A stretch of DNA of 64,000 bases from Sclerodactyla briareus (taxonomy: Eukaryota > Echinodermata > Holothuroidea > Dendrochirotida > Sclerodactylidae), in contig JAODTK010001777.1 of NCBI GenBank assembly GCA_026419785.1, positions 97,001 through 161,000 of the forward strand, read 5' to 3'. Positions 1-64,000 of the stretch are shown one piece after another. The notes beneath the pieces were generated by a model. The model saw only the letters and a program-made list of their open reading frames with translations, was not told where the DNA came from and ran no database searches. Position 1 is the first letter of the stretch. Each line of letters opens with the position of its first letter. The position numbers were made by a program, and so were the translations under genes.

Positions 1-124
1 ATTGCTTCTCCTGTATAAAAGTGGTAACTTCTCAGTGATTGTCCACAGAGATGTCACTGAGATGTGTATGATATAATGAGGGCATGACAAGGAGAGCTGA
101 GATAATATCCAATAAAAATGATGA
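1..124. other. Left edge, nothing recognised
   Basis: AT-rich sequence preceding the tandem repeat. No coding or repeat signal could be supported here. Confidence 0.5.
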
Positions 125-960
125 TTCTAAAATCTGATGAAATTCTACAAATTACTCTCTTCATAGTATACTGTTATCCAGTGACCCAGGTCTAGAGCGG
201 GTGATTAGAATCACTCTCTGCATTATTATACCTGGTATCAGGGACTGAAGTCTGAGAGGGATTGGAGTTACACTCTGAGAGTCACAAAGCGATCCAGTGA
301 TTTGAGGGCTGAAGCAGGTGTTTGAATTACTCTCTTCATAGTTATACTGTTATCCAGGTGACAGGTCTAGAGCGGGTGTAGAACACTCTGATTATTATAA
401 TGCTATCAGGTGACTGAGTCTGAAGGAGGTGATTGGAATTACAACTTGCATGAGTCACCAAGTATCCAGGTGATTGAGTATGAAGCAGGGATTAGAATTA
501 CTCTCTAACAAAGTTACTGCTATCCAAGTGACCGAGTTCCAACGGAGTTATAGAATTCTCTCACTTATATGCTGTTCGGGGTGAATGCGGCCTCATAGAG
601 CAGGTGCTTAGAAGTATTTACGAATAGTAAGTGCTAGTCTACTTCACTCCTCAACCTCTCTTACTTACACAATGCCCCTTCTATTAGCATATAGTCCCAT
701 TCTGGCGAATTAATCTCTCAATCTGGCCACCCCATCGTCCTCTCTAATCGCCAGAATTAGAGGGGTGACTGAGGTTCAGAGGAGGTGGGTGATAGAAATT
801 ATTGCATAGTAATACTGCTATTCAGGTGATTGGTCTGAAGCAGGTGATTAGAATTACTCTCTGCCTCGTTGCCAAAGCTAGCCAGGGGCTTATGTCCGAG
901 TATGTGAGTTAAATTACTCTTCATGTCATAATTACACTGGTCCCCCCCCTTATCCCCAGG
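125..960 (+). repeat. Degenerate minisatellite, ~58-61 bp unit, ~174 bp higher-order period
   Basis: A unit of about 58-61 bp recurs, built around GATTAGAATTACTCTC, then a TTATACTGYTATCCAGGTGA block and a TCTGAAGCAGG block. Sub-variants alternate in a fixed order: the TTCATAGT-TATACTGTTATCCAG form at about 160 returns at about 335, and the GATTGGARTTAC form at about 259 returns at about 431. This gives a higher-order period of about 174 bp (three units). About 560-765 is an interruption without clear units, after which the repeat resumes to about 960. Units are eroded and carry many one-base gaps. Confidence 0.8.
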
Positions 961-1039
961 TGACGCACGGACTAAAAGTAGTAGTAGTAGGTTTAGTCTA
1001 GTCCATCCGACATGCTGCAGTGATCAAGTCTCCCGCCAC

Positions 1040-1445
1040 GTACACGATCTTGTCGCAGGTTTTATATTTGCTCCCCCTGAACTGTTAATGTTGATGTCCC
1101 TGAATTGCGCATTTGATTTTTCCGGCAAAGTAAGTCAAGGGGTCTCCCCACTGCTTATAGTAGTCCAATGCTTCTCTTAGAGCGATCTTCGCTGGCTTCT
1201 TCTTGGGAGTCTCGCGACGTGACCCAAAAATCTCAACTCTAGTGCTAGCACGAAGACCAGGTATTTGAATTGGTCCATCATAGCAGTTCGTCGTTGGTAT
1301 CATGTTATTGGTCCATCATGATCGTTGAAAACATTGCGGAGTAGTCTTCTTTGGAAAGTGTCAATTTTGTCTCAATATCTTCGTTGTACCCCACAGTTCG
1401 CAATTATACAGAAAAATACTCTGTATAAGGCATCTAAAATCCGAG
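1040..1445 (-). mobile_element. LINE fragment, C-terminal end of the RT protein
   Basis: Reading the minus strand, successive frames give pieces typical of the C-terminal region of non-LTR retrotransposon ORF2. Around 1305-1350 reads FQRRLLRNVFNDH, around 1205-1236 reads RFLGHVARLP, and around 1150-1200 reads AKIALREALDYYKQWG. In many LINEs this stretch follows the RT core as an FQRR-LLR, then LGH-RLP, then a P-A-ALREAL block. The pieces lie in different frames, so the copy is frameshifted and not functional. The RT core is absent. The clade is uncertain; the FQRR..LGH..RLP series is widespread in invertebrate LINEs. No 3' tail or target-site duplication was found. Confidence 0.6.
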
Positions 1446-2498
1446 TTTGAAGCTCGTTGTTGTTGTTTGTCCGTTGTTGTCATTGTCGTTGGTGTCGTTG
1501 ACGTTGTGGCAACACCCGACGCATACTAGTGTTTAAACCTAACACCGTTGTTCATTTTCTGAAAACCAGTGTTCTGAATGTCAACGATACCGGCCCACCA
1601 TTAAAACTCACAATTGACAGGTTTTCGAGATTTAATTAGTTGCAACTACTTGACATATCCTCGGTTTAAACATGTAAATATGTGTTCAAAAAGGTTCTAA
1701 GCCGTTGAATCTAGACAACTCTGTATACAATCTCATCCCTCGTGTGACATGTTATGACTTTGTTTGGAAATTATTTGAACCTAAATTGTCCGCTACTCTC
1801 CCTTTATCCTGTTCAAGCCGGTAAGATTGCCGGAAATCCCCGTATTGATTGCGATACCACGCGGACCACGCGGGCGGCGGAAAAAATCGCTACCTGAGAC
1901 CGATCGAGAAAACGCCCTCCCGCCGCCCGTCCGCTTGCCTGAAACGGCTCCAGTGAAAATAACGATGAGTCGATTTATGACGTCCCTCCCGCCCGCTTGC
2001 CTGGAAACGGCGCTTAAACGCAGCTTAAATTAAGGGCGGAAAAATTGCCATGATATCACAAATTGTGTTAAATGTCTTTCTGGCAAGAGTCTCTGAAAAA
2101 AGTTGAGAACATGCCCCCCGCTCTCCTCTATCAGCCTTCCCCCTCCCGAACAACCACCGCCCGTGAGTGTATGTGGGCGCGGCCCAGTAAACCTTTAGCT
2201 TCATTTCGGGACGTCATTGTTGGCTGGTCAGGTGCAGGGATGGGTACGTGCAACTTTGGCAATCCTGGGGGCTGAGTTGGTCCCTTCATTTTTATTACAA
2301 ACCCGCGCGGTTAATCAAAATTATGTTTAGTTGTCAGAAATAAACTTCGTCCGTCCAGATTTATAAGACGATGTCTCATTGATGCAAGGTTCCAAATCAC
2401 TACACTGAGAATAATCCACGGGGGTTAATGTTATGTCAACAGGAATCTGAATGTCCAATTACAGAAATTTAAATTAACTGTTTGGGCCTGCCTTGGCC
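1446..2498. other. Intergenic, no supported gene
   Basis: Includes a GTTGTYGTT-rich stretch near 1450-1510. The small open frames here are short, show no domain and lack supporting splice sites. Confidence 0.5.
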
Positions 2499-2533
2499 TT
2501 TTTTTTTTTTTTTGTTTTTTTTTTTTTTTTTTT
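2499..2533 (+). repeat. Poly-T tract
   Basis: T homopolymer interrupted by one G at 2514. It could be the poly-A tail of a minus-oriented retroposed copy, but no adjacent element body is recognised. Confidence 0.9.
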
Positions 2534-3020
2534 GACCGGTCTGTATGGGGAAAAAATTAGAGTTAATTCTAGGCCAAGACGGCAATCCGGTTGCGCACTA
2601 ATATTCGACATTTACTAGTAATCGAGGCACTGCGTCGAATGGTGATCATGAAGGAACAATGTATGTTGATCTATCAGCCAGGCAGGCACTCTCCCGGTGA
2701 AGGGTCCGTTGGAAGCGACTTGCTAAGGCTGCCTATCTTAGATTTGGGCCCGAGTTTCCTATTTTAGCCTACACTGCAGTAACAGTAAACCGTCTACAGT
2801 AGCCTAATTCATACGTTATCAGTTAGGACTCAGGCTAGCCAGGCTAGGCCTAGACAATTCATGCAACCATGGGATGATTGTATAATGGGTAGATTGCATA
2901 GTGTATACCTGGATGTAATGAACTGTCTATGAGATTCGTCTTCAGAGACGGGGGTTGATTAAGGGTTTTAGTGAAGGTTCACCTCTCTGAGATATACAAG
3001 TGACTGAAGAGAGCCAACGA
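2534..3020. other. Intergenic, nothing recognised
   Basis: No coding, RNA or repeat signal seen between the poly-T tract and the LINE. Confidence 0.45.
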
Positions 3021-3029
3021 ACTTTATTG

Positions 3030-4790
3030 CCGACCTGTCAAGTCCAATGTTTCCCGAAAATTCTGGAAATCATAAAAACCCGAAGAAGGGATATGTAAGG
3101 CATTACAGAGACCCTTGAAAATCGACAAACAAAAACCATACGTAGGATGACAGGGTAAGGCCGAATACTGGCTGAACAATTCCAGAGTGTGTTTTCTACC
3201 GAGGGACACCCAAGTAACCAATCCATTACCCCCCTAGCACAGTCGTACCTGACAATCCTCAAATAACGATTTCAATAGAGGGAGTGGCAAAATTACTGAA
3301 CCCCTTACAACAGACAAAGCCTCTAGAGACCAGACAACCTACCCAACATCGCTTCTCAAACTGCCGCTGCTGAACTGGCACCAGCGTTAACTTACATCTC
3401 CACAAGTCTGATAGGAGTGAACTCCGAAGATTGGGAGACTGCTAACATATGTCCCATTTTCAAGAAGGGTGCTAACTCAGACCCAAGTACCTACAGACCT
3501 ATCGTCCTTGACCGTGTGTTTGTTGTAAGATCATGGAACACATAATGACAGCCAACTGATGAAGCACCTGAGCGAACATAATATTCTATCGGAACTCAAA
3601 CAAATGCTTTTCCGAGAAAAATCGATCATGCCACTCAACTCATCACACCTTCCATGACTAACAAAGAACACGATCAGGTGAACTACCAAGACCTAGCTTA
3701 ATCCTGGATTTCATAAAGCTTTGATGTAGTTTCACACCGTCGTCTACTACTGAAACAGACTCTATGGCATACGCAACAAACAACAAAACCCTTGCATGGA
3801 TCATTCTTTCCTCATAAACCGCCTCCGAGGAGTAATCCGTGGAAGGGAAAATCGTTCAACCTTGGAAAACCGGTTCTCAGCGTTGTTCCTCAAGGCACTG
3901 TTCTAGGAACCCATTTGTTCATCCATTTATTAATGAAATTGCCGACTGTGTCCACACAAAACAAACCTGAGACTATTCGCTGATGATTGCATTGTCTACA
4001 ACACCCATCATCACCCTCCTGTAATGATGAGCCAGCTTCCCTGGAAGATCTTAACCACCTCACAAACTGGTCGAAAAACTTGGAATAATTCACCTCCTCT
4101 ACATGCAAAACCATGCTGATTTCAGAAACAACAACCAGGAAAAGCGCTGATTACACCATGCTTGGACAGGCCCCTGGAAGAGGGTGGAAGAAGACAAGTA
4201 CCATGGGGGTGAATCCTACCAAACAACTTGAATGGGGACAAACCACAAACACGGGGCCGCGTCCAGCCACTGGTTTTTGAAATTCATTCAGATAAACTTC
4301 TGCCATTGCCACTGAAAGTGAAAGAAACCTCTATCACACTTTGTCCAACACACTTATATGCCTCCTCACAGCATGGAACCCTAGTACAAACACCAACCCG
4401 AGACACTCTCCAGCAAGTCCGCGGCGTGCTGCAATATTTGTTAGTGGCAACTACGATACACATTCATCTGTTACGAAATATTGGCCAACTTGAACCTGTA
4501 ATCGGTTGAGAAGGCGACAAAAACCAAAGGATAGCCATGTTCCATAAAATTATCCATAAAGAGGCTGACATCGACCTGGATAGATATACTAACCTAAATG
4601 AGCAGAACGAGACCGCACCAATTCTCGACAATTTGAGGTCTCCCATCATTCATCCACCCAACACCTACAGTCCATTTTCATCGCATCAGTTAACCTCTGG
4701 AATGCACACCAAAAGACACTATTAATACCAATGCTATACAGTTATTTAGAGACGACTCTGACTGCGACCACGACCTAGACAACCACTAAA
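3030..4790 (+). mobile_element. Broken non-LTR retrotransposon (CR1/Jockey-group-like RT)
   Basis: The plus strand reads through the RT domain of a LINE in several frames. In order: a linker ending EQFQSVFSTE (about 3175-3205); EGVAKLLNPL before the RT (about 3278); an RT entry block WETANICPIFKKGA followed by STYRPIVL (3440-3505); a KIMEHIM block (about 3530); LDFIK then FDVVSHRRLLL (3704-3755); VPQGTVLG (3885-3908); LFADDC with the catalytic Asp pair (3973-3990); and C-terminal FVSGNYDTHSSVTKIL (about 4430-4490) continuing into a HKIIHKEADIDLDRY stretch (about 4543-4590). At least five frame changes and stops interrupt it, so it is a dead copy. The endonuclease domain was not recognised upstream. 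Family naming is by motif order only. Confidence 0.85.
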
Positions 4791-7108
4791 AATTAGCCCT
4801 CGCTCTCGCCTAAAGTCAAGACCTCCGTTATATCCCTACAGCGGAACTTTTCGGAGGTTGGAACACAAGTACAATGTACAGTTACTGTAGCACTAGCAGT
4901 GTAGGTTAAGCCTTAGCTCTTAGGGTGTTGTATCACTTGTCAATTGTAAGACATAACCCCGCTAAAAACCCCCGGACAGGGCGTCTCAAATGTGGGTCAT
5001 TGTCAGCTGGAAAATTGACTCTTCAACGTATGTTCACAGCGGCCATCCGGTTGTGCGCATGTGTCCGCTTTAAATGAACGTTTGTGTTGACCTTCGAGTT
5101 GGTTTTGATACTTCCGGGTTCATTTCACGTTCTTAAATCCATGTTTGTCTTTCTGCACTCGCGTAGGGAAGTTTACTGAATTTTTAGTTCTAATCAGGAT
5201 GAATGGTAGTTTTGGGTAATTTCACCACATTTTTTTATCCCTTCCTTCCTGTCGAACATATTGAGTTTTTGATGGAGAGGTTTTATTCACCCCTACCCCA
5301 AACTAGCGGGAAACAACGTTTTGAAGTGGCAACGATGACTCGCCTTATTCGGTTCGATAGTGTATGCGTTCCGAAGTTTTCCCCCCAGACGCCTAGATGT
5401 ACTTATTCACCGCCCTTTAGACTGATTTGTGATGAATATTTATATATTTCTGGGCAAGTCTTTTTTTTATTAGCCGGAAATGGGAATAAATATTCATGAC
5501 AATCGGGTACTATTCGGACGCAATCTATCACACAATACATGTAAACAATGCGGTTTCCCGACTTGAAACGTGAAAATAACAACAACAGAGGGACAATAAC
5601 TTGCAGAACATCGAAAGAGATGAAGATTGGGCAGAAATTGAGGACATTTCCTTTAGTCATAATCCAGAGGAAAAACGTGAATACATGATAATACGCTGTT
5701 CCATTCTCAATTTTCCGTAAAATCTGTTATAAATCCTGTACATTTTTGTCAGGGGGCTCTTCAATAGTGTTTTCACTAGGCATTTTGTGAATTTTTTTTT
5801 GTACTTAACGTTAGGTCTTGGGAGTTGGAACCTAGCCCAACGTGAAGTTTAAACGTAGTGTTATCTTAAATTGACTGATAATATGTAGACCTAGACTAGT
5901 GAGATACTTTATGCACTAGTTTGAGACCTACTTGCCTGAAATTCGTCAATATTCCATTACGATTTCACTATGAACTGTATGACAAGAACATGATCGAGGA
6001 ATAGCATTGTACACTCGCTGTTCAGTGAAGGTCTGAGTAGATAATCTATCCAGTCTGGAATTTGTTTAGCTAGCATAGTTATTCGCAGGGATGGCACCCA
6101 AACTTTTCCCGAAGAGAGGTCGCATAGATCATCCTGTTGGAATGATTTTCACTTAAGTAGAGCGAATAGTTTATCCATCACCCAGAGGGGGGTGTTATAG
6201 GCCTAATCAGCATTACTTACTACTTCTTCCGAACAATGGATGTCTGTTGCTCCTCAACAGTGGGGCGTAGCTTCACTCTGAAGGTGGTGCAGCCAGGACT
6301 TCCCCGAGAAGTTCATCACACTTTCCCCACGGGGAAGGGGGCATGCATTTCACTGGCCTATATCGACTATCTCTCAATATACGCCACTACCTGCATTCCT
6401 TATGTTTTTATTTACTTACCAGATTTTGCAATTTTCTCAATACTTTTTCTCGTTGAAGTACCTATCCGCCAGCTAGCAGAATAGCAAATGGGAGGGGGTG
6501 AAGGTGATCTGCACATTCCTTGCTCCCAGACCAATGTCTTCCATGTTGTTCTCTGACAAATTTTTCCAATGCTTATTCCTTTAATCGGGCCCCACTAAAC
6601 TGGAGTTAGAGTTATGGTGATACATTCCGGATATGATTCAACAATCTAATCGCAACACTCAAACAATCCATATGCCCTGTTAGTTCTCAAAACTAATGGC
6701 ACCATGTTTTGAATTTGACTACAGACATGCATCTTCACTTGAATAATTGGAAGCCCAGAGCAGATGTACATCCCCAATATCTGAATATTGCTTCGAGACT
6801 CTGACTCCAGGGTGGTACTAGTGGGAAGAAACTGGGCACGCACCTTTGTTGGGGGAGCCTGACACGGTGAAACCCCAAGTTTGTCTTATATCACTGGGGT
6901 GCCCGAGTGGGTTCCCGAATATGCAAATCCTGACGAGGTCTCCTGCCCTGACATGATCGCTATATATGCAACCCTATTGAGCGGGAATACTGTACATATG
7001 GAAGCAGATTATTTCACTTGAACTGTTTCGCACATTTTTGACGGCAGTACCTTGAACCTTGAACGAGTAGGCCTAGTGGCCTACTGGCCACCACTCAGTT
7101 GGGGAGGA
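4791..7108. other. Intergenic, no supported gene
   Basis: Several open frames of 80-98 codons occur (5203-5499, 6236-6484, and a minus frame at 5403-5660), but no domain or splice structure supports them. A Kozak-like or promoter interpretation could not be justified. Confidence 0.45.
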
Positions 7109-7126
7109 GGGGGGGGGGGGGGGGGG
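7109..7126 (+). repeat. Poly-G run (18 G)
   Basis: Uninterrupted G homopolymer inside a G-rich stretch (7101-7126). It lies just upstream of a SINE 3' part and may be part of, or an expansion next to, that SINE. Confidence 0.95.
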
Positions 7127-7149
7127 CACGATGATGTGACATACTATCT

Positions 7150-7275
7150 AGTAGGAATGCATGCTACCTAGTACGGCTGTGACAAGTCACTAATGATCAG
7201 GGAAATATCTGTGAAGCACTTTGAGCCTGTGGAAAAAGCGCTATATAAGCACTGGATATTATTATTATTGTTAAA
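7150..7275 (+). mobile_element. SINE family A, 3' part only
   Basis: From GCATGCTACCTAGTACGG to the terminal ATTATTATTATTG this matches the 3' half of the copies at 33.1 kb and 62.6 kb (read on their minus strands). The shared order is TGCT..TAGTAC, AATGATCAGGG, then a CACTTTGAGCC and AGCGCTATATAAG tail. The tRNA-like head is missing, so this copy is 5' truncated, as expected for LINE-driven retroposition. The ATT microsatellite at the end is the usual kind of SINE/LINE terminus. Confidence 0.7.
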
Positions 7276-7279
7276 ACGA

Positions 7280-7640
7280 CCGGGGATGGGTTGACAGCCA
7301 AACGAAGAAGAGATTGTTATGATCCAGCTCCATTTTAGCAAGGTGTCTGGTAACAGCAGCCAGATAATTATTTATTCCCGGAATCGATGCAATATCGTGT
7401 GGCAAGGCATTCCAATCACGGGATTAGATGCTCAGGACGAAGGAGGCTTATTATAACAATCCTATTGCTGCGAGAAGGGAATATGAATCCTGAATTCTGA
7501 TGGTAGTGCCGCAATTGATGCTGGACAGGGCTGAAGAAGGTCCACGATTGGTAATGATAGCGTTGCCAAAAAGACTGTTTGAAACATAAGGCGCGGTAAT
7601 GGTATTGAACATAAGATTGTTGCCCATGTTAGATGCTACC
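7280..7640 (-). mobile_element. LINE fragment, extreme C-terminus
   Basis: On the minus strand one frame reads RDWNALPHDIASI followed by an open stretch to a stop near the SINE tail, preceded by a SGFIFPSRSNR-like piece. A W-N-x-LP motif after an Arg-rich stretch marks the C-terminus of many LINE RT proteins. The catalytic core is absent. The assignment rests on this short signature, so it is moderate only. Confidence 0.45.
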
Positions 7641-8520
7641 TAAAATAGCATATTCAGAAAATAGCTTACTCCGTTACAGCTCCAAAAGAAGCCATGCTTA
7701 TGTGCACTAGGCAAGGCGCTTAATCGCCCTCCTCCCAGCAAAATTGATAAGTGGGGAAGGGTAGTCGAGGGGCCTAAGCACAACCGGTGTTGTATTAGCT
7801 GATTGCCACATATCGTTAGAGTACCACTATCAAGCTTCATCCCCCTATGACGTGGGTTATGGGTAATATCTGTGAATCAAGGCACGGGCTGCCATTACCG
7901 ACATACACAAAGTGCTCCATAATGGCCCCAGGCTATGCTTCCAGGTAGGCTTAGGGAAAACCAGCAAAGGTTGTACAAGTACTAGGTAATAGATTGGTCT
8001 TGTGTAGCTCCAGATGACTCTTTACTCTAAAGGTTTACACAGTCTGAATCATGATGAGACCGGATCCGATCAGCTTATGTGCACTTTGAGCAGGCACTAT
8101 CTCCAGCCTGGTGATAATTAGAGACTGGAGGTTTCCGTTTACACCATACACTCTACTACAGCCACAGGCTGTGTTCTCCAAAGAGGGATGTTGAGAGCCG
8201 ATCTTTTCCCCGCTAAAAACTGTGAGTACAAGCCCCCTTCACTGGGGGCCTGCAAAACAGTGTGCCAACTATCTGGCTCTCAATGCATGTTCTATTTACT
8301 CCACTCGCAGTCAACTCCTGTTCAAGCTCATACCTGGCAGATTCAGGGCAAGACAGGCAAAGTACAAAGTAATTATCCGATCATCTACTGTTAATAGCCT
8401 CTCTGGCAGTTCCAGGACAATCAGTCAGATGTCAGTCAGGAGACAGCAGGTTGGGGCAGGCCAACACTTACATACCATTGTTGGCACAGCTTTGCAGGAC
8501 CCTTTTAATCAATGGATTTG
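7641..8520. other. Intergenic, nothing recognised
   Basis: A 112-codon plus frame starting at 8222 runs into the G-rich tract and has no recognisable domain; not called as a gene. Confidence 0.45.
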
Positions 8521-8553
8521 GGGGCGGGGGGGGGGGGGGAGAGGGGGGGGGGG
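8521..8553 (+). repeat. G-rich tract
   Basis: 33 bases that are almost all G, broken by single C and A bases. A potential quadruplex former and a likely assembly-error hotspot. Confidence 0.95.
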
Positions 8554-8844
8554 AGTATAGGGACTGTCAGTGGGTCACTTGTCAGAGAAGGCCAGGTGAT
8601 TAGAATATTGGGGTTGACGAGTAAGTTGACTTGGGCTGTAGAGATGCTTTTATCGCAGGTTTCTTCTGCTGGGGAATTGAATTTCTGAGTGCCCAAGGAA
8701 TCAGGTCTTTGTGCACCCAAAGTCCACTAGCTCGAGTCGTCAAGGCATTGAGTGGCAAATGCACAGTAGGTAGGGGAATGAAGCAATGGTAATGACATAT
8801 GCTGGCGGTGGGAGTCCAGCGGGTAATGCATAAAGGAGGCAATC

Positions 8845-9000
8845 AGGAGGTCAAGGGCGCAGCCCTAGGGGGTCCCGGGGGGTCATGACCCCCCAACGTT
8901 GGGAAGGCCTCCATACATGATGATGTTTTCACACACAAAATGTTTTCCTTCACTGATTCGGGACCCCCTCCCAAATTGCTCTTGACCCCCCCAACTTTCA
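8845..9000 (+). mobile_element. Possible MITE end with GGGGGTC..GACCCCC palindrome
   Basis: Contains a perfect 18 bp palindrome, GGGGGGTCATGACCCCCC, at 8877-8894. It is preceded by CTAGGGGGTCC and followed about 60 bp later by CGGGACCCCCTCCC. The segment at 53902-54040 has the same order: CTAGGGGGTCC, a GGGGGTCCGGACCCCC palindrome, then TCGGACCCCCCCTC. I infer two copies of one non-autonomous element end. Termini and target-site duplication were not established here. Confidence 0.4.
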
Positions 9001-10240
9001 GACAGTGGGTGCGGCTCTTGCAGGAGGTTGGCTGCCGAGCAGCAATCGGGGCACGTGCCTCATCAGTCTGTTGTTGGCGATGCTCAGCCAGCCCGGCAGC
9101 AAAACATTGGTTGGCTACCTCTCCTGGAAACAAGGCACAACCATTGGCTGAGAATTGGAGGGGGTCAAGGCAGTCAGAAGAGGTATTTTTTGTGGGAAAG
9201 TCGCCTGGGGGGGGTACAATTCCCCATCTCCCTTGGGTCGCAGCTTGCTGGAATAAATTGTAATGCATCTGTCAGCCCACATGTCAACTAGCTAGTCCCC
9301 CAGTCCCCTCCCAGTCTAATAGGTGAACCCACGCACTGGCAATCTCAATTGCTCATATCTATTTTCATTCCTCCTGTCTGTTGGGGTTGTAGTTGCAGTA
9401 GACTACATTGTTTAGGTAGTATGCTTCTGTAAAATAACGCTATAGCTCTACTCAATTGTGGTTAATACCCTCTCAAACACCATAGATAGGTGGGATGGAG
9501 GGGGGTGTGAACATACCAGGTACACGTTATGAGTGCATGTATGTTGTGATTATCAACTACGAAAACGAATCCACAACCTATCCTTAATCACCCATACCCT
9601 TCCCAATCCCCCAGCTGCAACAACCATCCCCCCCTGAAGTCTCAAATATTGTAGGCTCACAGTAAAGTTGGTTGGCCCGCTACTGTGCAACGCACGGCCA
9701 TTGAGAGAAAATATTCGGGGGCTCGGGGGAATCTGTGGGGGCTGAAGGCAACCTTCCCCCCCCCCCCCTCCCCTTCCCCTGTGGGGCCATCCGGACCCTG
9801 TATCCCCTCCGGTCTCCCCTACCGTGGGCAATGGGGTATCAAAATGTGGTTCACCTCCGGCTTTGTATGTACAGTGTCTTAGCATAGACATTAATACATT
9901 TAGTTAAGGCTATATGTGCACATATCCTATAGGCCCATACATACACTACATAAACAGAGGATATGCAACATTGCGTTTTCAGTACGAGTGGGGATTCTGT
10001 CGTCTTTTAGTGCTTGATTATTTGAGTGAAAAAAAAGTTGGACCCAACTATATATTATGCGAATAACTTAAAGAAATATTTGATAGAAGGATTCCTTATT
10101 CACACTCCAGGAAAACTCTGTTCGTACGTAAAGAAATTGAAACCTGACAAAGGTTCGACCATTTCAATTACGTAGATATCAGCGTAGCCCTCGAAACTAA
10201 CGTCAGATCGGAAGATTTCCAACCCACGATTAACATATTC
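9001..10240. other. Intergenic, nothing recognised
   Basis: Contains a C-rich run at 9756-9780. Overlapping open frames on both strands (8843-9268, 9553-9891) reflect G/C-rich low-complexity sequence rather than a domain. Confidence 0.45.
9756..9780 (+). repeat. Poly-C run
   Basis: C homopolymer with short T interruptions. Confidence 0.9.
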
Positions 10241-13200
10241 TCGAGTTGTCGTCAGGGACAGTTGTAAATGTGTAGTGTAAAGGCTTGATCTTCCTTTTTC
10301 ATCAAATGTTGGTTCAGTCAGCGAATAAAATTGCTGCCAAGATGAATTGTAAGCCGATTATAGGTTCGCGAGAGTCGCATTTTGGCATTATTAACAACCT
10401 GTCGTCTGCGCAGTTTTTTGTGCCCGGGCAAGGACGCACATGCGCAACTGAACGAGAAACCCGAGTGGCGTTAAGCGTATTGCTGTGAATTACGTGAATA
10501 TATATATACAAACAAAGTTCAGTGTTGGAGCCTCGTGCTATGGCCAAACATCCCCCTCACTAACAGTGGGTCATTTACTGCCATGGCATTCAGGCGACAA
10601 GATCGCATTTCGTCGTTTAAGATTAGAATATGCTCCGTTTGAAAGCCCCGATGATTTGAGCCTCTTAATTATGCTTTTAGTTCACTCCTGTGGCAGACCT
10701 TAAGCCTAGATGGGTGTTCTGCCAGACGCAATCAATTCGTATTCCCGAAATATTCATGTTGTTTCTGTGCTTCCTAATAGATCGATGATTTTCCCGCGTT
10801 TTCTTAAACAGGGTTACACTCACTGAAATTGTTGCAGAATCTTGCACTATGGCATCATACCACATACTTATATGGAAGCAACAAGGTAGTTTCGGGGGTC
10901 TATGGTCAAGAAATTCGCAGACAGATAGAGAGTAAACACAAACTGAATGATTTTACGATGTACACCACAAACAGTTGCGCTCCTCAGATTCTGAGTTTGT
11001 TGTTCTCTGACAGGAAAATGAAAACAGGGGGCACACAATACGCGCTCTGATGTTCTCTCCAGTTACATATAATAGCTCCATGCTCCATGGTATGACACTG
11101 ACCTATAAATTAAATTGACCCTGGCCCACAGGCCGCCGTAAACACTAATCCGCTATACTGAGTGTGAAAGTAGGCAAAGCAGCCATTTTCTTACCTTTCT
11201 CTGCATTTCTTTCACTGGCAGGATGCGGTGAAATGAAATCAGATCCAGGATACCTCAGGCTATCTATAAATACGGTTACGAACTATGAAAAAGATACAAA
11301 TCTACCGTTCGAATTAACCAGCTGAGAACATTCATCACCTGATGGATGTCTGAGTCGGCTTACTTATACCGAAAGCTTAGGAAGATTTGCTCTTACAGGA
11401 TTGAGCAATCAGCATAGTCCACATGAGAAAAACGAAACGTGTCGTCTGCTAGTAGACGTGGCGCTATTTGTTTGTAGGATTGGGCGCGCGGGTTACGGAC
11501 GGACAGCCTTACTGTGTTCCCTGAACGAAAAGGTCGACGAAAAACAATCGAAAGCCAGTTTGATCCCGACATTTTTCTGGATTTAAACTTCACATCAACA
11601 ATTACCATCAATTTAAAAAATCAATTGCCCGAGCTGTGGCATAAAAAGTGTGGAAACTGGGATTAGAAGACCTGAAGCTCCAGAAAAGGCAGGAATCCAT
11701 ACGGCTGTTACCGTTACTGTTGGCAATAGTGTTAATGGCCTAAACTAACGTTAATGCTCATACTCGTAGCCCAGACGTTCGGCCCGCCTCTTCACTGTAG
11801 TCGTGAACAGGGACAGAGCCTAGGGTAATGAGACTTCTCGTAAGGCAGAGGCCTGGATTTGTGCCGAATATTTAGCAGCTAGGACAATTTGATTCATAAG
11901 GTTGAGAATCACTGCTGAGTGCCTATCAAGTTAGTGGCGTAGTGCACAGTTTATTGGAGTTGACAGCGTGGATTTTTTTGGGGTTGTGTTTCACTTTCAG
12001 TAAATTAGCTTAGAGGATGAGTTGTTCTTAGGGGTTGTGTTACCTTTTGATATTACTCCTCTTTAACCTTGGCTGATGCTCATTTCTAGTAACATGAACA
12101 GCCTAAACATTTGGTAGAGCTGTTAGCTTAAGACATTCTGTTCTTGTTAAAAACGCCAGAGTTGTAGTCGGGAAACCGAATAAAACAAGACTGGATGGGG
12201 AGTGAGCCTCTACATGAAAATCGATATGACATCTCAAAGTTGAGACCAGGCAATCCCATGAAACTTTTTTGTCAGATAGAGGGAAAGTGGTCACAATGGT
12301 TAGTCGTTAGCAATGAGCTTCAGAAAAACACACTGTGTCTAGTCATTACTAATCATCAAAAAATGATTTATTACACTAAGAAGTGGGGGTTAGCGCAGGG
12401 GGGTGTTCAGGGGTGGGCCGGGGGACTGTTTACGGACCTGGAGAGAGAAATGATGGGTGATTATATAGTGCCACCAGCATACTGTAGCAGGAAGAGCCAA
12501 CAAGTCAGCTTCATGTCTGTGTTATCCAAAGGGAGTCAGTAAAGTAATGCCTATGCGCTCGGGTGGGGGTAGGACCAGACCAAAAGGGGGAACCTTCTGA
12601 TTGAGTGACAGACCTTGGAACAGCACGTTTCAGGGGGAAGAATTCTAACGTGACCGTGACAATTGTTAGTAAGTTAATTAAGATGAGGTATGCACATACT
12701 GATAGGCTACTTGGTACCGTACATATTATAGCAATAGCGCCTCTAGAAGATTCATCAAATGCTCTCGGTCAGATTTGCCACATGGGTGATTAAAGCTAAG
12801 ACACAAATTGGGTTGATCACGGCAGAAGTAGCAGACAGAGGGCCCTTCTTACCCTAGACCCAGGTTCCACAGATTCATCGTTTTGCCGCTGTCAAGTTTA
12901 GCACTTTTTATAGGTAATCATACAACAGGAAGGTCAGTTGGAACAATAAAATGAATATACTGTATATCCTAAGCACCTGAGATAGGGTAGATTCAATACA
13001 GTGATAATAAAAACAGTCCAAGCACGGCCACCCTTCTGCTGGCCTCTGCGACAGACTTAGCTGAATCAGGTGCTACCTGGATCATACTGGCTGGTGAGAG
13101 AGGAAATAACCCCAGGATGGAAGGCTGTATAGAGATGAACTGCATGTTCAGCTTTGCAAATGTACCACTATAACATTCCTCATATGCTAATTTTTTCTCA

Positions 13201-15376
13201 AATTTGCTGATTTTGATTTCATATATTTTGAACACCCTTTCAGTTTTCGGTCCATTAATAAGTGATTTGTGCCGGGACCTCCCGTGAACTCATGACAGTA
13301 TAATGTAGGTGTTGTGAAGTTCACAGGAAAGCGTTCTGCTTTCATTCAGCTGAGGAGGGCACAATTTTATGAAATATGTGATTCTTAGAATAAAAAATGT
13401 TTACAGCCAAGTGTGACAGCAAAATATTTAAACAGCAAAGCTGTTGCCACCTAGTACTGTTTTATAAATGAGCCATGGGTAAAAATCTACTGCTGCAGAA
13501 ATTATAGGCCACATAGAGCGGAACAGGTTCGGATTGGAACAATGTAACCCATGTGCAGAAAATGGATCCATTTTTGTTGAGAAGCTTCAAAATCAAATTT
13601 CACCTCTTGATTTTCCTAGGATTTATGTAGGACTAGGACTAGATTAACATTATGTAGCAAACCTTGGTCCGTCTTCTTCGATACCGTGACAAATCCACAC
13701 AAAGCAGGGGCAATATTCACCACACACACATCAAGACAGAAAAAAGTGCATAGGCCCCTAATTGTATTACTCATGTGTTATACCTGGATGAGATTAGTTG
13801 TGGCGATTAGGGATGGGGGTCAAGGTTATTGAGGGTTAGGAGTTACGGTGGTTTCGCTAGGGGTCTGGCGGTAACGATAACTAGATTTGGGATCACATCT
13901 GTGAAATCTTACCTCAAAATAATCTATGAGTAGGTATCCATGGTACACCATGAATAAGGCTGGACGCTTGGTTTCAGGCAATTATGCTATTATAGCTTAC
14001 TATAGCCTATGCCTTGGGCCAAAGGGAAACAACACTAGGCCATAGGCCTACCAGTGAAAAAAACAGGTTCTGTTTCTTTTAAGGCTAAGACTAGGTAGGA
14101 GTTTAGTCAGTGACAATACTGTAAGCCAGGCTTGAGTCTGTCACCAGAGCTAACTCGATGGCTAGGCCCATTCATTAACTTATGCACTCGAAGTGGACAT
14201 TAACAACACCAAAAGTTTGGCCACAAACTTAGTCATTTCAGTCACTAGTTACAGTACAATACATTCACATTTAGCAGACTGTTATGACGTCTAACAAGGC
14301 AAAGACATCAGCCATGCTACATTGTTTGTCAACACTTACCCCCAGAAGTCTTATGACAATACACATGTCTACTGTGCAAGTGAATAATGGAGTTGCCAAA
14401 TCATAGTTCATACAAACTAGGCCTAGCCTAGGATAGACTACTTTGGTTAAAATAGGCCTTTTCCCTATCCTAGCGATATTTGTGATTTTGGAATACCTCG
14501 TTTACCTGAGTTTCCACTCAAATAAAAAAGTATAACGTTTCCGTAAATTCATTGACATATTTTCAAGATGCATAATTAAAAATTACAAAACATCTTCAGA
14601 AAGTATCAAAATTTTCGCGACATTTTTTCGAACTTACACACTAAGTCCAATGTAAACAAGGTCTATGAAGGTCCAATTTGGGGCTGTCACAAAATGGCGG
14701 CGACCCACACTTCCGGGTTACTTCATTACAGGGAGGTCGTCTCCAGTCAGGTACTTTATAGGTCAGGTGGTTATGACCGTGAACTGGAAGCACACTTGTG
14801 AAAAGTGATGTTATGTTGCCTCCCCGTAGTCTCATTCATTGACCATGTCATTCATACCTTCAGTCTATGGAATGAAAAAATACTTGGATATATACTTACC
14901 ACTACATGCTAGATTTTGATTAAAATGAAATAGTATGCGGAATTTATATCAAAAAATACATTTTTTAGGGTGAACAGAGATGGGATCAAGGTTTTTATTA
15001 TTTTATTTTGGGAACTAAACACTGAAGTTGGACGCCCTAATGTTCTGCATCTCTGAGCCCACAGACATCTCGATTATATGTCTATGGATGACAGCAATGA
15101 AGAATTTGAAGAATTCCAATGTTGTCAAAACATCATTGTTGGTGTCCAAAAAATTGGGTAGGTTTTCCCGCACAAAAAAATTCAGTGTGTGTCTCCCTAT
15201 CAGGCGCCAGAAATTCATGGGAAGCAAGCGTCAATGAGAAAGCGCGATCTGATTCCCATGAATGTGATTGGTTCTGGTGATTTAGCTTAGGCTTATCGGA
15301 CAAAAAATAAATATATTCAAGTGGGAAACCAGTGAGATCATCCCTACATTGATAACTTACAGGGGTTCTATTTTGA
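10241..15376. other. Long stretch without a supported gene
   Basis: A CpG-bearing patch at 10360-10480 includes CGCACATGCGCA, close to an NRF1-type site, but no transcript start is supported. A second CpG-richer patch lies at 11440-11560. The 115-codon plus frame at 12195-12542 and a minus frame ending at 12993 look protein-like in places but have no recognised domain and no convincing exon borders. No mobile element was recognised. Confidence 0.4.
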
Positions 15377-15520
15377 TTCCTTGCCGAAGGGCCAAAAGGA
15401 ATCTATGCAGTTAGCTAAGTCACGCACCATGCGTATTTGTGGCTGTGTGTGGCTGTGTGTGACACCCCTTGTCAGCACGATATCTAGAGAACGCGAGCAT
15501 GTATGAAAACTGCGGGTCTG
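15377..15520 (+). mobile_element. Hairpin-headed repeat family, copy 1 (short)
   Basis: Starts with a hairpin at 15377-15401: left arm TTCCTTGCC, loop GAA, right arm GGGCCAAAAGGAA. It is followed by TCTATGCAGT, a GTGTG-rich stretch, and then CACCCCTTGTCAGCACGATATCT and ACGCGAGCATGTATGAA. The same order is seen at 59863 onward. Three other copies are listed at 23320-23990 (minus), 25479-25760 and 59863-60490. The class is unknown; no ORF is present, so it would be non-autonomous. Confidence 0.65.
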
Positions 15521-15939
15521 TCATGTTTTGAAGTAACCGCCATCGGCTGAATAGCTATGGAAATACTCTGACTGCACGTGGTATTCGTCAAACTACTTGA
15601 GGTAAAGCCGATCGACGTACGCGGGGGTTAGTTCATTAACCTGAGAGCCGGTGGTTGTCGCAGTGTTTTGGGGAGCGGGGGGGGCGGAGGCAACGCCCCC
15701 AAGGAATCTGCGTTTTTTTTTTATACGGTTTTCAGGCTTGAGTCCTCATATAGAACTCTTGTTATAAGATTTTCATAATGAATTTTTACAAAACCGGTGT
15801 ACCTGTCTGGCGGTCCCCTGTTATGTGATGTCGCAAGCACAATTTTGTAATAGCTGGTTGTGCCTTTCAGAAGACGGTTTAAAAATCGTCAAATTCGGTC
15901 TGTGTGGTTTCTCCTGTCCATAAATTGATATTTTGTTTT
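15521..15939. other. Intergenic, one G/C hairpin
   Basis: Around 15675-15702 a run of G followed by CGGAGGCAACG and a run of C can fold into a hairpin. Nothing else was recognised. Confidence 0.4.
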
Positions 15940-16360
15940 GTTATATAAAGTTGGCTGAACGTTGGCATAGTTTTGCCGCCCAACTGTTGGCTGTAAAACC
16001 TGTTGGATAACGTTTTTGTTAGATGAAGCACGCCTCCACAGTTGTTTGTATTGTGTTGGCCCAATGTTGTTTCAATATACAACCACACTGCCAACTGTTT
16101 GTTATACAACGTTTGGTTACCGTTGGGAGTTGCGGTGCTGTCCGCTTCTTCTTGGCTTGTAATGATGGATCAACGTTGTTTAGATGGACACGCCCACAGT
16201 TGTGGTTTGCGTCTTGGCCCCATGTTGTTGCAATATACCACTGCCAACGATTTGTTTGCAAACGTTGGGTAACGTTTGGCCCCAATGTACGCACCCCAAC
16301 ACAACGCTTAGCCCACGCTTGCCAACGTTGCAACGTTGCCCAACGTCGCTCCAACCATTT
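15940..16360 (+). repeat. Tandem repeat rich in CAACGTT / AACGTTGG
   Basis: A block of about 150 bp recurs: CCTCCACAGTTGTTTG at about 16030 matches CGCCCACAGTTGTGGTTTG at about 16187, each followed by TTGGCCC, ATGTTGT, CAATATACCA, CTGCCAAC and an AACGTT-bearing end. A weaker part-copy precedes them from about 15950. The CAACGTT core and its reverse complement appear repeatedly, so each unit is rich in short inverted repeats. Overlapping open frames here are by-products. Confidence 0.65.
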
Positions 16361-16639
16361 GGTGCTGTCCTGGGTGACTACCTTTACTTCTCTTCCTGTC
16401 GCTTCTGCTTGATTCTTGCAAACAACTCCAGATGGCGGTTAACATCACGCACAGCCAGTGTGGAAGTATGGGCACCTAATTTTGTAAAATGTGCTTTTGA
16501 TATCAAACTGTAGGCATGCTGCCATCTGATTGAATGACTCACTAGTAGGTCTTCGCGAATCTCATAAGGGAGTAGTTCCTTCTCTAATAGTTTCTAGGAT
16601 ATACAACGAGTACTGATAACATTCTTATAAACTGCGGTG
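16361..16639. other. Intergenic, nothing recognised
   Basis: Short unique spacer between the tandem repeat and a LINE fragment. Confidence 0.4.
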
Positions 16640-17060
16640 TAGACTAAGATTTCGCCTTGACTTCTTCTAGGCTCCTAATATGTTTCTGTTGCTGAATTGC
16701 TCGCGAGGGGTAGGATGTTATGTAATTCGTTGAAGAGAGCAAGAGCCGAAGCTTGTTGCGGCTCCCACTGGAGTTCTTCCGCATATTCGATACACTACTT
16801 ACTACTGCTATAATTATAATCGTTAAGTACGAAACGAGCTGCACGTCGGTTGAACTTTCTCCAGGTGGATTTATCTGTTTTGTAGTATGGGTCCCAGATA
16901 GATGCACAATATTCCATCTTTGAACGAACTAATACCTATCATGCCGTTTCTTCACTGATTTACTGCAAGGCATGTAAGTTCCCTTAGAAGTCCGATCATT
17001 TTGTTCGGCTTATTCTCTGGCAAGGGTAATGTGCTGGGACCAACTCAGGTCCATGCTTCA
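16640..17060 (-). mobile_element. LINE fragment, RT C-terminal part
   Basis: On the minus strand a clean frame reads SKMEYCASIWDPYYKTD and then FNRRAARFVLNDYNY (about 16930 down to 16800). Upstream in the element, in another frame, are DLSWSQHI-like residues and ANKPNKMIGLLRELTCL. This order (L-W-H, ANK-LGLLRRN, VRS-EYASSVWDP, VQRRAARFV) is that of CR1/Jockey-group RT C-terminal regions. The catalytic RT motifs are missing, so it is a 5'-truncated, frameshifted remnant. Confidence 0.8.
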
Positions 17061-17129
17061 TGATGCCCTGTAAGGTTGGTGGCTAAAGGCCAATGATCAT
17101 GTATATGACCTGGAATTTTGGTACTTTCT

Positions 17130-17464
17130 ATGTCTAACATTAATGGTAGCCCGAAACTCCACACCAAATTTCAGCTGATTCGATTTTATCGATAAAGGCA
17201 CAATCAGCTTTTGAGAAATTTGCCTTGTGACTCACGGGGTAACACCGCATTCCCCTCTGATACAAGTCAGTGTAAGACAATATGAGTTTGAAATCCTTGT
17301 ACCAAACAAGCACGATGGGATTCTGAAGAAGATCCTCCAAAGTTGTTCACAAAATATTGAGAATAATCTTCATTCATTTCTAAGTGAATTCCCCTTTTTC
17401 CCGTATTTCTGTAATCAAAGATGCAGTCATTTATTGTGTAGGGTCTTGGGCAGCCTTTTCTTCC

Positions 17465-17497
<33 letters not shown>

Positions 17498-17700
17498 TGG
17501 TGTCATAGTTTCCTAAAAATGTCAAGATTAATTAAATATCTCAACGAAGCAACAGCTAGAACCTCCAAATTTGGGGGTGTAGGATTTTGATTGTCCTCTT
17601 TCCACTCTTGCTCGTTGAAGCAAATCCGTTACCATGACCATTGGCTTTTAAGTCAAAATAACATACCGATCCCGTTAACAAATACAATAAATTTTTGTAT
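17130..17700. repeat. Diverged interspersed repeat (copy also at 43.5-43.9 kb and 27.8 kb)
   Basis: AATATTGAGAATAATCTTCATTC and AGTGAATTCCC near 17355-17395 match AATATTGAAGAATAATTCCATCC and AGTGAATTCCC near 43675-43715. The part after the poly-C run (CAACAGCTAGAACCTCCAAA, about 17545) matches CAACATGGTAGAACCTCC at about 27801, followed in both by a GACC/CATTGGC stretch. Old repeat of unknown class, with the poly-C expansion in its middle. Confidence 0.5.
17466..17496 (+). repeat. Poly-C run of 31
   Basis: The longest pure homopolymer in the window. Confidence 0.95.
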
Positions 17701-19104
17701 ATAGTTGAAATTCGATAATCAGTAAACTGCGTGATTCTTTGGTGGCAATGTACGAGAAACGATTATTAAATGAAATCCCCCAGTGACGCGAATGTATTTG
17801 CTTGCAGAGGCTTGGATTATGATCTTAATAATGGAAAATGGGGGGTGACATCGTTTTGCATGTCCTCATGTCCCATATTGTTAATCCGACTATACCTCAT
17901 TGTTAGTGGTGCTATACATAACATGTTTATCAAAGTCGACCACCTAGTTATTGGATAATTCAGTCGAGCTTCTCAAAGTGGGCATTTAGAAACTGGCGGC
18001 GCTCTTCTGCAATTTTGATGATGCTAATCAATATTTCTGCAGTAAATTCCCCATGCATACTAAACTAAAATAATCAATTATTGAGAGGATCCATCCCTTA
18101 TAATAAGTATATATGTTCAGTATCAATATACGTTTAATATCCGCCGTCAGAGGGCTAGTTTTCGTACTTATCGTGCTACAAATAAATCGATTTGTGCTTG
18201 CCAGGTTAAATGGCAGTCTATTCTGACCCTTGAAAGTTTTTTCTGTGTCGTATTGTCAAAATAAGATTGTTCTTTTTACGGACAAATTCTTGTTCTTGCA
18301 AACTTCATACCGCTGCTTGTATCGATCAAACAATGATTTTAGTTGTTATGACTATTTTTTACCCAACCAATCCGCACACCTTTTTGGCATCAATGATCAG
18401 TTTAGTTTGCAGGGATCCAATTTTTTTTAGTGAGCATGAACTGTGTGCTGCATACAACATTCAGCACTACAGTGAGTTAGGCACAGACTAAGATCATTGG
18501 TATAGACTGAGAATACTGATGGCCTGAAAATTGTATACGATGTGGACACTGCTATTGACTTCCATACAAGAAATGAGGCCGTACGGCCATGGTGGACACA
18601 TTGTCCTTCTATTCAACAAGTCAGTCCATAGTAGTTGAGGACTTGATACAAAACAAAAACTTCTTTAACAAATTAGCATGCAACGCTTTTCTAAGGTCTA
18701 TCAAAAACAGCTCCAGTTATCTCTCTTTATCGTTATGATTCCATCCATCTTCAATAACATGTAATAGCAGGCCCCTGCGAACGATTTTATACTGGGGTGC
18801 CTGAGCTTTCGGACAAAAGACACCTCACCCTACCCCTCACAGGAAAACCTATAATTTCGTCATTTTCATTTTTTCAAGACTTATTTTCTTTGCAATTTTT
18901 TTACTCTTTTTTATTTTATATTTTTATTTCATAGCGAATCGCGTGATCCGATAACCATCCAGTACACTCTGATGTAACCCCGCGGTAAAGGTAACCCTAA
19001 TCTCAATCTGTTGAGTGCACCACGAGCAAGGGCCGAGCCAGAGCACACGCAAAATAACAGTGGAAGCAGCGGCGTAATAGCCCAGGTTCTGGTGTAGGAG
19101 AAAA
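17701..19104. other. Intergenic, nothing recognised
   Basis: AT-rich, with a poly-T/A-rich patch at 18870-18935. No domain, RNA gene or repeat was supported. Confidence 0.45.
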
Positions 19105-19715
19105 GTTAACCCGGGTCCCCATTATGACGCGCCGTTATTGAGGGTATAGGGAGCGAGTGTCCGCTCTTCAATCTAATCACTTGATAATAATTACTGTCCT
19201 GTCATTCAGAGTTGGTAATGATCAGGGCGGGTGCTCTGTGTTGGATATTGCGGTGACATATGATGGCAGCCATCTGAAGCTGAAGCGCCACCATGGGTTG
19301 GCTCCGTAGCGAAAACAAGGGGAATTTGCAGTTTTACCGACCCCCAGATTGCAGGAAACGGTACTTCTGGGGTCATAAAAGCCGTAGCATTGCAACAACC
19401 CTAAAATCGGCATGAATTCCCGATTTTTATTTCAAGAACATTCTTGAATGGACTGATCTGCCTCCGTACAATTCGGCCACCGTCGTTGTTGACGCGCGTA
19501 GGGTACAAGACCTTTTTTGTTTTTAAAAACAAAAATAACCTCCCCCCCCCCCTCACCAGATTGAGGAAACCGCAATTCCCGACCGTATGCAGTAAGCCAT
19601 GTCCTAAAATTGGCAATAAATTTCAGATTTTCCATATCTAGAAACGTTCTTGATTTTGGGGGGATACTGCCACGTCCCGGTTGGAACCAAGCGGTCATGA
19701 TAGGTTTGTGCATGC
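19105..19715 (+). repeat. ~190 bp tandem array, left block
   Basis: Units contain an anchor like TTGACGCGYGTAGGGTACAAG, then GACCCCCAGATTG, GGAAACGG, a GCATAAGC-type block, CTAAAATTGGCAA and TTTCAAGAAACATTCTTGAA. Anchors lie near 19120, 19300 and 19487, about 185 bp apart. The array resumes at 20.63 kb beyond a LINE. Confidence 0.65.
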
Positions 19716-19744
19716 GTCATAGAAAACAAAATTAATCATGATTG

Positions 19745-20625
19745 GCTGCGGGATGAACTCTGACTGCCGCGTGGGACTTTTCGCTATCGTTGATGTTCAA
19801 GATAGCTTCAGGTAGATTATTCCAATCTTTGAACGTTCTCGGGAAGAAAGGAAAACTTTCTGGTATATCGTCTTTATTTGCTGCTAGTGTTGAACGAGTC
19901 TAGTGTTGGTGTGCCGAGATGGGTCCGATTACAGTGACGTGATGGGCACTAATGGGAATCGCAAAGGTGACCATTGAAATTGCCTATAAAAAAACTAGTG
20001 AGCCCTCGAACACGACGCCTGGTTGCAAAAGGTTGCCATCCCAACTCCTTCATCATATTGGCACGACACCGGTGGACCTAGATTTGAAGTCGTTCAAACA
20101 GAATCTACTAGCAGCCCTCGTTGAACAGAAAAATTTCAAGGGTAAGTAAGTAAGTTGCAGTATGAGGGTCCCCCACACTCGAGGAATATTCAATTAGGGG
20201 TCGCACGAGGAAGTCTGATAGAGTAGGCGGATCCTTGACGCCTTGTGGGCAATGAATGTGTTCCCCTCAATAACAAAAGCAAGAGTGTGATTCTCCGTGG
20301 CAGCGTTTGGTTTTACATGATCATTCCAAGACAGATTACTAGTCAGGGTAACCCCCAGTGGAAGTGGCTTCTTCGTCTCGTTGCAGAAGAGTCCTGTAGC
20401 TTATTCGCCAAAGCTTGGCATTTCTAGCATGGGTAAGGCGCATAACAGACACTTTTTATAGCATTGAAGCTCATCTGCCATTGTATTTGCCAGCTTACTA
20501 TCGTGTTAAGATCCTCTTGGAGGTTCTGTGATCCTATTGTTATGAATTTTCTCTGTACAAACTCACAGTCCATCAGCAAATAATCCAAGTTCTTGAAAGA
20601 ACTATCGATGTGTATTCCTTACAAC
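19745..20625 (-). mobile_element. LINE fragment splitting the tandem array
   Basis: On the minus strand, from high to low coordinate: LGLFADG (RT motif C, 20572-20590, with G in place of the second Asp), then LNTIVSWQIQWQMSFNAIK, SNLSWNDHVK, LVRPLIEYSS, and FFPRTFKDWNNLPEAIL (about 19820-19850). This is the order seen from RT motif C to the C-terminus in CR1-group LINEs. Frames change several times. The upstream part of RT and the endonuclease are missing. It sits exactly between two blocks of one tandem array, so it most likely inserted into that array. Confidence 0.8.
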
Positions 20626-20629
20626 TTTC

Positions 20630-21200
20630 GGCCAGCCGCCACCATCCGTAGTGACGCGTATGGTACAAGGGAAATTTTCGTTTTAAATAGACCCCTGAAG
20701 ATTGCCGAAACGGCCATTCCGCACTGTATGGCATGAGGCACAACGTCTCTAAATTGGTAAATTTTCATTCAGAAATGTATTTCAAGAAACCGTCTTTAAG
20801 GAACTTATTTGATGTTATCTTACAATTAGGGCCATCGTCCAGTGGTCTCGTACAGGGTAATTTTGAGCCTAAAATTAATGGAATCCCCCAGATGCGGAAA
20901 TGGTACTTTCCCCATGTTTTATGGCTTAAGCAGCATCCGGCCAAACTAACATAATTCTGAATGTATATCTCACGAAACACTCTTGAAGGAATTGATCTCC
21001 GTTTATTCATTCATTACATTCGCCCACCATCAGTTGACGCGTACCGTGCCCAAGAATAGTCTTCAGACCCCCCCCCCCCCTCCCCCTCCCCCATCAGCTT
21101 GCAGGAGGGCACTTCCCCGATCTTATGGCCGTATGCAATCACTGGAAATTGACCAGTGAATTTCCCGAAACTGATCGATGTTAATCCGTACCTTTCTTTT
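20630..21200 (+). repeat. ~190 bp tandem array, right block
   Basis: Anchors near 20650, 20838 and 21033 (GTGACGCGTATGGTACAAGG, GGTCTCGTACAGGGTAA, TTGACGCGTACCGTGCCC). Each is followed by a CCCCAGATTG or CCCC-rich block, GGAAACGGCA-like sequence and a CGAAACAYTCTTGAAGGA block. Same family as 19105-19715. A C-run at 21068-21080 lies within the last unit. Confidence 0.65.
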
Positions 21201-23319
21201 CTTCATCAGGGTGTCCATTCCTACCATATCCATTTCTTAGAGATATTCCATCGAGGACCTTCCAATTGGGTTAGAGGCGCTGCAGATCGAACATTTTTGC
21301 TTGAACCATCACGGTCATGGAAAATGTGTGAATTTTTCCCGTCATTGATTGAAATGATTGCGCCAGTCAGCAGACAATTTGGTCAGTTTTTCAGATTATT
21401 ATCCGCTCAAACTTTTCGTCCAAATTTTCACATTCCCTCAGAATTGTTTCGCCCCGCTTCGCACCTGTATAGTTCCATACGTCATGCACGTAACCTCTTC
21501 ATATAATGTGCACGATCCCCTGCCCTGCTGTTTTTCGTTACATATCGCTTCCATCTTCATTACAAACAGCACGTCAAGCTGGCGAAGCCAATCTGAACAA
21601 TAAGGATCAGAAATTGACTAACTGTGTGGCATGTTAAGCAAATCGCCAGTTTGATTCCCTGGCCTTTTTTTGTTTTATTGGGGAGGGGGGGGGGGGTGCC
21701 ACAGATCAAGTCTTAAACCAAATTCTCCTCGTGGCCTAGCCTATATGCTCACCACACTTGACGATGACACGTAATGTGACCCAAAAGCATAATTGCCAGA
21801 ATCTGACAGAGTTATTTTACACGTGGGCCCACTGTTTTTTAATTTTATTATAAATTATAAATGAAAAGATGGGATACAGCGCGTGCAGCGCGATTTTTTT
21901 TTCATTCCGGCCTTCTCACCAAAAATTAAACCCAAAACTCGACAGGGGTGCTGACACCTGACCTTAAATCTGTGGGGTGCTCCGCACCCATCAAAAAATC
22001 TTGGGGTGTTGCAGCAGCCCCCCCAGCCCCCCCCCCCCCCCTTCGCAGGGGTCTGTGAAATAGCGTAAATTTAGTAAACCTCACGCCCCTGAGCTAGCTT
22101 TGTTTGGCCTCTCCTGCATGTTCGTCAAGCCCGTTTCCAGGCCTGGAGCTGACGAGCTTGGGAAGCCGTTTGGGGGGCTGCATGAGAATGAAAGCGGACA
22201 GACTTCGAAACCTGACGCTCAAGCAGATGAGTGTAACCCCGGCGGCAATTCTATGGAAAGTCTGAGCCTCCAGCGAGTCGCTAGGCCAGGCCTATGGTAA
22301 GAAGACTGATCGGCTTCCTGAGAGCTTCGGCGCATGGCATGGCACTGCGACGCGACCGAGAGGTGCAGGTCCAGGTCACTAGACGTACGAGCGACTCGTG
22401 ACGATGCAACTGGTCTCTTTGGGCACGTTGCCCCCTGCCCGCTGGCAAGACAATGATGCATGATCTCGACCGAGGAATCGCGTGATGTGAGGTCCCGTTG
22501 GTACTGGGAATTTGGGGGATCTGTAACACACTGAGCCCCGACTCGGAAATTCTGATGATCGATGGGTTGGCATTTGTGTGGCTGAAACCGCCGTGGACTG
22601 TGACGTGCCCTATACTATCGAGTGCCGGCACTCACCAACTACCCCCATTTTTTTTTTTTTTCGGGAGGGGTTGGGGGTGTAGGGGTGCCCTTTTTCACAC
22701 TGGGGGAATGATTTTGTCGGGGACGTACGTAGTCAAGTAAAGAAGTCAACCTGTGGAGAATTGGGGCAATTTTAAAATCTTCCACTACGTGACATTTGCC
22801 CTTATTCACGACCACTCCGTTCATACTCATGCCAATTATTCTAACTAACCTCTTGCATGGCAACTAGAGGCCAAACATTTGTATCCTGCGAAACTCCAAC
22901 TAAAAAATGTAGGAGAATAATATTTTAACCACTTGAATAGTGGCCTATAGCTAGCTCTGGACAAACCTTTGACCTGACATTCGTGAACAATGTGTATGTC
23001 AGTATACGTACTGGTCAAGATCATGCTGATCAGATCCACACGCAACCTCTTCTAAGGGAGAACATAGACCTTCCAGGTAGTTATATTGGCGACCCTTAGT
23101 CCACCCCCCCCCCCCCCCCCCTCCCATGGGCCATGGAGCTATACCAAGGGAAGTGAAGGATTATATCCCGGACCGTGACAGGTCCTGCGTCTGTGATGCC
23201 TGCTGGTGTAAGTCTTCTTCCGTGTTAGTCTAGTGGCGCACTAAAGTGACCATATTAAGTGCGAAATCAGCAGGGAGACTGAGAACGTTATAGTAGTTAC
23301 AAATAACAGTCGTTTATGC
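21201..23319. other. Intergenic with homopolymers and a GC-rich patch
   Basis: Holds G at 21685-21696, C at 22027-22041, T at 22646-22660 and C at 23104-23121. From 22085 to 22640 the sequence is GC-richer than its surroundings and open on both strands (minus frame 22281-22631, 116 codons). I do not recognise a protein there and do not call a gene. Confidence 0.4.
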
Positions 23320-23990
23320 TCCCCATAAGAAAAGCTGCACACCAAACTTCACAACCTGGTCTACTAGGTAATCTGGACTAATCGTTTTAAAACAAAGTTT
23401 TCAGACGTTGACCTCAATACCTCTGACCTGACCCCCCTAAAACAATAGGATTATGTACTCATTATGTGGAACCTACATATCAAGCATGAGCTTCAGTCAT
23501 CAGGTAGGATCAAGTATATGTTTTAATTGAACATATATTCCTCTCTTTTTTTTGTCAAGGTCATGATTTTCGACCCTTGTACTCCGGTACTGGCATCATG
23601 GGTTTGCCGAATATTATGATTATTATTAGTATTACGACTAAAAAATTCCAACTTATCAGTTTTTCACATCCCTCCCCCCCCCCCCAAATCTGACCCCCAC
23701 GTCTGCACCGTAAGAAAGGCTGCAAACCAAATTCAACCTGAGCGGACAGGTATTCTGGACCCTATCGTGTTAAAACAAGATTTTCAGATTTCGACCTCTC
23801 TTGACCTCAGATGGCCTATGATATGACTCCAAAGGCAATCGAATCATACTCATTATGGGGAACCCATTTACCAAGTATGAACTACACTCATCTAAGTGGG
23901 GTCGAGTTATCATTTCCAAGGCTAGGCTTCCATCCACACACCGTCATGACTCATGATTCCGCCTCCTCCGACTTCGGTCAGGAGTAAAAA
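23320..23990 (-). mobile_element. Hairpin-headed repeat family, copy 2 (minus strand)
   Basis: Read on the minus strand, the head hairpin is at 23984-23963: arms CTCCTGAC and GTCGGAGGAG around a CGAA loop. It is followed by ATCATGAGTCATGAC and GTGTGTGG, parallel to the TCTATGCAGTCATACAGTGTGTG of copy 3. The body holds two units about 385 bp apart (about 23325-23520 and 23710-23920). Each contains AAGAAAGCTGCAMACCAAA, a GTTTTAAAACAA block, TTTTCAGA, GACCTC and TACTCATTATG on the plus strand. The unit matches the 25.6 kb copy: AAGTTCATACTTGG, then CATAATGAGTACATGATCC. Confidence 0.6.
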
Positions 23991-24164
23991 ATCGGAAGCA
24001 ACACATAGAATGATTTGTGATTGCTTGCATGGGAACTGATAAGAGAAACCACTGATCGCGCAACAGGCGAGACACTGAGGGCGATCGCTTGGTTATTACA
24101 ACTAATGAATTTTGTTGTCTTCACCTAGATGATATGGGATCTAACTGCGGCCTAGTCGCAAAAG

Positions 24165-24182
24165 AAAAAAAAAAAAAAAAAA
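24165..24182 (+). repeat. Poly-A run (18 A)
   Basis: Homopolymer with no recognisable retroposed body immediately upstream. Confidence 0.95.
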
Positions 24183-24329
24183 GAGGGAATTCTAGGGTTC
24201 CTTCTCGAACCGCTATCTGACTACTGTCGCGATCAGAGATTTCTTTGACGCAGGTATTTTATTAATTTCGTTCGACCACCTTTATCTGATTGGTTGACTA
24301 TCAGGGATTTTGTTGTGGGCAGCTAATAA

Positions 24330-24400
24330 CCTCATTATTCCTGGCAAAACCAGCCTTGCATGCATGAGGGGTTTGGTGGTTCGAATCTCGCCAACCCCAA
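24330..24400 (+). mobile_element. Possible SINE head, tRNA box B only
   Basis: GTGGTTCGAATCTCGCC at about 24376-24392 is a good tRNA box B, preceded by CAGCCTTGCATGC as in an anticodon arm. A convincing box A is not seen and no body was matched, so this may be a decayed tRNA-derived SINE or chance. Confidence 0.3.
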
Positions 24401-24589
24401 GTTACCAATCATACAAAACAACTATTATGATGCGCTGCTTCATGAAAATCGCGGTACAGTGAAACCAATTGGTGTATTTTCAATGGTGAGATATATTTGT
24501 AACAACAGGAAGGAAGTAAGTTATTTAAACTTTCTTGAAACCAAGGGTAGCTACATCCACACATTTTTAGACTGAATGTTGACCATGTG

Positions 24590-24950
24590 GCCACACCCCT
24601 GTGAAAATATGCAAAATGTGAATAAGCATAACTTGACAATTATACACAGCATCTGCACCTCTAACTGAACCCAATCTACTTCAATATCTCAGAACATATG
24701 TGTATCCCGTCACCCAAGTTTCATGAATCTCTACTAATCCCCAAATATGATACATTTGCAAATTGAGAACACCTTAAATTACCTTTGACCTTGAACCCTA
24801 CCTTCAAATTTTGTTGGACTAAACTGAGATGGCACATCACAAATTTCACATCAAAAACAGACTTTGACAAATCTGACAAACTTTGCAATTTTTGCATAAA
24901 TTAGGCAAATGACTGCGATCGATATTTTTACCAATTTTACTTTCATAATT
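24590..24950. repeat. Interspersed repeat with TTTCATGAA and TGCATAAATTA blocks
   Basis: Contains AAGTTTCATGAAT, TTTGCAAATT and TTTTTGCATAAATTAGGCAAAT. The same elements occur in the 45.8-46.4 kb repeat, where they read AGGTTTCATGAAA and ATTTGCATAAATTATGCAAA. Old, non-coding. Confidence 0.45.
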
Positions 24951-25284
24951 TACGTGTTATAATATCTTTATGTTGTGTCTGTACGCTCCAGGAATCCATG
25001 CCTACCAGACAACTCCCATTTGTGTTGCACTCAAAGTATAGTCAGTATTGCCCTTTACTCTCGTCTATCAATCATAGTAAATCATAAGACCTCTCCGATA
25101 ATTTTCGGCACCCGTCACGAGGTATGACCAGCCCAGTCCTCTATTAATTTGTTATGTCAGTACATTGTTAATTCAGTAGCCGATGCATTTGAAACATTGC
25201 CTTCAGTAATAACGCAAGCGATACGCCGTTGTTAAGATTTGCTTTGAATTTGTAAATTAGTAGCAGGTCAAATGTGGCATAAGA
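24951..25284. other. Intergenic, nothing recognised
   Basis: No feature supported between two repeats. Confidence 0.4.
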
Positions 25285-25355
25285 CTCGAGGACTCGGACA
25301 TTGTGACTCGGGTCTCGGAAACCATGACTCGGACTTCGAACTGATGACTCGGATT
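25285..25355 (+). repeat. Short GACTCGG minisatellite
   Basis: GACTCGAGGACTCGGACAT, GACTCGGGTCTCGG, GACTCGGACTTCG and GACTCGGATT recur at 15-25 bp spacing. Confidence 0.7.
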
Positions 25356-25478
25356 GAGAATACTTGCCCCCCAGCACTGCTTCAAACACAATTTTAGTAT
25401 CATCTGTCAAATCAGCTTGAACTCAGTTGCCTGATAACTGTCGGCTGTACAAACAAAACCACAACCACTATTTTTTTA

Positions 25479-25760
25479 TTCCTTGACTTTAGTCAAGGGA
25501 ATCTATGCAGTCATACAGTGTGTGTATGATTGTGCGGTGTGTGTGTGCTTGACGCCGCCTGGCTCGTTAACACAATAACTTGATCCCCACCCTTGTTGGA
25601 TCAAGTTCATACTTGGCCCTTGGGTTCCCCCATAATGAGTACATGATCCCATTGTTTTGTGTCAGGTCAACGGTCTCTGAGGTCAAAGAACGTCGAGGCA
25701 GCTGGGTCACTAAAGCCTCTTGGCTTTCGGGTTTTTGTTTTGGTTTTAGGTTTGGCCACT
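25479..25760 (+). mobile_element. Hairpin-headed repeat family, copy 3
   Basis: Head hairpin at 25479-25501: arms TTCCTTGACT and AGTCAAGGGAA with a two-base loop. Then TCTATGCAGTCATACAGTG, a GTGTG stretch, AAGTTCATACTTGG, CATAATGAGTACATGATCC and GTCAGGTCAACGGTCTCTGA. The body unit matches the minus-strand units at 23.3-23.9 kb. No open reading frame of significance. Right end uncertain. Confidence 0.6.
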
Positions 25761-26644
25761 GTAGGTTTGATTGATTAGTAATGTACTGCTTACTACTGCC
25801 TATAGCCCGATGGCAGCCAGAATTAAGTGCCCTGCTCTATATCTCTCTCTATATCCCCTGTATGTGGCGGCAAAAGCCTAGTTGAATGGTACTCATCGGC
25901 ATTGATTTGATGGTAACGTGTGACGTAGTACCTAACCTTTCTTACAAGCATTAACATTTTACAACTGCATTTTACATACTGACTTCAGGTATAAAATTTG
26001 CATAGCAAAAATTGTTGTTTTTTCAATCCTCTTTTTGGGACTTTGAACCTTTGTGTCTCCAACTATTATCATAATGACTAGCTGCAGCCCTGGGAAACAA
26101 ACAAATTATTCATGTATTTATAACACTGATATATTCAAAACATTTAGGCTTATATCTTGCGCCGGCCTCGGGATGTGGCCCCTCGGCCTCGCTGGTGCAG
26201 CCTCGGCCTCGAAAGGTGCGGCCTCGGCAAGACTACAAAACACTGTTTGACACACAGCGACATAGTGACCACTACTCCTCCTCCTAAATTCATTCCGGCG
26301 AGACAAAAATGCTTTCCACTCAGGGGCAGCGGAGTGCAATAGTATGGTGGGGTTTTCATGGGTGTCAAATGGTCTGATAATGAGGCCAATGTGGTGTGTT
26401 TATTGGTCATCAACCTGACTGTCCGAGTGTTTTTTAAAAGGGGGAGCTTTGTCAGTGATTAACATTAACCTGGACAAAGCAGAGGAACTTCTACAGTATC
26501 AACCCATATACCAAATCTTGAACTCTGTATATTGCCAACTCATTAAACACACACTACTAGTAATACCACAATATATAACACTTACATAAAGATAAACTTT
26601 AGTAACAGTAACCACTAGATGATAGAAATAGGAGCAATAAGTAA
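25761..26644. other. Intergenic, short CGGCCTCG repeat
   Basis: CGGCCTCG recurs four times at 26162-26228 within a GC-rich patch. Otherwise nothing recognised. Confidence 0.4.
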
Positions 26645-26880
26645 TCCGTCACTAGCGGGATTAGCTCAGCGTCGGTAGAGCTCCACTGTACACCATTGAC
26701 AGCGAGTTCGAAACTCCTTGAGTCCTGGCAACTTGTTCCACAGTGCTGTTGGACAGGCATGTCCTCCTGAAATTGTCGCACTGCCATCCACGTTTGGTGG
26801 TACCTTGTGATGAGGTGACTTGTGAAAAATAATACGTGCAGTACGTGGCAGCCCTATCGGAAGTCCCCCCAGTTATATTC
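26645..26880 (+). mobile_element. SINE family A, 5' part with tRNA-like head
   Basis: Box A TTAGCTCAGCGTCGGTAGAG at 26661-26680 and box B GAGTTCGAAACTCC at 26704-26717 lie at tRNA spacing (RNA polymerase III internal promoter). The following body (CTGTTGGACAGGCATG, GTGGTACCTTGTGA, GTGACTTGT, GTGGCAGCCCTAT) matches the 62.5-62.9 kb copy read on its minus strand. The 3' half and tail are lost. It is not a functional tRNA: the arms do not pair properly and no CCA-proximal stem is seen. Confidence 0.7.
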
Positions 26881-27789
26881 CTGCATTGCCTAATCGGTAA
26901 AGTCCTCTTTAAAATTTCAAGAGTTTAGACCCAATCTCTGATGGATATACCATTCTTATCACTGGTTTTTTTTTTTGTTGGGCTGAATTTCGGAGTGACT
27001 CTTACAAGTTTTGACTAATACATCCGAACATAGTTGCCAAAGACAGGTTTTTCTTAAACCATATGCTAGGTTTTCTTTCTTGAACTATATATAAAACCAA
27101 AGAGGCAATTTTACTTGGCACTTTCAAAGAAGAACATTTAATCCTGAATATATGAAGACCCACCAGGTGTGTTGCATTATCTTATTTACTAACAATAAAA
27201 AGCAAGAAAATTTCAGAAATTTTAATTAACTATAGATTTTAGATAATCACCAAAGAGTTTTTTTGACACTTTTTATAGTAATTTAAATAAATATAGTCTC
27301 TACATACAACACACATTTACTATGACTTTAAAAAATGATAACATTCAGACGAGGGAATTTAAAAAGAAATTGGCAAGATTAAATATACGGATGACAGTTT
27401 ACTTTTAGAGATGAATCCTTTCCATCACTGGCCAACATCTCAACAGGCCATATATACATTGTCATAATTTTCATATCACAATTATTCTGAGGGCACATGC
27501 TGATGAAAAAGTGCAGATATGATCCGGAACTCCTCGCCAATGAAGGGGGGCGATTTAGGTAGAGGGTCTTATCATAGTTGACACTAGAAGACCGATGGAG
27601 TGATGTGTTGCATGTAAGTAAACGTTACTGATTACTACAAAGTTCCTTATATTAGGAAACATTAGTGCATTACTTTCTGCTCTTTTCCAGCAGGCAGGAA
27701 GTGGTAAGGGTCTAGGCGTTAATCCCTCAGACTCAATTTCAGCTGATCCCAGGTCATTCTATGCATAGTGTCCTCAAAATTTGCCAAAT
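26881..27789. other. Intergenic, nothing recognised
   Basis: AT-rich sequence with no supported feature. Confidence 0.45.
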
Positions 27790-27935
27790 GAATAACCAAC
27801 AGGCAACATGGTAGAACCTCCCTCCAAACTTGGGGTATGGGGTTTTGTTTATGACCTTTTTCCCACCTGTGCTAGTATATGTTCCATGACCTTTTGGCAT
27901 TGGCCTTCAAAGTCGATGTTTAACATCAGTAAAAT
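27790..27935 (+). repeat. Diverged repeat matching 17.54-17.67 kb
   Basis: GGTAGAACCTCC, AACTTGGGGTATGGG, a CCTTTTTCCCACC block and CATGACC-TTTTGGCATTGGC follow the same order as at 17545-17655. Confidence 0.45.
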
Positions 27936-30900
27936 CAACCCAAATGTCTCCTTTCCAGTAGCCTGTGACATTGCAGGTGATAACAGTTCTTCACCATCCT
28001 CTGAGAGGGGGCCTCCATCGGTAACAACAGCTTGAATTTAATAAATGGAGCAGTGTGATTCACCCACAATCAAAAACAATCACGCACTGTAACTTGTACC
28101 GAGTGATACACAAGGATGGAGCAAGTACCCTGACTGAATGAACTAGACGCTTAACTACACCAACCATCGCATTCATTCCATCCATTCATTTTCTCCTCGG
28201 ACCATAACTGTATTATCATACGACATCCATGAGCCTTCCAACCATATTCCAGCAGACTTTAACAAAACACTTATTCTAAAGTCTATGCTTGCCCAGTGGC
28301 TTCCAATCTGTTTAGAATTTCAACTACTGTTATTTTACGTTTCCTCTGAAACCTCCAATCATCTCAGTTAAGTGTGCAAACAGACAAGTGATTAGCTGGG
28401 CCAGACTGGATTTTCGACAAATTTTCCTGTTGTTGGTCGTGATTCATATACCTACTACATTATTTCATAACAATATTCATATTATAACAAAACTTCGAGA
28501 TGTCCATACATCACGACAAAACAATGTACATCTACAAAAGCCACTAGAAAATGAACACTTAGCAGAACGATAAAAACTACAAATTCACCTGCAAAATAAC
28601 TTACACAAGTAATTGATTAACATAGCAAACACTATATATTCGTTGTTATTGGAAGCAATCGCACAAGGGATACAAATATCTGAAATTGACAAAATTATTA
28701 TTACACAACCGAATTATGGAAATATCGTTGTTTGGAGAGGTCCAGTCAATATGTATTCGAGACGTGTTTAAACAGCCTCGTTTCTGTCAGTGATGAGGAC
28801 ATCTTCGAAATGATGACTGAAAGGTGGAATAATCTCTCATTTACATTCAGCAATGGGTAGTAGTATCGGTGATTAGCTGGATGACAAAAATTTCAAGAAG
28901 TAGGTTAACCGGAAACCTGAGCCTAGATGTGCGATAACTAGATGATTAGTAATTCGCATAATGAGAGGAAAAGTGGGTGGCCAAGCTGGTTTTTTTGTAA
29001 TTGGTCCAGATGTCCAACAGATATGGTTCAATATGTGTAGTTGAACAAGTGCAATGGAATTTTCTCCCCCATATTTTTCCCATACACTCGCTCGTTAGAT
29101 CATATTTATACCTGAATTTGACTAGCGGGCCGCCCAATTCCATGCCATGAATTTTATTTTGAGGAGGCAGGATCGTGTATCCGATGCCAGGGTTCTCAGG
29201 GAGGTGGGGATGGGTTAAGGTTTAGCCTGCCTGATTCCCATGGCGTGCACTCCCGGCGGTTGGCCCAAACCCTTGATCCCGTTCACCCATGACACGTTGG
29301 GCAGGATCATCCGATGGGATGCCGCCCCATAGCTCATGGTTGGTGCATCTTTCCAGGGTACCTCAGGAAATGGGGGGGGGGGGGGATGGGCCATGCCACG
29401 CTGATCACTTGCTGGCCGGGAAGAGGCCGAGCACTTGAAAGCGCTGGTGTAGGGCAACACGTGCCTTCCTGACATGTGATTGACATGAAATTGTTGTCCC
29501 TAATTCTACTTTCTAAACTCATGCGGCCCCCACGCTCAGTTGGCAGTGATTGTGATATTGAACCTGATAAAGACTAATAAGTTATTTTCACATAATGCCC
29601 ATGGTATTATCACCACCCAGGCGCTGATTGGACACCCTGGGGAAGAAATCACTACCATAATCACTTGCCTTGGGATATCATTTCATATTATGGAAGAATC
29701 TTTGGAATGACTAACTCACGTTTCAGTTGAAAAATTGGACGTTTACAATCTACTGCATTTAGCCTCTGGTAATCAGCAGTTTGAACACTATATACATGCT
29801 TCACATAGTTGACGAACCAGATTAATTTGCGAACACATAGATAACGTACAGACCCTGTATGTATTAAGTTTTACCGAGGAGAGTCTTTTTTGAAGAGTCT
29901 GAAACATTCAGGAAAATGAAATTCCGCGGTGCATAAAGTCGAGCAAATCCTACATTGTATTTCCTTCATATGTTGTTGTTAGAAGCCTGAATCATGGACT
30001 ATTGAATTGCAATGCCCGGGGGAAGTCCTCACCCAATTTTCGCTCTGGGTATCTTGGGGTATAAGGACCTATTGGACAGCTTCCATCCTCGCGCTGGCGC
30101 GTCTCAAGTTTTTATAATTTGCCACTTCAACTCGGGCTGGCTATGATGCGCACAAATTAACCTTGAGCACGCTCAAACAATCACCGTGCAAGGTCAACCC
30201 CCATTGTGCCAAGACTGAAGTTGGGCATATAGGAGTGCCCCAGGTGCAGTATGGGCTCATCCTGATTTCACCACAAGTATACCCCAGTTTGAACACATCA
30301 AACCCAAAAGCGGTCAGCGGCCAAGTCTCAGAAGCCCTTGAATGCTCCGCTGAATAAGGGAGCAAGACCAGGCAATACCCTGCATGAATCCAGGAAGTAT
30401 TCTGGTGCTCGGGGGCAACTGAAAAGTTTTGAACACCCAACTGTACCCTGAGTGTGCTCCATATCGAACGTGTAAGCATCCCCCACCCTCCTTACGCGCC
30501 AGTAACACCCCCACCATCCCCATTACTCTGTATTGTTGTTTGGGGCCAAGCTCAAAACACTAGCACATGCCAGGAATACCAAAAGGTGTCAGAGGTAAAC
30601 CTAGTGATTATTTACAAGCAATCCCTGAGTCCCCCACGAATACCCCTCTTTTCACTCGGAGCGCTCACTAGCTAGCTCTGGGCTTCGAGTATGAGTGCTG
30701 CTTAATTTGCTGCTTATTGCCCTACATTCACGACCACTACCATGCCCATTGCAGCCATGTTGCACCAGATTGTCTCCCCACTATGATGGTTTACACCCAG
30801 GTTGCTATGGCACCAGGCCCGATCCATTAAATCCCTGATAGACCCTCCAAGAATATCATCTCACAACGATGCCTGTCTGTATGAAGTCCACAATGAAGAA

Positions 30901-31130
30901 CCTTCTGATTATTATATGAATTTATTATATTGACAGATAGTTAACGATCTACTGTATGCTATATAGATCATTTTGTGCTGTAATGCCATACACTGTCACC
31001 ATCCTCATTTATGTACACAGGGGTTCTGTTTTATGGGGACCGGGAACTGCTGCCAATGCCTCTACTTTTAAGAACTACCAGCCTCATAATATTGCTGAAA
31101 ACATTGCAAATTTCAGTCACCCGTATTGTC
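27936..31130. other. Long stretch without a supported gene
   Basis: Holds a G-run at 29372-29385 and a GC-richer patch at 29160-29480 that is open on the minus strand for 86 codons, not recognised. A 112-codon minus frame at 30141-30479 is also unassigned. Confidence 0.4.
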
Positions 31131-31370
31131 TTAAATTAAATTTATCCTTTGAACCCGTTTTATTAAATTGTTTGACTTTAATGAATTTCGTGCATTTTTA
31201 TCAGCCACTCTTTGTTCTTCCTCTACACTGGCTGGTAACTGTTCGATGATATGATGACGACGATGTAGTAGGTTCGGTTTTCCTCTCCCTACGGGGTTCC
31301 TCGCACTCTGTCTGTGATCCGCCGCATCTACTGTAAGAATCCTGGATAACCTGTAGTATAGCTCTGGTTC
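31131..31370 (-). CDS. Possible terminal coding exon, unknown protein
   Basis: On the minus strand a pyrimidine-containing acceptor, TTTTACTTTGGTTGCAG, ends at 31371. It opens a phase-0 frame of 79 codons beginning EPELYYRLSRIL and ending NNLIKRVQRINLI before a stop at about 31131. The composition is protein-like: a charged middle with LPASVEEEQRVADKNARN and a basic start. I do not recognise a domain. No upstream exon was identified, so this could be a chance open frame or a piece of a mobile element. The SINE at 31415 lies just upstream on the same axis and would sit in the preceding intron. Confidence 0.25.
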   Translation of the reverse strand, partial: EPELYYRLSRILTVDAADHRQSARNPVGRGKPNLLHRRHHIIEQLPASVEEEQRVADKNARNSLKSNNLIKRVQRINLI

Positions 31371-31414
31371 CTGCAACCAAAGTAAAATACATTATGCTTC
31401 TTTTTACCTTTTAG

Positions 31415-31769
31415 AATGTGGAGCGTGGTGCCTAATTGGCTAGGCGTCGAGCTTGTGACCCAGAGGTTGTGGGTTCGAGCCAGCCCGCCATGGGGGGGGG
31501 GGGGGGAGCGGGTACGTTGTACCCCTCGAGCAAGGTCTTCATCCGCTTGCTTCTTCTTCACTCAGGTGGACAAATGGGGACCGTGAGGTTTCAGAACACC
31601 CCTCTGCGTCGCTGATTATCTGCTGCTATATACTCTCCGGGATTGGTCGGAGTTCGGGTGAAAACACTGTTCCTATGATGGGGTCATGTTTGTAAAGCGC
31701 TTTTTAGCACTCATTCGGTGGTAAGCGCTATAGAAGAAATTGACATTATTATTATTATTAATTATTATG
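31415..31769 (+). mobile_element. SINE family B, full length
   Basis: tRNA-like head: box A region GTGGTGCCTAATTGGCTAGG at 31426-31445 and box B GGGTTCGAGCC at 31471-31481. A G-run (31492-31506) and a body of about 170 bp follow (CTCAGGTGGACAAATGGGGA, CTGATTATCTGCTGCTATA). The tail reads TTGTAAAGCGCTTT, GGTAAGCGCTATAGAAG and then an ATT microsatellite to about 31769. Head and body differ from family A, but the tail (AGCGCT..AGCGCTATA..ATT) is of the same type, suggesting use of a related LINE machinery. Confidence 0.75.
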
Positions 31770-33089
31770 GATCATCCTCATATAATACCCTCTGATTATT
31801 TAGGAGGTTCCCAAAAACACTTTTCACTCAAATGCTTGCTTTGTCCTGTTTCGCGGCAATTTCCACACTAATTAAGCCACCCAATGATGAGGGTACATCT
31901 CAGAACCAGTCACTCCCTCAAAAGAGTTAGTAGGTTAGGTATTCTCCTTTTCATGTTCCCAACATACTTGATGCCTGTTAGTAGGGCGGCTAGCATGACT
32001 TAGGCTTGATCTCCTAACCACGTTGTGGCCTTGCGGTATGCAAGCCCATCTAGTTTTGCAACTAGTGTTATAGGCTACAGCCTATGCTAGGGTGGGTGGC
32101 CATTTCCCCTGTTCCAGAGCACTTTGTTCTTCTACCTAAACCCCAGTGCTTCAGGCAGATCACAATGAACATTATATAGACATCCAATTTTAAAAGTCTT
32201 CGTGTTCAAACCGTTGGTCCAATGTTCCCTGGGATTATATTCCCAGGGATTGAAGTCCACTCCAATGTTGCCGACTTTCACAAGGATTTGCACCATCACC
32301 AGGGAATCTAATATAGTCTCTGCGGAAGTCCAATGTTCCAATGGTCTCCCAATGTGGAATGTTCCCAGTTTTGACATCCACTGTGCTTTTATTACTTACA
32401 ACGGTTTGGCATGTCTTTAAACCTTAAACATAAATCTCACTTTAAACAGAGACTCAGTCCTGCATACAGTTCATTTAGTAACCGCAACATGGACTGTCCT
32501 CTCACTGGTGAAATAAAACATTCAAAACGTCTGACTTAGCTGATTAATGAATGGATGAGGCAAAGTCAAGTCCGTTATTCAGCTAAATCAGAATCAGGAC
32601 TATTTATGAGAGAGTAAAAGTCAACCTTATTTTATTCCATTTCACACACCCTCAAATGAAAAAGTAAATACTGAGTTATCTCTGACAGTTTTTTTTTTTA
32701 TGTAGTAGTGGTGGATGGACTCAAACTCCAGTTTGTTATCCCTTCTCTTCCCTTAGTGCTATGTTTCTCTTGGCCCTTAACTGCTATCTCATCAATTTAT
32801 ACTGACTCTTTGTTTTGCCGATAGCCCTGTAATCAGAATAGCCAATCACAATGGAGTATTCCTCAACCCAGAGCAGGCTGAGAAACATGAAATAGAGATT
32901 ATATATACTCACTCTCCTGACCCTTTGGTAGCTTTCAGTGTCAGTGGTAGGGAGTAACATCCTTGAACTCTAAACAAGCAGATACTTGGCCCTTCCCAAG
33001 AACGGACATCCTCTTCAATCGAGCTTGATGTCAGTTACATGGGAAAGGAATGCCGTTACTGCCAAAAGAATAATCATATGATTATAATA
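31770..33089. other. Intergenic, nothing recognised
   Basis: Local CCAATGTTC/CCCAGG repetition at 32215-32370. No gene supported. Confidence 0.4.
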
Positions 33090-33390
33090 TATCTTGTTTC
33101 TTATAAATAGCACTTTTCCACTCAGACTCAGTGCACTTTACACACATATTACCCCTGATCATTGACTTCCACAACCTGTACTATACAGCATGCACCCTAG
33201 CTTGTTCTCTCCCACGCTCCATTAACCGTGCTTCAATCCATCGTGTCCCCTGGGAGGCTTTTCCCAATAGGGCTGGCTACCACATACGGCCGCTCGCTAC
33301 TTACTCTTCACAAGGTCACCTCAAAAGGTTAAATTTCAAGCACTAAGTGATGTAAAAGAGAAGTAAGAGCCTTACCACCCACCTACGGTT
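33090..33390 (-). mobile_element. SINE family A, 3' half (minus strand)
   Basis: Read on the minus strand: GTGACCTTGTGAAGAG, GTATGTGGTAGCCAGCCCTA, TTGGGAAAAGCCTCCCAGGG, GTGCATGCTGTATAGTACAG, AATGATCAGGG, then GTAAAGTGCACTGAGTCTGA and AAAAGTGCTATTTATAAG. Every block has a counterpart in order in the 62.5-62.9 kb copy, and the last four in the 7.15 kb copy. The tRNA head is not preserved. Confidence 0.7.
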
Positions 33391-35118
33391 TTTGCTCGAT
33401 TCATTACGAGTAAATATAATTTTTTCCACTAGGCTTCAGGCCGTGCTCATTTTGTATCTTCATTTCTCTTCTTGTCTAGAAGGGCACTCCTATTAGAAAA
33501 ATGAGGACAAAAAGAAGAGCTGTTAGGAAGCTGGACATATATACAGAACTCTTGTCCAAATTCCAAAGAAAAGGCTCGAGCCAGATTTTTTCTTCAATCT
33601 ATGGAAAGCGACAGAAACTGCCAGGCCTGATTGCAACACAGTTAAGTTAGGAGAGCCTATGATGATAATACTATTATTGGGGTCAAAGGTCATAGGGCAC
33701 ACTGGCTGTTTGATGTTGCACAAACAGTGTGTGAAACAATACTTTAAAAAACTCCCCTGATGAAAATTCCACAGTCTACACTGTACGGTACCAGCAGAAA
33801 ACTTTACAGCTTTTCCCCATGCACCTATAACATCCTGCAAGATGATTGGTTTGGCTCTCGAAAAGTGGCGACATAATGGCCCTCATGATACAGTTATCGG
33901 AGGATCTCGTCTCTGAACCCAAATTATTACAGGACAACTGCAGAATGATTTATACAGATGCATATTTAATAGCGGATAAAACGGAATGCGTCAGTTCCAA
34001 ACCGGAGTTCATAGGACTTTCCTTTACGGAGTTCAGGTTTTGAATTTTGTGTATCGTGAAGCAGTGTATTGCGCCAGATCAAAATGATCCCATCATGCAA
34101 TAATAATATGTCATACTCCCTTGGCACAACCCTGCAAACATCTTTTTTTTATTGAAATTCAAACATTAATTCAAACATTAATTTACTTCGAAAAGCATTT
34201 ATTACATATGGGATGAGTATTGTAATAGTGGGTTGGTAGGTGTTTTGGCTGGTTACTTGGGTGAGAGAAAGCAACAGAAATTCTGCTAATGTTGACTTAT
34301 TCCAACAAAATGAAACAATCAAATACATATCATAGATTTCCTGTGTTGTCCCATGTGTGACGTATGCATTATTGGCCAGTTGGATTCTCCCCAATTTCTC
34401 TGGCTTAATGCCCAAACTTTGAAGGCTATAACTCCACATAGGAACATCGTATTGAAATGGGGTTTGGACCTACATATACATAGTTTTCCATCCATCCTCC
34501 ACAATAAAACTGCTGGTGTAGCCAAGCCTGCAGTTGCCCTCTAAGTGGTGAGCATTATCCCTTACAACAACCGTGTACAAGTGAACACTTGTCCACAAGA
34601 ATGTGTCACTGATTAGGAATTGGATGCTACCACACAGTTGAAGGTGATTGATGGCAAAGAAGAATTTAATACTTCCAGTTCTTTTCTTCCAATCAGCTAG
34701 AAAAAGTGGACTGTGGTGATATATTCCGGTGTGTTGCTAACAGGAAAGTGATCTGTAAGAAAGCTAGGTTTAATTTTTGATTCTGCTCTGAATCTTTGAA
34801 CAAACACATTTCATAAATCAGACCACATGTCCACTTCTGTGGAATAGCTCATTCATGGATTAGTCTCCCATGTGCAGACGTCATAAGTTTGTTGTACAGT
34901 CTACAGATACCGAGGAAGAGGGCTAACTAATGGCCGTGGCCTTCAAAAATATTCAAAATTCAAATGAGTAATCATACAATTATGGCAAAATGTTCAAATT
35001 AATTTTGGACATTGTCATTCAAGTACTGTTGGTGTGAAGCACCAATCAGTACCTGATATTTGGAACATTGAACATGCAGGCCTTGAAGGGGAATAAACAC
35101 AATTCTACCATGTCTCAC
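33391..35118. other. Intergenic or intronic, no supported gene
   Basis: Open frames at 33523-33840 (minus), 33846-34043 (plus) and 34149-34439 (minus) show no domain. If the exon at 35119-35236 is real, this stretch would be its downstream intron. Confidence 0.4.
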
Positions 35119-35236
35119 CTCCCAGTCATCCAAGGATAGGAACGCCCCGATAACACCACAGATTAAACAAACCTTCCAGAAAACATACTCATCTTCATTT
35201 GAGAAAACCCCCACCCGATTCCAATGGATAGGATAC
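35119..35236 (-). CDS. Candidate internal exon, membrane-type segment
   Basis: On the minus strand the acceptor TTATTGTTCACTGTGTTGCAG ends at 35237 and the donor GGGAG-GTGAGA begins at 35118. They enclose 118 bp open in one phase. After one leading base the exon encodes 39 residues starting YPIHWNRVGVFSNEDE and continuing with a hydrophobic stretch VCLICGVIGAFL that ends LSLDDWE. The W-x-C-LICGVIGAFLSLDDWE end weakly recalls the GA.L...LDWE segment of PIG-F (GPI-anchor ethanolamine-phosphate transfer). That resemblance is short and may be chance. Neighbouring exons were not found on either side. The border quality and uninterrupted frame are the main support. Confidence 0.4.
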
Positions 35237-37633
35237 CTGCAACACAGTGAACAATAAAATTTGACGCACTGTAGTGTATCTTATCGTCCTCATATCATCA
35301 AATATGCTATCAAGATATTTTTTTTCCACACTTCCTATGCTGTTGGGTGACATACACCGATGGTGCATGAAGAATGACCCCTACGGCATGTTGAGGCCTG
35401 GTCCGTCTACTCGCTACTGGCTGGGCTCAACAAGAGCATGATGCCGCTGGTGTCATGAAAAAACCCAAAAAACAAAGGAAAAACTATGCAGCACAGGATA
35501 CACTGTGCCTTAGAGCATTACTGGAAGGAGTTTACAACCACTCAGGAAATGCGACCACTCCCTTAATAGTCCCGTTGCAAAAAAGATTCCTTGTACCCAT
35601 TCAAACACCATGAGGGATACGAAAATCACCGGATTGCCAAACAGACATACCGTATAATCTGTATAGAAGCCCCCCCCCCCCAGAAGCCCCCCCCCCCCCT
35701 TTTGGGGACATTTCAATGAAGGTTAGGAAGCTTATTTTACCTAGAAAAACGATGAAAATTAGTCCTTGTACAGGCGTACACAAGTGTTGGGTTTGGGAAG
35801 TATCCTAACACAGTGTAGTATGAGAAATTTTGGAAGCCTATACCGCAAAATTAAATTTTTGCCTTAGAAAATTACCCTCAAATAATCGGGGCGTTTATTA
35901 CAGATTATACGTGAGTGTGTGCAACAACAGTTTATCCAGGTAAGTTCTGTTGCGTAAGTTGTCGCGCATGCTCCTGGGTGGGAAACAGATTGAAGACGTA
36001 CAGGAGAGATGCAGGGTAGCAATGGGCGAGCAGCAGAAAACAACAAACAAATGAAGAACACGATGGAGAGTTTCAAGAAGGTTTCAATGGACAATTAACG
36101 GGTGAAAAACATTAAAGGTAGGGGTACGGGAAGAACAGAGGAGTCAATGCAATCTGGATTTGGGCCGTGAAATCATTACACTTGAAAATTCGAGCTCTTG
36201 TTGAGTGGAATAGTCTGGTCAACATGATGAGGGCAGAATGGAAGAATGCAGTGTGACGAATGCATGCAAGACTAGTCCTGAAGCTAGACCTGCTGAGATA
36301 GGTCAGCCACTACGATCAGCAAATTCAAGAGAGCTATCGGACGTGATGTTAGTTTGCATTCAAAACTTGGTATGACACAATATGGGAACCAAAGGCTCTG
36401 CCTATTTTTCTAATCCCATGAATCCTTAAGTAGTAGTAGGTATGCGGAGATGACCAGAGGGCCTGCTCCTCCCAATTGGGAGTCTCAACCCCCTCAAAAT
36501 CACTCAAATCAAGCATTATTTTGGTTTTTGGCCCGATATGCATGCGTTCCAAGGAGGCCTAGCCTTCCTGTTTTCCAGGTGAGCAGGCTGTGTTACGGAG
36601 ATGGAAAAAAACGGCCCATTTGAGATAGAAAAATCTAATTCTATTCAGAATACCGAGAATAAAATGCCAGGATTTGATGGCAATACACCACAAAATGAGT
36701 AAAATTTTGTAATTCTCTGGCTTGCTCCATTCACGGCTAACATAAGTGCCCCCATAAAATGAGTTTCGCACGTTGCATATATCTTCATCGATTGAAAATA
36801 CTCACAAAGCAGCCCATTCGGACATTTGAGGGGGATCGAAGGAACATGGATGCATGAGATTAGTGTTAGGAATTTGGGGTGGGGTTAGGCCTAGGCCCTT
36901 TGGGTTAGTGAGGTTCAGGTGTGTGGTAATGATAAGATTTGGTATCGTATCTGGAATTGACTGTAACGTCTAACTCCCTCCTCCCAATCCCTAACACAAA
37001 TCTCATCACATGGGTTTAAAGGCCAATGGACTGTAGCTTCAGAACTGCTGATTTGGCTTAGTATGAGTGTAAGATGCATATAACAAAAACCAAAGCACTC
37101 GCGACTGCGGTACTCCCGTTTCGGTGTGAAAACGGCCATACCAAAATTATTAAGTAATTAGATTTCGTGACGTTAAGGGGGGCAGCGCAGAACGTGCAAT
37201 AATGGAACGTTGGAACCGTTATTGCGCAGTACTGGAGTACGGGTGAATCGCGATTTGGCTGAAAACACGTCATTTTTAACAGCCGATAAAAGCAAAGTAT
37301 AGCTGGGTATTCTCAGAAAACAGCAGAATCGTACATAAGAAATAGATTGAGACGATCATAGCTTTCGTGTTTTGCATAGCTCATTCGTGTTTTCTTGTGG
37401 AGGCGAGGAAAACACCAAGAAAATCTGCTAGATTCATGGGCTTGGAAAAATTGTAAACAAGATGACGTCATTTGTTTACTGTTTACATTAGTATGCACGG
37501 TACATGTGCACTGTCGCGAGACATGACAGTTAGTTAGTGGTGATACTGCTGTACACAAGCATATGCCGGTCTATGCTGTGTGTATGTGTGTGGAACTTCG
37601 TTTAAATAAAACACGATCGATATAAATACAATT
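35237..37633. other. Intergenic or intronic, no supported gene
   Basis: C-rich runs at 35671-35699. Minus frames at 35510-35716, 35864-36094 and 36559-36771 are short and not recognised. CATGCGC-type motifs near 35968 are too weak for a promoter call. Confidence 0.4.
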
Positions 37634-37829
37634 ATGGACAGGCTCGAGCGCAGATTCGGAAAGCGACGAAGGAAGATGATTCGTAGAATTTATTAATCGA
37701 CGAGGAAGTTCTGCCGTATATGTTTGTGCCGGAGACTCGTGAAGAGGACTAGAGGAGCGTGAATCGGACAGCGAGTTCGGTGTGATGACCGACTTCGAAG
37801 AGCGAAGGGAAGGAGTGCGTAGTCAGCAG
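37634..37829 (+). CDS. Possible first exon, acidic N-terminus like invertebrate P2RX7-C-domain genes
   Basis: An ATG at 37634 (context ACAATTATGG) is followed, across frame changes, by GSSADSESDEGR, then IDEEVLPYMFVPETREED (about 37695-37750), then EERESDSEFGVMTDFEERRE. The segment ends at a donor-like CAG-GTATAC (GT at 37830). An acidic, Ser-rich leader with a x-PYMFEPE-like motif is the usual N-terminus of the many invertebrate proteins carrying the P2RX7 cytoplasmic C-terminal (WC.CG.C) domain. That cysteine domain would lie in a later exon and was not found downstream in this window. At least two one-base losses break the frame, so this is either an assembly error or a pseudogene. Assignment is inference from a short motif. 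Confidence 0.4.
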
Positions 37830-39528
37830 GTATACTGTAGCACTAGCAGCCTACGACTAGCCTAGGACAAGCCGTAATGTTGTGTTACTGTTGTGAAGGA
37901 TCACCAGTCAGCTAATTATATAAATACGATTGGGGTGACATCCGCAGGGCTAGTACCTGTTATGTTGGGGGACAAGGGATTATCTAGTTATATGATCTTA
38001 TATCCCTAGTGGAGTTTTGGAGGCGTGGAATCTACAAGGTACAAGTGTGAAATACACAAAGCCTCCTCCATGTAAAGCCTAAGGATTTGATAACGTCATC
38101 GACAATCAGTCATACTGACATAGGCTTACACTTGATTCTGTCTGACACTTATGACAGGGAGGAGTATCAAATCAGATTCATCTGTAGTGATATGGCACCA
38201 GGCCGGAAGTACCAGCGACCCGAGCCAAACAGGTGGGATGCCAGCGTGATTAACGATCATGAGGGACCCAAGCAATTCCCAGTGGACTTGACTTGACCTC
38301 GTTGTGCGGCATGACTGCATGACGCCACACCAGTCAGTGTATGTTTCAATGTATCCCTTACTGGAGGGCTCGGAAGAAGGGGACGTGCTGGGAGAGCACT
38401 CTTTGACTTGCAAGACCAAAAAGGGATGTGTGGGCATGTCGCTCCCAGCAGTGGTTCTAGTGGTTCTATATTTACTCAACGTTCTTCCACTAGTTGTGTG
38501 GGTTTGTCTGTTGTGTAGGACGTGTTGTAGGACTAGCAGGGTGCACTTTGTTTGTATGCACCTTTGTGTAGTGGCTATACCCGGCTAGTGCTTTAAAATA
38601 TTACGGTAGAGGGGAGGGTTGGATAGGGGGAGCAACATAGGGACAAGGCAGGGGAGATGATTGAGCAGGTGCGGACTTAGAATTTGCGTCAAACAAAGCG
38701 GAATAAGAACTCCTATGATAATAAGAGGGTGTCAGTAGAATATTAAAGTTGGTGGACAGAGTGCTGCTGAAATCCCATCCAATATCTAAGCTGCGTTGTA
38801 ACTTTTCAGCAAAGTTGGCACCCAAAAGGAGGGGTCCTTATGAAGTTATGACCAAGTTATCTCCAGTGAACTTCACGTTTCAAGGTGAATGGCCAGGATG
38901 TCCGTTGTGGCACATGTTGATCAGTTGAAATTGATGCATTAGAGGAGTCCTTGGAAGTGGGGGGAGTTGTAGGGTGTGTTCTGTGTAGACTTGTTGTAGG
39001 ACTAGAGGATGTCACTTTGTTTGTATGGACCCTTTGGGTAGTATGGTATACCCTGGCCTAGTGCTTGGACACGATTGGTATTTACTCTTATGATAGCACT
39101 GTATTGTATCAATGCATTCACCCCCCCCCCTGATTGACTTGGGGATGTAACATTACTGTACAGGCAAGCGTTGTATGTGGCATGCATACAGGTGTAGGCT
39201 GAGTCAAAGCACATGGTAAATATAGTTAATCAGTCCACGACAGAAACTAACTGTTAACACCTCATAGGTCTCTGCTCACCACTCCCAGGAAGGCCTCTAC
39301 CGTTGTATTTGTACATGCCCAGGTTCTCAGTGCTTAGTTTCGGCAATAGTTTGAATATTGTGAGACACAACAACCTCTACGTGTGCAAGTAAAAGTGATT
39401 GAGTCGGCTATGATATATTCTGTGCATGTAGGGTATATACATCGTGAGAAATGAATTGGGTCATGGGTGTTTCACTGGTTTGCCATTATTGAAGTTGATT
39501 CTGTTTAACACTGTTTCAATATTCACAG
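37830..39528. other. Intronic or intergenic, with a duplicated segment
   Basis: Open on both strands at 38087-38590 (minus frame of 117 codons, plus frames of 69 and 94 codons) without a recognised domain. Contains the direct duplication described separately and a C-run at 39121-39131. Confidence 0.4.
38505..39070 (+). repeat. Direct duplication of ~95 bp, copies ~475 bp apart
   Basis: The block GTTGTAGGACTAG, CACTTTGTTTGTATG, ACC-TTTG-GTAGT, ATACCC and CTAGTGCTT occurs at about 38505-38600 and again at about 38975-39070, with small indels. Confidence 0.75.
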
Positions 39529-39675
39529 GTGTTCATGCAAACAGCTTTGGGGAGTCCAAGGGCTGCAGTGAAAGCCAGAGTGCTGGCAATAGGATGAAAG
39601 GGGTTCACTGCATAACATACATCCAGGGTTCGAAGATGGTGCCTCAATCCATGGGTTTACAGGGAGGATCCATGA
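39529..39675 (+). CDS. Candidate internal exon, 147 bp, unknown protein
   Basis: Acceptor TGTTTCAATATTCACAG ends at 39528 and donor GTAAGT starts at 39676, both near consensus. The 147 bp between them is a phase 1-1 exon with an uninterrupted frame, reading VHANSFGESKGCSESQS early and IQGSKMVPQSMGLQGGSM at the end. No domain is recognised. It lies on the same strand as the 37.6 kb first-exon candidate and 1.7 kb downstream, so both could belong to one gene, but the expected WC.CG.C cysteine motif is absent here. Confidence 0.4.
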
Positions 39676-40084
39676 GTAAGTATTCTGGAATCCATGTTCA
39701 AGAACAATGAGGCCACAGCACACGTCAATGAATATTGGATGGCAGTCCCCAAATCAATTACATCCCATTGAATCAGTCCTAACTTAACATACACATATCA
39801 ATGTGCACAACCGTGCAAAATTGGACTTACCGGAACAAAGTTAGGAGAAACCACTATGTGGTTTATGTTGTCAACTCGCAGTTTGCATGAATACCTTTGG
39901 AAGCAGGTAAGACCGATTTCGATGAGACAGTCAATGGACTAACTAGATTTGAATGGAAACTAAGCCTCGAACCTATTCTGTTGTTTATGCATAGTCCGAC
40001 AAACATAAAGTCAAAAAGGAGGAAAGTGTTTTTAGGCCAAGCCTACTCATACAAATTGATTCATCACATGAGTTACTGGAACCA
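39676..40084. other. Intergenic, nothing recognised
   Basis: The plus frame at 39897-40112 may be decayed upstream LINE sequence, but no RT motif can be read in it. Confidence 0.35.
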
Positions 40085-40310
40085 CCTTCCAAATTTTAAT
40101 GATGACTTTTAGTTGCCAACTGAAACAAAGAAAAAATCCCAAACTGGCCGGATTATATAGAATGGACTTCTCCAATGCTTTCGATTCAGTGCCTCACTAC
40201 ATCTCCTACATGAACTGGACCACTGTGGTGTGCATACTAACAGCATCGGTTTTCCAATTCTCTCAAGCAACCACTTTAAACAGAGGTTGTGTGGGATTAT
40301 GAGCACTCTC
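40085..40310 (+). mobile_element. Small RT fragment of a LINE
   Basis: The plus strand reads GLYRMDFSNAFDSVPHYI, matching the D-F-S-x-A-F-D-S-V-x-H box (RT motif A) of non-LTR retrotransposons. Another frame follows with LLHELDHCGVH. The rest of the element is too decayed to follow. Confidence 0.6.
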
Positions 40311-43300
40311 TGGAAGCAGGTTGGGACTATTGCTCTTTCTTCATAAATGTGGCCTATGATTACCCTAACAGACTTCTCAAATGTTCAGTTTCTGGTGATT
40401 GTGGTGACCATGATGAGCTCAAGGGGATACTGGGAAAATAGGATGAGTGGCCAACCACACATGACAACTTTCATTTAAATATTGAAAAGTGTTTTGTAAT
40501 TGAAAATTGCGTTTTATCAAAATAATGTGTACACTTGTTAAGAAGAATCAGCTTGTGAGTATTCCAGGGATCAACTGTCATACTTACCCAAATGTTGATC
40601 AAACAATCAATCATCAGCCAGCAATCAGCTATGAGAAGGCAAACATTCAGTAGTAGCGCGCAGTTCCATTGCTTGTTGAGCCATGAAAAATAGGCATGAG
40701 TGCTGCTAGCTGAAACCAAGTAGTAAACTTGTACTTATCAAGCAACCTTGACAAAACTCAGAAAGCTCTGTAAATGCCAATCTTTATTGAAAACTTCTGG
40801 TTTCTATATGCTTCACAGAGAATACAGACATTAGCCTACAGGCAACTGGTGGGATTGTGATGGCAGTTTTTGAAGAGGTTAGGGTTGTTTTGAAATCTTG
40901 TGCCGTGAGAAGATCAGGGACTCCATTCATCTGAAAGATACGAGGGATTCCATCTACTTAGACTCTGAAAGTTTTTATGGGAGGTACTGTTCTCCAACAC
41001 TGCTAGACATTGGATGAAGTGACTTCAGCAGCCCTGTTGGGTATTACACTGAAACTGTGTTCTTGTGGGTGCTTAGTCCCAAATGGAGACTGTAACTGTT
41101 AGGCCCAGTGCATCAGCCAACATTGTACACTCGGTCATCGAAGTGGAGGCCCTCAACACGGAGGACCTCCCCACATGTCCCGATGGTGGAACACACTCAG
41201 ACTTACCAACAAAATAAAGGGATATATCACGGAATGGGGAGGGGGGGGGCTGCTCCGGACAGCTGGTGTTGCATTCCTCCCACCCCCCCCTCCCAGACCA
41301 CCCGATTTTTGGGAAATGGCTCTTGGGTTCTTCAAATGATTCTGCTAGCATAGAGTTTATATATTGTGAGAAAGATTCAATGTAGGAAAGGCCTATATGC
41401 GACCGGTTCTAAAGCTCCTGGGTGAATGCCCCCATTTTTTATTCTTGCCGAGAACATGAAAGAGACAATGGGAACAAAGCCTCCCTGGTCCATCAGAATG
41501 TCCCCCAGTGATTATATGTGAATTCATGAAAATGGGGGGGGGGGGCTTGGCTATTCCATTGTGAACGTAGATAAACCTCTTGTGTTGGCGAACTGTTTGG
41601 TGACAAGAGGATCTACTCCCTATATTGACACTCATGGGCAGCAGTTAGAACTGGTAAAAGGGCAATGCAGTATGTGTCGTGCCTTACAGTCAATAAATTA
41701 TTAATTTAAGTTGAACCTTTTGTGACTCACATGAATATACTACTATACCATATAACAGTGTCTGATTTGTCAGATTTTCAAAAAGCCATAAGACGTGCAA
41801 GTGGTCTCTCTATAGTTCATGTTCCCCACACAGAAGAGTGAAACCATGCCAATCTGGGGTTTCTCACATGGGACTAGTAAATAGTAAATGAACGCTTCGT
41901 GGTTAGGGGGAGGTTTAACATAGTATTCATTTGATGTGATTTCTTGAAGCAGGGAATTTTTTTGTCTCTTGGAAGTAATTTCATTATTGCAATTCCTGCA
42001 GAGTGCAGACATGGGTTTCACGAGGTGAAGCGGTTTTTTGCAGAGGTAGTTTGAGTGCCGTTTCAGATTCAAGTGTAAATACTTGTAAGGGGAAGGCTAT
42101 TAGAGTCTATCTTGACCAGCAGAGTCGGGTGTAATTGGCCGGGCAATCCCTGGAATTGGTTGGAAATTCTGTTATTTAGGCGATATGATTAGTGCAGAGG
42201 GGGGGGGGGGGGGGCAGGGAAAAGTTCTGTGATAGGATTAGGAGTGGGTGGACCATGTTAGGAGAACTTTTTGCCACTGCTCACTTCCAGGGGTGTTCTC
42301 TTTGCATATACAGGGAAGAGTCTTTGAGGTCGGTTTGAAGTGTTAGTAATTATGTAGTGAGACTGGGGCAGTTGAAGGAGGAGATTTTCTTACGCTCAAG
42401 AGGAATGCATTCGAGGATGTAGATGGATTTGTGAAGACTTTAAAGGATAGAAAATCTCCAATTGAGCTAAGAGAGTGTTTGGTAGGTAAATATTTGTGAC
42501 TGTATCCGGAGTCGCAGATTTAGAGGTTGGTCTGTTGAAAGGATGGAGGTTGCTAACTGGGTTAAGAGGCCTAGAGGGATCATGCGGTTACTCGTAGTCG
42601 TAGGAGAGGTAGGCCTGGGAATTGGGGGGAGGTTGTTCCTAGGACCTCGCTGTCAAAGGTATAGACGTGCCCGAGCCCAGGATAGAATGGGGAAGAGTTT
42701 GCCATCATAGTTGACCCCGGTCTAACCCATTGCTGCAGGGACTTCTTGACGTATAAAACTGTTATGATGATGAAGTTCAGAAGACCCACAATTTGTGGCT
42801 GGGTGTCACCACTTTCTTCAGCAAAAATTCCCCTGAACTGCTGAATGATTTGAATAATAAAAATTTTGTATGTGGTATCAGGGTTGGCATTTTAGTTAGT
42901 TTGTCAATTTTACAAACCTGGTCAAATAAGTTCAAACCACAAGTTTTTTCAAGATTTGGGGTCACTAGAGGGTCATTTCAGTGTCCCTAAAGATTGTTGC
43001 ATTCCATGAACTGGTGGGTATTTACCCTTAGTACCCAAATTTGAACTTCAATCAGTGGAGAAGAATTTTTCACTTTGTCAAATTTCAGCTCAAATACAAG
43101 TTATGCTGGTTGAGCCATTGAATCTGCATGTCGGATATTTGTCTCCTGATTTATCTATCCAGGTGTGCATCAATACAGTCAGTCTTGGATGTAGTGTTGA
43201 CCTAACTTGGAAACATTGTTTATTGACACCCATGGGACATAGGTGTAAAAGTTCAGAATCTCCCCTACCAATTCTGGTGTGCGTGATGAGTTTGGGTCAT

Positions 43301-43479
43301 AATGATGTTTAATACTGCGGAACCTTGCGTTGTGACATCACAGGGGCCTTGAATACAAAAGAATGCAATGTGTTAGCATAGAAATAGGATGACAAACGCA
43401 GAAAGCCAAAGACTAGTAATGTCTCAGCCAATACTGCTAACTGCCATACCCAGACACAGCTCCCCTGGGGAGATGTTTT
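40311..43479. other. Long stretch without a supported gene
   Basis: Holds G-rich runs at 41241-41249, 41536-41545 and 42199-42214. From about 41770 to 42790 the minus strand is C-rich and G-poor and has a 100-codon frame (41770-42072, with KPLHLVKPMSALCRNCNNE), which could be an unrecognised mobile-element coding region. A TCAAATTTCAGCTCAAAT-bearing AT-rich segment at 42.8-43.3 kb looks repeat-like. Confidence 0.4.
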
Positions 43480-43900
43480 ACAATCTTGAAAAAACTATAG
43501 GGCTCTTGTAGCTTTGATAAAAACCCACTGAGTTCCAACTTGATCACACAAAGCATTCCTACCTTTCATGTTTACTTATCATGGGAATTACACATATCGA
43601 GTAGGAGCAAAATTTCAGGCACCCCCGATCGACACCACACTGCTAGAGTTGCCGACCTTGAGATAGGAATAGAAAATATTGAAGAATAATTCCATCCTTT
43701 TATGAGTGAATTCCCATTTTTTGTTATCTGGATGCAAAATTGCAGCAGTTTACTGTGCAGTAATTCCACGGCGGCTGGGCAGGAAATATACACACTCCAC
43801 TTTTGACAATGCTTCAATGTTGTAATTTCTTGTTCAAAAGCCCATTACCTCCCAACTTGTCCAATGGATTTGCGCCACTTAATGATGACAGCCTTCAACC
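43480..43900. repeat. Diverged interspersed repeat (same family as 17.1-17.7 kb)
   Basis: Carries AATATTGAAGAATAATTCC and GAGTGAATTCCCATTTTTT in the same order and spacing as at 17355-17400, followed by an ATGCA-rich block and TACTGTGCAGTAATT versus TATTGTGTAGGGTCTT. Confidence 0.45.
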
Positions 43901-45276
43901 CATCAGTTTCAAGAACCCATGTTAGCACTACATACATGTAAGCTAACGTGCTAAGCAGTAGGTAGAATTTACCAGCACAGATGCAGTGTCTTCCACGTAG
44001 TGCCTCTTTCAAGGGGCACCAAGTCTAGGGCATTGCACTCGACTAGTACAGGTATAGCAGAACATGCCAATAACCCAGTAGGAATAGCCAGTCGCTTCGG
44101 TAGGGTTAGCACTCAGCCACCTGTTGCATTGGAAGGCGAGGTGCGAAAATCAGACACAGAAATCAATCTGTATTTTCTATGAGCCCTCGAGCAAGGGACT
44201 TATCTACATTGCTTATCTTTTTTTTAACCCTGGATTTATATAGGGACAGGTTGAGTACTGTTTTATGATGAACTATTCTAATCTCGGATTCTGGATTGGG
44301 GTTATAGTTTCTATGATCGAGGGAATAGTGTAAGCACGTAGACACATTGCAAGACGGATTACATTGACTTGCCCCAGGCTTTTGAAGATCAATTGAGGAC
44401 AGAATGACAAAGCATGTGGATTTGAAATGGATGATAACAATAGGGTACTTCTACCATCTGGGTTGTGGATCTATCAAACAAAGTCCACAAAAGTAAAAGA
44501 ACTAAATTTAAATATAACCTGCACCCCTCCCACCCGGTGATGATAGTTTGGTACTCTTAGGTCAGTCATCCACACAGCGTCTCTTGCCACCACGAACATT
44601 GAAGACTGCGATTACGGGAGAGCAGTCCAGAGACACTGGAAGAGTTGTGGCATGGCCTTTGACATGGCTTCCCACTAATAATTGCAACATTGGCAAATCA
44701 TTCGCTCAAGGGCCAAATTTTTCTCATGGGGGGCGATTTCAGGATGGATGGTCTTCAGAGGCTATACAGCACAGAAAGTCAACTGTTTAAACTTGTTGTT
44801 AAGATGATGATAGAACGACTCCCAACTCCACCGCCTCTACCCTGATCAGCTACCAAGATTAAACATCTGTTCAAGGTGCCTGGTTAGTGATCGATTACAG
44901 AGTGGTTGTAGAACCGTTTACTCCCAGAACTTTCACATCCCATGCAGAAGGAATGGTACACATGGGGAATAAATAACATGCAGTTTGTATCTATGGTGTT
45001 GGGTTTCAACTGCCACCCGATAACTTAATGCACATCAATATATCCATTTCCCACTAAATATGGCATGGGGTGAAAAGTCTGTAAAGCAGCCAAATTGACC
45101 CATCCAGTGAATTGATAGGCCCCCAGTTTGAATCAACAGGTCAGGGTATTCCAGATCTCTGAGTCCTGACACAGTTTCATATCTCTCAGAAACCCCAGGA
45201 GTGGATATGTAGTTCAGCAACAAAGCCATGCTGTCTTGAGGGCTTGAGTTTTTCTAGTGGTTTCACTTCAGTCACC
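43901..45276. other. Intergenic, nothing recognised
   Basis: No domain, RNA gene or repeat was supported. Confidence 0.45.
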
Positions 45277-45546
45277 TTATGACTGTGGACCGGGACGTAC
45301 GAGTATACATCCCATGGGCTCAGGGAATTGCAGGCGTGCTGAGGTTGAAGACCCTCGAATGTAATAATCACTAATTCTAGCCACTAACAATGGCGACAAA
45401 AACATGATGGCCCCAGCAGCCAGCCAGCACCCATTGTCAGCATCATTCTTTTGGAATCTGCTTTGATGTCTTCGGAGGGCTTCCTCTTTGTCGGGATGTA
45501 CGTAGGCACCAGCAAAGTGGGGGGATGGAACTTCACGGGCAGCCAA
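45277..45546 (-). CDS. Possible coding segment, unknown
   Basis: A minus-strand frame of about 89 codons includes FAGAYVHPDKEEALRRHQS, followed by a hydrophobic LAAGAIMFLSPLLVARI (one potential membrane segment). The charged-then-hydrophobic order is protein-like. Exon borders are unclear and the frame overlaps an equally long frame in another phase (45384-45638), so confidence is low. No family is recognised. Confidence 0.2.
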   Translation of the reverse strand: MAAREVPSPHFAGAYVHPDKEEALRRHQSRFQKNDADNGCWLAAGAIMFLSPLLVARISDYYIRGSSTSARLQFPEPMGCILVRPGPQS

Positions 45547-45779
45547 GCCTCTTCACCCAGCGAGCCACTCGGGCAGAATGCAAGGAGACCACTCATTAGC
45601 TCCGTCAGGTAATCGGTGAAACAATAAAGGTGGGGCAAATTAGAGGCATTCTAATGTGTTGCTTTCAGAATAGGCATTTAACAGAAAACCAGAACTAAAC
45701 AGTAACAAATTCTATAAATTTCAAAGTCATAGGGACTGATTGTTGACCCGGTCTCCCCAGGGCGTATAATTTTTGTGAA

Positions 45780-46390
45780 ACTGTGAATGAAAGTTGCCTA
45801 CATTATGCATATTAAGCCCCAATACCCAAACCTCCCTGAAACCATTCTCTCATTTTTAAATCTCAGGACCAACACGTAATAAATTTCATGGGGAACCAAC
45901 AAACCATTTGCATAAATGAAGGAAGTATACACATTTAGCAACCCCCAGCGACTCCAGTCACTGTGAAAACTGATTTGTGGGACTGAGTCATACCCATCAA
46001 GCTTCATGAAAATGAACAAAAAACTTGAATTCTGGATAAATATGCAAAAATAAAAGCACTGATGACCTCCAGTGACCTTCAGTCTGCATTTTTAAAATGT
46101 TGGGAGAGTGAACTCACTCAAACCATGCCCACCCAGGTTTCATGAAAAAATCCCAAACCACCTTCGGATTTGCATAAATTATGCAAATTACAGTAGACAT
46201 GGAATGACTTCTTGAACCGAATCTTGTTAGAAGTTTCGGGACTAAGATAGACCATAGTTACCACCATGTTTTCTTGACTCTTGGGATCCGACGAACTTTG
46301 AAATTTTGCAAATTAGACCGACGTGTTTACCATAGTTTACGCAGATATGCTATTGTGATTGATTCCAGTTTATATATCAGTGATAAAACT
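45780..46390. repeat. Interspersed repeat with TTTCATGAA and ATGCAAAT blocks
   Basis: AAGCTTCATGAAAATG (about 46001), AGGTTTCATGAAAAA (about 46136), ATTTGCATAAATTATGCAAA (about 46171) and TTTGCAAATTAGACC (about 46303) recur. They match the 24.6-24.95 kb repeat. The part from 45780 looks like an additional related unit (AAATTTCATGGGGAACC, CATTTGCATAAAT). Confidence 0.5.
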
Positions 46391-49300
46391 TACAAGTAAA
46401 CTTGGGGGGTATAGATCATCAACTTACATTACGCAGCACAGCTAATCTGTTTCTATTTTCCTTGGGGCAGAAGGCTCAGCTATGGTTACACTTGTTCCAA
46501 CATGAGAAGAAAATCTTACTCGTTTCAGTCGGCAGTTTCCGCCACTACCATATCTTTGGTGCTGGGTGGTCCGGCTGCAAATCCAGAGAAAGACGAGTAG
46601 CTTCGACTTGCTCTCAAATATAGTGGGGACTGCATTAATCCGAGATTGCGTATTTTTTAGACACCTTCAAGCCTAACTGCCCAGTTATTAAAAGTGAACG
46701 CTGAAACGCCGCAGTCATCTGTAACATAGTAGCTTAAGCTGCGTATATGACTGGCTTGGCGGTCCATCCCAATCTTTCTCGTAATTTTCACTGCGCAACT
46801 CATAACCGGCGATACTTCGATTCCTCGGGAAACATGCTCTTTGTGGGGTTAACTTCCCTGGCCAGCGGCGACACAATTTCCTATGATTCCTAATTCAGGG
46901 CCGAACACATAAAACGAAGGCTTGAATGATTTTGAAGATCACTGCAAAAGTAACTAGCCTAGTGAAAGTATGTATTTCGCCACAGCACGCTCGCAGTCTC
47001 CTCACAACACACATGTAGGCCTATGTGCGATGTACCACCTTTGTGCTCTTCTTTAGTTTTACAGGTTGAAATACGTATGTTTTACGAGTTCGTGAATGTC
47101 GGGCACTCGGTAGCGAGTTTTTGCTATAAACATTTTTGGGGCCACCGAAGTCCTTCCCCCGTTACGTCCAAAAAGAGCGAAGGAAATACCGTGATTTTTC
47201 ACTCGAATTTCATGTCCAAAATTGACCAACTGAGGAGATTCAAAATTGTGTATGTGATCTTGATAATAGTTTCTCAATCTGAGAAAGTTTTGTGGCATCT
47301 GGTACATGTCCATTGGCCTTTTAATATACATTCTACATCATGCCCAGTTCTGTTCAAAAAACTAGCTAGGGCCTTGTGCTAGAGTAGGACTTAGGAGTAG
47401 AGGAAGGCTAACGTTGGCCTGATCGTTTACTTTAGTAGGCCTACGGTCCTTGATACTTTTAACGTAGTGTTTGTTCATGTTAGTTGTTACTAACGCTGGC
47501 ATAGGCTAGGCAGCTATGCCATAGCCAGCCCCAAAAACATTTCGTTCCGAATAAAACACTCCACGACCGCCTCCGGCTCTCTGTATAATGCAGGACATCA
47601 GAATTCTTGAGTTTCACGTTCATGTAAGTCCATTTTCTGTCTGCAAGTCAACTTCGAGAAGCTAGTGATCAAAATTGAGAATCTTGTGCCAAAGTTTTCG
47701 ATCATCTGGGGTCTGTTTGTTATATTTTTTGTGGAGGGTTGCCAGCAAAGAGCTATACATTCATCGCAAAAGCGAGTGACATTTAACATGAACTTTTGAC
47801 ATTTATATAGATGATACACCGGAATAGCGTCAGCAATGAATCGCGTATGTCATACTAGCGTAATATTAGGATAAATAGATACTATCAAAATCCATGATTG
47901 CTGAATACTCTACTTCAGACAGCTGAAAGAAAAACTTCATAAAATTAAATTTGTGCCACCTCATTATTTCAAGACTCCTCTTGTTGAAGCTAGCACACGT
48001 ATTGCGTATCTGATCCAACGTCAGGTTGCGTTCTGATCAACGTAAGCACAAATTTGCAAATTTATCACTACTTCGCATCCGCGCACAGACTTATATACGT
48101 GAAATAAATCGTACCGTACATTATGTTACCGTGCAACAATTTGCCAGCCCAATTGAACGCGCGGGGCCACTGGGAAGGCACCAAAAAGAACGTGGTCGGC
48201 AAGGTACAGCAGAAAACCCAACGAGTTTTCGGTGGCCCGGAAAAAAAGCCCCCCAATTGATACGCCAATTTTGCGGCTAAATTATGAAATATTGAGGCAG
48301 GTTTTATGGTGCTATATATTTATACGATCAATTCTGTGAAGAATTTATTATTCTGAAATTGGGTGGATCGTTCCCATGCAATTGTGCTTTATAGTTAGAC
48401 GTTAGATTTGCCGAATGTAGACAACTCTTCCCCTTCCACCACTGATAATGAAAACAAGTGTCGTACTGGAGCATACACCTAGGCTTAGCGTTAGGCCTTA
48501 CGTAGGTGCAATGTCTGGCCCGATGCGAAGAGAACTACAAAGGCAGGCATACTCGACAACACTAGGTGAATGATATGACATGTCAGACATGACCAAACTC
48601 TTTTGCATCTAGGTTAGCCCAATTAACTAGCACAAGATCAATAGTCTAAAATGTCGTGGCATCTAGGCCTGTAAAAGAAGTATTGCACACAATGGAGTGA
48701 TTGACCAATAGTTCTAGCACGGCAGAGCAAAATTGCATAGACCCATTGGAATGACCTGCAGATTAATAATTAATACCCAGCCAATAAGTAGTGCGTTGGC
48801 AGAACGATGAAATTCCAAGCTATTTCTAGTCTACTCCCACGGGTGCTCCCAAATGGAAGGCCTTAACAAAAAACTACAAATTCCTCTTAACAAAAAAAAA
48901 TACCTACATTAACAATAAAAACTACAAAATGAAAACTTGGCGGCAGCAGCGGCGCCTTACAGGGAACCCCGGAGTGCGGGCCGGCTGCGGGTGCAGGGAA
49001 AGGAGGTCGCTTTACAGAGGGCTGCCGACACCAATACACTCAGATCTAGTTCATTTCCCCCACCCCAACTCCTCCCTCATTTTCATGACTTGCTGATGAG
49101 GTACATTTTAAAACACAGGCAGAATGAAAAATGAAGTTGTGGGACCAATGGGGGAAATTTAACAGGCCAAAAATGCTGTGGATGGTCATGGCAAGGGACA
49201 GTGCCATCAAGTGAGGTATAGTGTCAGGGCATCACGTGCTGCAGGAACTCTGGACCCTCCTTCGGGCAAATCCATGATGACGCCGCTGCTGAGGATCTTG

Positions 49301-50381
49301 TCTTTTATACTAACTTTTGGGGGTCTATTTGGAGGTTTTCAGGATTGTTCAGTCTTTGGTCTTCCTTCTGAGGTCTGCGTGCTGATTTTTTTTTTCAGCA
49401 AAGGGTATACTTGGCTCATTCCTATCCAAAGCCCAGCAAAGGGTGCGAACCTGGATGCGCGCCTAATATTGTCGCAGCGAATTATAAACTCAGAAGCTAA
49501 ACATTCGAAAGTTAAATTGGGGAAGATTTGACAATTGATTGTAATTCAGTCAGTTTATTGGTTGGCAACAACAAAAATTGTGAGTCAACATATGGTAAAA
49601 CCATACATTCTATAGTGTACAGGCAAGGGTCATGTAATGATGATGCTATAATTGTAATTTCATTTCGTGGTCAGGTTATTTTAGGACCTAAATTAGTGGG
49701 GGGGCATTATCTCAGGGGGACAGCCACTGTACAATTACAACATCATAGGTTGCCCTAGACTTCGAGTTGAGTAAACAAATGCAATGTTTTCATGACGCGC
49801 TTGTGACTATATAATGGATATAAATCAAGTCTGATGAAATGTACGAACAAGGCTGCAAGGGGCACAGCCCAGGTATAGGCTATAACATGCCCAAAAATCC
49901 CCAACATTGATCATCAAAACTGCGAGCAGAGTGGGTAAGCATGTTGTTTGTAAAGGCTGTAATGTTTCAAGACTTTTAGTTAGGACTTTCGTGCATGCCT
50001 TCTCTTACTCTTTGATCAGTAGTTAAAAGGTTAATTTACATCTATCAACTTGTCTGAACTATGAGCATCTCACTGCAATTTTAAGGAACTTTGTGAGCAG
50101 TTGACTGGGGAGTCAAAGGCCTTAGAAACACTAAAAAACAGGAATGAGCTTTTGCAGCATTGGGAGTGATCCTTTTCCGATATTAGGGTGAATTGTAGCT
50201 GTTAGATAACACACACTTTTATTATACATAAGGGAACTGCAAATAAATTATTTACCCTGTTGTGAGTATGGGTACAGTGTATTTACCATATTTATTAGGA
50301 GATGAGATATAAACAAATATACCTAGATACATGCATGTTTACATATTGAAGAAATAGGTTAGCATAGTGAGGGTCAGTGAT
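46391..50381. other. Long stretch without a supported gene
   Basis: Open frames at 47023-47382 (plus, 119 codons), 47059-47331 (minus), 49178-49531 (plus, 117 codons) and a short ATG frame beginning MAAAAAP at 48937 carry no recognised domain and no clear exon borders. No mobile element was recognised. Confidence 0.4.
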
Positions 50382-51380
50382 GGTGACAGCCGATGTTCAT
50401 AGGGTTTTATTCATAAGGTCCCGTTTGTCATAAGGCCTTTTATTTTAAGCCTTTTGTTCATAAGACCGTTATTCATAATGGCCGAAAAGTCTCTTTATTC
50501 ATAAGGTCCGATATTATAATCACAACAGAAGGTGTTCCGATGTTCATAATAGTAAAAACGGTCCTTCATTCATTAATGTGAAAAGGTCAGTATTAATAAT
50601 AGAAAAAGGTCCGTTATTCATAATAGGGAAAAGGTCCGTTATTCATACTGAGAGAAAAGGTCCGTTATTCATAAGGGAAAAAAGGTCGATATTCATAATA
50701 GGAAAAAAGTTCCGTTATTCATATAGGGAAAAGGGTCGATATTCATAATAGGAAAAAGGTCCGTTATATAATAGGGAAACAAAAACCGGTCGTGGATCTG
50801 CCAGGTGGGGATCGCAGATGATAAAAAGTGCAGTTTTAGGGTTTGCATTCCTTGTTTTTTTTCTTTGTTTGTTTGAGCGACCTCGCATAGGTAGAATCAT
50901 CTGCTTGGCAAGTAGTCATTGAAAAGAAACACATAAGAATAACGGACCTCTTCGCGATTATGAATTACGGACCTCTTTTGATATGATGAAAACGGACCCT
51001 TTTCACAATTATGAAAACGGGCCTTTTTAGTCATTAGGAATAACGGCAATCTTTTGCTATTATGACTAACGGTCCCCGTCGCTTTTATGAAATACGGACC
51101 CTTTCCCTTTTCGCTATTATGATTATTGGACCTTTTTTAATATTATGATATGGACCTTGTGCTCTGTTATGAAAACGGACCCTTGTGAATTATGAAAAAA
51201 CGGCCTTTTGAGTATTATGAATATCGGACCTTACGAACGAAAGGACCCTTTTTATTAGAATATCGGACCTTTTGGTTCATATGCAAAGACCCTTTTCGAA
51301 AAATTTGCACGTTAGAAATAACGGGCCGTATGAACAAAAGGCCTTATGAATAAAAGGCCTTAGGAACTCGGGCGGTCCCC
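50382..51380. mobile_element. Foldback element with tandem-repeat inverted arms
   Basis: Left arm (about 50382-50790) is a degenerate tandem array of GGTCCGTTATTCATAATAGG plus a short A-rich link, about 25 bp per unit and about 15 units. Right arm (about 50930-51380) is an array of the reverse complement (CTATTATGAATAACGGACC with T-rich links), about 16 units. The outer ends are inverted: GGTGACAGCCGATGTTCATA at 50382 against GGGGACCGCCCGAGTTCCTA read inward from 51380. The 140 bp centre holds an inner inverted 8-mer, CAGATGAT at 50815-50822 and ATCATCTG at 50896-50903. No ORF. The design (long inverted repeats built of short tandem repeats) is that of foldback transposons such as sea urchin TU and Drosophila FB; TU units are 15 bp, so this would be a different family. 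No clear target-site duplication. Confidence 0.85.
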
Positions 51381-51902
51381 AAGGACTATAATAACACACT
51401 AGACAATATGGGGACATTTCACTGCCTGAATTATACAGTGGGGAAATTCTATGGGAGAAAAGAAATTAGAGGTTTAATCTAGTACTATTTTTGCATTAAT
51501 AGATGCTAAGGATGGGACTAGTAGAGGTTGAAAATAAATCTTGGATTTTTCCATCAGCAAATCCTATTAATAATTGGCAGGTCCTTTGGGTGAATTATTT
51601 TCCTGAAGCAAAAAGCCTTTTTTCTTAATAGTTTACTGAATATGCCAAAAGGGCATAGTCATATCCTCGAAAAACAAAAAACCAAGGGCTTGTAGGTGGT
51701 AAGCCTATATCATACCCATAATTACACATATGCAAACCACAGGGTACAACATTAAAGTCTAAGGTAATCAAGGTTCTTTGAGAAAAGTATTAATATCAAC
51801 CATATTCATCTTCATACCAAGATTCCAAGTTTCAAACATATTCAAAGAATGATTGAATAAGTGTGTTATAATATTCTTAGAAATAAAATCTACAAATTGA
51901 GT
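51381..51902. other. Intergenic, nothing recognised
   Basis: AT-rich with no supported feature. Confidence 0.45.
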
Positions 51903-52044
51903 AGTGTATATATAATATCTCTAATATATAATATATATATATAGATATAGATCTTATATATATATATATATATATATATATAGATATAGTTATATAAGAT
52001 ATAGTTATTTATAGATAATAATATATAAGATATATATATCTATG
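51903..52044 (+). repeat. (AT)n / AGATAT microsatellite
   Basis: Long alternating AT tract with GATATAG interruptions; self-complementary. Confidence 0.95.
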
Positions 52045-53271
52045 CATGATGGCTAAAAAAAAGGTTGTTCTGCTTCAAATAATCTACATTCAAGCAAGAA
52101 TCTGGTCACTGTGCTGAATGTTAGACATATTTGAAAAAAGGACTATGACCTTGGGGTTCACTAATGTTTGAACCGCAATATTTGCTCAGAGTTTTCCCAC
52201 CTTTGAGTCCTGTGATTTGTTCTGTTGATTTAGCCAGGTGGTGCATCTGATTTTAAGGTAACATGATGACAGTGCCTCGATTCGAAAAAAAAATGGTTTT
52301 GCAAAATCAGCAGCACCAGTCAAACATGTGTTCGATAGAGGGCATCAAAGAACCCTTTTGCTGCAGTTCCTCCAGTACAATTAGCCTGTGGCAGTGACTA
52401 TGGCCGATTTTGCAAGTGCCTGGAGAATGAGAGCCTTGGGTGGAGGCGGAGTAGCGGATAGTCGGAAAACATTTTTCTGTTTATATAATCAGATGACACA
52501 GCATCATTTGAAGTTGATCATCCACCCTTAGTATCCTTTAATTTCAGCCTAATCAGGCTGATACCTATTGGACTACTGATTATTTGTAAACAGTCCGCTA
52601 TCATTGCCAACAAGATAGGCCTCTAGGCTTTGTCACTAAACATACGGCTTACCGGCTGGAACGAAAAACTCAACCCGCATTTTCTGTACCAGGTCAAGCT
52701 TGTTTCGGCAGTTTGGCTGAGCAGCTAGGCATCGTACTGTTTCGAATTAATGCAAAGTTTTCCCAGTCACGGTTTTGCCGATTATCGGTTTACCACCTGG
52801 TTCGTCGTACGCGTAGCACAGCAGAGCAGTTGCACATACGCATGGGCTAGTGAGGGCCTACTTACAGCTAATTGCCGGAACAGTAGTAGTGCCCATCTCG
52901 ACGCAAATGTTTTGTCATTTTAAATAATTCTACTCTGAATTGTTGCCGTGCCAAAAGCTTATATTATGCTTCGGGTATTTCATCTTTTTAAGCAGAAAGA
53001 ATGTATCTCATTTATCCGAGTTGCTCGAAAAATAACGATGAGTTAAAACTGGACCGTCGTTGCCTAAGTAAATAGGCAATTGTAATTGCTGCATAGGCTT
53101 CGATCTTTTGGGTGCATTTCCCACCATGCACCGCGCGTTCAATTGATGCAAAAAATACAGAGCCGACCCCAATCTATCTAGTCGTGATCCGGCGTCCAAA
53201 AGAATGTGGTGGATGGGGGAATAGAAGCGGCCGGGGTCAAACTTTTGAAGCCCGGAATGGATTGAGAAACG
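52045..53271. other. Intergenic, nothing recognised
   Basis: A 92-codon minus frame at 53008-53286 is unassigned. Confidence 0.4.
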
Positions 53272-53680
53272 GGTCATTTCCAACATTTTGACACCTCAGC
53301 CAACTTGTGCTCACCCAAATGTAATGTTTTACCCCACTCCAGGAAATGTGCTTTCGTACGAAATAATCCAGAAAAATAATGTGAAGGCTGGGGGTTAGCC
53401 TGCTATTAGTAAAACAGACGATATGAGGAAGTTGTTCCTAAATAGAGGGGTATCGCTCTTCAGTTAAGGCGTCATCCTGCGCATAGGAGTGAATGAGCTG
53501 ATAGGGGGTGGATGCTACGAGTCAAACGCCTGTTTAAACAGGCTAGGGGTATAGAAGATAGAGGGGTCAAGAAAAAAAAAACCCAGATATGAGAAGAACA
53601 GGTTATTCCCAACATTTTGTCAGCCCAACCACACTTGTACCCCACCCAAATGTTGACACCACCAGAAATATGCGGAATTT
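53272..53680 (+). repeat. Direct duplication, copies ~335 bp apart
   Basis: ATTTCCAACATTTTGACACC..AACTTGTG and CCCACTCCAGGAAATGTG at 53272-53350 correspond to ATTCCCAACATTTTGTCAGC..CACTTGTA and CACCACCAGAAATATG at 53608-53675, both spanning a CACCCAAATGT core. Confidence 0.65.
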
Positions 53681-53711
53681 GTCAATTTTCGGCGATGGGG
53701 TTATGTATAGA

Positions 53712-53741
53712 AGAGAGAGAGAGGGAGAGAGAGTTCAAAAT
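53712..53741 (+). repeat. (GA)n microsatellite
   Basis: AGAAGAGAGAGAGAGGGAGA-type tract. Confidence 0.9.
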
Positions 53742-53901
53742 GCACATCATGACCCATTGCGACCCTTTGAGTCCCATTGACTCTATTCTCCACGTTGATT
53801 CCAATGGTTTCAACGCGGACACAATGAAAATGATTCAATGGGTTCCAATGGGTAAGTTCCTCTGGGGGGTTAATCATCGGAGCATGTCGAATAGACGAGA
53901 C

Positions 53902-55267
53902 CAGTAAGCGGATACAGAGGGGGTCTAGGGGGTCCGGACCCCCTTTTGGTTTAAGAAGCTTTTCGAAACACTATGCATTCTAACAATAATGTGGATCCAG
54001 GTGGCTTCTGGAGAGTCGGACCCCCCCTCACTTCCCCGCTACGTTATGTCATCTGTGATGAATTACCCTCTAATAAGACCTACCCTCTTTACAAGATGTA
54101 CAGAACCTAAAATGTTGCGCCTCGCGCTGACTATTCTTTGTACTCTGTGGCATTGCATGTGGTGTCACTTGTACTATATGCAGAGTCGGCATATATCACA
54201 GAAAAGGCATGACGGAAATTTGCCCCTATGGAATTCTATCCCCCAAATAAAATGTTTAATAACGTTGAGACACGTATTTGTAGGGGTGGGTGAGGGTTTA
54301 CTTATGGGAGGAAGTGTAGCAACCAACTTTTAAACGAATTTGGCGAAAGGTGGGATACTTAATTGAATCAACGCCGAAAGGAACCAACGACCTAGCACTA
54401 AATCGTTATTAGGATAGATGAAAATGCAAAAGTATTTCCAAAATAGAATTATGTGAAGTGTGCTATAATTGCACACTCAATTGCAATTTAAGGGAGGCGC
54501 ACCTGTAAATATTTTTTTAGAAGCCCCTCCCACAGCCCAGCATCAATCTCCACCCCCATAAAATCACCAGCCCCCTCTCCCTCTCCACTAAATAATTCCT
54601 GGCTACGCCACTTGGCTTGGATCCACCTTTCAAAGATCCTGCATCAGCCCCGGAGAGCATGCTGCGCCGTCATACCCAGTGTTTACGCCAATGGGTATTG
54701 ACCCTTTAGCGATTGGAAAAAATTAGAAGGGGCCTAAGTGTAGCCTTTGTGGTGTGGATGAAGCTATATAGCCATTGATGGATACTTAAATACACTTTAT
54801 ACTTCATATATTTGCACCCTGGGTCCTATGAAGAATGAGGCTGATGGACAACAATGAAAAGAAGCGAAGACATCGCGTGCGAAGTGCGCATTAGTCGAGG
54901 ATTCAACTCTGGAGAATCCGTATATTCCATCACACAGTCACTAATCAGTCATCGAACCTACGATTATGTCGAATACGGTACGAGCGATTTAGAGCAGCTG
55001 GCGTAAAATTGGGGAACGAAATGATTAGTCGCCCCTCTCAACAAGTGAGGGTGACGTCCCCCTCCAATGGATAGCCGTCATGATGTTACTTAGGGAGATC
55101 CCCCTTCCCGTCATGGATAATATTAAAAAATGTTATGACGAGTGGTGGGTGAAGGGTTGGGGGGGGGATGGGAGCGGGGGTAGTGTTGAGGTGGATAAGT
55201 TGAACTGCCATTTTTCGTTGGAGCCGAGTTGGACCCCTCCCTTTTGAAAGGCCTGGATCCGCCCCTG
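53902..55267. mobile_element. Possible hAT-like MITE, ends only
   Basis: Left end CAGTAAGCGGATACAGAGG at 53902 resembles the reverse complement of the right end CCTGGATCCGCCCCTG (55252-55267, i.e. CAGGGGCGGATCCAGG inward), a terminal inverted repeat type widespread among hAT MITEs. The left end also carries the perfect palindrome GGGGGTCCGGACCCCC (53928-53943). Flanking 8-mers (GACGAGAC and TGAGACTC) do not give a convincing target-site duplication. The two ends may therefore belong to separate elements; CCTGGCTACGCCACTT at 54599 looks like yet another MITE end. The interior has no recognised gene. Confidence 0.3.
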
Positions 55268-55374
55268 TGAGACTCGGCCTTCTAGGCTACAAACTGTAAT
55301 GTAGACACCGGGGAGATATAAAGCGACGGAAATGTGCGGCGATGGGAGCCTTACAAACGTCACGCAACTGGGAA

Positions 55375-55830
55375 CAGTTGAACTGGAAATACCTGTTCAA
55401 CCTGAGTCGAGATGTAATGGTCGTCTGATTCAATCGCCGTCGCCGTCGTTCGCATGGCGGCACGTAGTTAACTTTCGTTGCAGTTTGATCGGAGTTAACA
55501 ACGAATGTGAATACTATTCTGAGACTCTAAATACGCTAAGCCACAACATTCTATCAAAGTGGATAGGGAAAGTAACTGCCCTACTTACAAGTCTCTCTCG
55601 GATGGAAACATCGTGACGACGTTGCCAATTCAAAATAGGGTGAACTGGTCTCAACTGGAATCCACTTCAGAGGAAGATTGTCATTTCGTACGAACGCCGT
55701 CGCCGGCGTTTGCATGACGTCACGTCAACGACGGCGTAGATGGGTTTGGCGCCCTTTGGTCAGAGTCCCAAATGAACGTGAATTCTATCGTGTAAACATA
55801 CGTTAACGAGCACTGCAATTAAAAGCGGAC
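55375..55830 (+). repeat. Two diverged copies of a CpG-rich ~180 bp unit, ~270 bp apart
   Basis: CGCCGTCGCCGTCGTTCGCA followed by TGGCGGCACGTAGTTAAC (about 55435) corresponds to CGCCGTCGCCGGCGTTTGCA followed by TGACGTCACGTCAACG (about 55694). Both are followed by a TTTGGTCAGAG/TTTGATCGGAG block, AACG-TGAAT-TATC and a CGTTAACGAGC-type end. The second copy holds AACGCCG with a CGGCGTT partner (hairpin) and a TGACGTCA site at 55713-55720. Confidence 0.55.
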
Positions 55831-57129
55831 AAGAACCAACGTATTTTTTCACACGCCGTCCCGCCTCTTTAGGTTAAACATTGTACCATGACTCAGTGAA
55901 GATCACCTGACATTGACCACACCAACACGCGCTTCGTTTATTAATTCCCATTATTTCCTTCTCAATTGAGTGGCGGATTGGGCTATTCTCCTTACCTTAT
56001 TTTCTATATTGTTCATACGGGGCACCTAGTGACCATCAGTCAGGCATATGTTTTCTCAATAAATTGAACAGCCTACACAGAATCGATTCCTGCATGTAAC
56101 CATGACGTTGACCGTTCAGTCACTACACGGTACTTGTTGATTGTGTGTGGGTTCAACGACATTGGGCCCATATGCGTAGATCGCGTTGGTGGTGGTGGTG
56201 GGGGGGGGGGGGATCATCCCCCATATTTGTGTTGGGGGATGGCCTATGTTAACCCCCCCCCTCCCACCCACCCCCCACCCTCCTTAATGATCCAGGCATA
56301 ACCACATATAATTCTAATCAATTACCTACTTTTCATCTTGAGGAGGCCAAAATGCTAAAACATTCCCATTTTCCGTTATAATGTATACTATATAGGCCCA
56401 TGCATAATAATTTCGTCAGCAAATATATTTTTTTTTATCCATACGTGTCATCTACAAGTGCGTTGAACATATGAGAAGGCCACTAGGAGAATTGATTTTG
56501 AGACACAATTAATGCCGCCCCACCCCACCAATGCTGGAATGCAACTGGCATTTCCCTAACAATGCACATAGCCAATGGCAAGAGTTTAGTCTACTTCTAA
56601 TCCCTATTGTTCGTAACAAACTGGCTGTTGCCAGCCTGACGTGCTGCTTTCACAATGAATGGAAGAATATTCAGTAGAATACTGGCAGGAATCGGGAAGT
56701 GACGTGACAAAAAAAAAATCAGTTTGAAGGTTTACGCAATTGACGTTTGGCACATATATAAGACGGAGGCGGGGGCAAAAACAATTATGAGACAGTAAAT
56801 TTGAGCGGAACAAATCTGAAAATCTCGATATTTTTTCAATAATGCCCCGAAAAATGCACACATTCTCCACGACAGTGAGGTTCAAGCAAAATTTCAAGAT
56901 GCGGAACATCCTCTTCTAACACAATTGGAAGGGTCCTCTATGCGCAGTGGAATACTTCTAGGAATAAAGGCCACGATGGAAAATTGTAAGGATAAACATT
57001 AATTAGTTGAAAATTAGTGTCAATTTCAGTGATGTTTTTGCCTCACTGCCATAACGCCCGGGAGTGCTGTTCCTGCAAATCTGGGGGAAAACGATTGTTT
57101 TCCCTGGTGGTGCTAAAAGGACTTAGATG
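55831..57129. other. Intergenic, nothing recognised
   Basis: Holds a G-run at 56200-56212 and C-rich patches at 56253-56280. The 101-codon minus frame at 56604-56909 is unassigned. Confidence 0.4.
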
Positions 57130-59860
57130 GCACTAGATACATAATGGATAGATAGATCGATATGGTTATTAACTCCAACAGGGCAATTACCTGGCTCGTA
57201 GATAAAAAGGTAAAAATGATAAGAGGATACAAACATAAAGACGTATGTGGCACACACAATAAAAACGTAGATCACTAAGACAATAAAACAGAAACAAGAA
57301 ACGATGGGATATGGAACCAAATGAATGCTCAATGGCAAGAAAGGGTACATGAAATAGTTGGGCGAAGGCAAGCAATGGACAAGTGGGGAAAATGACGAGT
57401 CTAGTAAAGTTCTTGTTTAAAAAATTTCTTATAGCCTGACTCACAAATGAGGACTGATAACGGTTCGTGTGTGTACGAGAAGGCCTCATTCTACCCACTG
57501 CGTGGAATAATCGAACTATTAAGCTTACTTAACATAGGGTGGCTATCATCTCTTAACACTAGCATTTACCTGTTCATAGACCTCTCGCTCGCCTTTCATA
57601 AACGTTCCCATAGTAAGGAAAAGGCACACCAACTCTTGACTAGGTCTTCTTCACAAACTGTAATTATCAATGTGAAGATTTGGTAGTATTGTCACTCCAC
57701 GATGTAATAGAAGTAAACAATCGCTGCCGATATAATTATAAACAGAGACAAATGTATTTGTATTGATTCATCACTCCTTTCCAACCTCTTATCATTTATT
57801 ACCACTTGTGCGGGTACGGTCCTATTAGCCCTTCGAAAATCAACAATCATCTCCTTCGTTCTTAGTAACATTTAAAACGAGGTGATTCTGCTCACAGGTA
57901 CTCACAAAATTGAAGACCTGCTGCTGGTAACTGCGGTCATCATACATTCCTGATCAAGCCAATAAGAGCAGTGTCATCGGCAAACTTGACGAGAGGGCAA
58001 CATTGGTCAGTAGAGCGTATACCAGCAGTATACAAAGTGAAAAGGAAAGGAGCTAGAACCGTACCCTGTGGAACTCCGGTGCTACATGATGTAACCTCAG
58101 AGTGGACAGTATGGTTTAAACGAACATACTGTGTACGGTTGGTGAGATGTGTAGAATCCACTCCACCGGAGCACACGGGAGAACACCTGCTTTGAGTAAG
58201 ATGTCTGCCAAAATTGGGGTTGTATGGTGTTGAAGGCAGATGAGAAATAAAAAACAATATACGTGCTGACACCGTACCAAATCTAGATTCTTCGAGATGA
58301 GAATATAGCTTGTCTAATGTATATAATATGGCATCTTCATTATCAACGATCTTTTTTTTCGATGAGCAAACTGGAAATCATCTATAAAATCCACAGTGAC
58401 TTCCTTTAGGTATTGTAATATGAAACGTTCACATGTCTTCATAGCGATGGACGTCAGTGCCACTGGCCGTAGACGTAGATCGTTCATAGTTGTATTGACT
58501 GATTTCTTGGGGACTGGTATAATGCACGATGGTTTCCATAAATGAGGACTAGTTTGAGTCTCAAAACACATGTTAAAAATATAGGTGAAAAATATAGCAA
58601 GTTGGTGATTGCACTGTTTTAGGACACGTGGTGACAGATTATCGGAACTACAGACTTCGATGCATTCAACTTCAAAAATTGGTGGCGCACTTCATTCTCC
58701 GTCACAGCTAGGAATGGAGCAGACCTTCCGATGTTAGGCTGAATATACGATCGATTCATCTGAAAATCCTGAGAGTCAAAGCGATTGTACAAGGTGTTGA
58801 GTTGATTGGCATAAGCGTCAGATGTGTCTGGTGTTGGGCACTGTCTGGGGTTGTTGTTGGTATATCCACTTATCATCCGCATCCCATTCCATACACTTCT
58901 GATGTCATTAGTCGTGAAATGATTTTCAATTTTCCGTCTGTAAGCGTCCTTTTCAAGTTCTATTGCATTGTTTATATCCGACTGAACTATTTTCATTTCC
59001 TGCTTCGATCCTGACTTGAATACTTGCTTCTTCCTATTATGCTTGATCTCTTTGGTAATCCAGGTTTATTGTTCGGATAGCACTTCACCGTCTTCTTGGG
59101 GATCACAAGGTCCTCGCAAAATCCGATGTAGGAGGTAATGGTATCAGTCAATTCATGGATGTCCGATGCTGAATTAAAAAAACATGTCCTAATTTGTTTG
59201 GTCAAAACAATCCTGTAACTGTTCCACGGCATTATCTGACCACTGTTTGATGGATTATAACACGGGCTTGAACACGTTGAACAGTGGGCCTGTACTTTGG
59301 TAAAAGCAACACAAGGTCATGGTCGGCTTCACCGAGTTCAGTCAACTGGTCAATGGAGATGAGACGTACTGTAAGCATCTTTGACGTTTGTATAGCCAAA
59401 TACCATGTTTTGTTTCCCCTCGTGTTGGGCATTTGACATGTTGGTACAGCGTAATCCAGGGCGATTTAGTGATCCATGATTGAAGTCACCATGATGACAA
59501 TAAGTGCGTCTGGGGCAGCGGTTTCAAGTTAATCGTGAATGGCATTAGTCAGTTCAATGCTCCCCGCCTTGGCAACGGATTTGTCTGGAATGTAAATAGT
59601 ACAGCACTGTACGTGGGAAACTCACGTGGTAAATAGTATGGTCGAATTGAGACGGTCAACATTTCCAAATGGGCGGCGTACACGTTGTCGGGTGGCACCA
59701 GTTACGTTTATGTAAACACATCACCTTCCCCGATCCGCTTACCGGCAGCCTCCATGTCTCTGTCACCACCGAACGATCTTGAAACATCTATGAATACACA
59801 ATCGTCAGTGTGATTGTCTGGTAGCCAAGTCTCCGTAAATGATAGTATGCTCGCATTATT
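57130..59860 (-). mobile_element. Non-LTR retrotransposon (CR1/Rex1-group-like), endonuclease part to C-terminus
   Basis: Minus strand, element 5' at 59860. In order: partial endonuclease with ASILSFTETWLPDN (about 59820-59862); linker pieces at 58993-59432; IENHFTTNDIRSVWNGMRMI (58619-58996), the usual pre-RT linker; NDLRLRPVALTSIAMKTCERF-type RT block (58430-58510); FSSAFNTIQP (about 58215-58255); GVPQGTVLAPFLFTLYT (58027-58076); KFADDTAL with the catalytic Asp pair (about 57966-57990); LVLNVTKT (about 57870); and C-terminal RTHTNRYQSSFVSQAIRNF (about 57420-57490). Frameshifts separate these blocks and the endonuclease N-terminus is missing, so it is inactive. It is the most complete LINE in the window. 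The 3' end near 57130 is uncertain. Confidence 0.85.
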
Positions 59861-59862
59861 TA

Positions 59863-59906
59863 TTCCTTGCCGAAGGCAAAAGGAATCTTGCAGTGTTGTG
59901 TGTGTG

Positions 59907-59942
<36 letters not shown>

Positions 59943-60490
59943 TCACCCCTTGTCAGCCCGATATCTGCAAGAACGCAGCATGTATGAAGCTTCAAATAAG
60001 TATGTGGGTTGGACAATAGAGAGGATGACCCTACCGTTTTCGGTCAGTGCCCAGCTCAGTCTTCAAAGGTCACGAGAAGGCAAACTTCAGAAAGCTTGTC
60101 AGTAAGATATCTAACGAACGCACGCATGTATCAAGTTCAAATTAGGTATGTGGGTGGTACGTATGGTGTGCAGGGTGAACCCTATGGTGTTTGGTTTAGG
60201 TCAGATCTAGGTCATTTGAGGTCACCATAGGGCAATCCCTATATTATGGCAACTTATGGGGATGTGTAATGGAAAGTTTTGTTCGTCTGGGCGAGCTACA
60301 TCTGGTGACCTAATTGACCCAATTTGACCTGTTGACCTCATTTGACTTCTGATCTTTGTGACCAAGACAGCCTTAAAACACGGAATTTGTAATTGACGTC
60401 GCCATTGACATCTTGGCAACAACACACTTAGAAAGAGTTCCTGGTAATGGAAAGAGGTGGTCGTCCAGGCGAACGCACTGCAGGTTCGGT
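59863..60490 (+). mobile_element. Hairpin-headed repeat family, copy 4 (longest)
   Basis: Head hairpin at 59863-59885: arms TTCCTTGCC and GGCAAAAGGAA, loop GAA. Then TCTTGCAGTG, a (GT)n tract to about 59940, CACCCCTTGTCAGCCCGATATCT and ACGCAGCATGTATGAAGC. The body has internal tandem copies: GATATCT..GAACGCA..CATGTAT at about 59962 and again at about 60108, and TAATGGAAAG..TCGTC..GGCGA at about 60269 and about 60447. It abuts the truncated endonuclease of the LINE at 57.1-59.9 kb. Right end uncertain; the long minus frame at 60222-60671 is a by-product. Confidence 0.65.
59893..59941 (+). repeat. (GT)n microsatellite inside the hairpin-headed repeat
   Basis: Alternating GT with two TTG interruptions, at the same place in the element as shorter GTGTG stretches in copies at 15.4 and 25.5 kb. 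Confidence 0.95.
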
Positions 60491-62534
60491 ATGCATGGGG
60501 GGGGAGCCCCACATGTGGTTTGAACTTATGAATATTTCGCTGTGGCACCTGCACAATCAGCAAATTTAGGGCTTGTGTCAGGATACAAAATATTTGACAT
60601 ATTGTGCCAGTGCACGATTTATCCCTCAGGTCGGGGTTATGTGGATACCCAATTTGAGAAGAAACCTGCACTTAGATGGCCCCAAGTCAATAGTGGGATA
60701 GGTAGTACTGTAACTACACCTGTATGACTCCAATAGTGCACCGTTTCATTATACACACAATTTCCAGACAGACAATGATATTGTCTTGTGGGCACCCTGC
60801 CAGTTATGGCATAATATCCTTCACCCATGCCGTTATATAGTCAACAATGTTTTGTGTTATCACTGGTCCAGTCTCAAGGACACACCTATAAACTTGTGTA
60901 TTAAGCTCTCAGTGTAGCCATACATACCCTAACTCCCAGTGGCCTATGACAAATTTTGATGATTTATTTATGGGCATTTAAACCAAAAGTAGGCCCATAC
61001 GAAAGAAAATAAATTTTTAGAAAGGTACCACCAAGAGTGTATGGCAGGGAGTGGGGGGGGAGTGCCCCGCGTACAGGTTTCACTGGGGAGGAAACAGCCT
61101 GAAATAACGGCAGGTCGGTGCAGGCCAAAACCTCCTGCTTTGATACAACTGTTCCAACCATAGGCGGTTACATGTAAGGCCCCTCCACAGAGCTCAAAGT
61201 CAAAACCAAAAAACCGCGGGAACAGTACCCCAACCTACCACCTCCTACATCACGACAGGTATCTGCACCACAATTGCAAACAGTTTGATGAGATGAAAAC
61301 TTCTAAGGCCCAGTGAACTTTAGCACCTTATATATCTCCAAAATAACTTGTTTTGTTTTCTAAAAAAAAAAAAAACGTGGGATTAGACCAGAGAACAGAT
61401 AGTATTTTAAATCTGGGTCAATGACAGAATGAACCGTATTTACCTAGGCCCTGCTCGAAAAGAATACGGTGGTCATCGTGGAAACCTCTAATCGACAATA
61501 CTGGTAAAACTGGCTATACTGAAACTGCCGACCCCTTATACGTGTTTCCCCCCCCCCTCTTTGATGTCTTGGTCAGGTCAAAGCTATTGAGGCGAAAGAG
61601 TGAGATCGATGTGAAATAGCCAATCAATCAATCGGCTACCCAAACAGCAGGGCCATTGGATTCTACGGGGCAATTTGGCAATTATCCAATGGTTGACCCC
61701 ATATGACTTTGTATCTACGGCGACATACCACTATTTGCATTAATTCCGCGAAAATTCAAAGTTTTTGCCCTATGTGGACGAGACTTGCCGGATGGGACAT
61801 TCATTTGTCCCGACAAAGTCAGGGTCATTCGAGTCATCGGAGTCAAATTTGCTTACTTTTGGATTCCACTCATGTCAGAATTGAATAACACTCAGTGGTG
61901 GATGGGGAGGTCAGTTTGTTCTCTCTCCACAAAAGTAGTAGAAGGGAGGGCAAGGGCAGTGAAGGGAAAGGATTGATTTTGAATCCAAGTGTGCGATATA
62001 TAGAATTGTAAGTAAACCGGACAATATCAATAAGGGAGTATACAAGTTCTGGGTTTGGCTTATTAGCAAGCCTGCCAGCTATGGCAAGGAATCACGACAC
62101 AGTTTTGGTCTTGTTTATTTAATAAATCAGTACAGAGCGTTGGTGTCAATTCCGCGAAGTTCAGCAGAACTATAGAGAGAAAGGAGAGCGATCCAACTGA
62201 GGAAAACCTCGCCATCTCCTTGGTTTGCTGTAACTAAATGAAACAACAGTTACGAACAAAAATTACAAATATCCATTTCAAAGACATGATGATGACGAAT
62301 AGGGAGAGTTAGAGTGACGATCTGACAAAATGATGCGAAAATTCCAGAGAGATCTACAGCCGTGTCGCACAAAGTGCAGCGCCACCAATAACTTAGCCAC
62401 ATCTGTCCCCCTCCCGCTAACCACATCGTCCCATCCATATTCAAACACAAATCGCCGCCACAGAATTGACGACGATGTCTCAGTTAGCGAAACTCATTGC
62501 GTTATACTAGTATTCAATTACGGACAAAGTTGAG
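60491..62534. other. Intergenic, nothing recognised
   Basis: A frame reading IPRKFKVFALCGRDLPDG at 61740-61800 is protein-like but has no recognised domain or borders. A-run at about 61363-61375. Confidence 0.4.
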
Positions 62535-62539
62535 CACAA

Positions 62540-62915
62540 ATATAATAATATATGTATCTCGTTCTTATCTAGCGCTTTTTCAGCGAAAAAGACATGCTCA
62601 AAGCGTTTACAGGATCGTCGTGACTGTCACACCCGTACTATACAGCAAGCACTCTGGCTTCTTCTCGCCAGACGCACTATTTCAGTCGTCACTTCATCTG
62701 TACCCTGAGGCTTCCCAATAGGGCGTGCCACATACGCGCTCGCACTCTTAACAAGTCACTCACAGTACCACTTTTACACGTGGGTGGTGGGGGGACATTC
62801 AGGAGACAGCATGTCAAAAGCCATGCGGAAAAGTCCTCGGTTCCAAGGGCTCGAACTCGAATCAACGGTTTTGCAGTCTGGAGCTCTACCGCGACTGAGC
62901 TACTCCGCCTCCCCC
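62540..62915 (-). mobile_element. SINE family A, full length (minus strand)
   Basis: On the minus strand the head begins at about 62912 with box A TAGCTCAGTCGCGGTAGAGC (62902-62883) and box B ATTCGAGTTCGAGCCC (62862-62847) at tRNA spacing. The anticodon-loop position reads CTGCAAA (GCA), so a Cys-tRNA-like ancestor is possible. The body contains GACATGCTGTCTCCTGAATG, GTGGTACTGTGAGTGACTTG, GTATGTGGCACGCCCTATTG, TGCTGTATAGTACGGGTGTG and a tail with ACGCTTTGAGCATG and AAGCGCTAGATAAG ending in ATATTATTATA. This copy links the head-only copy (26.6 kb) with the tail-only copies (7.15 and 33.1 kb). Confidence 0.8.
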
Positions 62916-63035
62916 TTGGGTAAAACTTGCGAAATGAAGGGCTAGTATGGAAGTTGGCAGATGGATATGAATGAAAGAGGATGCATAGTATAAGATTCCT
63001 TGTATCATCGCGACTCATCGATATGTAATAAAACA

Positions 63036-63055
63036 TTCAAAAAAAAAAAAAAAAA
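63036..63055 (+). repeat. Poly-A run
   Basis: About 17-18 A following an AAACATTC context; no element body recognised upstream. Confidence 0.85.
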
Positions 63056-63176
63056 CCTGAAACAATCGACGCCACTGCATGTTGGGCCCATCCAATAGTG
63101 AGATCGGAACGACGGTTGTCATGAGTTTAGGCATGAACCAAACAATCATGTATGCTGATATAGGAGGCGCTCTAGT

Positions 63177-63360
63177 GGCCCCTCCCCCTCTCCCCTGCCC
63201 TCACCCCCCCCCTCACCTCCCCCCTCACCCCCCTCTCCCCCCCCCCCCCCCCCTCCCCCCAGCCCCTACCCCCCCCCCCCCCCCCCCTCCTCCCCCCCCC
63301 CCCCTCCCCCCCCACTCCCCCCCCCCCCCTTTTCCCCCATTTTTTTTTTTTTATTTTTTT
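63177..63360 (+). repeat. Extreme C-rich tract followed by poly-T
   Basis: About 160 bp of C with scattered T and A, ending in a T-run at about 63341-63359. The proline-rich open frame over it is low-complexity translation. Confidence 0.95.
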
Positions 63361-64000
63361 GAGTTCCCCTCACTCTCTTTCGACGTAAAAAAAACATTAA
63401 CAAGAACTTAATTGACATGAGGTCGGGTGGCCTTCAACGAAACCGAGGATGGCATTCCTCGAGATACGGTACGCCGGGCATACGCCGGGGTGTCCTGATC
63501 TCCCCAAAGGTTCGGCGACGGTTGGACTTGCATTTTCTGGCAAATATAATGGCGCCGACCATGACAAAAGGAGAGAGGAGAGAGAACAGGAAGGCAAACC
63601 CTGGAGTTGCTTGATCTCATCTCCACCACTGAATATTTTAGTTGCAAATATTTATTGAATAATGAGAAAAACCACCACTGATTCATGTCGAAACATGTCA
63701 GAGCGGGATTAGGCATGGAGAGGTGATTAGTAATCGTTCGCAATAAAAATAAAATATAAATATAGGAGAGGAACACAAAAACTAATAGTGAACACATATC
63801 AGGCAGCGCCTTGCGTAACTGATCACTGATACTGATCAATGGTCAAATCGATAGGCCTTAATCAATTTACCAGTATCACCCCCTGTCCCTCTGATTCACG
63901 CCGACACCCCATCTCTTCCTTGATTCAAATAATCGATCACCGCTTATGGGATACGAAGCCTGGTATTAAGGTACAAGTTTTTTTCTCAGCATATCATGCC
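63361..64000. other. Right edge, no supported gene
   Basis: A 143-codon minus frame (63408-63839) has a hydrophobic stretch but no recognised domain; not called as a gene. Confidence 0.4.

What the first reader, a model, noticed from the sequence alone, without database searches (positions are those of the whole stretch)
50382..51380. Foldback transposon whose inverted arms are ~25 bp tandem repeats
Two ~400 bp arms, each about 15 degenerate units of GGTCCGTTATTCATAATAGG type, face each other across a ~140 bp unique centre, with inverted outer ends and an inner inverted 8-mer. TU elements of sea urchins and FB of Drosophila share this architecture but with different unit lengths (15 and 31 bp). 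The unit here appears distinct, so it may be an undescribed foldback family. Unit erosion is similar on both arms, which hints at co-evolution of the arms rather than independent drift.
Basis: partly seen in the sequence, partly recalled or inferred. Interest (0 to 1): 0.7.

Follow-up and report, generated by a model that had tools for sequence, protein, structure and literature searches.

The report
Old foldback transposon with repeat-filled arms
This stretch is one worn copy of an old, dispersed jumping-DNA family of an unnamed eukaryote whose two ends are long mirror-image arms built of short repeated units; it is a real mobile element of a known general kind, with no enzyme gene of its own that could be recognised.

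Summary
Window 50382-51380 is one copy of a dispersed family in the 319 Mb host assembly (27 other places cover at least 90% of it; 144 termini at up to 2 mismatches, 0 for the reversed pattern). Insertion made an 8-bp target duplication: 14 of 33 bounded copies match at 7 or 8 of 8 flanking bases, against 0 of 1056 cross-copy pairs; the window copy's own is lost. An empty site of one copy lies in this same window (1511-2015). Co-evolution of the arms is not supported: arms of one copy (0.750 identical) are no more alike than arms of different copies (0.752). Arms are rows of a 16-bp core, abutting at the outer end, with 10-bp spacers further in. A 5.3-kb form shares the ends; no gene was recognised in either form. 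Terminal GG and 8-bp duplications fit the Merlin superfamily, but no transposase with these ends was found. The family is old (about 10% from its majority). Most likely a non-autonomous foldback-type element whose arms are transposase-binding arrays: a new family of a known kind, its absence from repeat libraries untested.

The parts
50382..51380 (+). one copy of the foldback-type transposon family
   Evidence: 27 other places cover at least 90% of it; ends shared by copies; K2P 0.108 to the family majority
50382..50779 (+). left arm, about 18 core units; outer 16-bp zone to about 50485, inner 26-bp zone after it (zone limit approximate)
50780..50933 (.). centre without units; no gene recognised; about 30 bp beside the left arm is shared with the 5.3-kb form
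50934..51380 (-). right arm, about 19 core units, inverted; outer 16-bp zone from about 51312 (zone limit approximate)
50382..50405 (+). left terminus, family form GGTGACAGCCCGATGTTCATAAGG
51357..51380 (-). right terminus, family form GGGGACCGCCCGATGTTCATAAGG read inward
1511..2015 (+). copy of a different dispersed repeat without the element: the empty-site counterpart of insertion L044 (C1884)

Best explanation
An old copy of a dispersed, non-autonomous, foldback-type cut-and-paste DNA transposon family. SHOWN: shared ends, 8-bp target duplications, an empty site, a star-like set of copies, independent decay of the two arms since insertion, a 16-bp core repeated in both arms, and a longer form with the same ends in which no gene was recognised. 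INFERRED: a transposase supplied in trans recognised the GG-ended termini and bound the 16-bp cores, so that each arm was a multi-site landing array that made the element a strong substrate, and inserted it with an 8-bp stagger. INFERRED with less certainty (about 0.45): that transposase was of the Merlin (IS1016/IS1595-like) kind. The transposase source is dead, lost, or not found in this assembly.
For: Dispersal and ends. Octamer duplications: 7 perfect and 7 at 7 of 8 among 33 copies; 0 of 1056 cross-copy pairs above 6 of 8; no other length from 3 to 12 shows a comparable excess. Empty site: joined flanks less one octamer score 544 against window 1511-2015, parts 323 and 229. Star-like tree: terminal branches 3.35 of 3.55. 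Cores 0.91-0.97 alike between units, spacers 0.61-0.80. Precedent for repeats in long arms as transposase sites: Galileo (PMC3688188, passages). Terminal GG with 8- or 9-bp duplications is stated for Merlin (PMC8101967, passages).
Against: No transposase gene with these ends was found. The one Merlin-type fragment in the assembly has none of the family's ends beside it. The window copy has no duplication (1 of 8 in register, 4 of 8 at best with slipping), and 19 of 33 copies fall below 7 of 8 in register. If the ends may slip by up to 3 bases, 21 of 1056 control pairs also reach 7 or 8, so only the in-register count is clean. Binding of the cores is untested. Mutator, hAT and P transposases were not searched for.
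Confidence: 0.75

Rival explanations
1. Local inverted duplication of a minisatellite, not mobile.
For: The arms are tandem arrays, and arrays do grow locally in some copies.
Against: Dispersed copies with shared ends, octamer duplications and an empty site.
Confidence: 0.01
2. A foldback element of the Mutator superfamily, to which most foldbacks have been assigned (as stated in PMC4079207, passages), with short duplications.
For: Architecture; Tetris, with 8-10 bp duplications, was put there by its authors.
Against: The duplication here is sharply 8 bp: no excess at 9 or 10. Typical Mutator length (9 bp or so) is recalled, not from a call.
Confidence: 0.25
3. A foldback-like element of the hAT or P superfamily, both with 8-bp duplications.
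For: Duplication length; Galileo, a P-superfamily element, has long repetitive arms (PMC3688188).
Against: Termini begin with GG, whereas hAT (CAGGG/TAGGG-like) and P (CA) ends differ (recalled, no call).
Confidence: 0.2
4. Arms kept alike by gene conversion within each copy.
For: The majority arms are 86% identical.
Against: No within-copy excess: 0.750 against 0.752; 42 shared deviations against 47.8 expected. It could still have acted in the source element before the burst.
Confidence: 0.03

Closest known systems
Foldback-type elements: FB of Drosophila, TU of sea urchin, Tetris of D. virilis
   Same: Long inverted arms filled with tandem repeats, no recognised gene, short target duplications (8-10 bp in Tetris, passages; 8 bp in TU is recalled), arm repeats that seed satellites (Tetris; here L062 and L081).
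   Different: Unit: a 16-bp core in 16- and 26-bp steps here, against about 220 bp in Tetris and, as the finding gives them, 15 bp in TU and 31 bp in FB. No TU or FB sequence was compared.
Galileo (P superfamily), Drosophila
   Same: Long internally repetitive arms; there the repeats hold functional transposase sites (PMC3688188, passages).
   Different: Galileo encodes a P-like transposase; none was recognised here. Termini were not compared.
Merlin superfamily (IS1016/IS1595-like)
   Same: Termini beginning with GG, 8-bp duplications, imperfect inverted ends; internal tandem repeats reported in some families (PMC8101967, passages).
   Different: No Merlin transposase between these ends; that paper does not contain the word foldback.

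Membership tests
Foldback-type (long-arm) DNA transposon | long inverted arms made of tandem repeats | tested here: met
Foldback-type (long-arm) DNA transposon | dispersed copies with the same ends | tested here: met
Foldback-type (long-arm) DNA transposon | target-site duplication of fixed length | tested here: met
   8 bp, 14 of 33 copies at 7 or 8 of 8 in register, 0 of 1056 controls; window copy itself 1 of 8
Foldback-type (long-arm) DNA transposon | empty site without the element | tested here: met
   L044 against window 1511-2015
TU (sea urchin) or FB (Drosophila) | sequence homology of units and ends to TU or FB | not tested
   no TU or FB sequence was at hand; host not identified
Merlin superfamily | termini begin with GG | tested here: met
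   criterion from PMC8101967
Merlin superfamily | 8- or 9-bp target duplication | tested here: met
   8 bp
Merlin superfamily | DDE_Tnp_IS1595 transposase in the family or in a partner with the same ends | tested here: inconclusive
   no such domain in the 10 plus 4 open frames of the long form scanned; one fragment elsewhere (41.4 bits, cut-off 27) not beside these ends; a lost or unassembled source stays possible
Mutator superfamily | target duplication of about 9 bp (recalled) | tested here: not met
   excess at 8 bp only
Mutator, hAT or P superfamily | matching transposase with these ends | not tested
   these families were not searched in the assembly

The most novel reading that the evidence does not exclude
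The arms are phased binding arrays: a 16-bp core in steps of 16 bp (outer) and 26 bp (inner), which differ by about one helical turn, with the step held by selection on the source element while the 10-bp spacers drifted, so that successive transposase subunits keep a fixed rotational relation along the arm. It would be a foldback class with a measurable spacing rule, possibly the first within Merlin.
Probability: 0.2. Interest if true: 0.55.

Novelty: new member of a known kind. Interest (0 to 1): 0.33.

Why it matters
It is a well-bounded foldback family with many copies, an empty site, a clear duplication length and at least two size classes, so what the repeats in long arms do can be asked with numbers. 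Two copies also show arm units growing into local arrays of 45 and 75 near-identical 26-bp units, a case like Tetris of satellite DNA starting from a foldback arm. As a transposon it is otherwise ordinary: old, without a recognised gene, and of a kind long described.

Tried and rejected
Merlin transposase as partner: one PF12762 fragment in the assembly; in its 9.9-kb neighbourhood the best match to the family's ends, body or centre is a 14-base one at E 0.015.

Autonomous copy by longer interior: L069 is longer because of a nested insertion with TAGCC-like ends and an 8-bp near-duplication, read by eye. Of 20 regions reaching inward from termini, two are a 5.3-kb form (L078, L083; 77.9% identical over a 5567-column alignment) and one a relative of about 4.1 kb (L082). 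Nine places besides the query itself, L078 among them, cover at least 90% of the 4301-base interior query (40 of 2906 candidates scored). Eight interiors aligned gave a majority whose longest open frame is 155 aa, against mean 109 and maximum 151 in 50 single-base shuffles: just above them all, so not proof of absence of coding. Pfam scans of 10 open frames of L078 and L083 (best E 0.016, 15.8 bits against a cut-off of 28.9) and of 4 of the 5 longest open frames of the majority (best E 0.3) gave nothing over cut-off; short or spliced exons would be missed.

Arm conversion after insertion: rejected. Short form as a plain internal deletion of the long form: half supported; they share arms and about 30 bp inside the left arm, but the rest of the short centre is not found in the long interior (best E 0.76). 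In-register descent of inner units in the two arms: no peak in register.

Unit in viral contigs: 26 stretches with one 16-base match each, not read further. Phage records: no match. Rfam and tRNA: nothing in the window. Searches used the wrong end of L041 (flank, not terminus), found only themselves and say nothing. One search printed nothing (BLAST setting) and was redone. In one search, with 20 copies, many far ends were placed badly (14-18 of 24 bases), so its low scores are not evidence either way; 3 of the 20 had a perfect octamer (one of them placed by hand).

Rows dropped: 7 of the 40 loci (L061, L062, L065, L067, L068, L071, L072) were left out of the duplication test because an end was missing or unaligned; L069 was also left out of the 32-row alignment. 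The 40 loci include the window copy (L074).

Full report
Observation. The window lies in a eukaryote-like assembly of 319.5 Mb in 3171 contigs, no name given (contig C1746, 97001-161000); that it is a eukaryote is my reading of size and content. At 50382-51380 two arms face each other across a centre of about 150 bp. Left arm against the reverse complement of the right scores 304 in local alignment; 100 shuffles reach at most 77, and the arms in direct orientation 78. The strand folds at z = -13 against 20 shuffles. Tandem Repeats Finder reports a period of about 25 in both arms.

It is a transposon. A search of the host assembly with the 999 bases gave 156 matches from the 40 scored of 392 candidates; 27 places besides the window cover at least 90% of the query, at 74-81% identity. 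The family's left end reads GGTGACAGCCCGATGTTCATAAGG and its right end, inverted, GGGGACCGCCCGATGTTCATAAGG. A pattern covering both has 144 matches at up to 2 mismatches, and none when read backwards (about 100 places were listed, the counts are whole).

Target duplication. In 33 copies with both ends (7 of 40 fetched loci left out because an end was missing) the 8 bases on either side agree at 0.595 on average, against 0.256 for flanks of different copies; lengths 3-7 and 9-12 give 0.262-0.370. Seven copies match at 8 of 8 and seven at 7 of 8; none of 1056 cross-copy pairs exceeds 6. If the ends may slip by 3 bases, 21 of 1056 control pairs reach 7 or 8, so I count in register only. Three further perfect octamers occur among the 20 later copies (L085, L090, the second copy in L077). 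The window copy matches at 1 of 8: its own duplication is lost or the copy has recombined.

Empty site. Both flanks of copy L044 align to window 1511-2015, another dispersed repeat that lacks the element. Joined less one octamer they run through the junction (score 544, parts 323 and 229), with one single-base gap inside the octamer. L044's own octamers agree at 5 of 8 in register and 7 of 8 with a one-base slip.

Anatomy. In the majority of 32 copies (1003 bp; copies 0.83 alike on average) each arm is a row of one 16-bp core (GGCCTTTTATTCATAA to GGTCCGTTATTCATAA), 18 left and 19 right. At the outer end cores abut (16-bp steps); inside, with a few exceptions (24, 27 and 37 bp, and single 16-bp steps), they are separated by 10-bp A-rich spacers (26-bp steps). 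Among 9 left and 11 right inner units, cores are 0.91-0.97 alike and spacers 0.61-0.80. Of 24 units of 22-30 bp, 21 are exactly 26 bp; at the indel-to-substitution ratio of the decaying copies 0.44 of unit pairs should be equal in length, and 0.76 are (211 of 276). Pairs are not independent and units share descent, so this is suggestive only.

History. Copies differ from the majority by K2P 0.102 on average, 0.054-0.161 (window copy 0.108), and the tree is star-like (terminal branches 3.35 of 3.55), with six small clades at support 0.9 or more, one of which joins the window copy to L045 and L052. Conservation is flat, 0.85-0.95 in 25-bp bins. Arms of one copy are 0.750 identical and those of different copies 0.752; shared deviations (42) do not exceed expectation (47.8): no arm co-evolution since insertion. 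In the source element the left inner units were more alike (0.90) than the right ones (0.79), with no in-register peak, so the two arrays seem to have turned over separately.

Size classes and derivatives. Of 20 regions fetched inward from termini two (L078, L083) are a form of about 5.3 kb with the same arms; L078's flanking octamers read TCCGAAGC and TCAGAAGC, 7 of 8, by eye (the script set the far end one base off and scored 2), and L083's agree only with slipping. Nine places besides the query, L078 among them, cover at least 90% of the interior query. For two of these (C2990, C394) a family terminus lies 0.4-0.5 kb beyond the interior; for the others the arms were not looked at. Eight interiors are 0.777 alike on average; no convincing gene was seen (limits in Tried and rejected). 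In L062 and L081 arm units have grown into arrays of 45 and 75 near-identical 26-bp units (98% and 97%), as reported for Tetris (PMC4079207, passages).

Mechanism. Shown: insertion with an 8-bp stagger, shared ends, dispersal. Inferred: a transposase in trans and cores as binding sites. Galileo is the precedent, with functional extra sites in the repeats of its long arms (PMC3688188, passages). Terminal GG, 8-bp duplications, imperfect ends and internal tandem repeats agree with Merlin (PMC8101967, passages), but the only Merlin-type gene found is a fragment elsewhere, and Mutator, hAT and P transposases were not searched for. I therefore do not file it under Merlin.

Novelty. Foldback-type elements are a known kind. 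Six answered paper searches (listings, and passages of three papers) showed no such family, but they search words in an open-licence library; no repeat library could be queried, so undescribed is unproven. The two-step 16/26 plan of the arms is the feature I would follow.

Noticed in passing
window 57940-59065, minus strand: Decayed LINE-like reverse transcriptase: RVT_1 at E 2.7e-5, 24.4 bits, below the curated cut-off of 29.6; neighbouring open frames gave no Pfam match.
   Followed up: partly
window 1511-2015: Copy of another dispersed repeat with CCCGCCCGCC-like stretches, which serves as the empty site of L044.
   Followed up: partly
window 45989-46316: Related (71-74%) to bases about 309-546 of the interior of the 5.3-kb form; further loci match the same part of the interior, so it may be a repeat of its own.
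   Followed up: no
L062:1120-2282 and L081:888-2831: Arm units expanded to 45 and 75 copies of 26 bp, 98% and 97% alike, with different unit variants: local satellite arrays growing from the transposon.
   Followed up: partly
L069, centre: Nested insertion of roughly 0.8 kb with TAGCC-like ends and near-matching octamers (CTCCTTGC / ATCCTTGC), hAT-like by eye.
   Followed up: no
G000:C2120:481981-482274 (L076): The one Merlin/IS1595-type transposase fragment found in the assembly, 41.4 bits, one stop inside.
   Followed up: partly
L044, right flank from about position 1930 of the oriented locus: A second copy of the family begins about 355 bp beyond the first in the same orientation.
   Followed up: no
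window 63179-63330, and C or G runs near 8520, 17466, 21065, 23092 and 35665: Unusually many long poly-C or poly-G tracts for one window.
   Followed up: no
window 15463-15507, 59944-59988, 60090-60134: Three copies (76-80%) of a 45-bp motif around CTTGTCAG...GATATCT, possibly another dispersed repeat.
   Followed up: no
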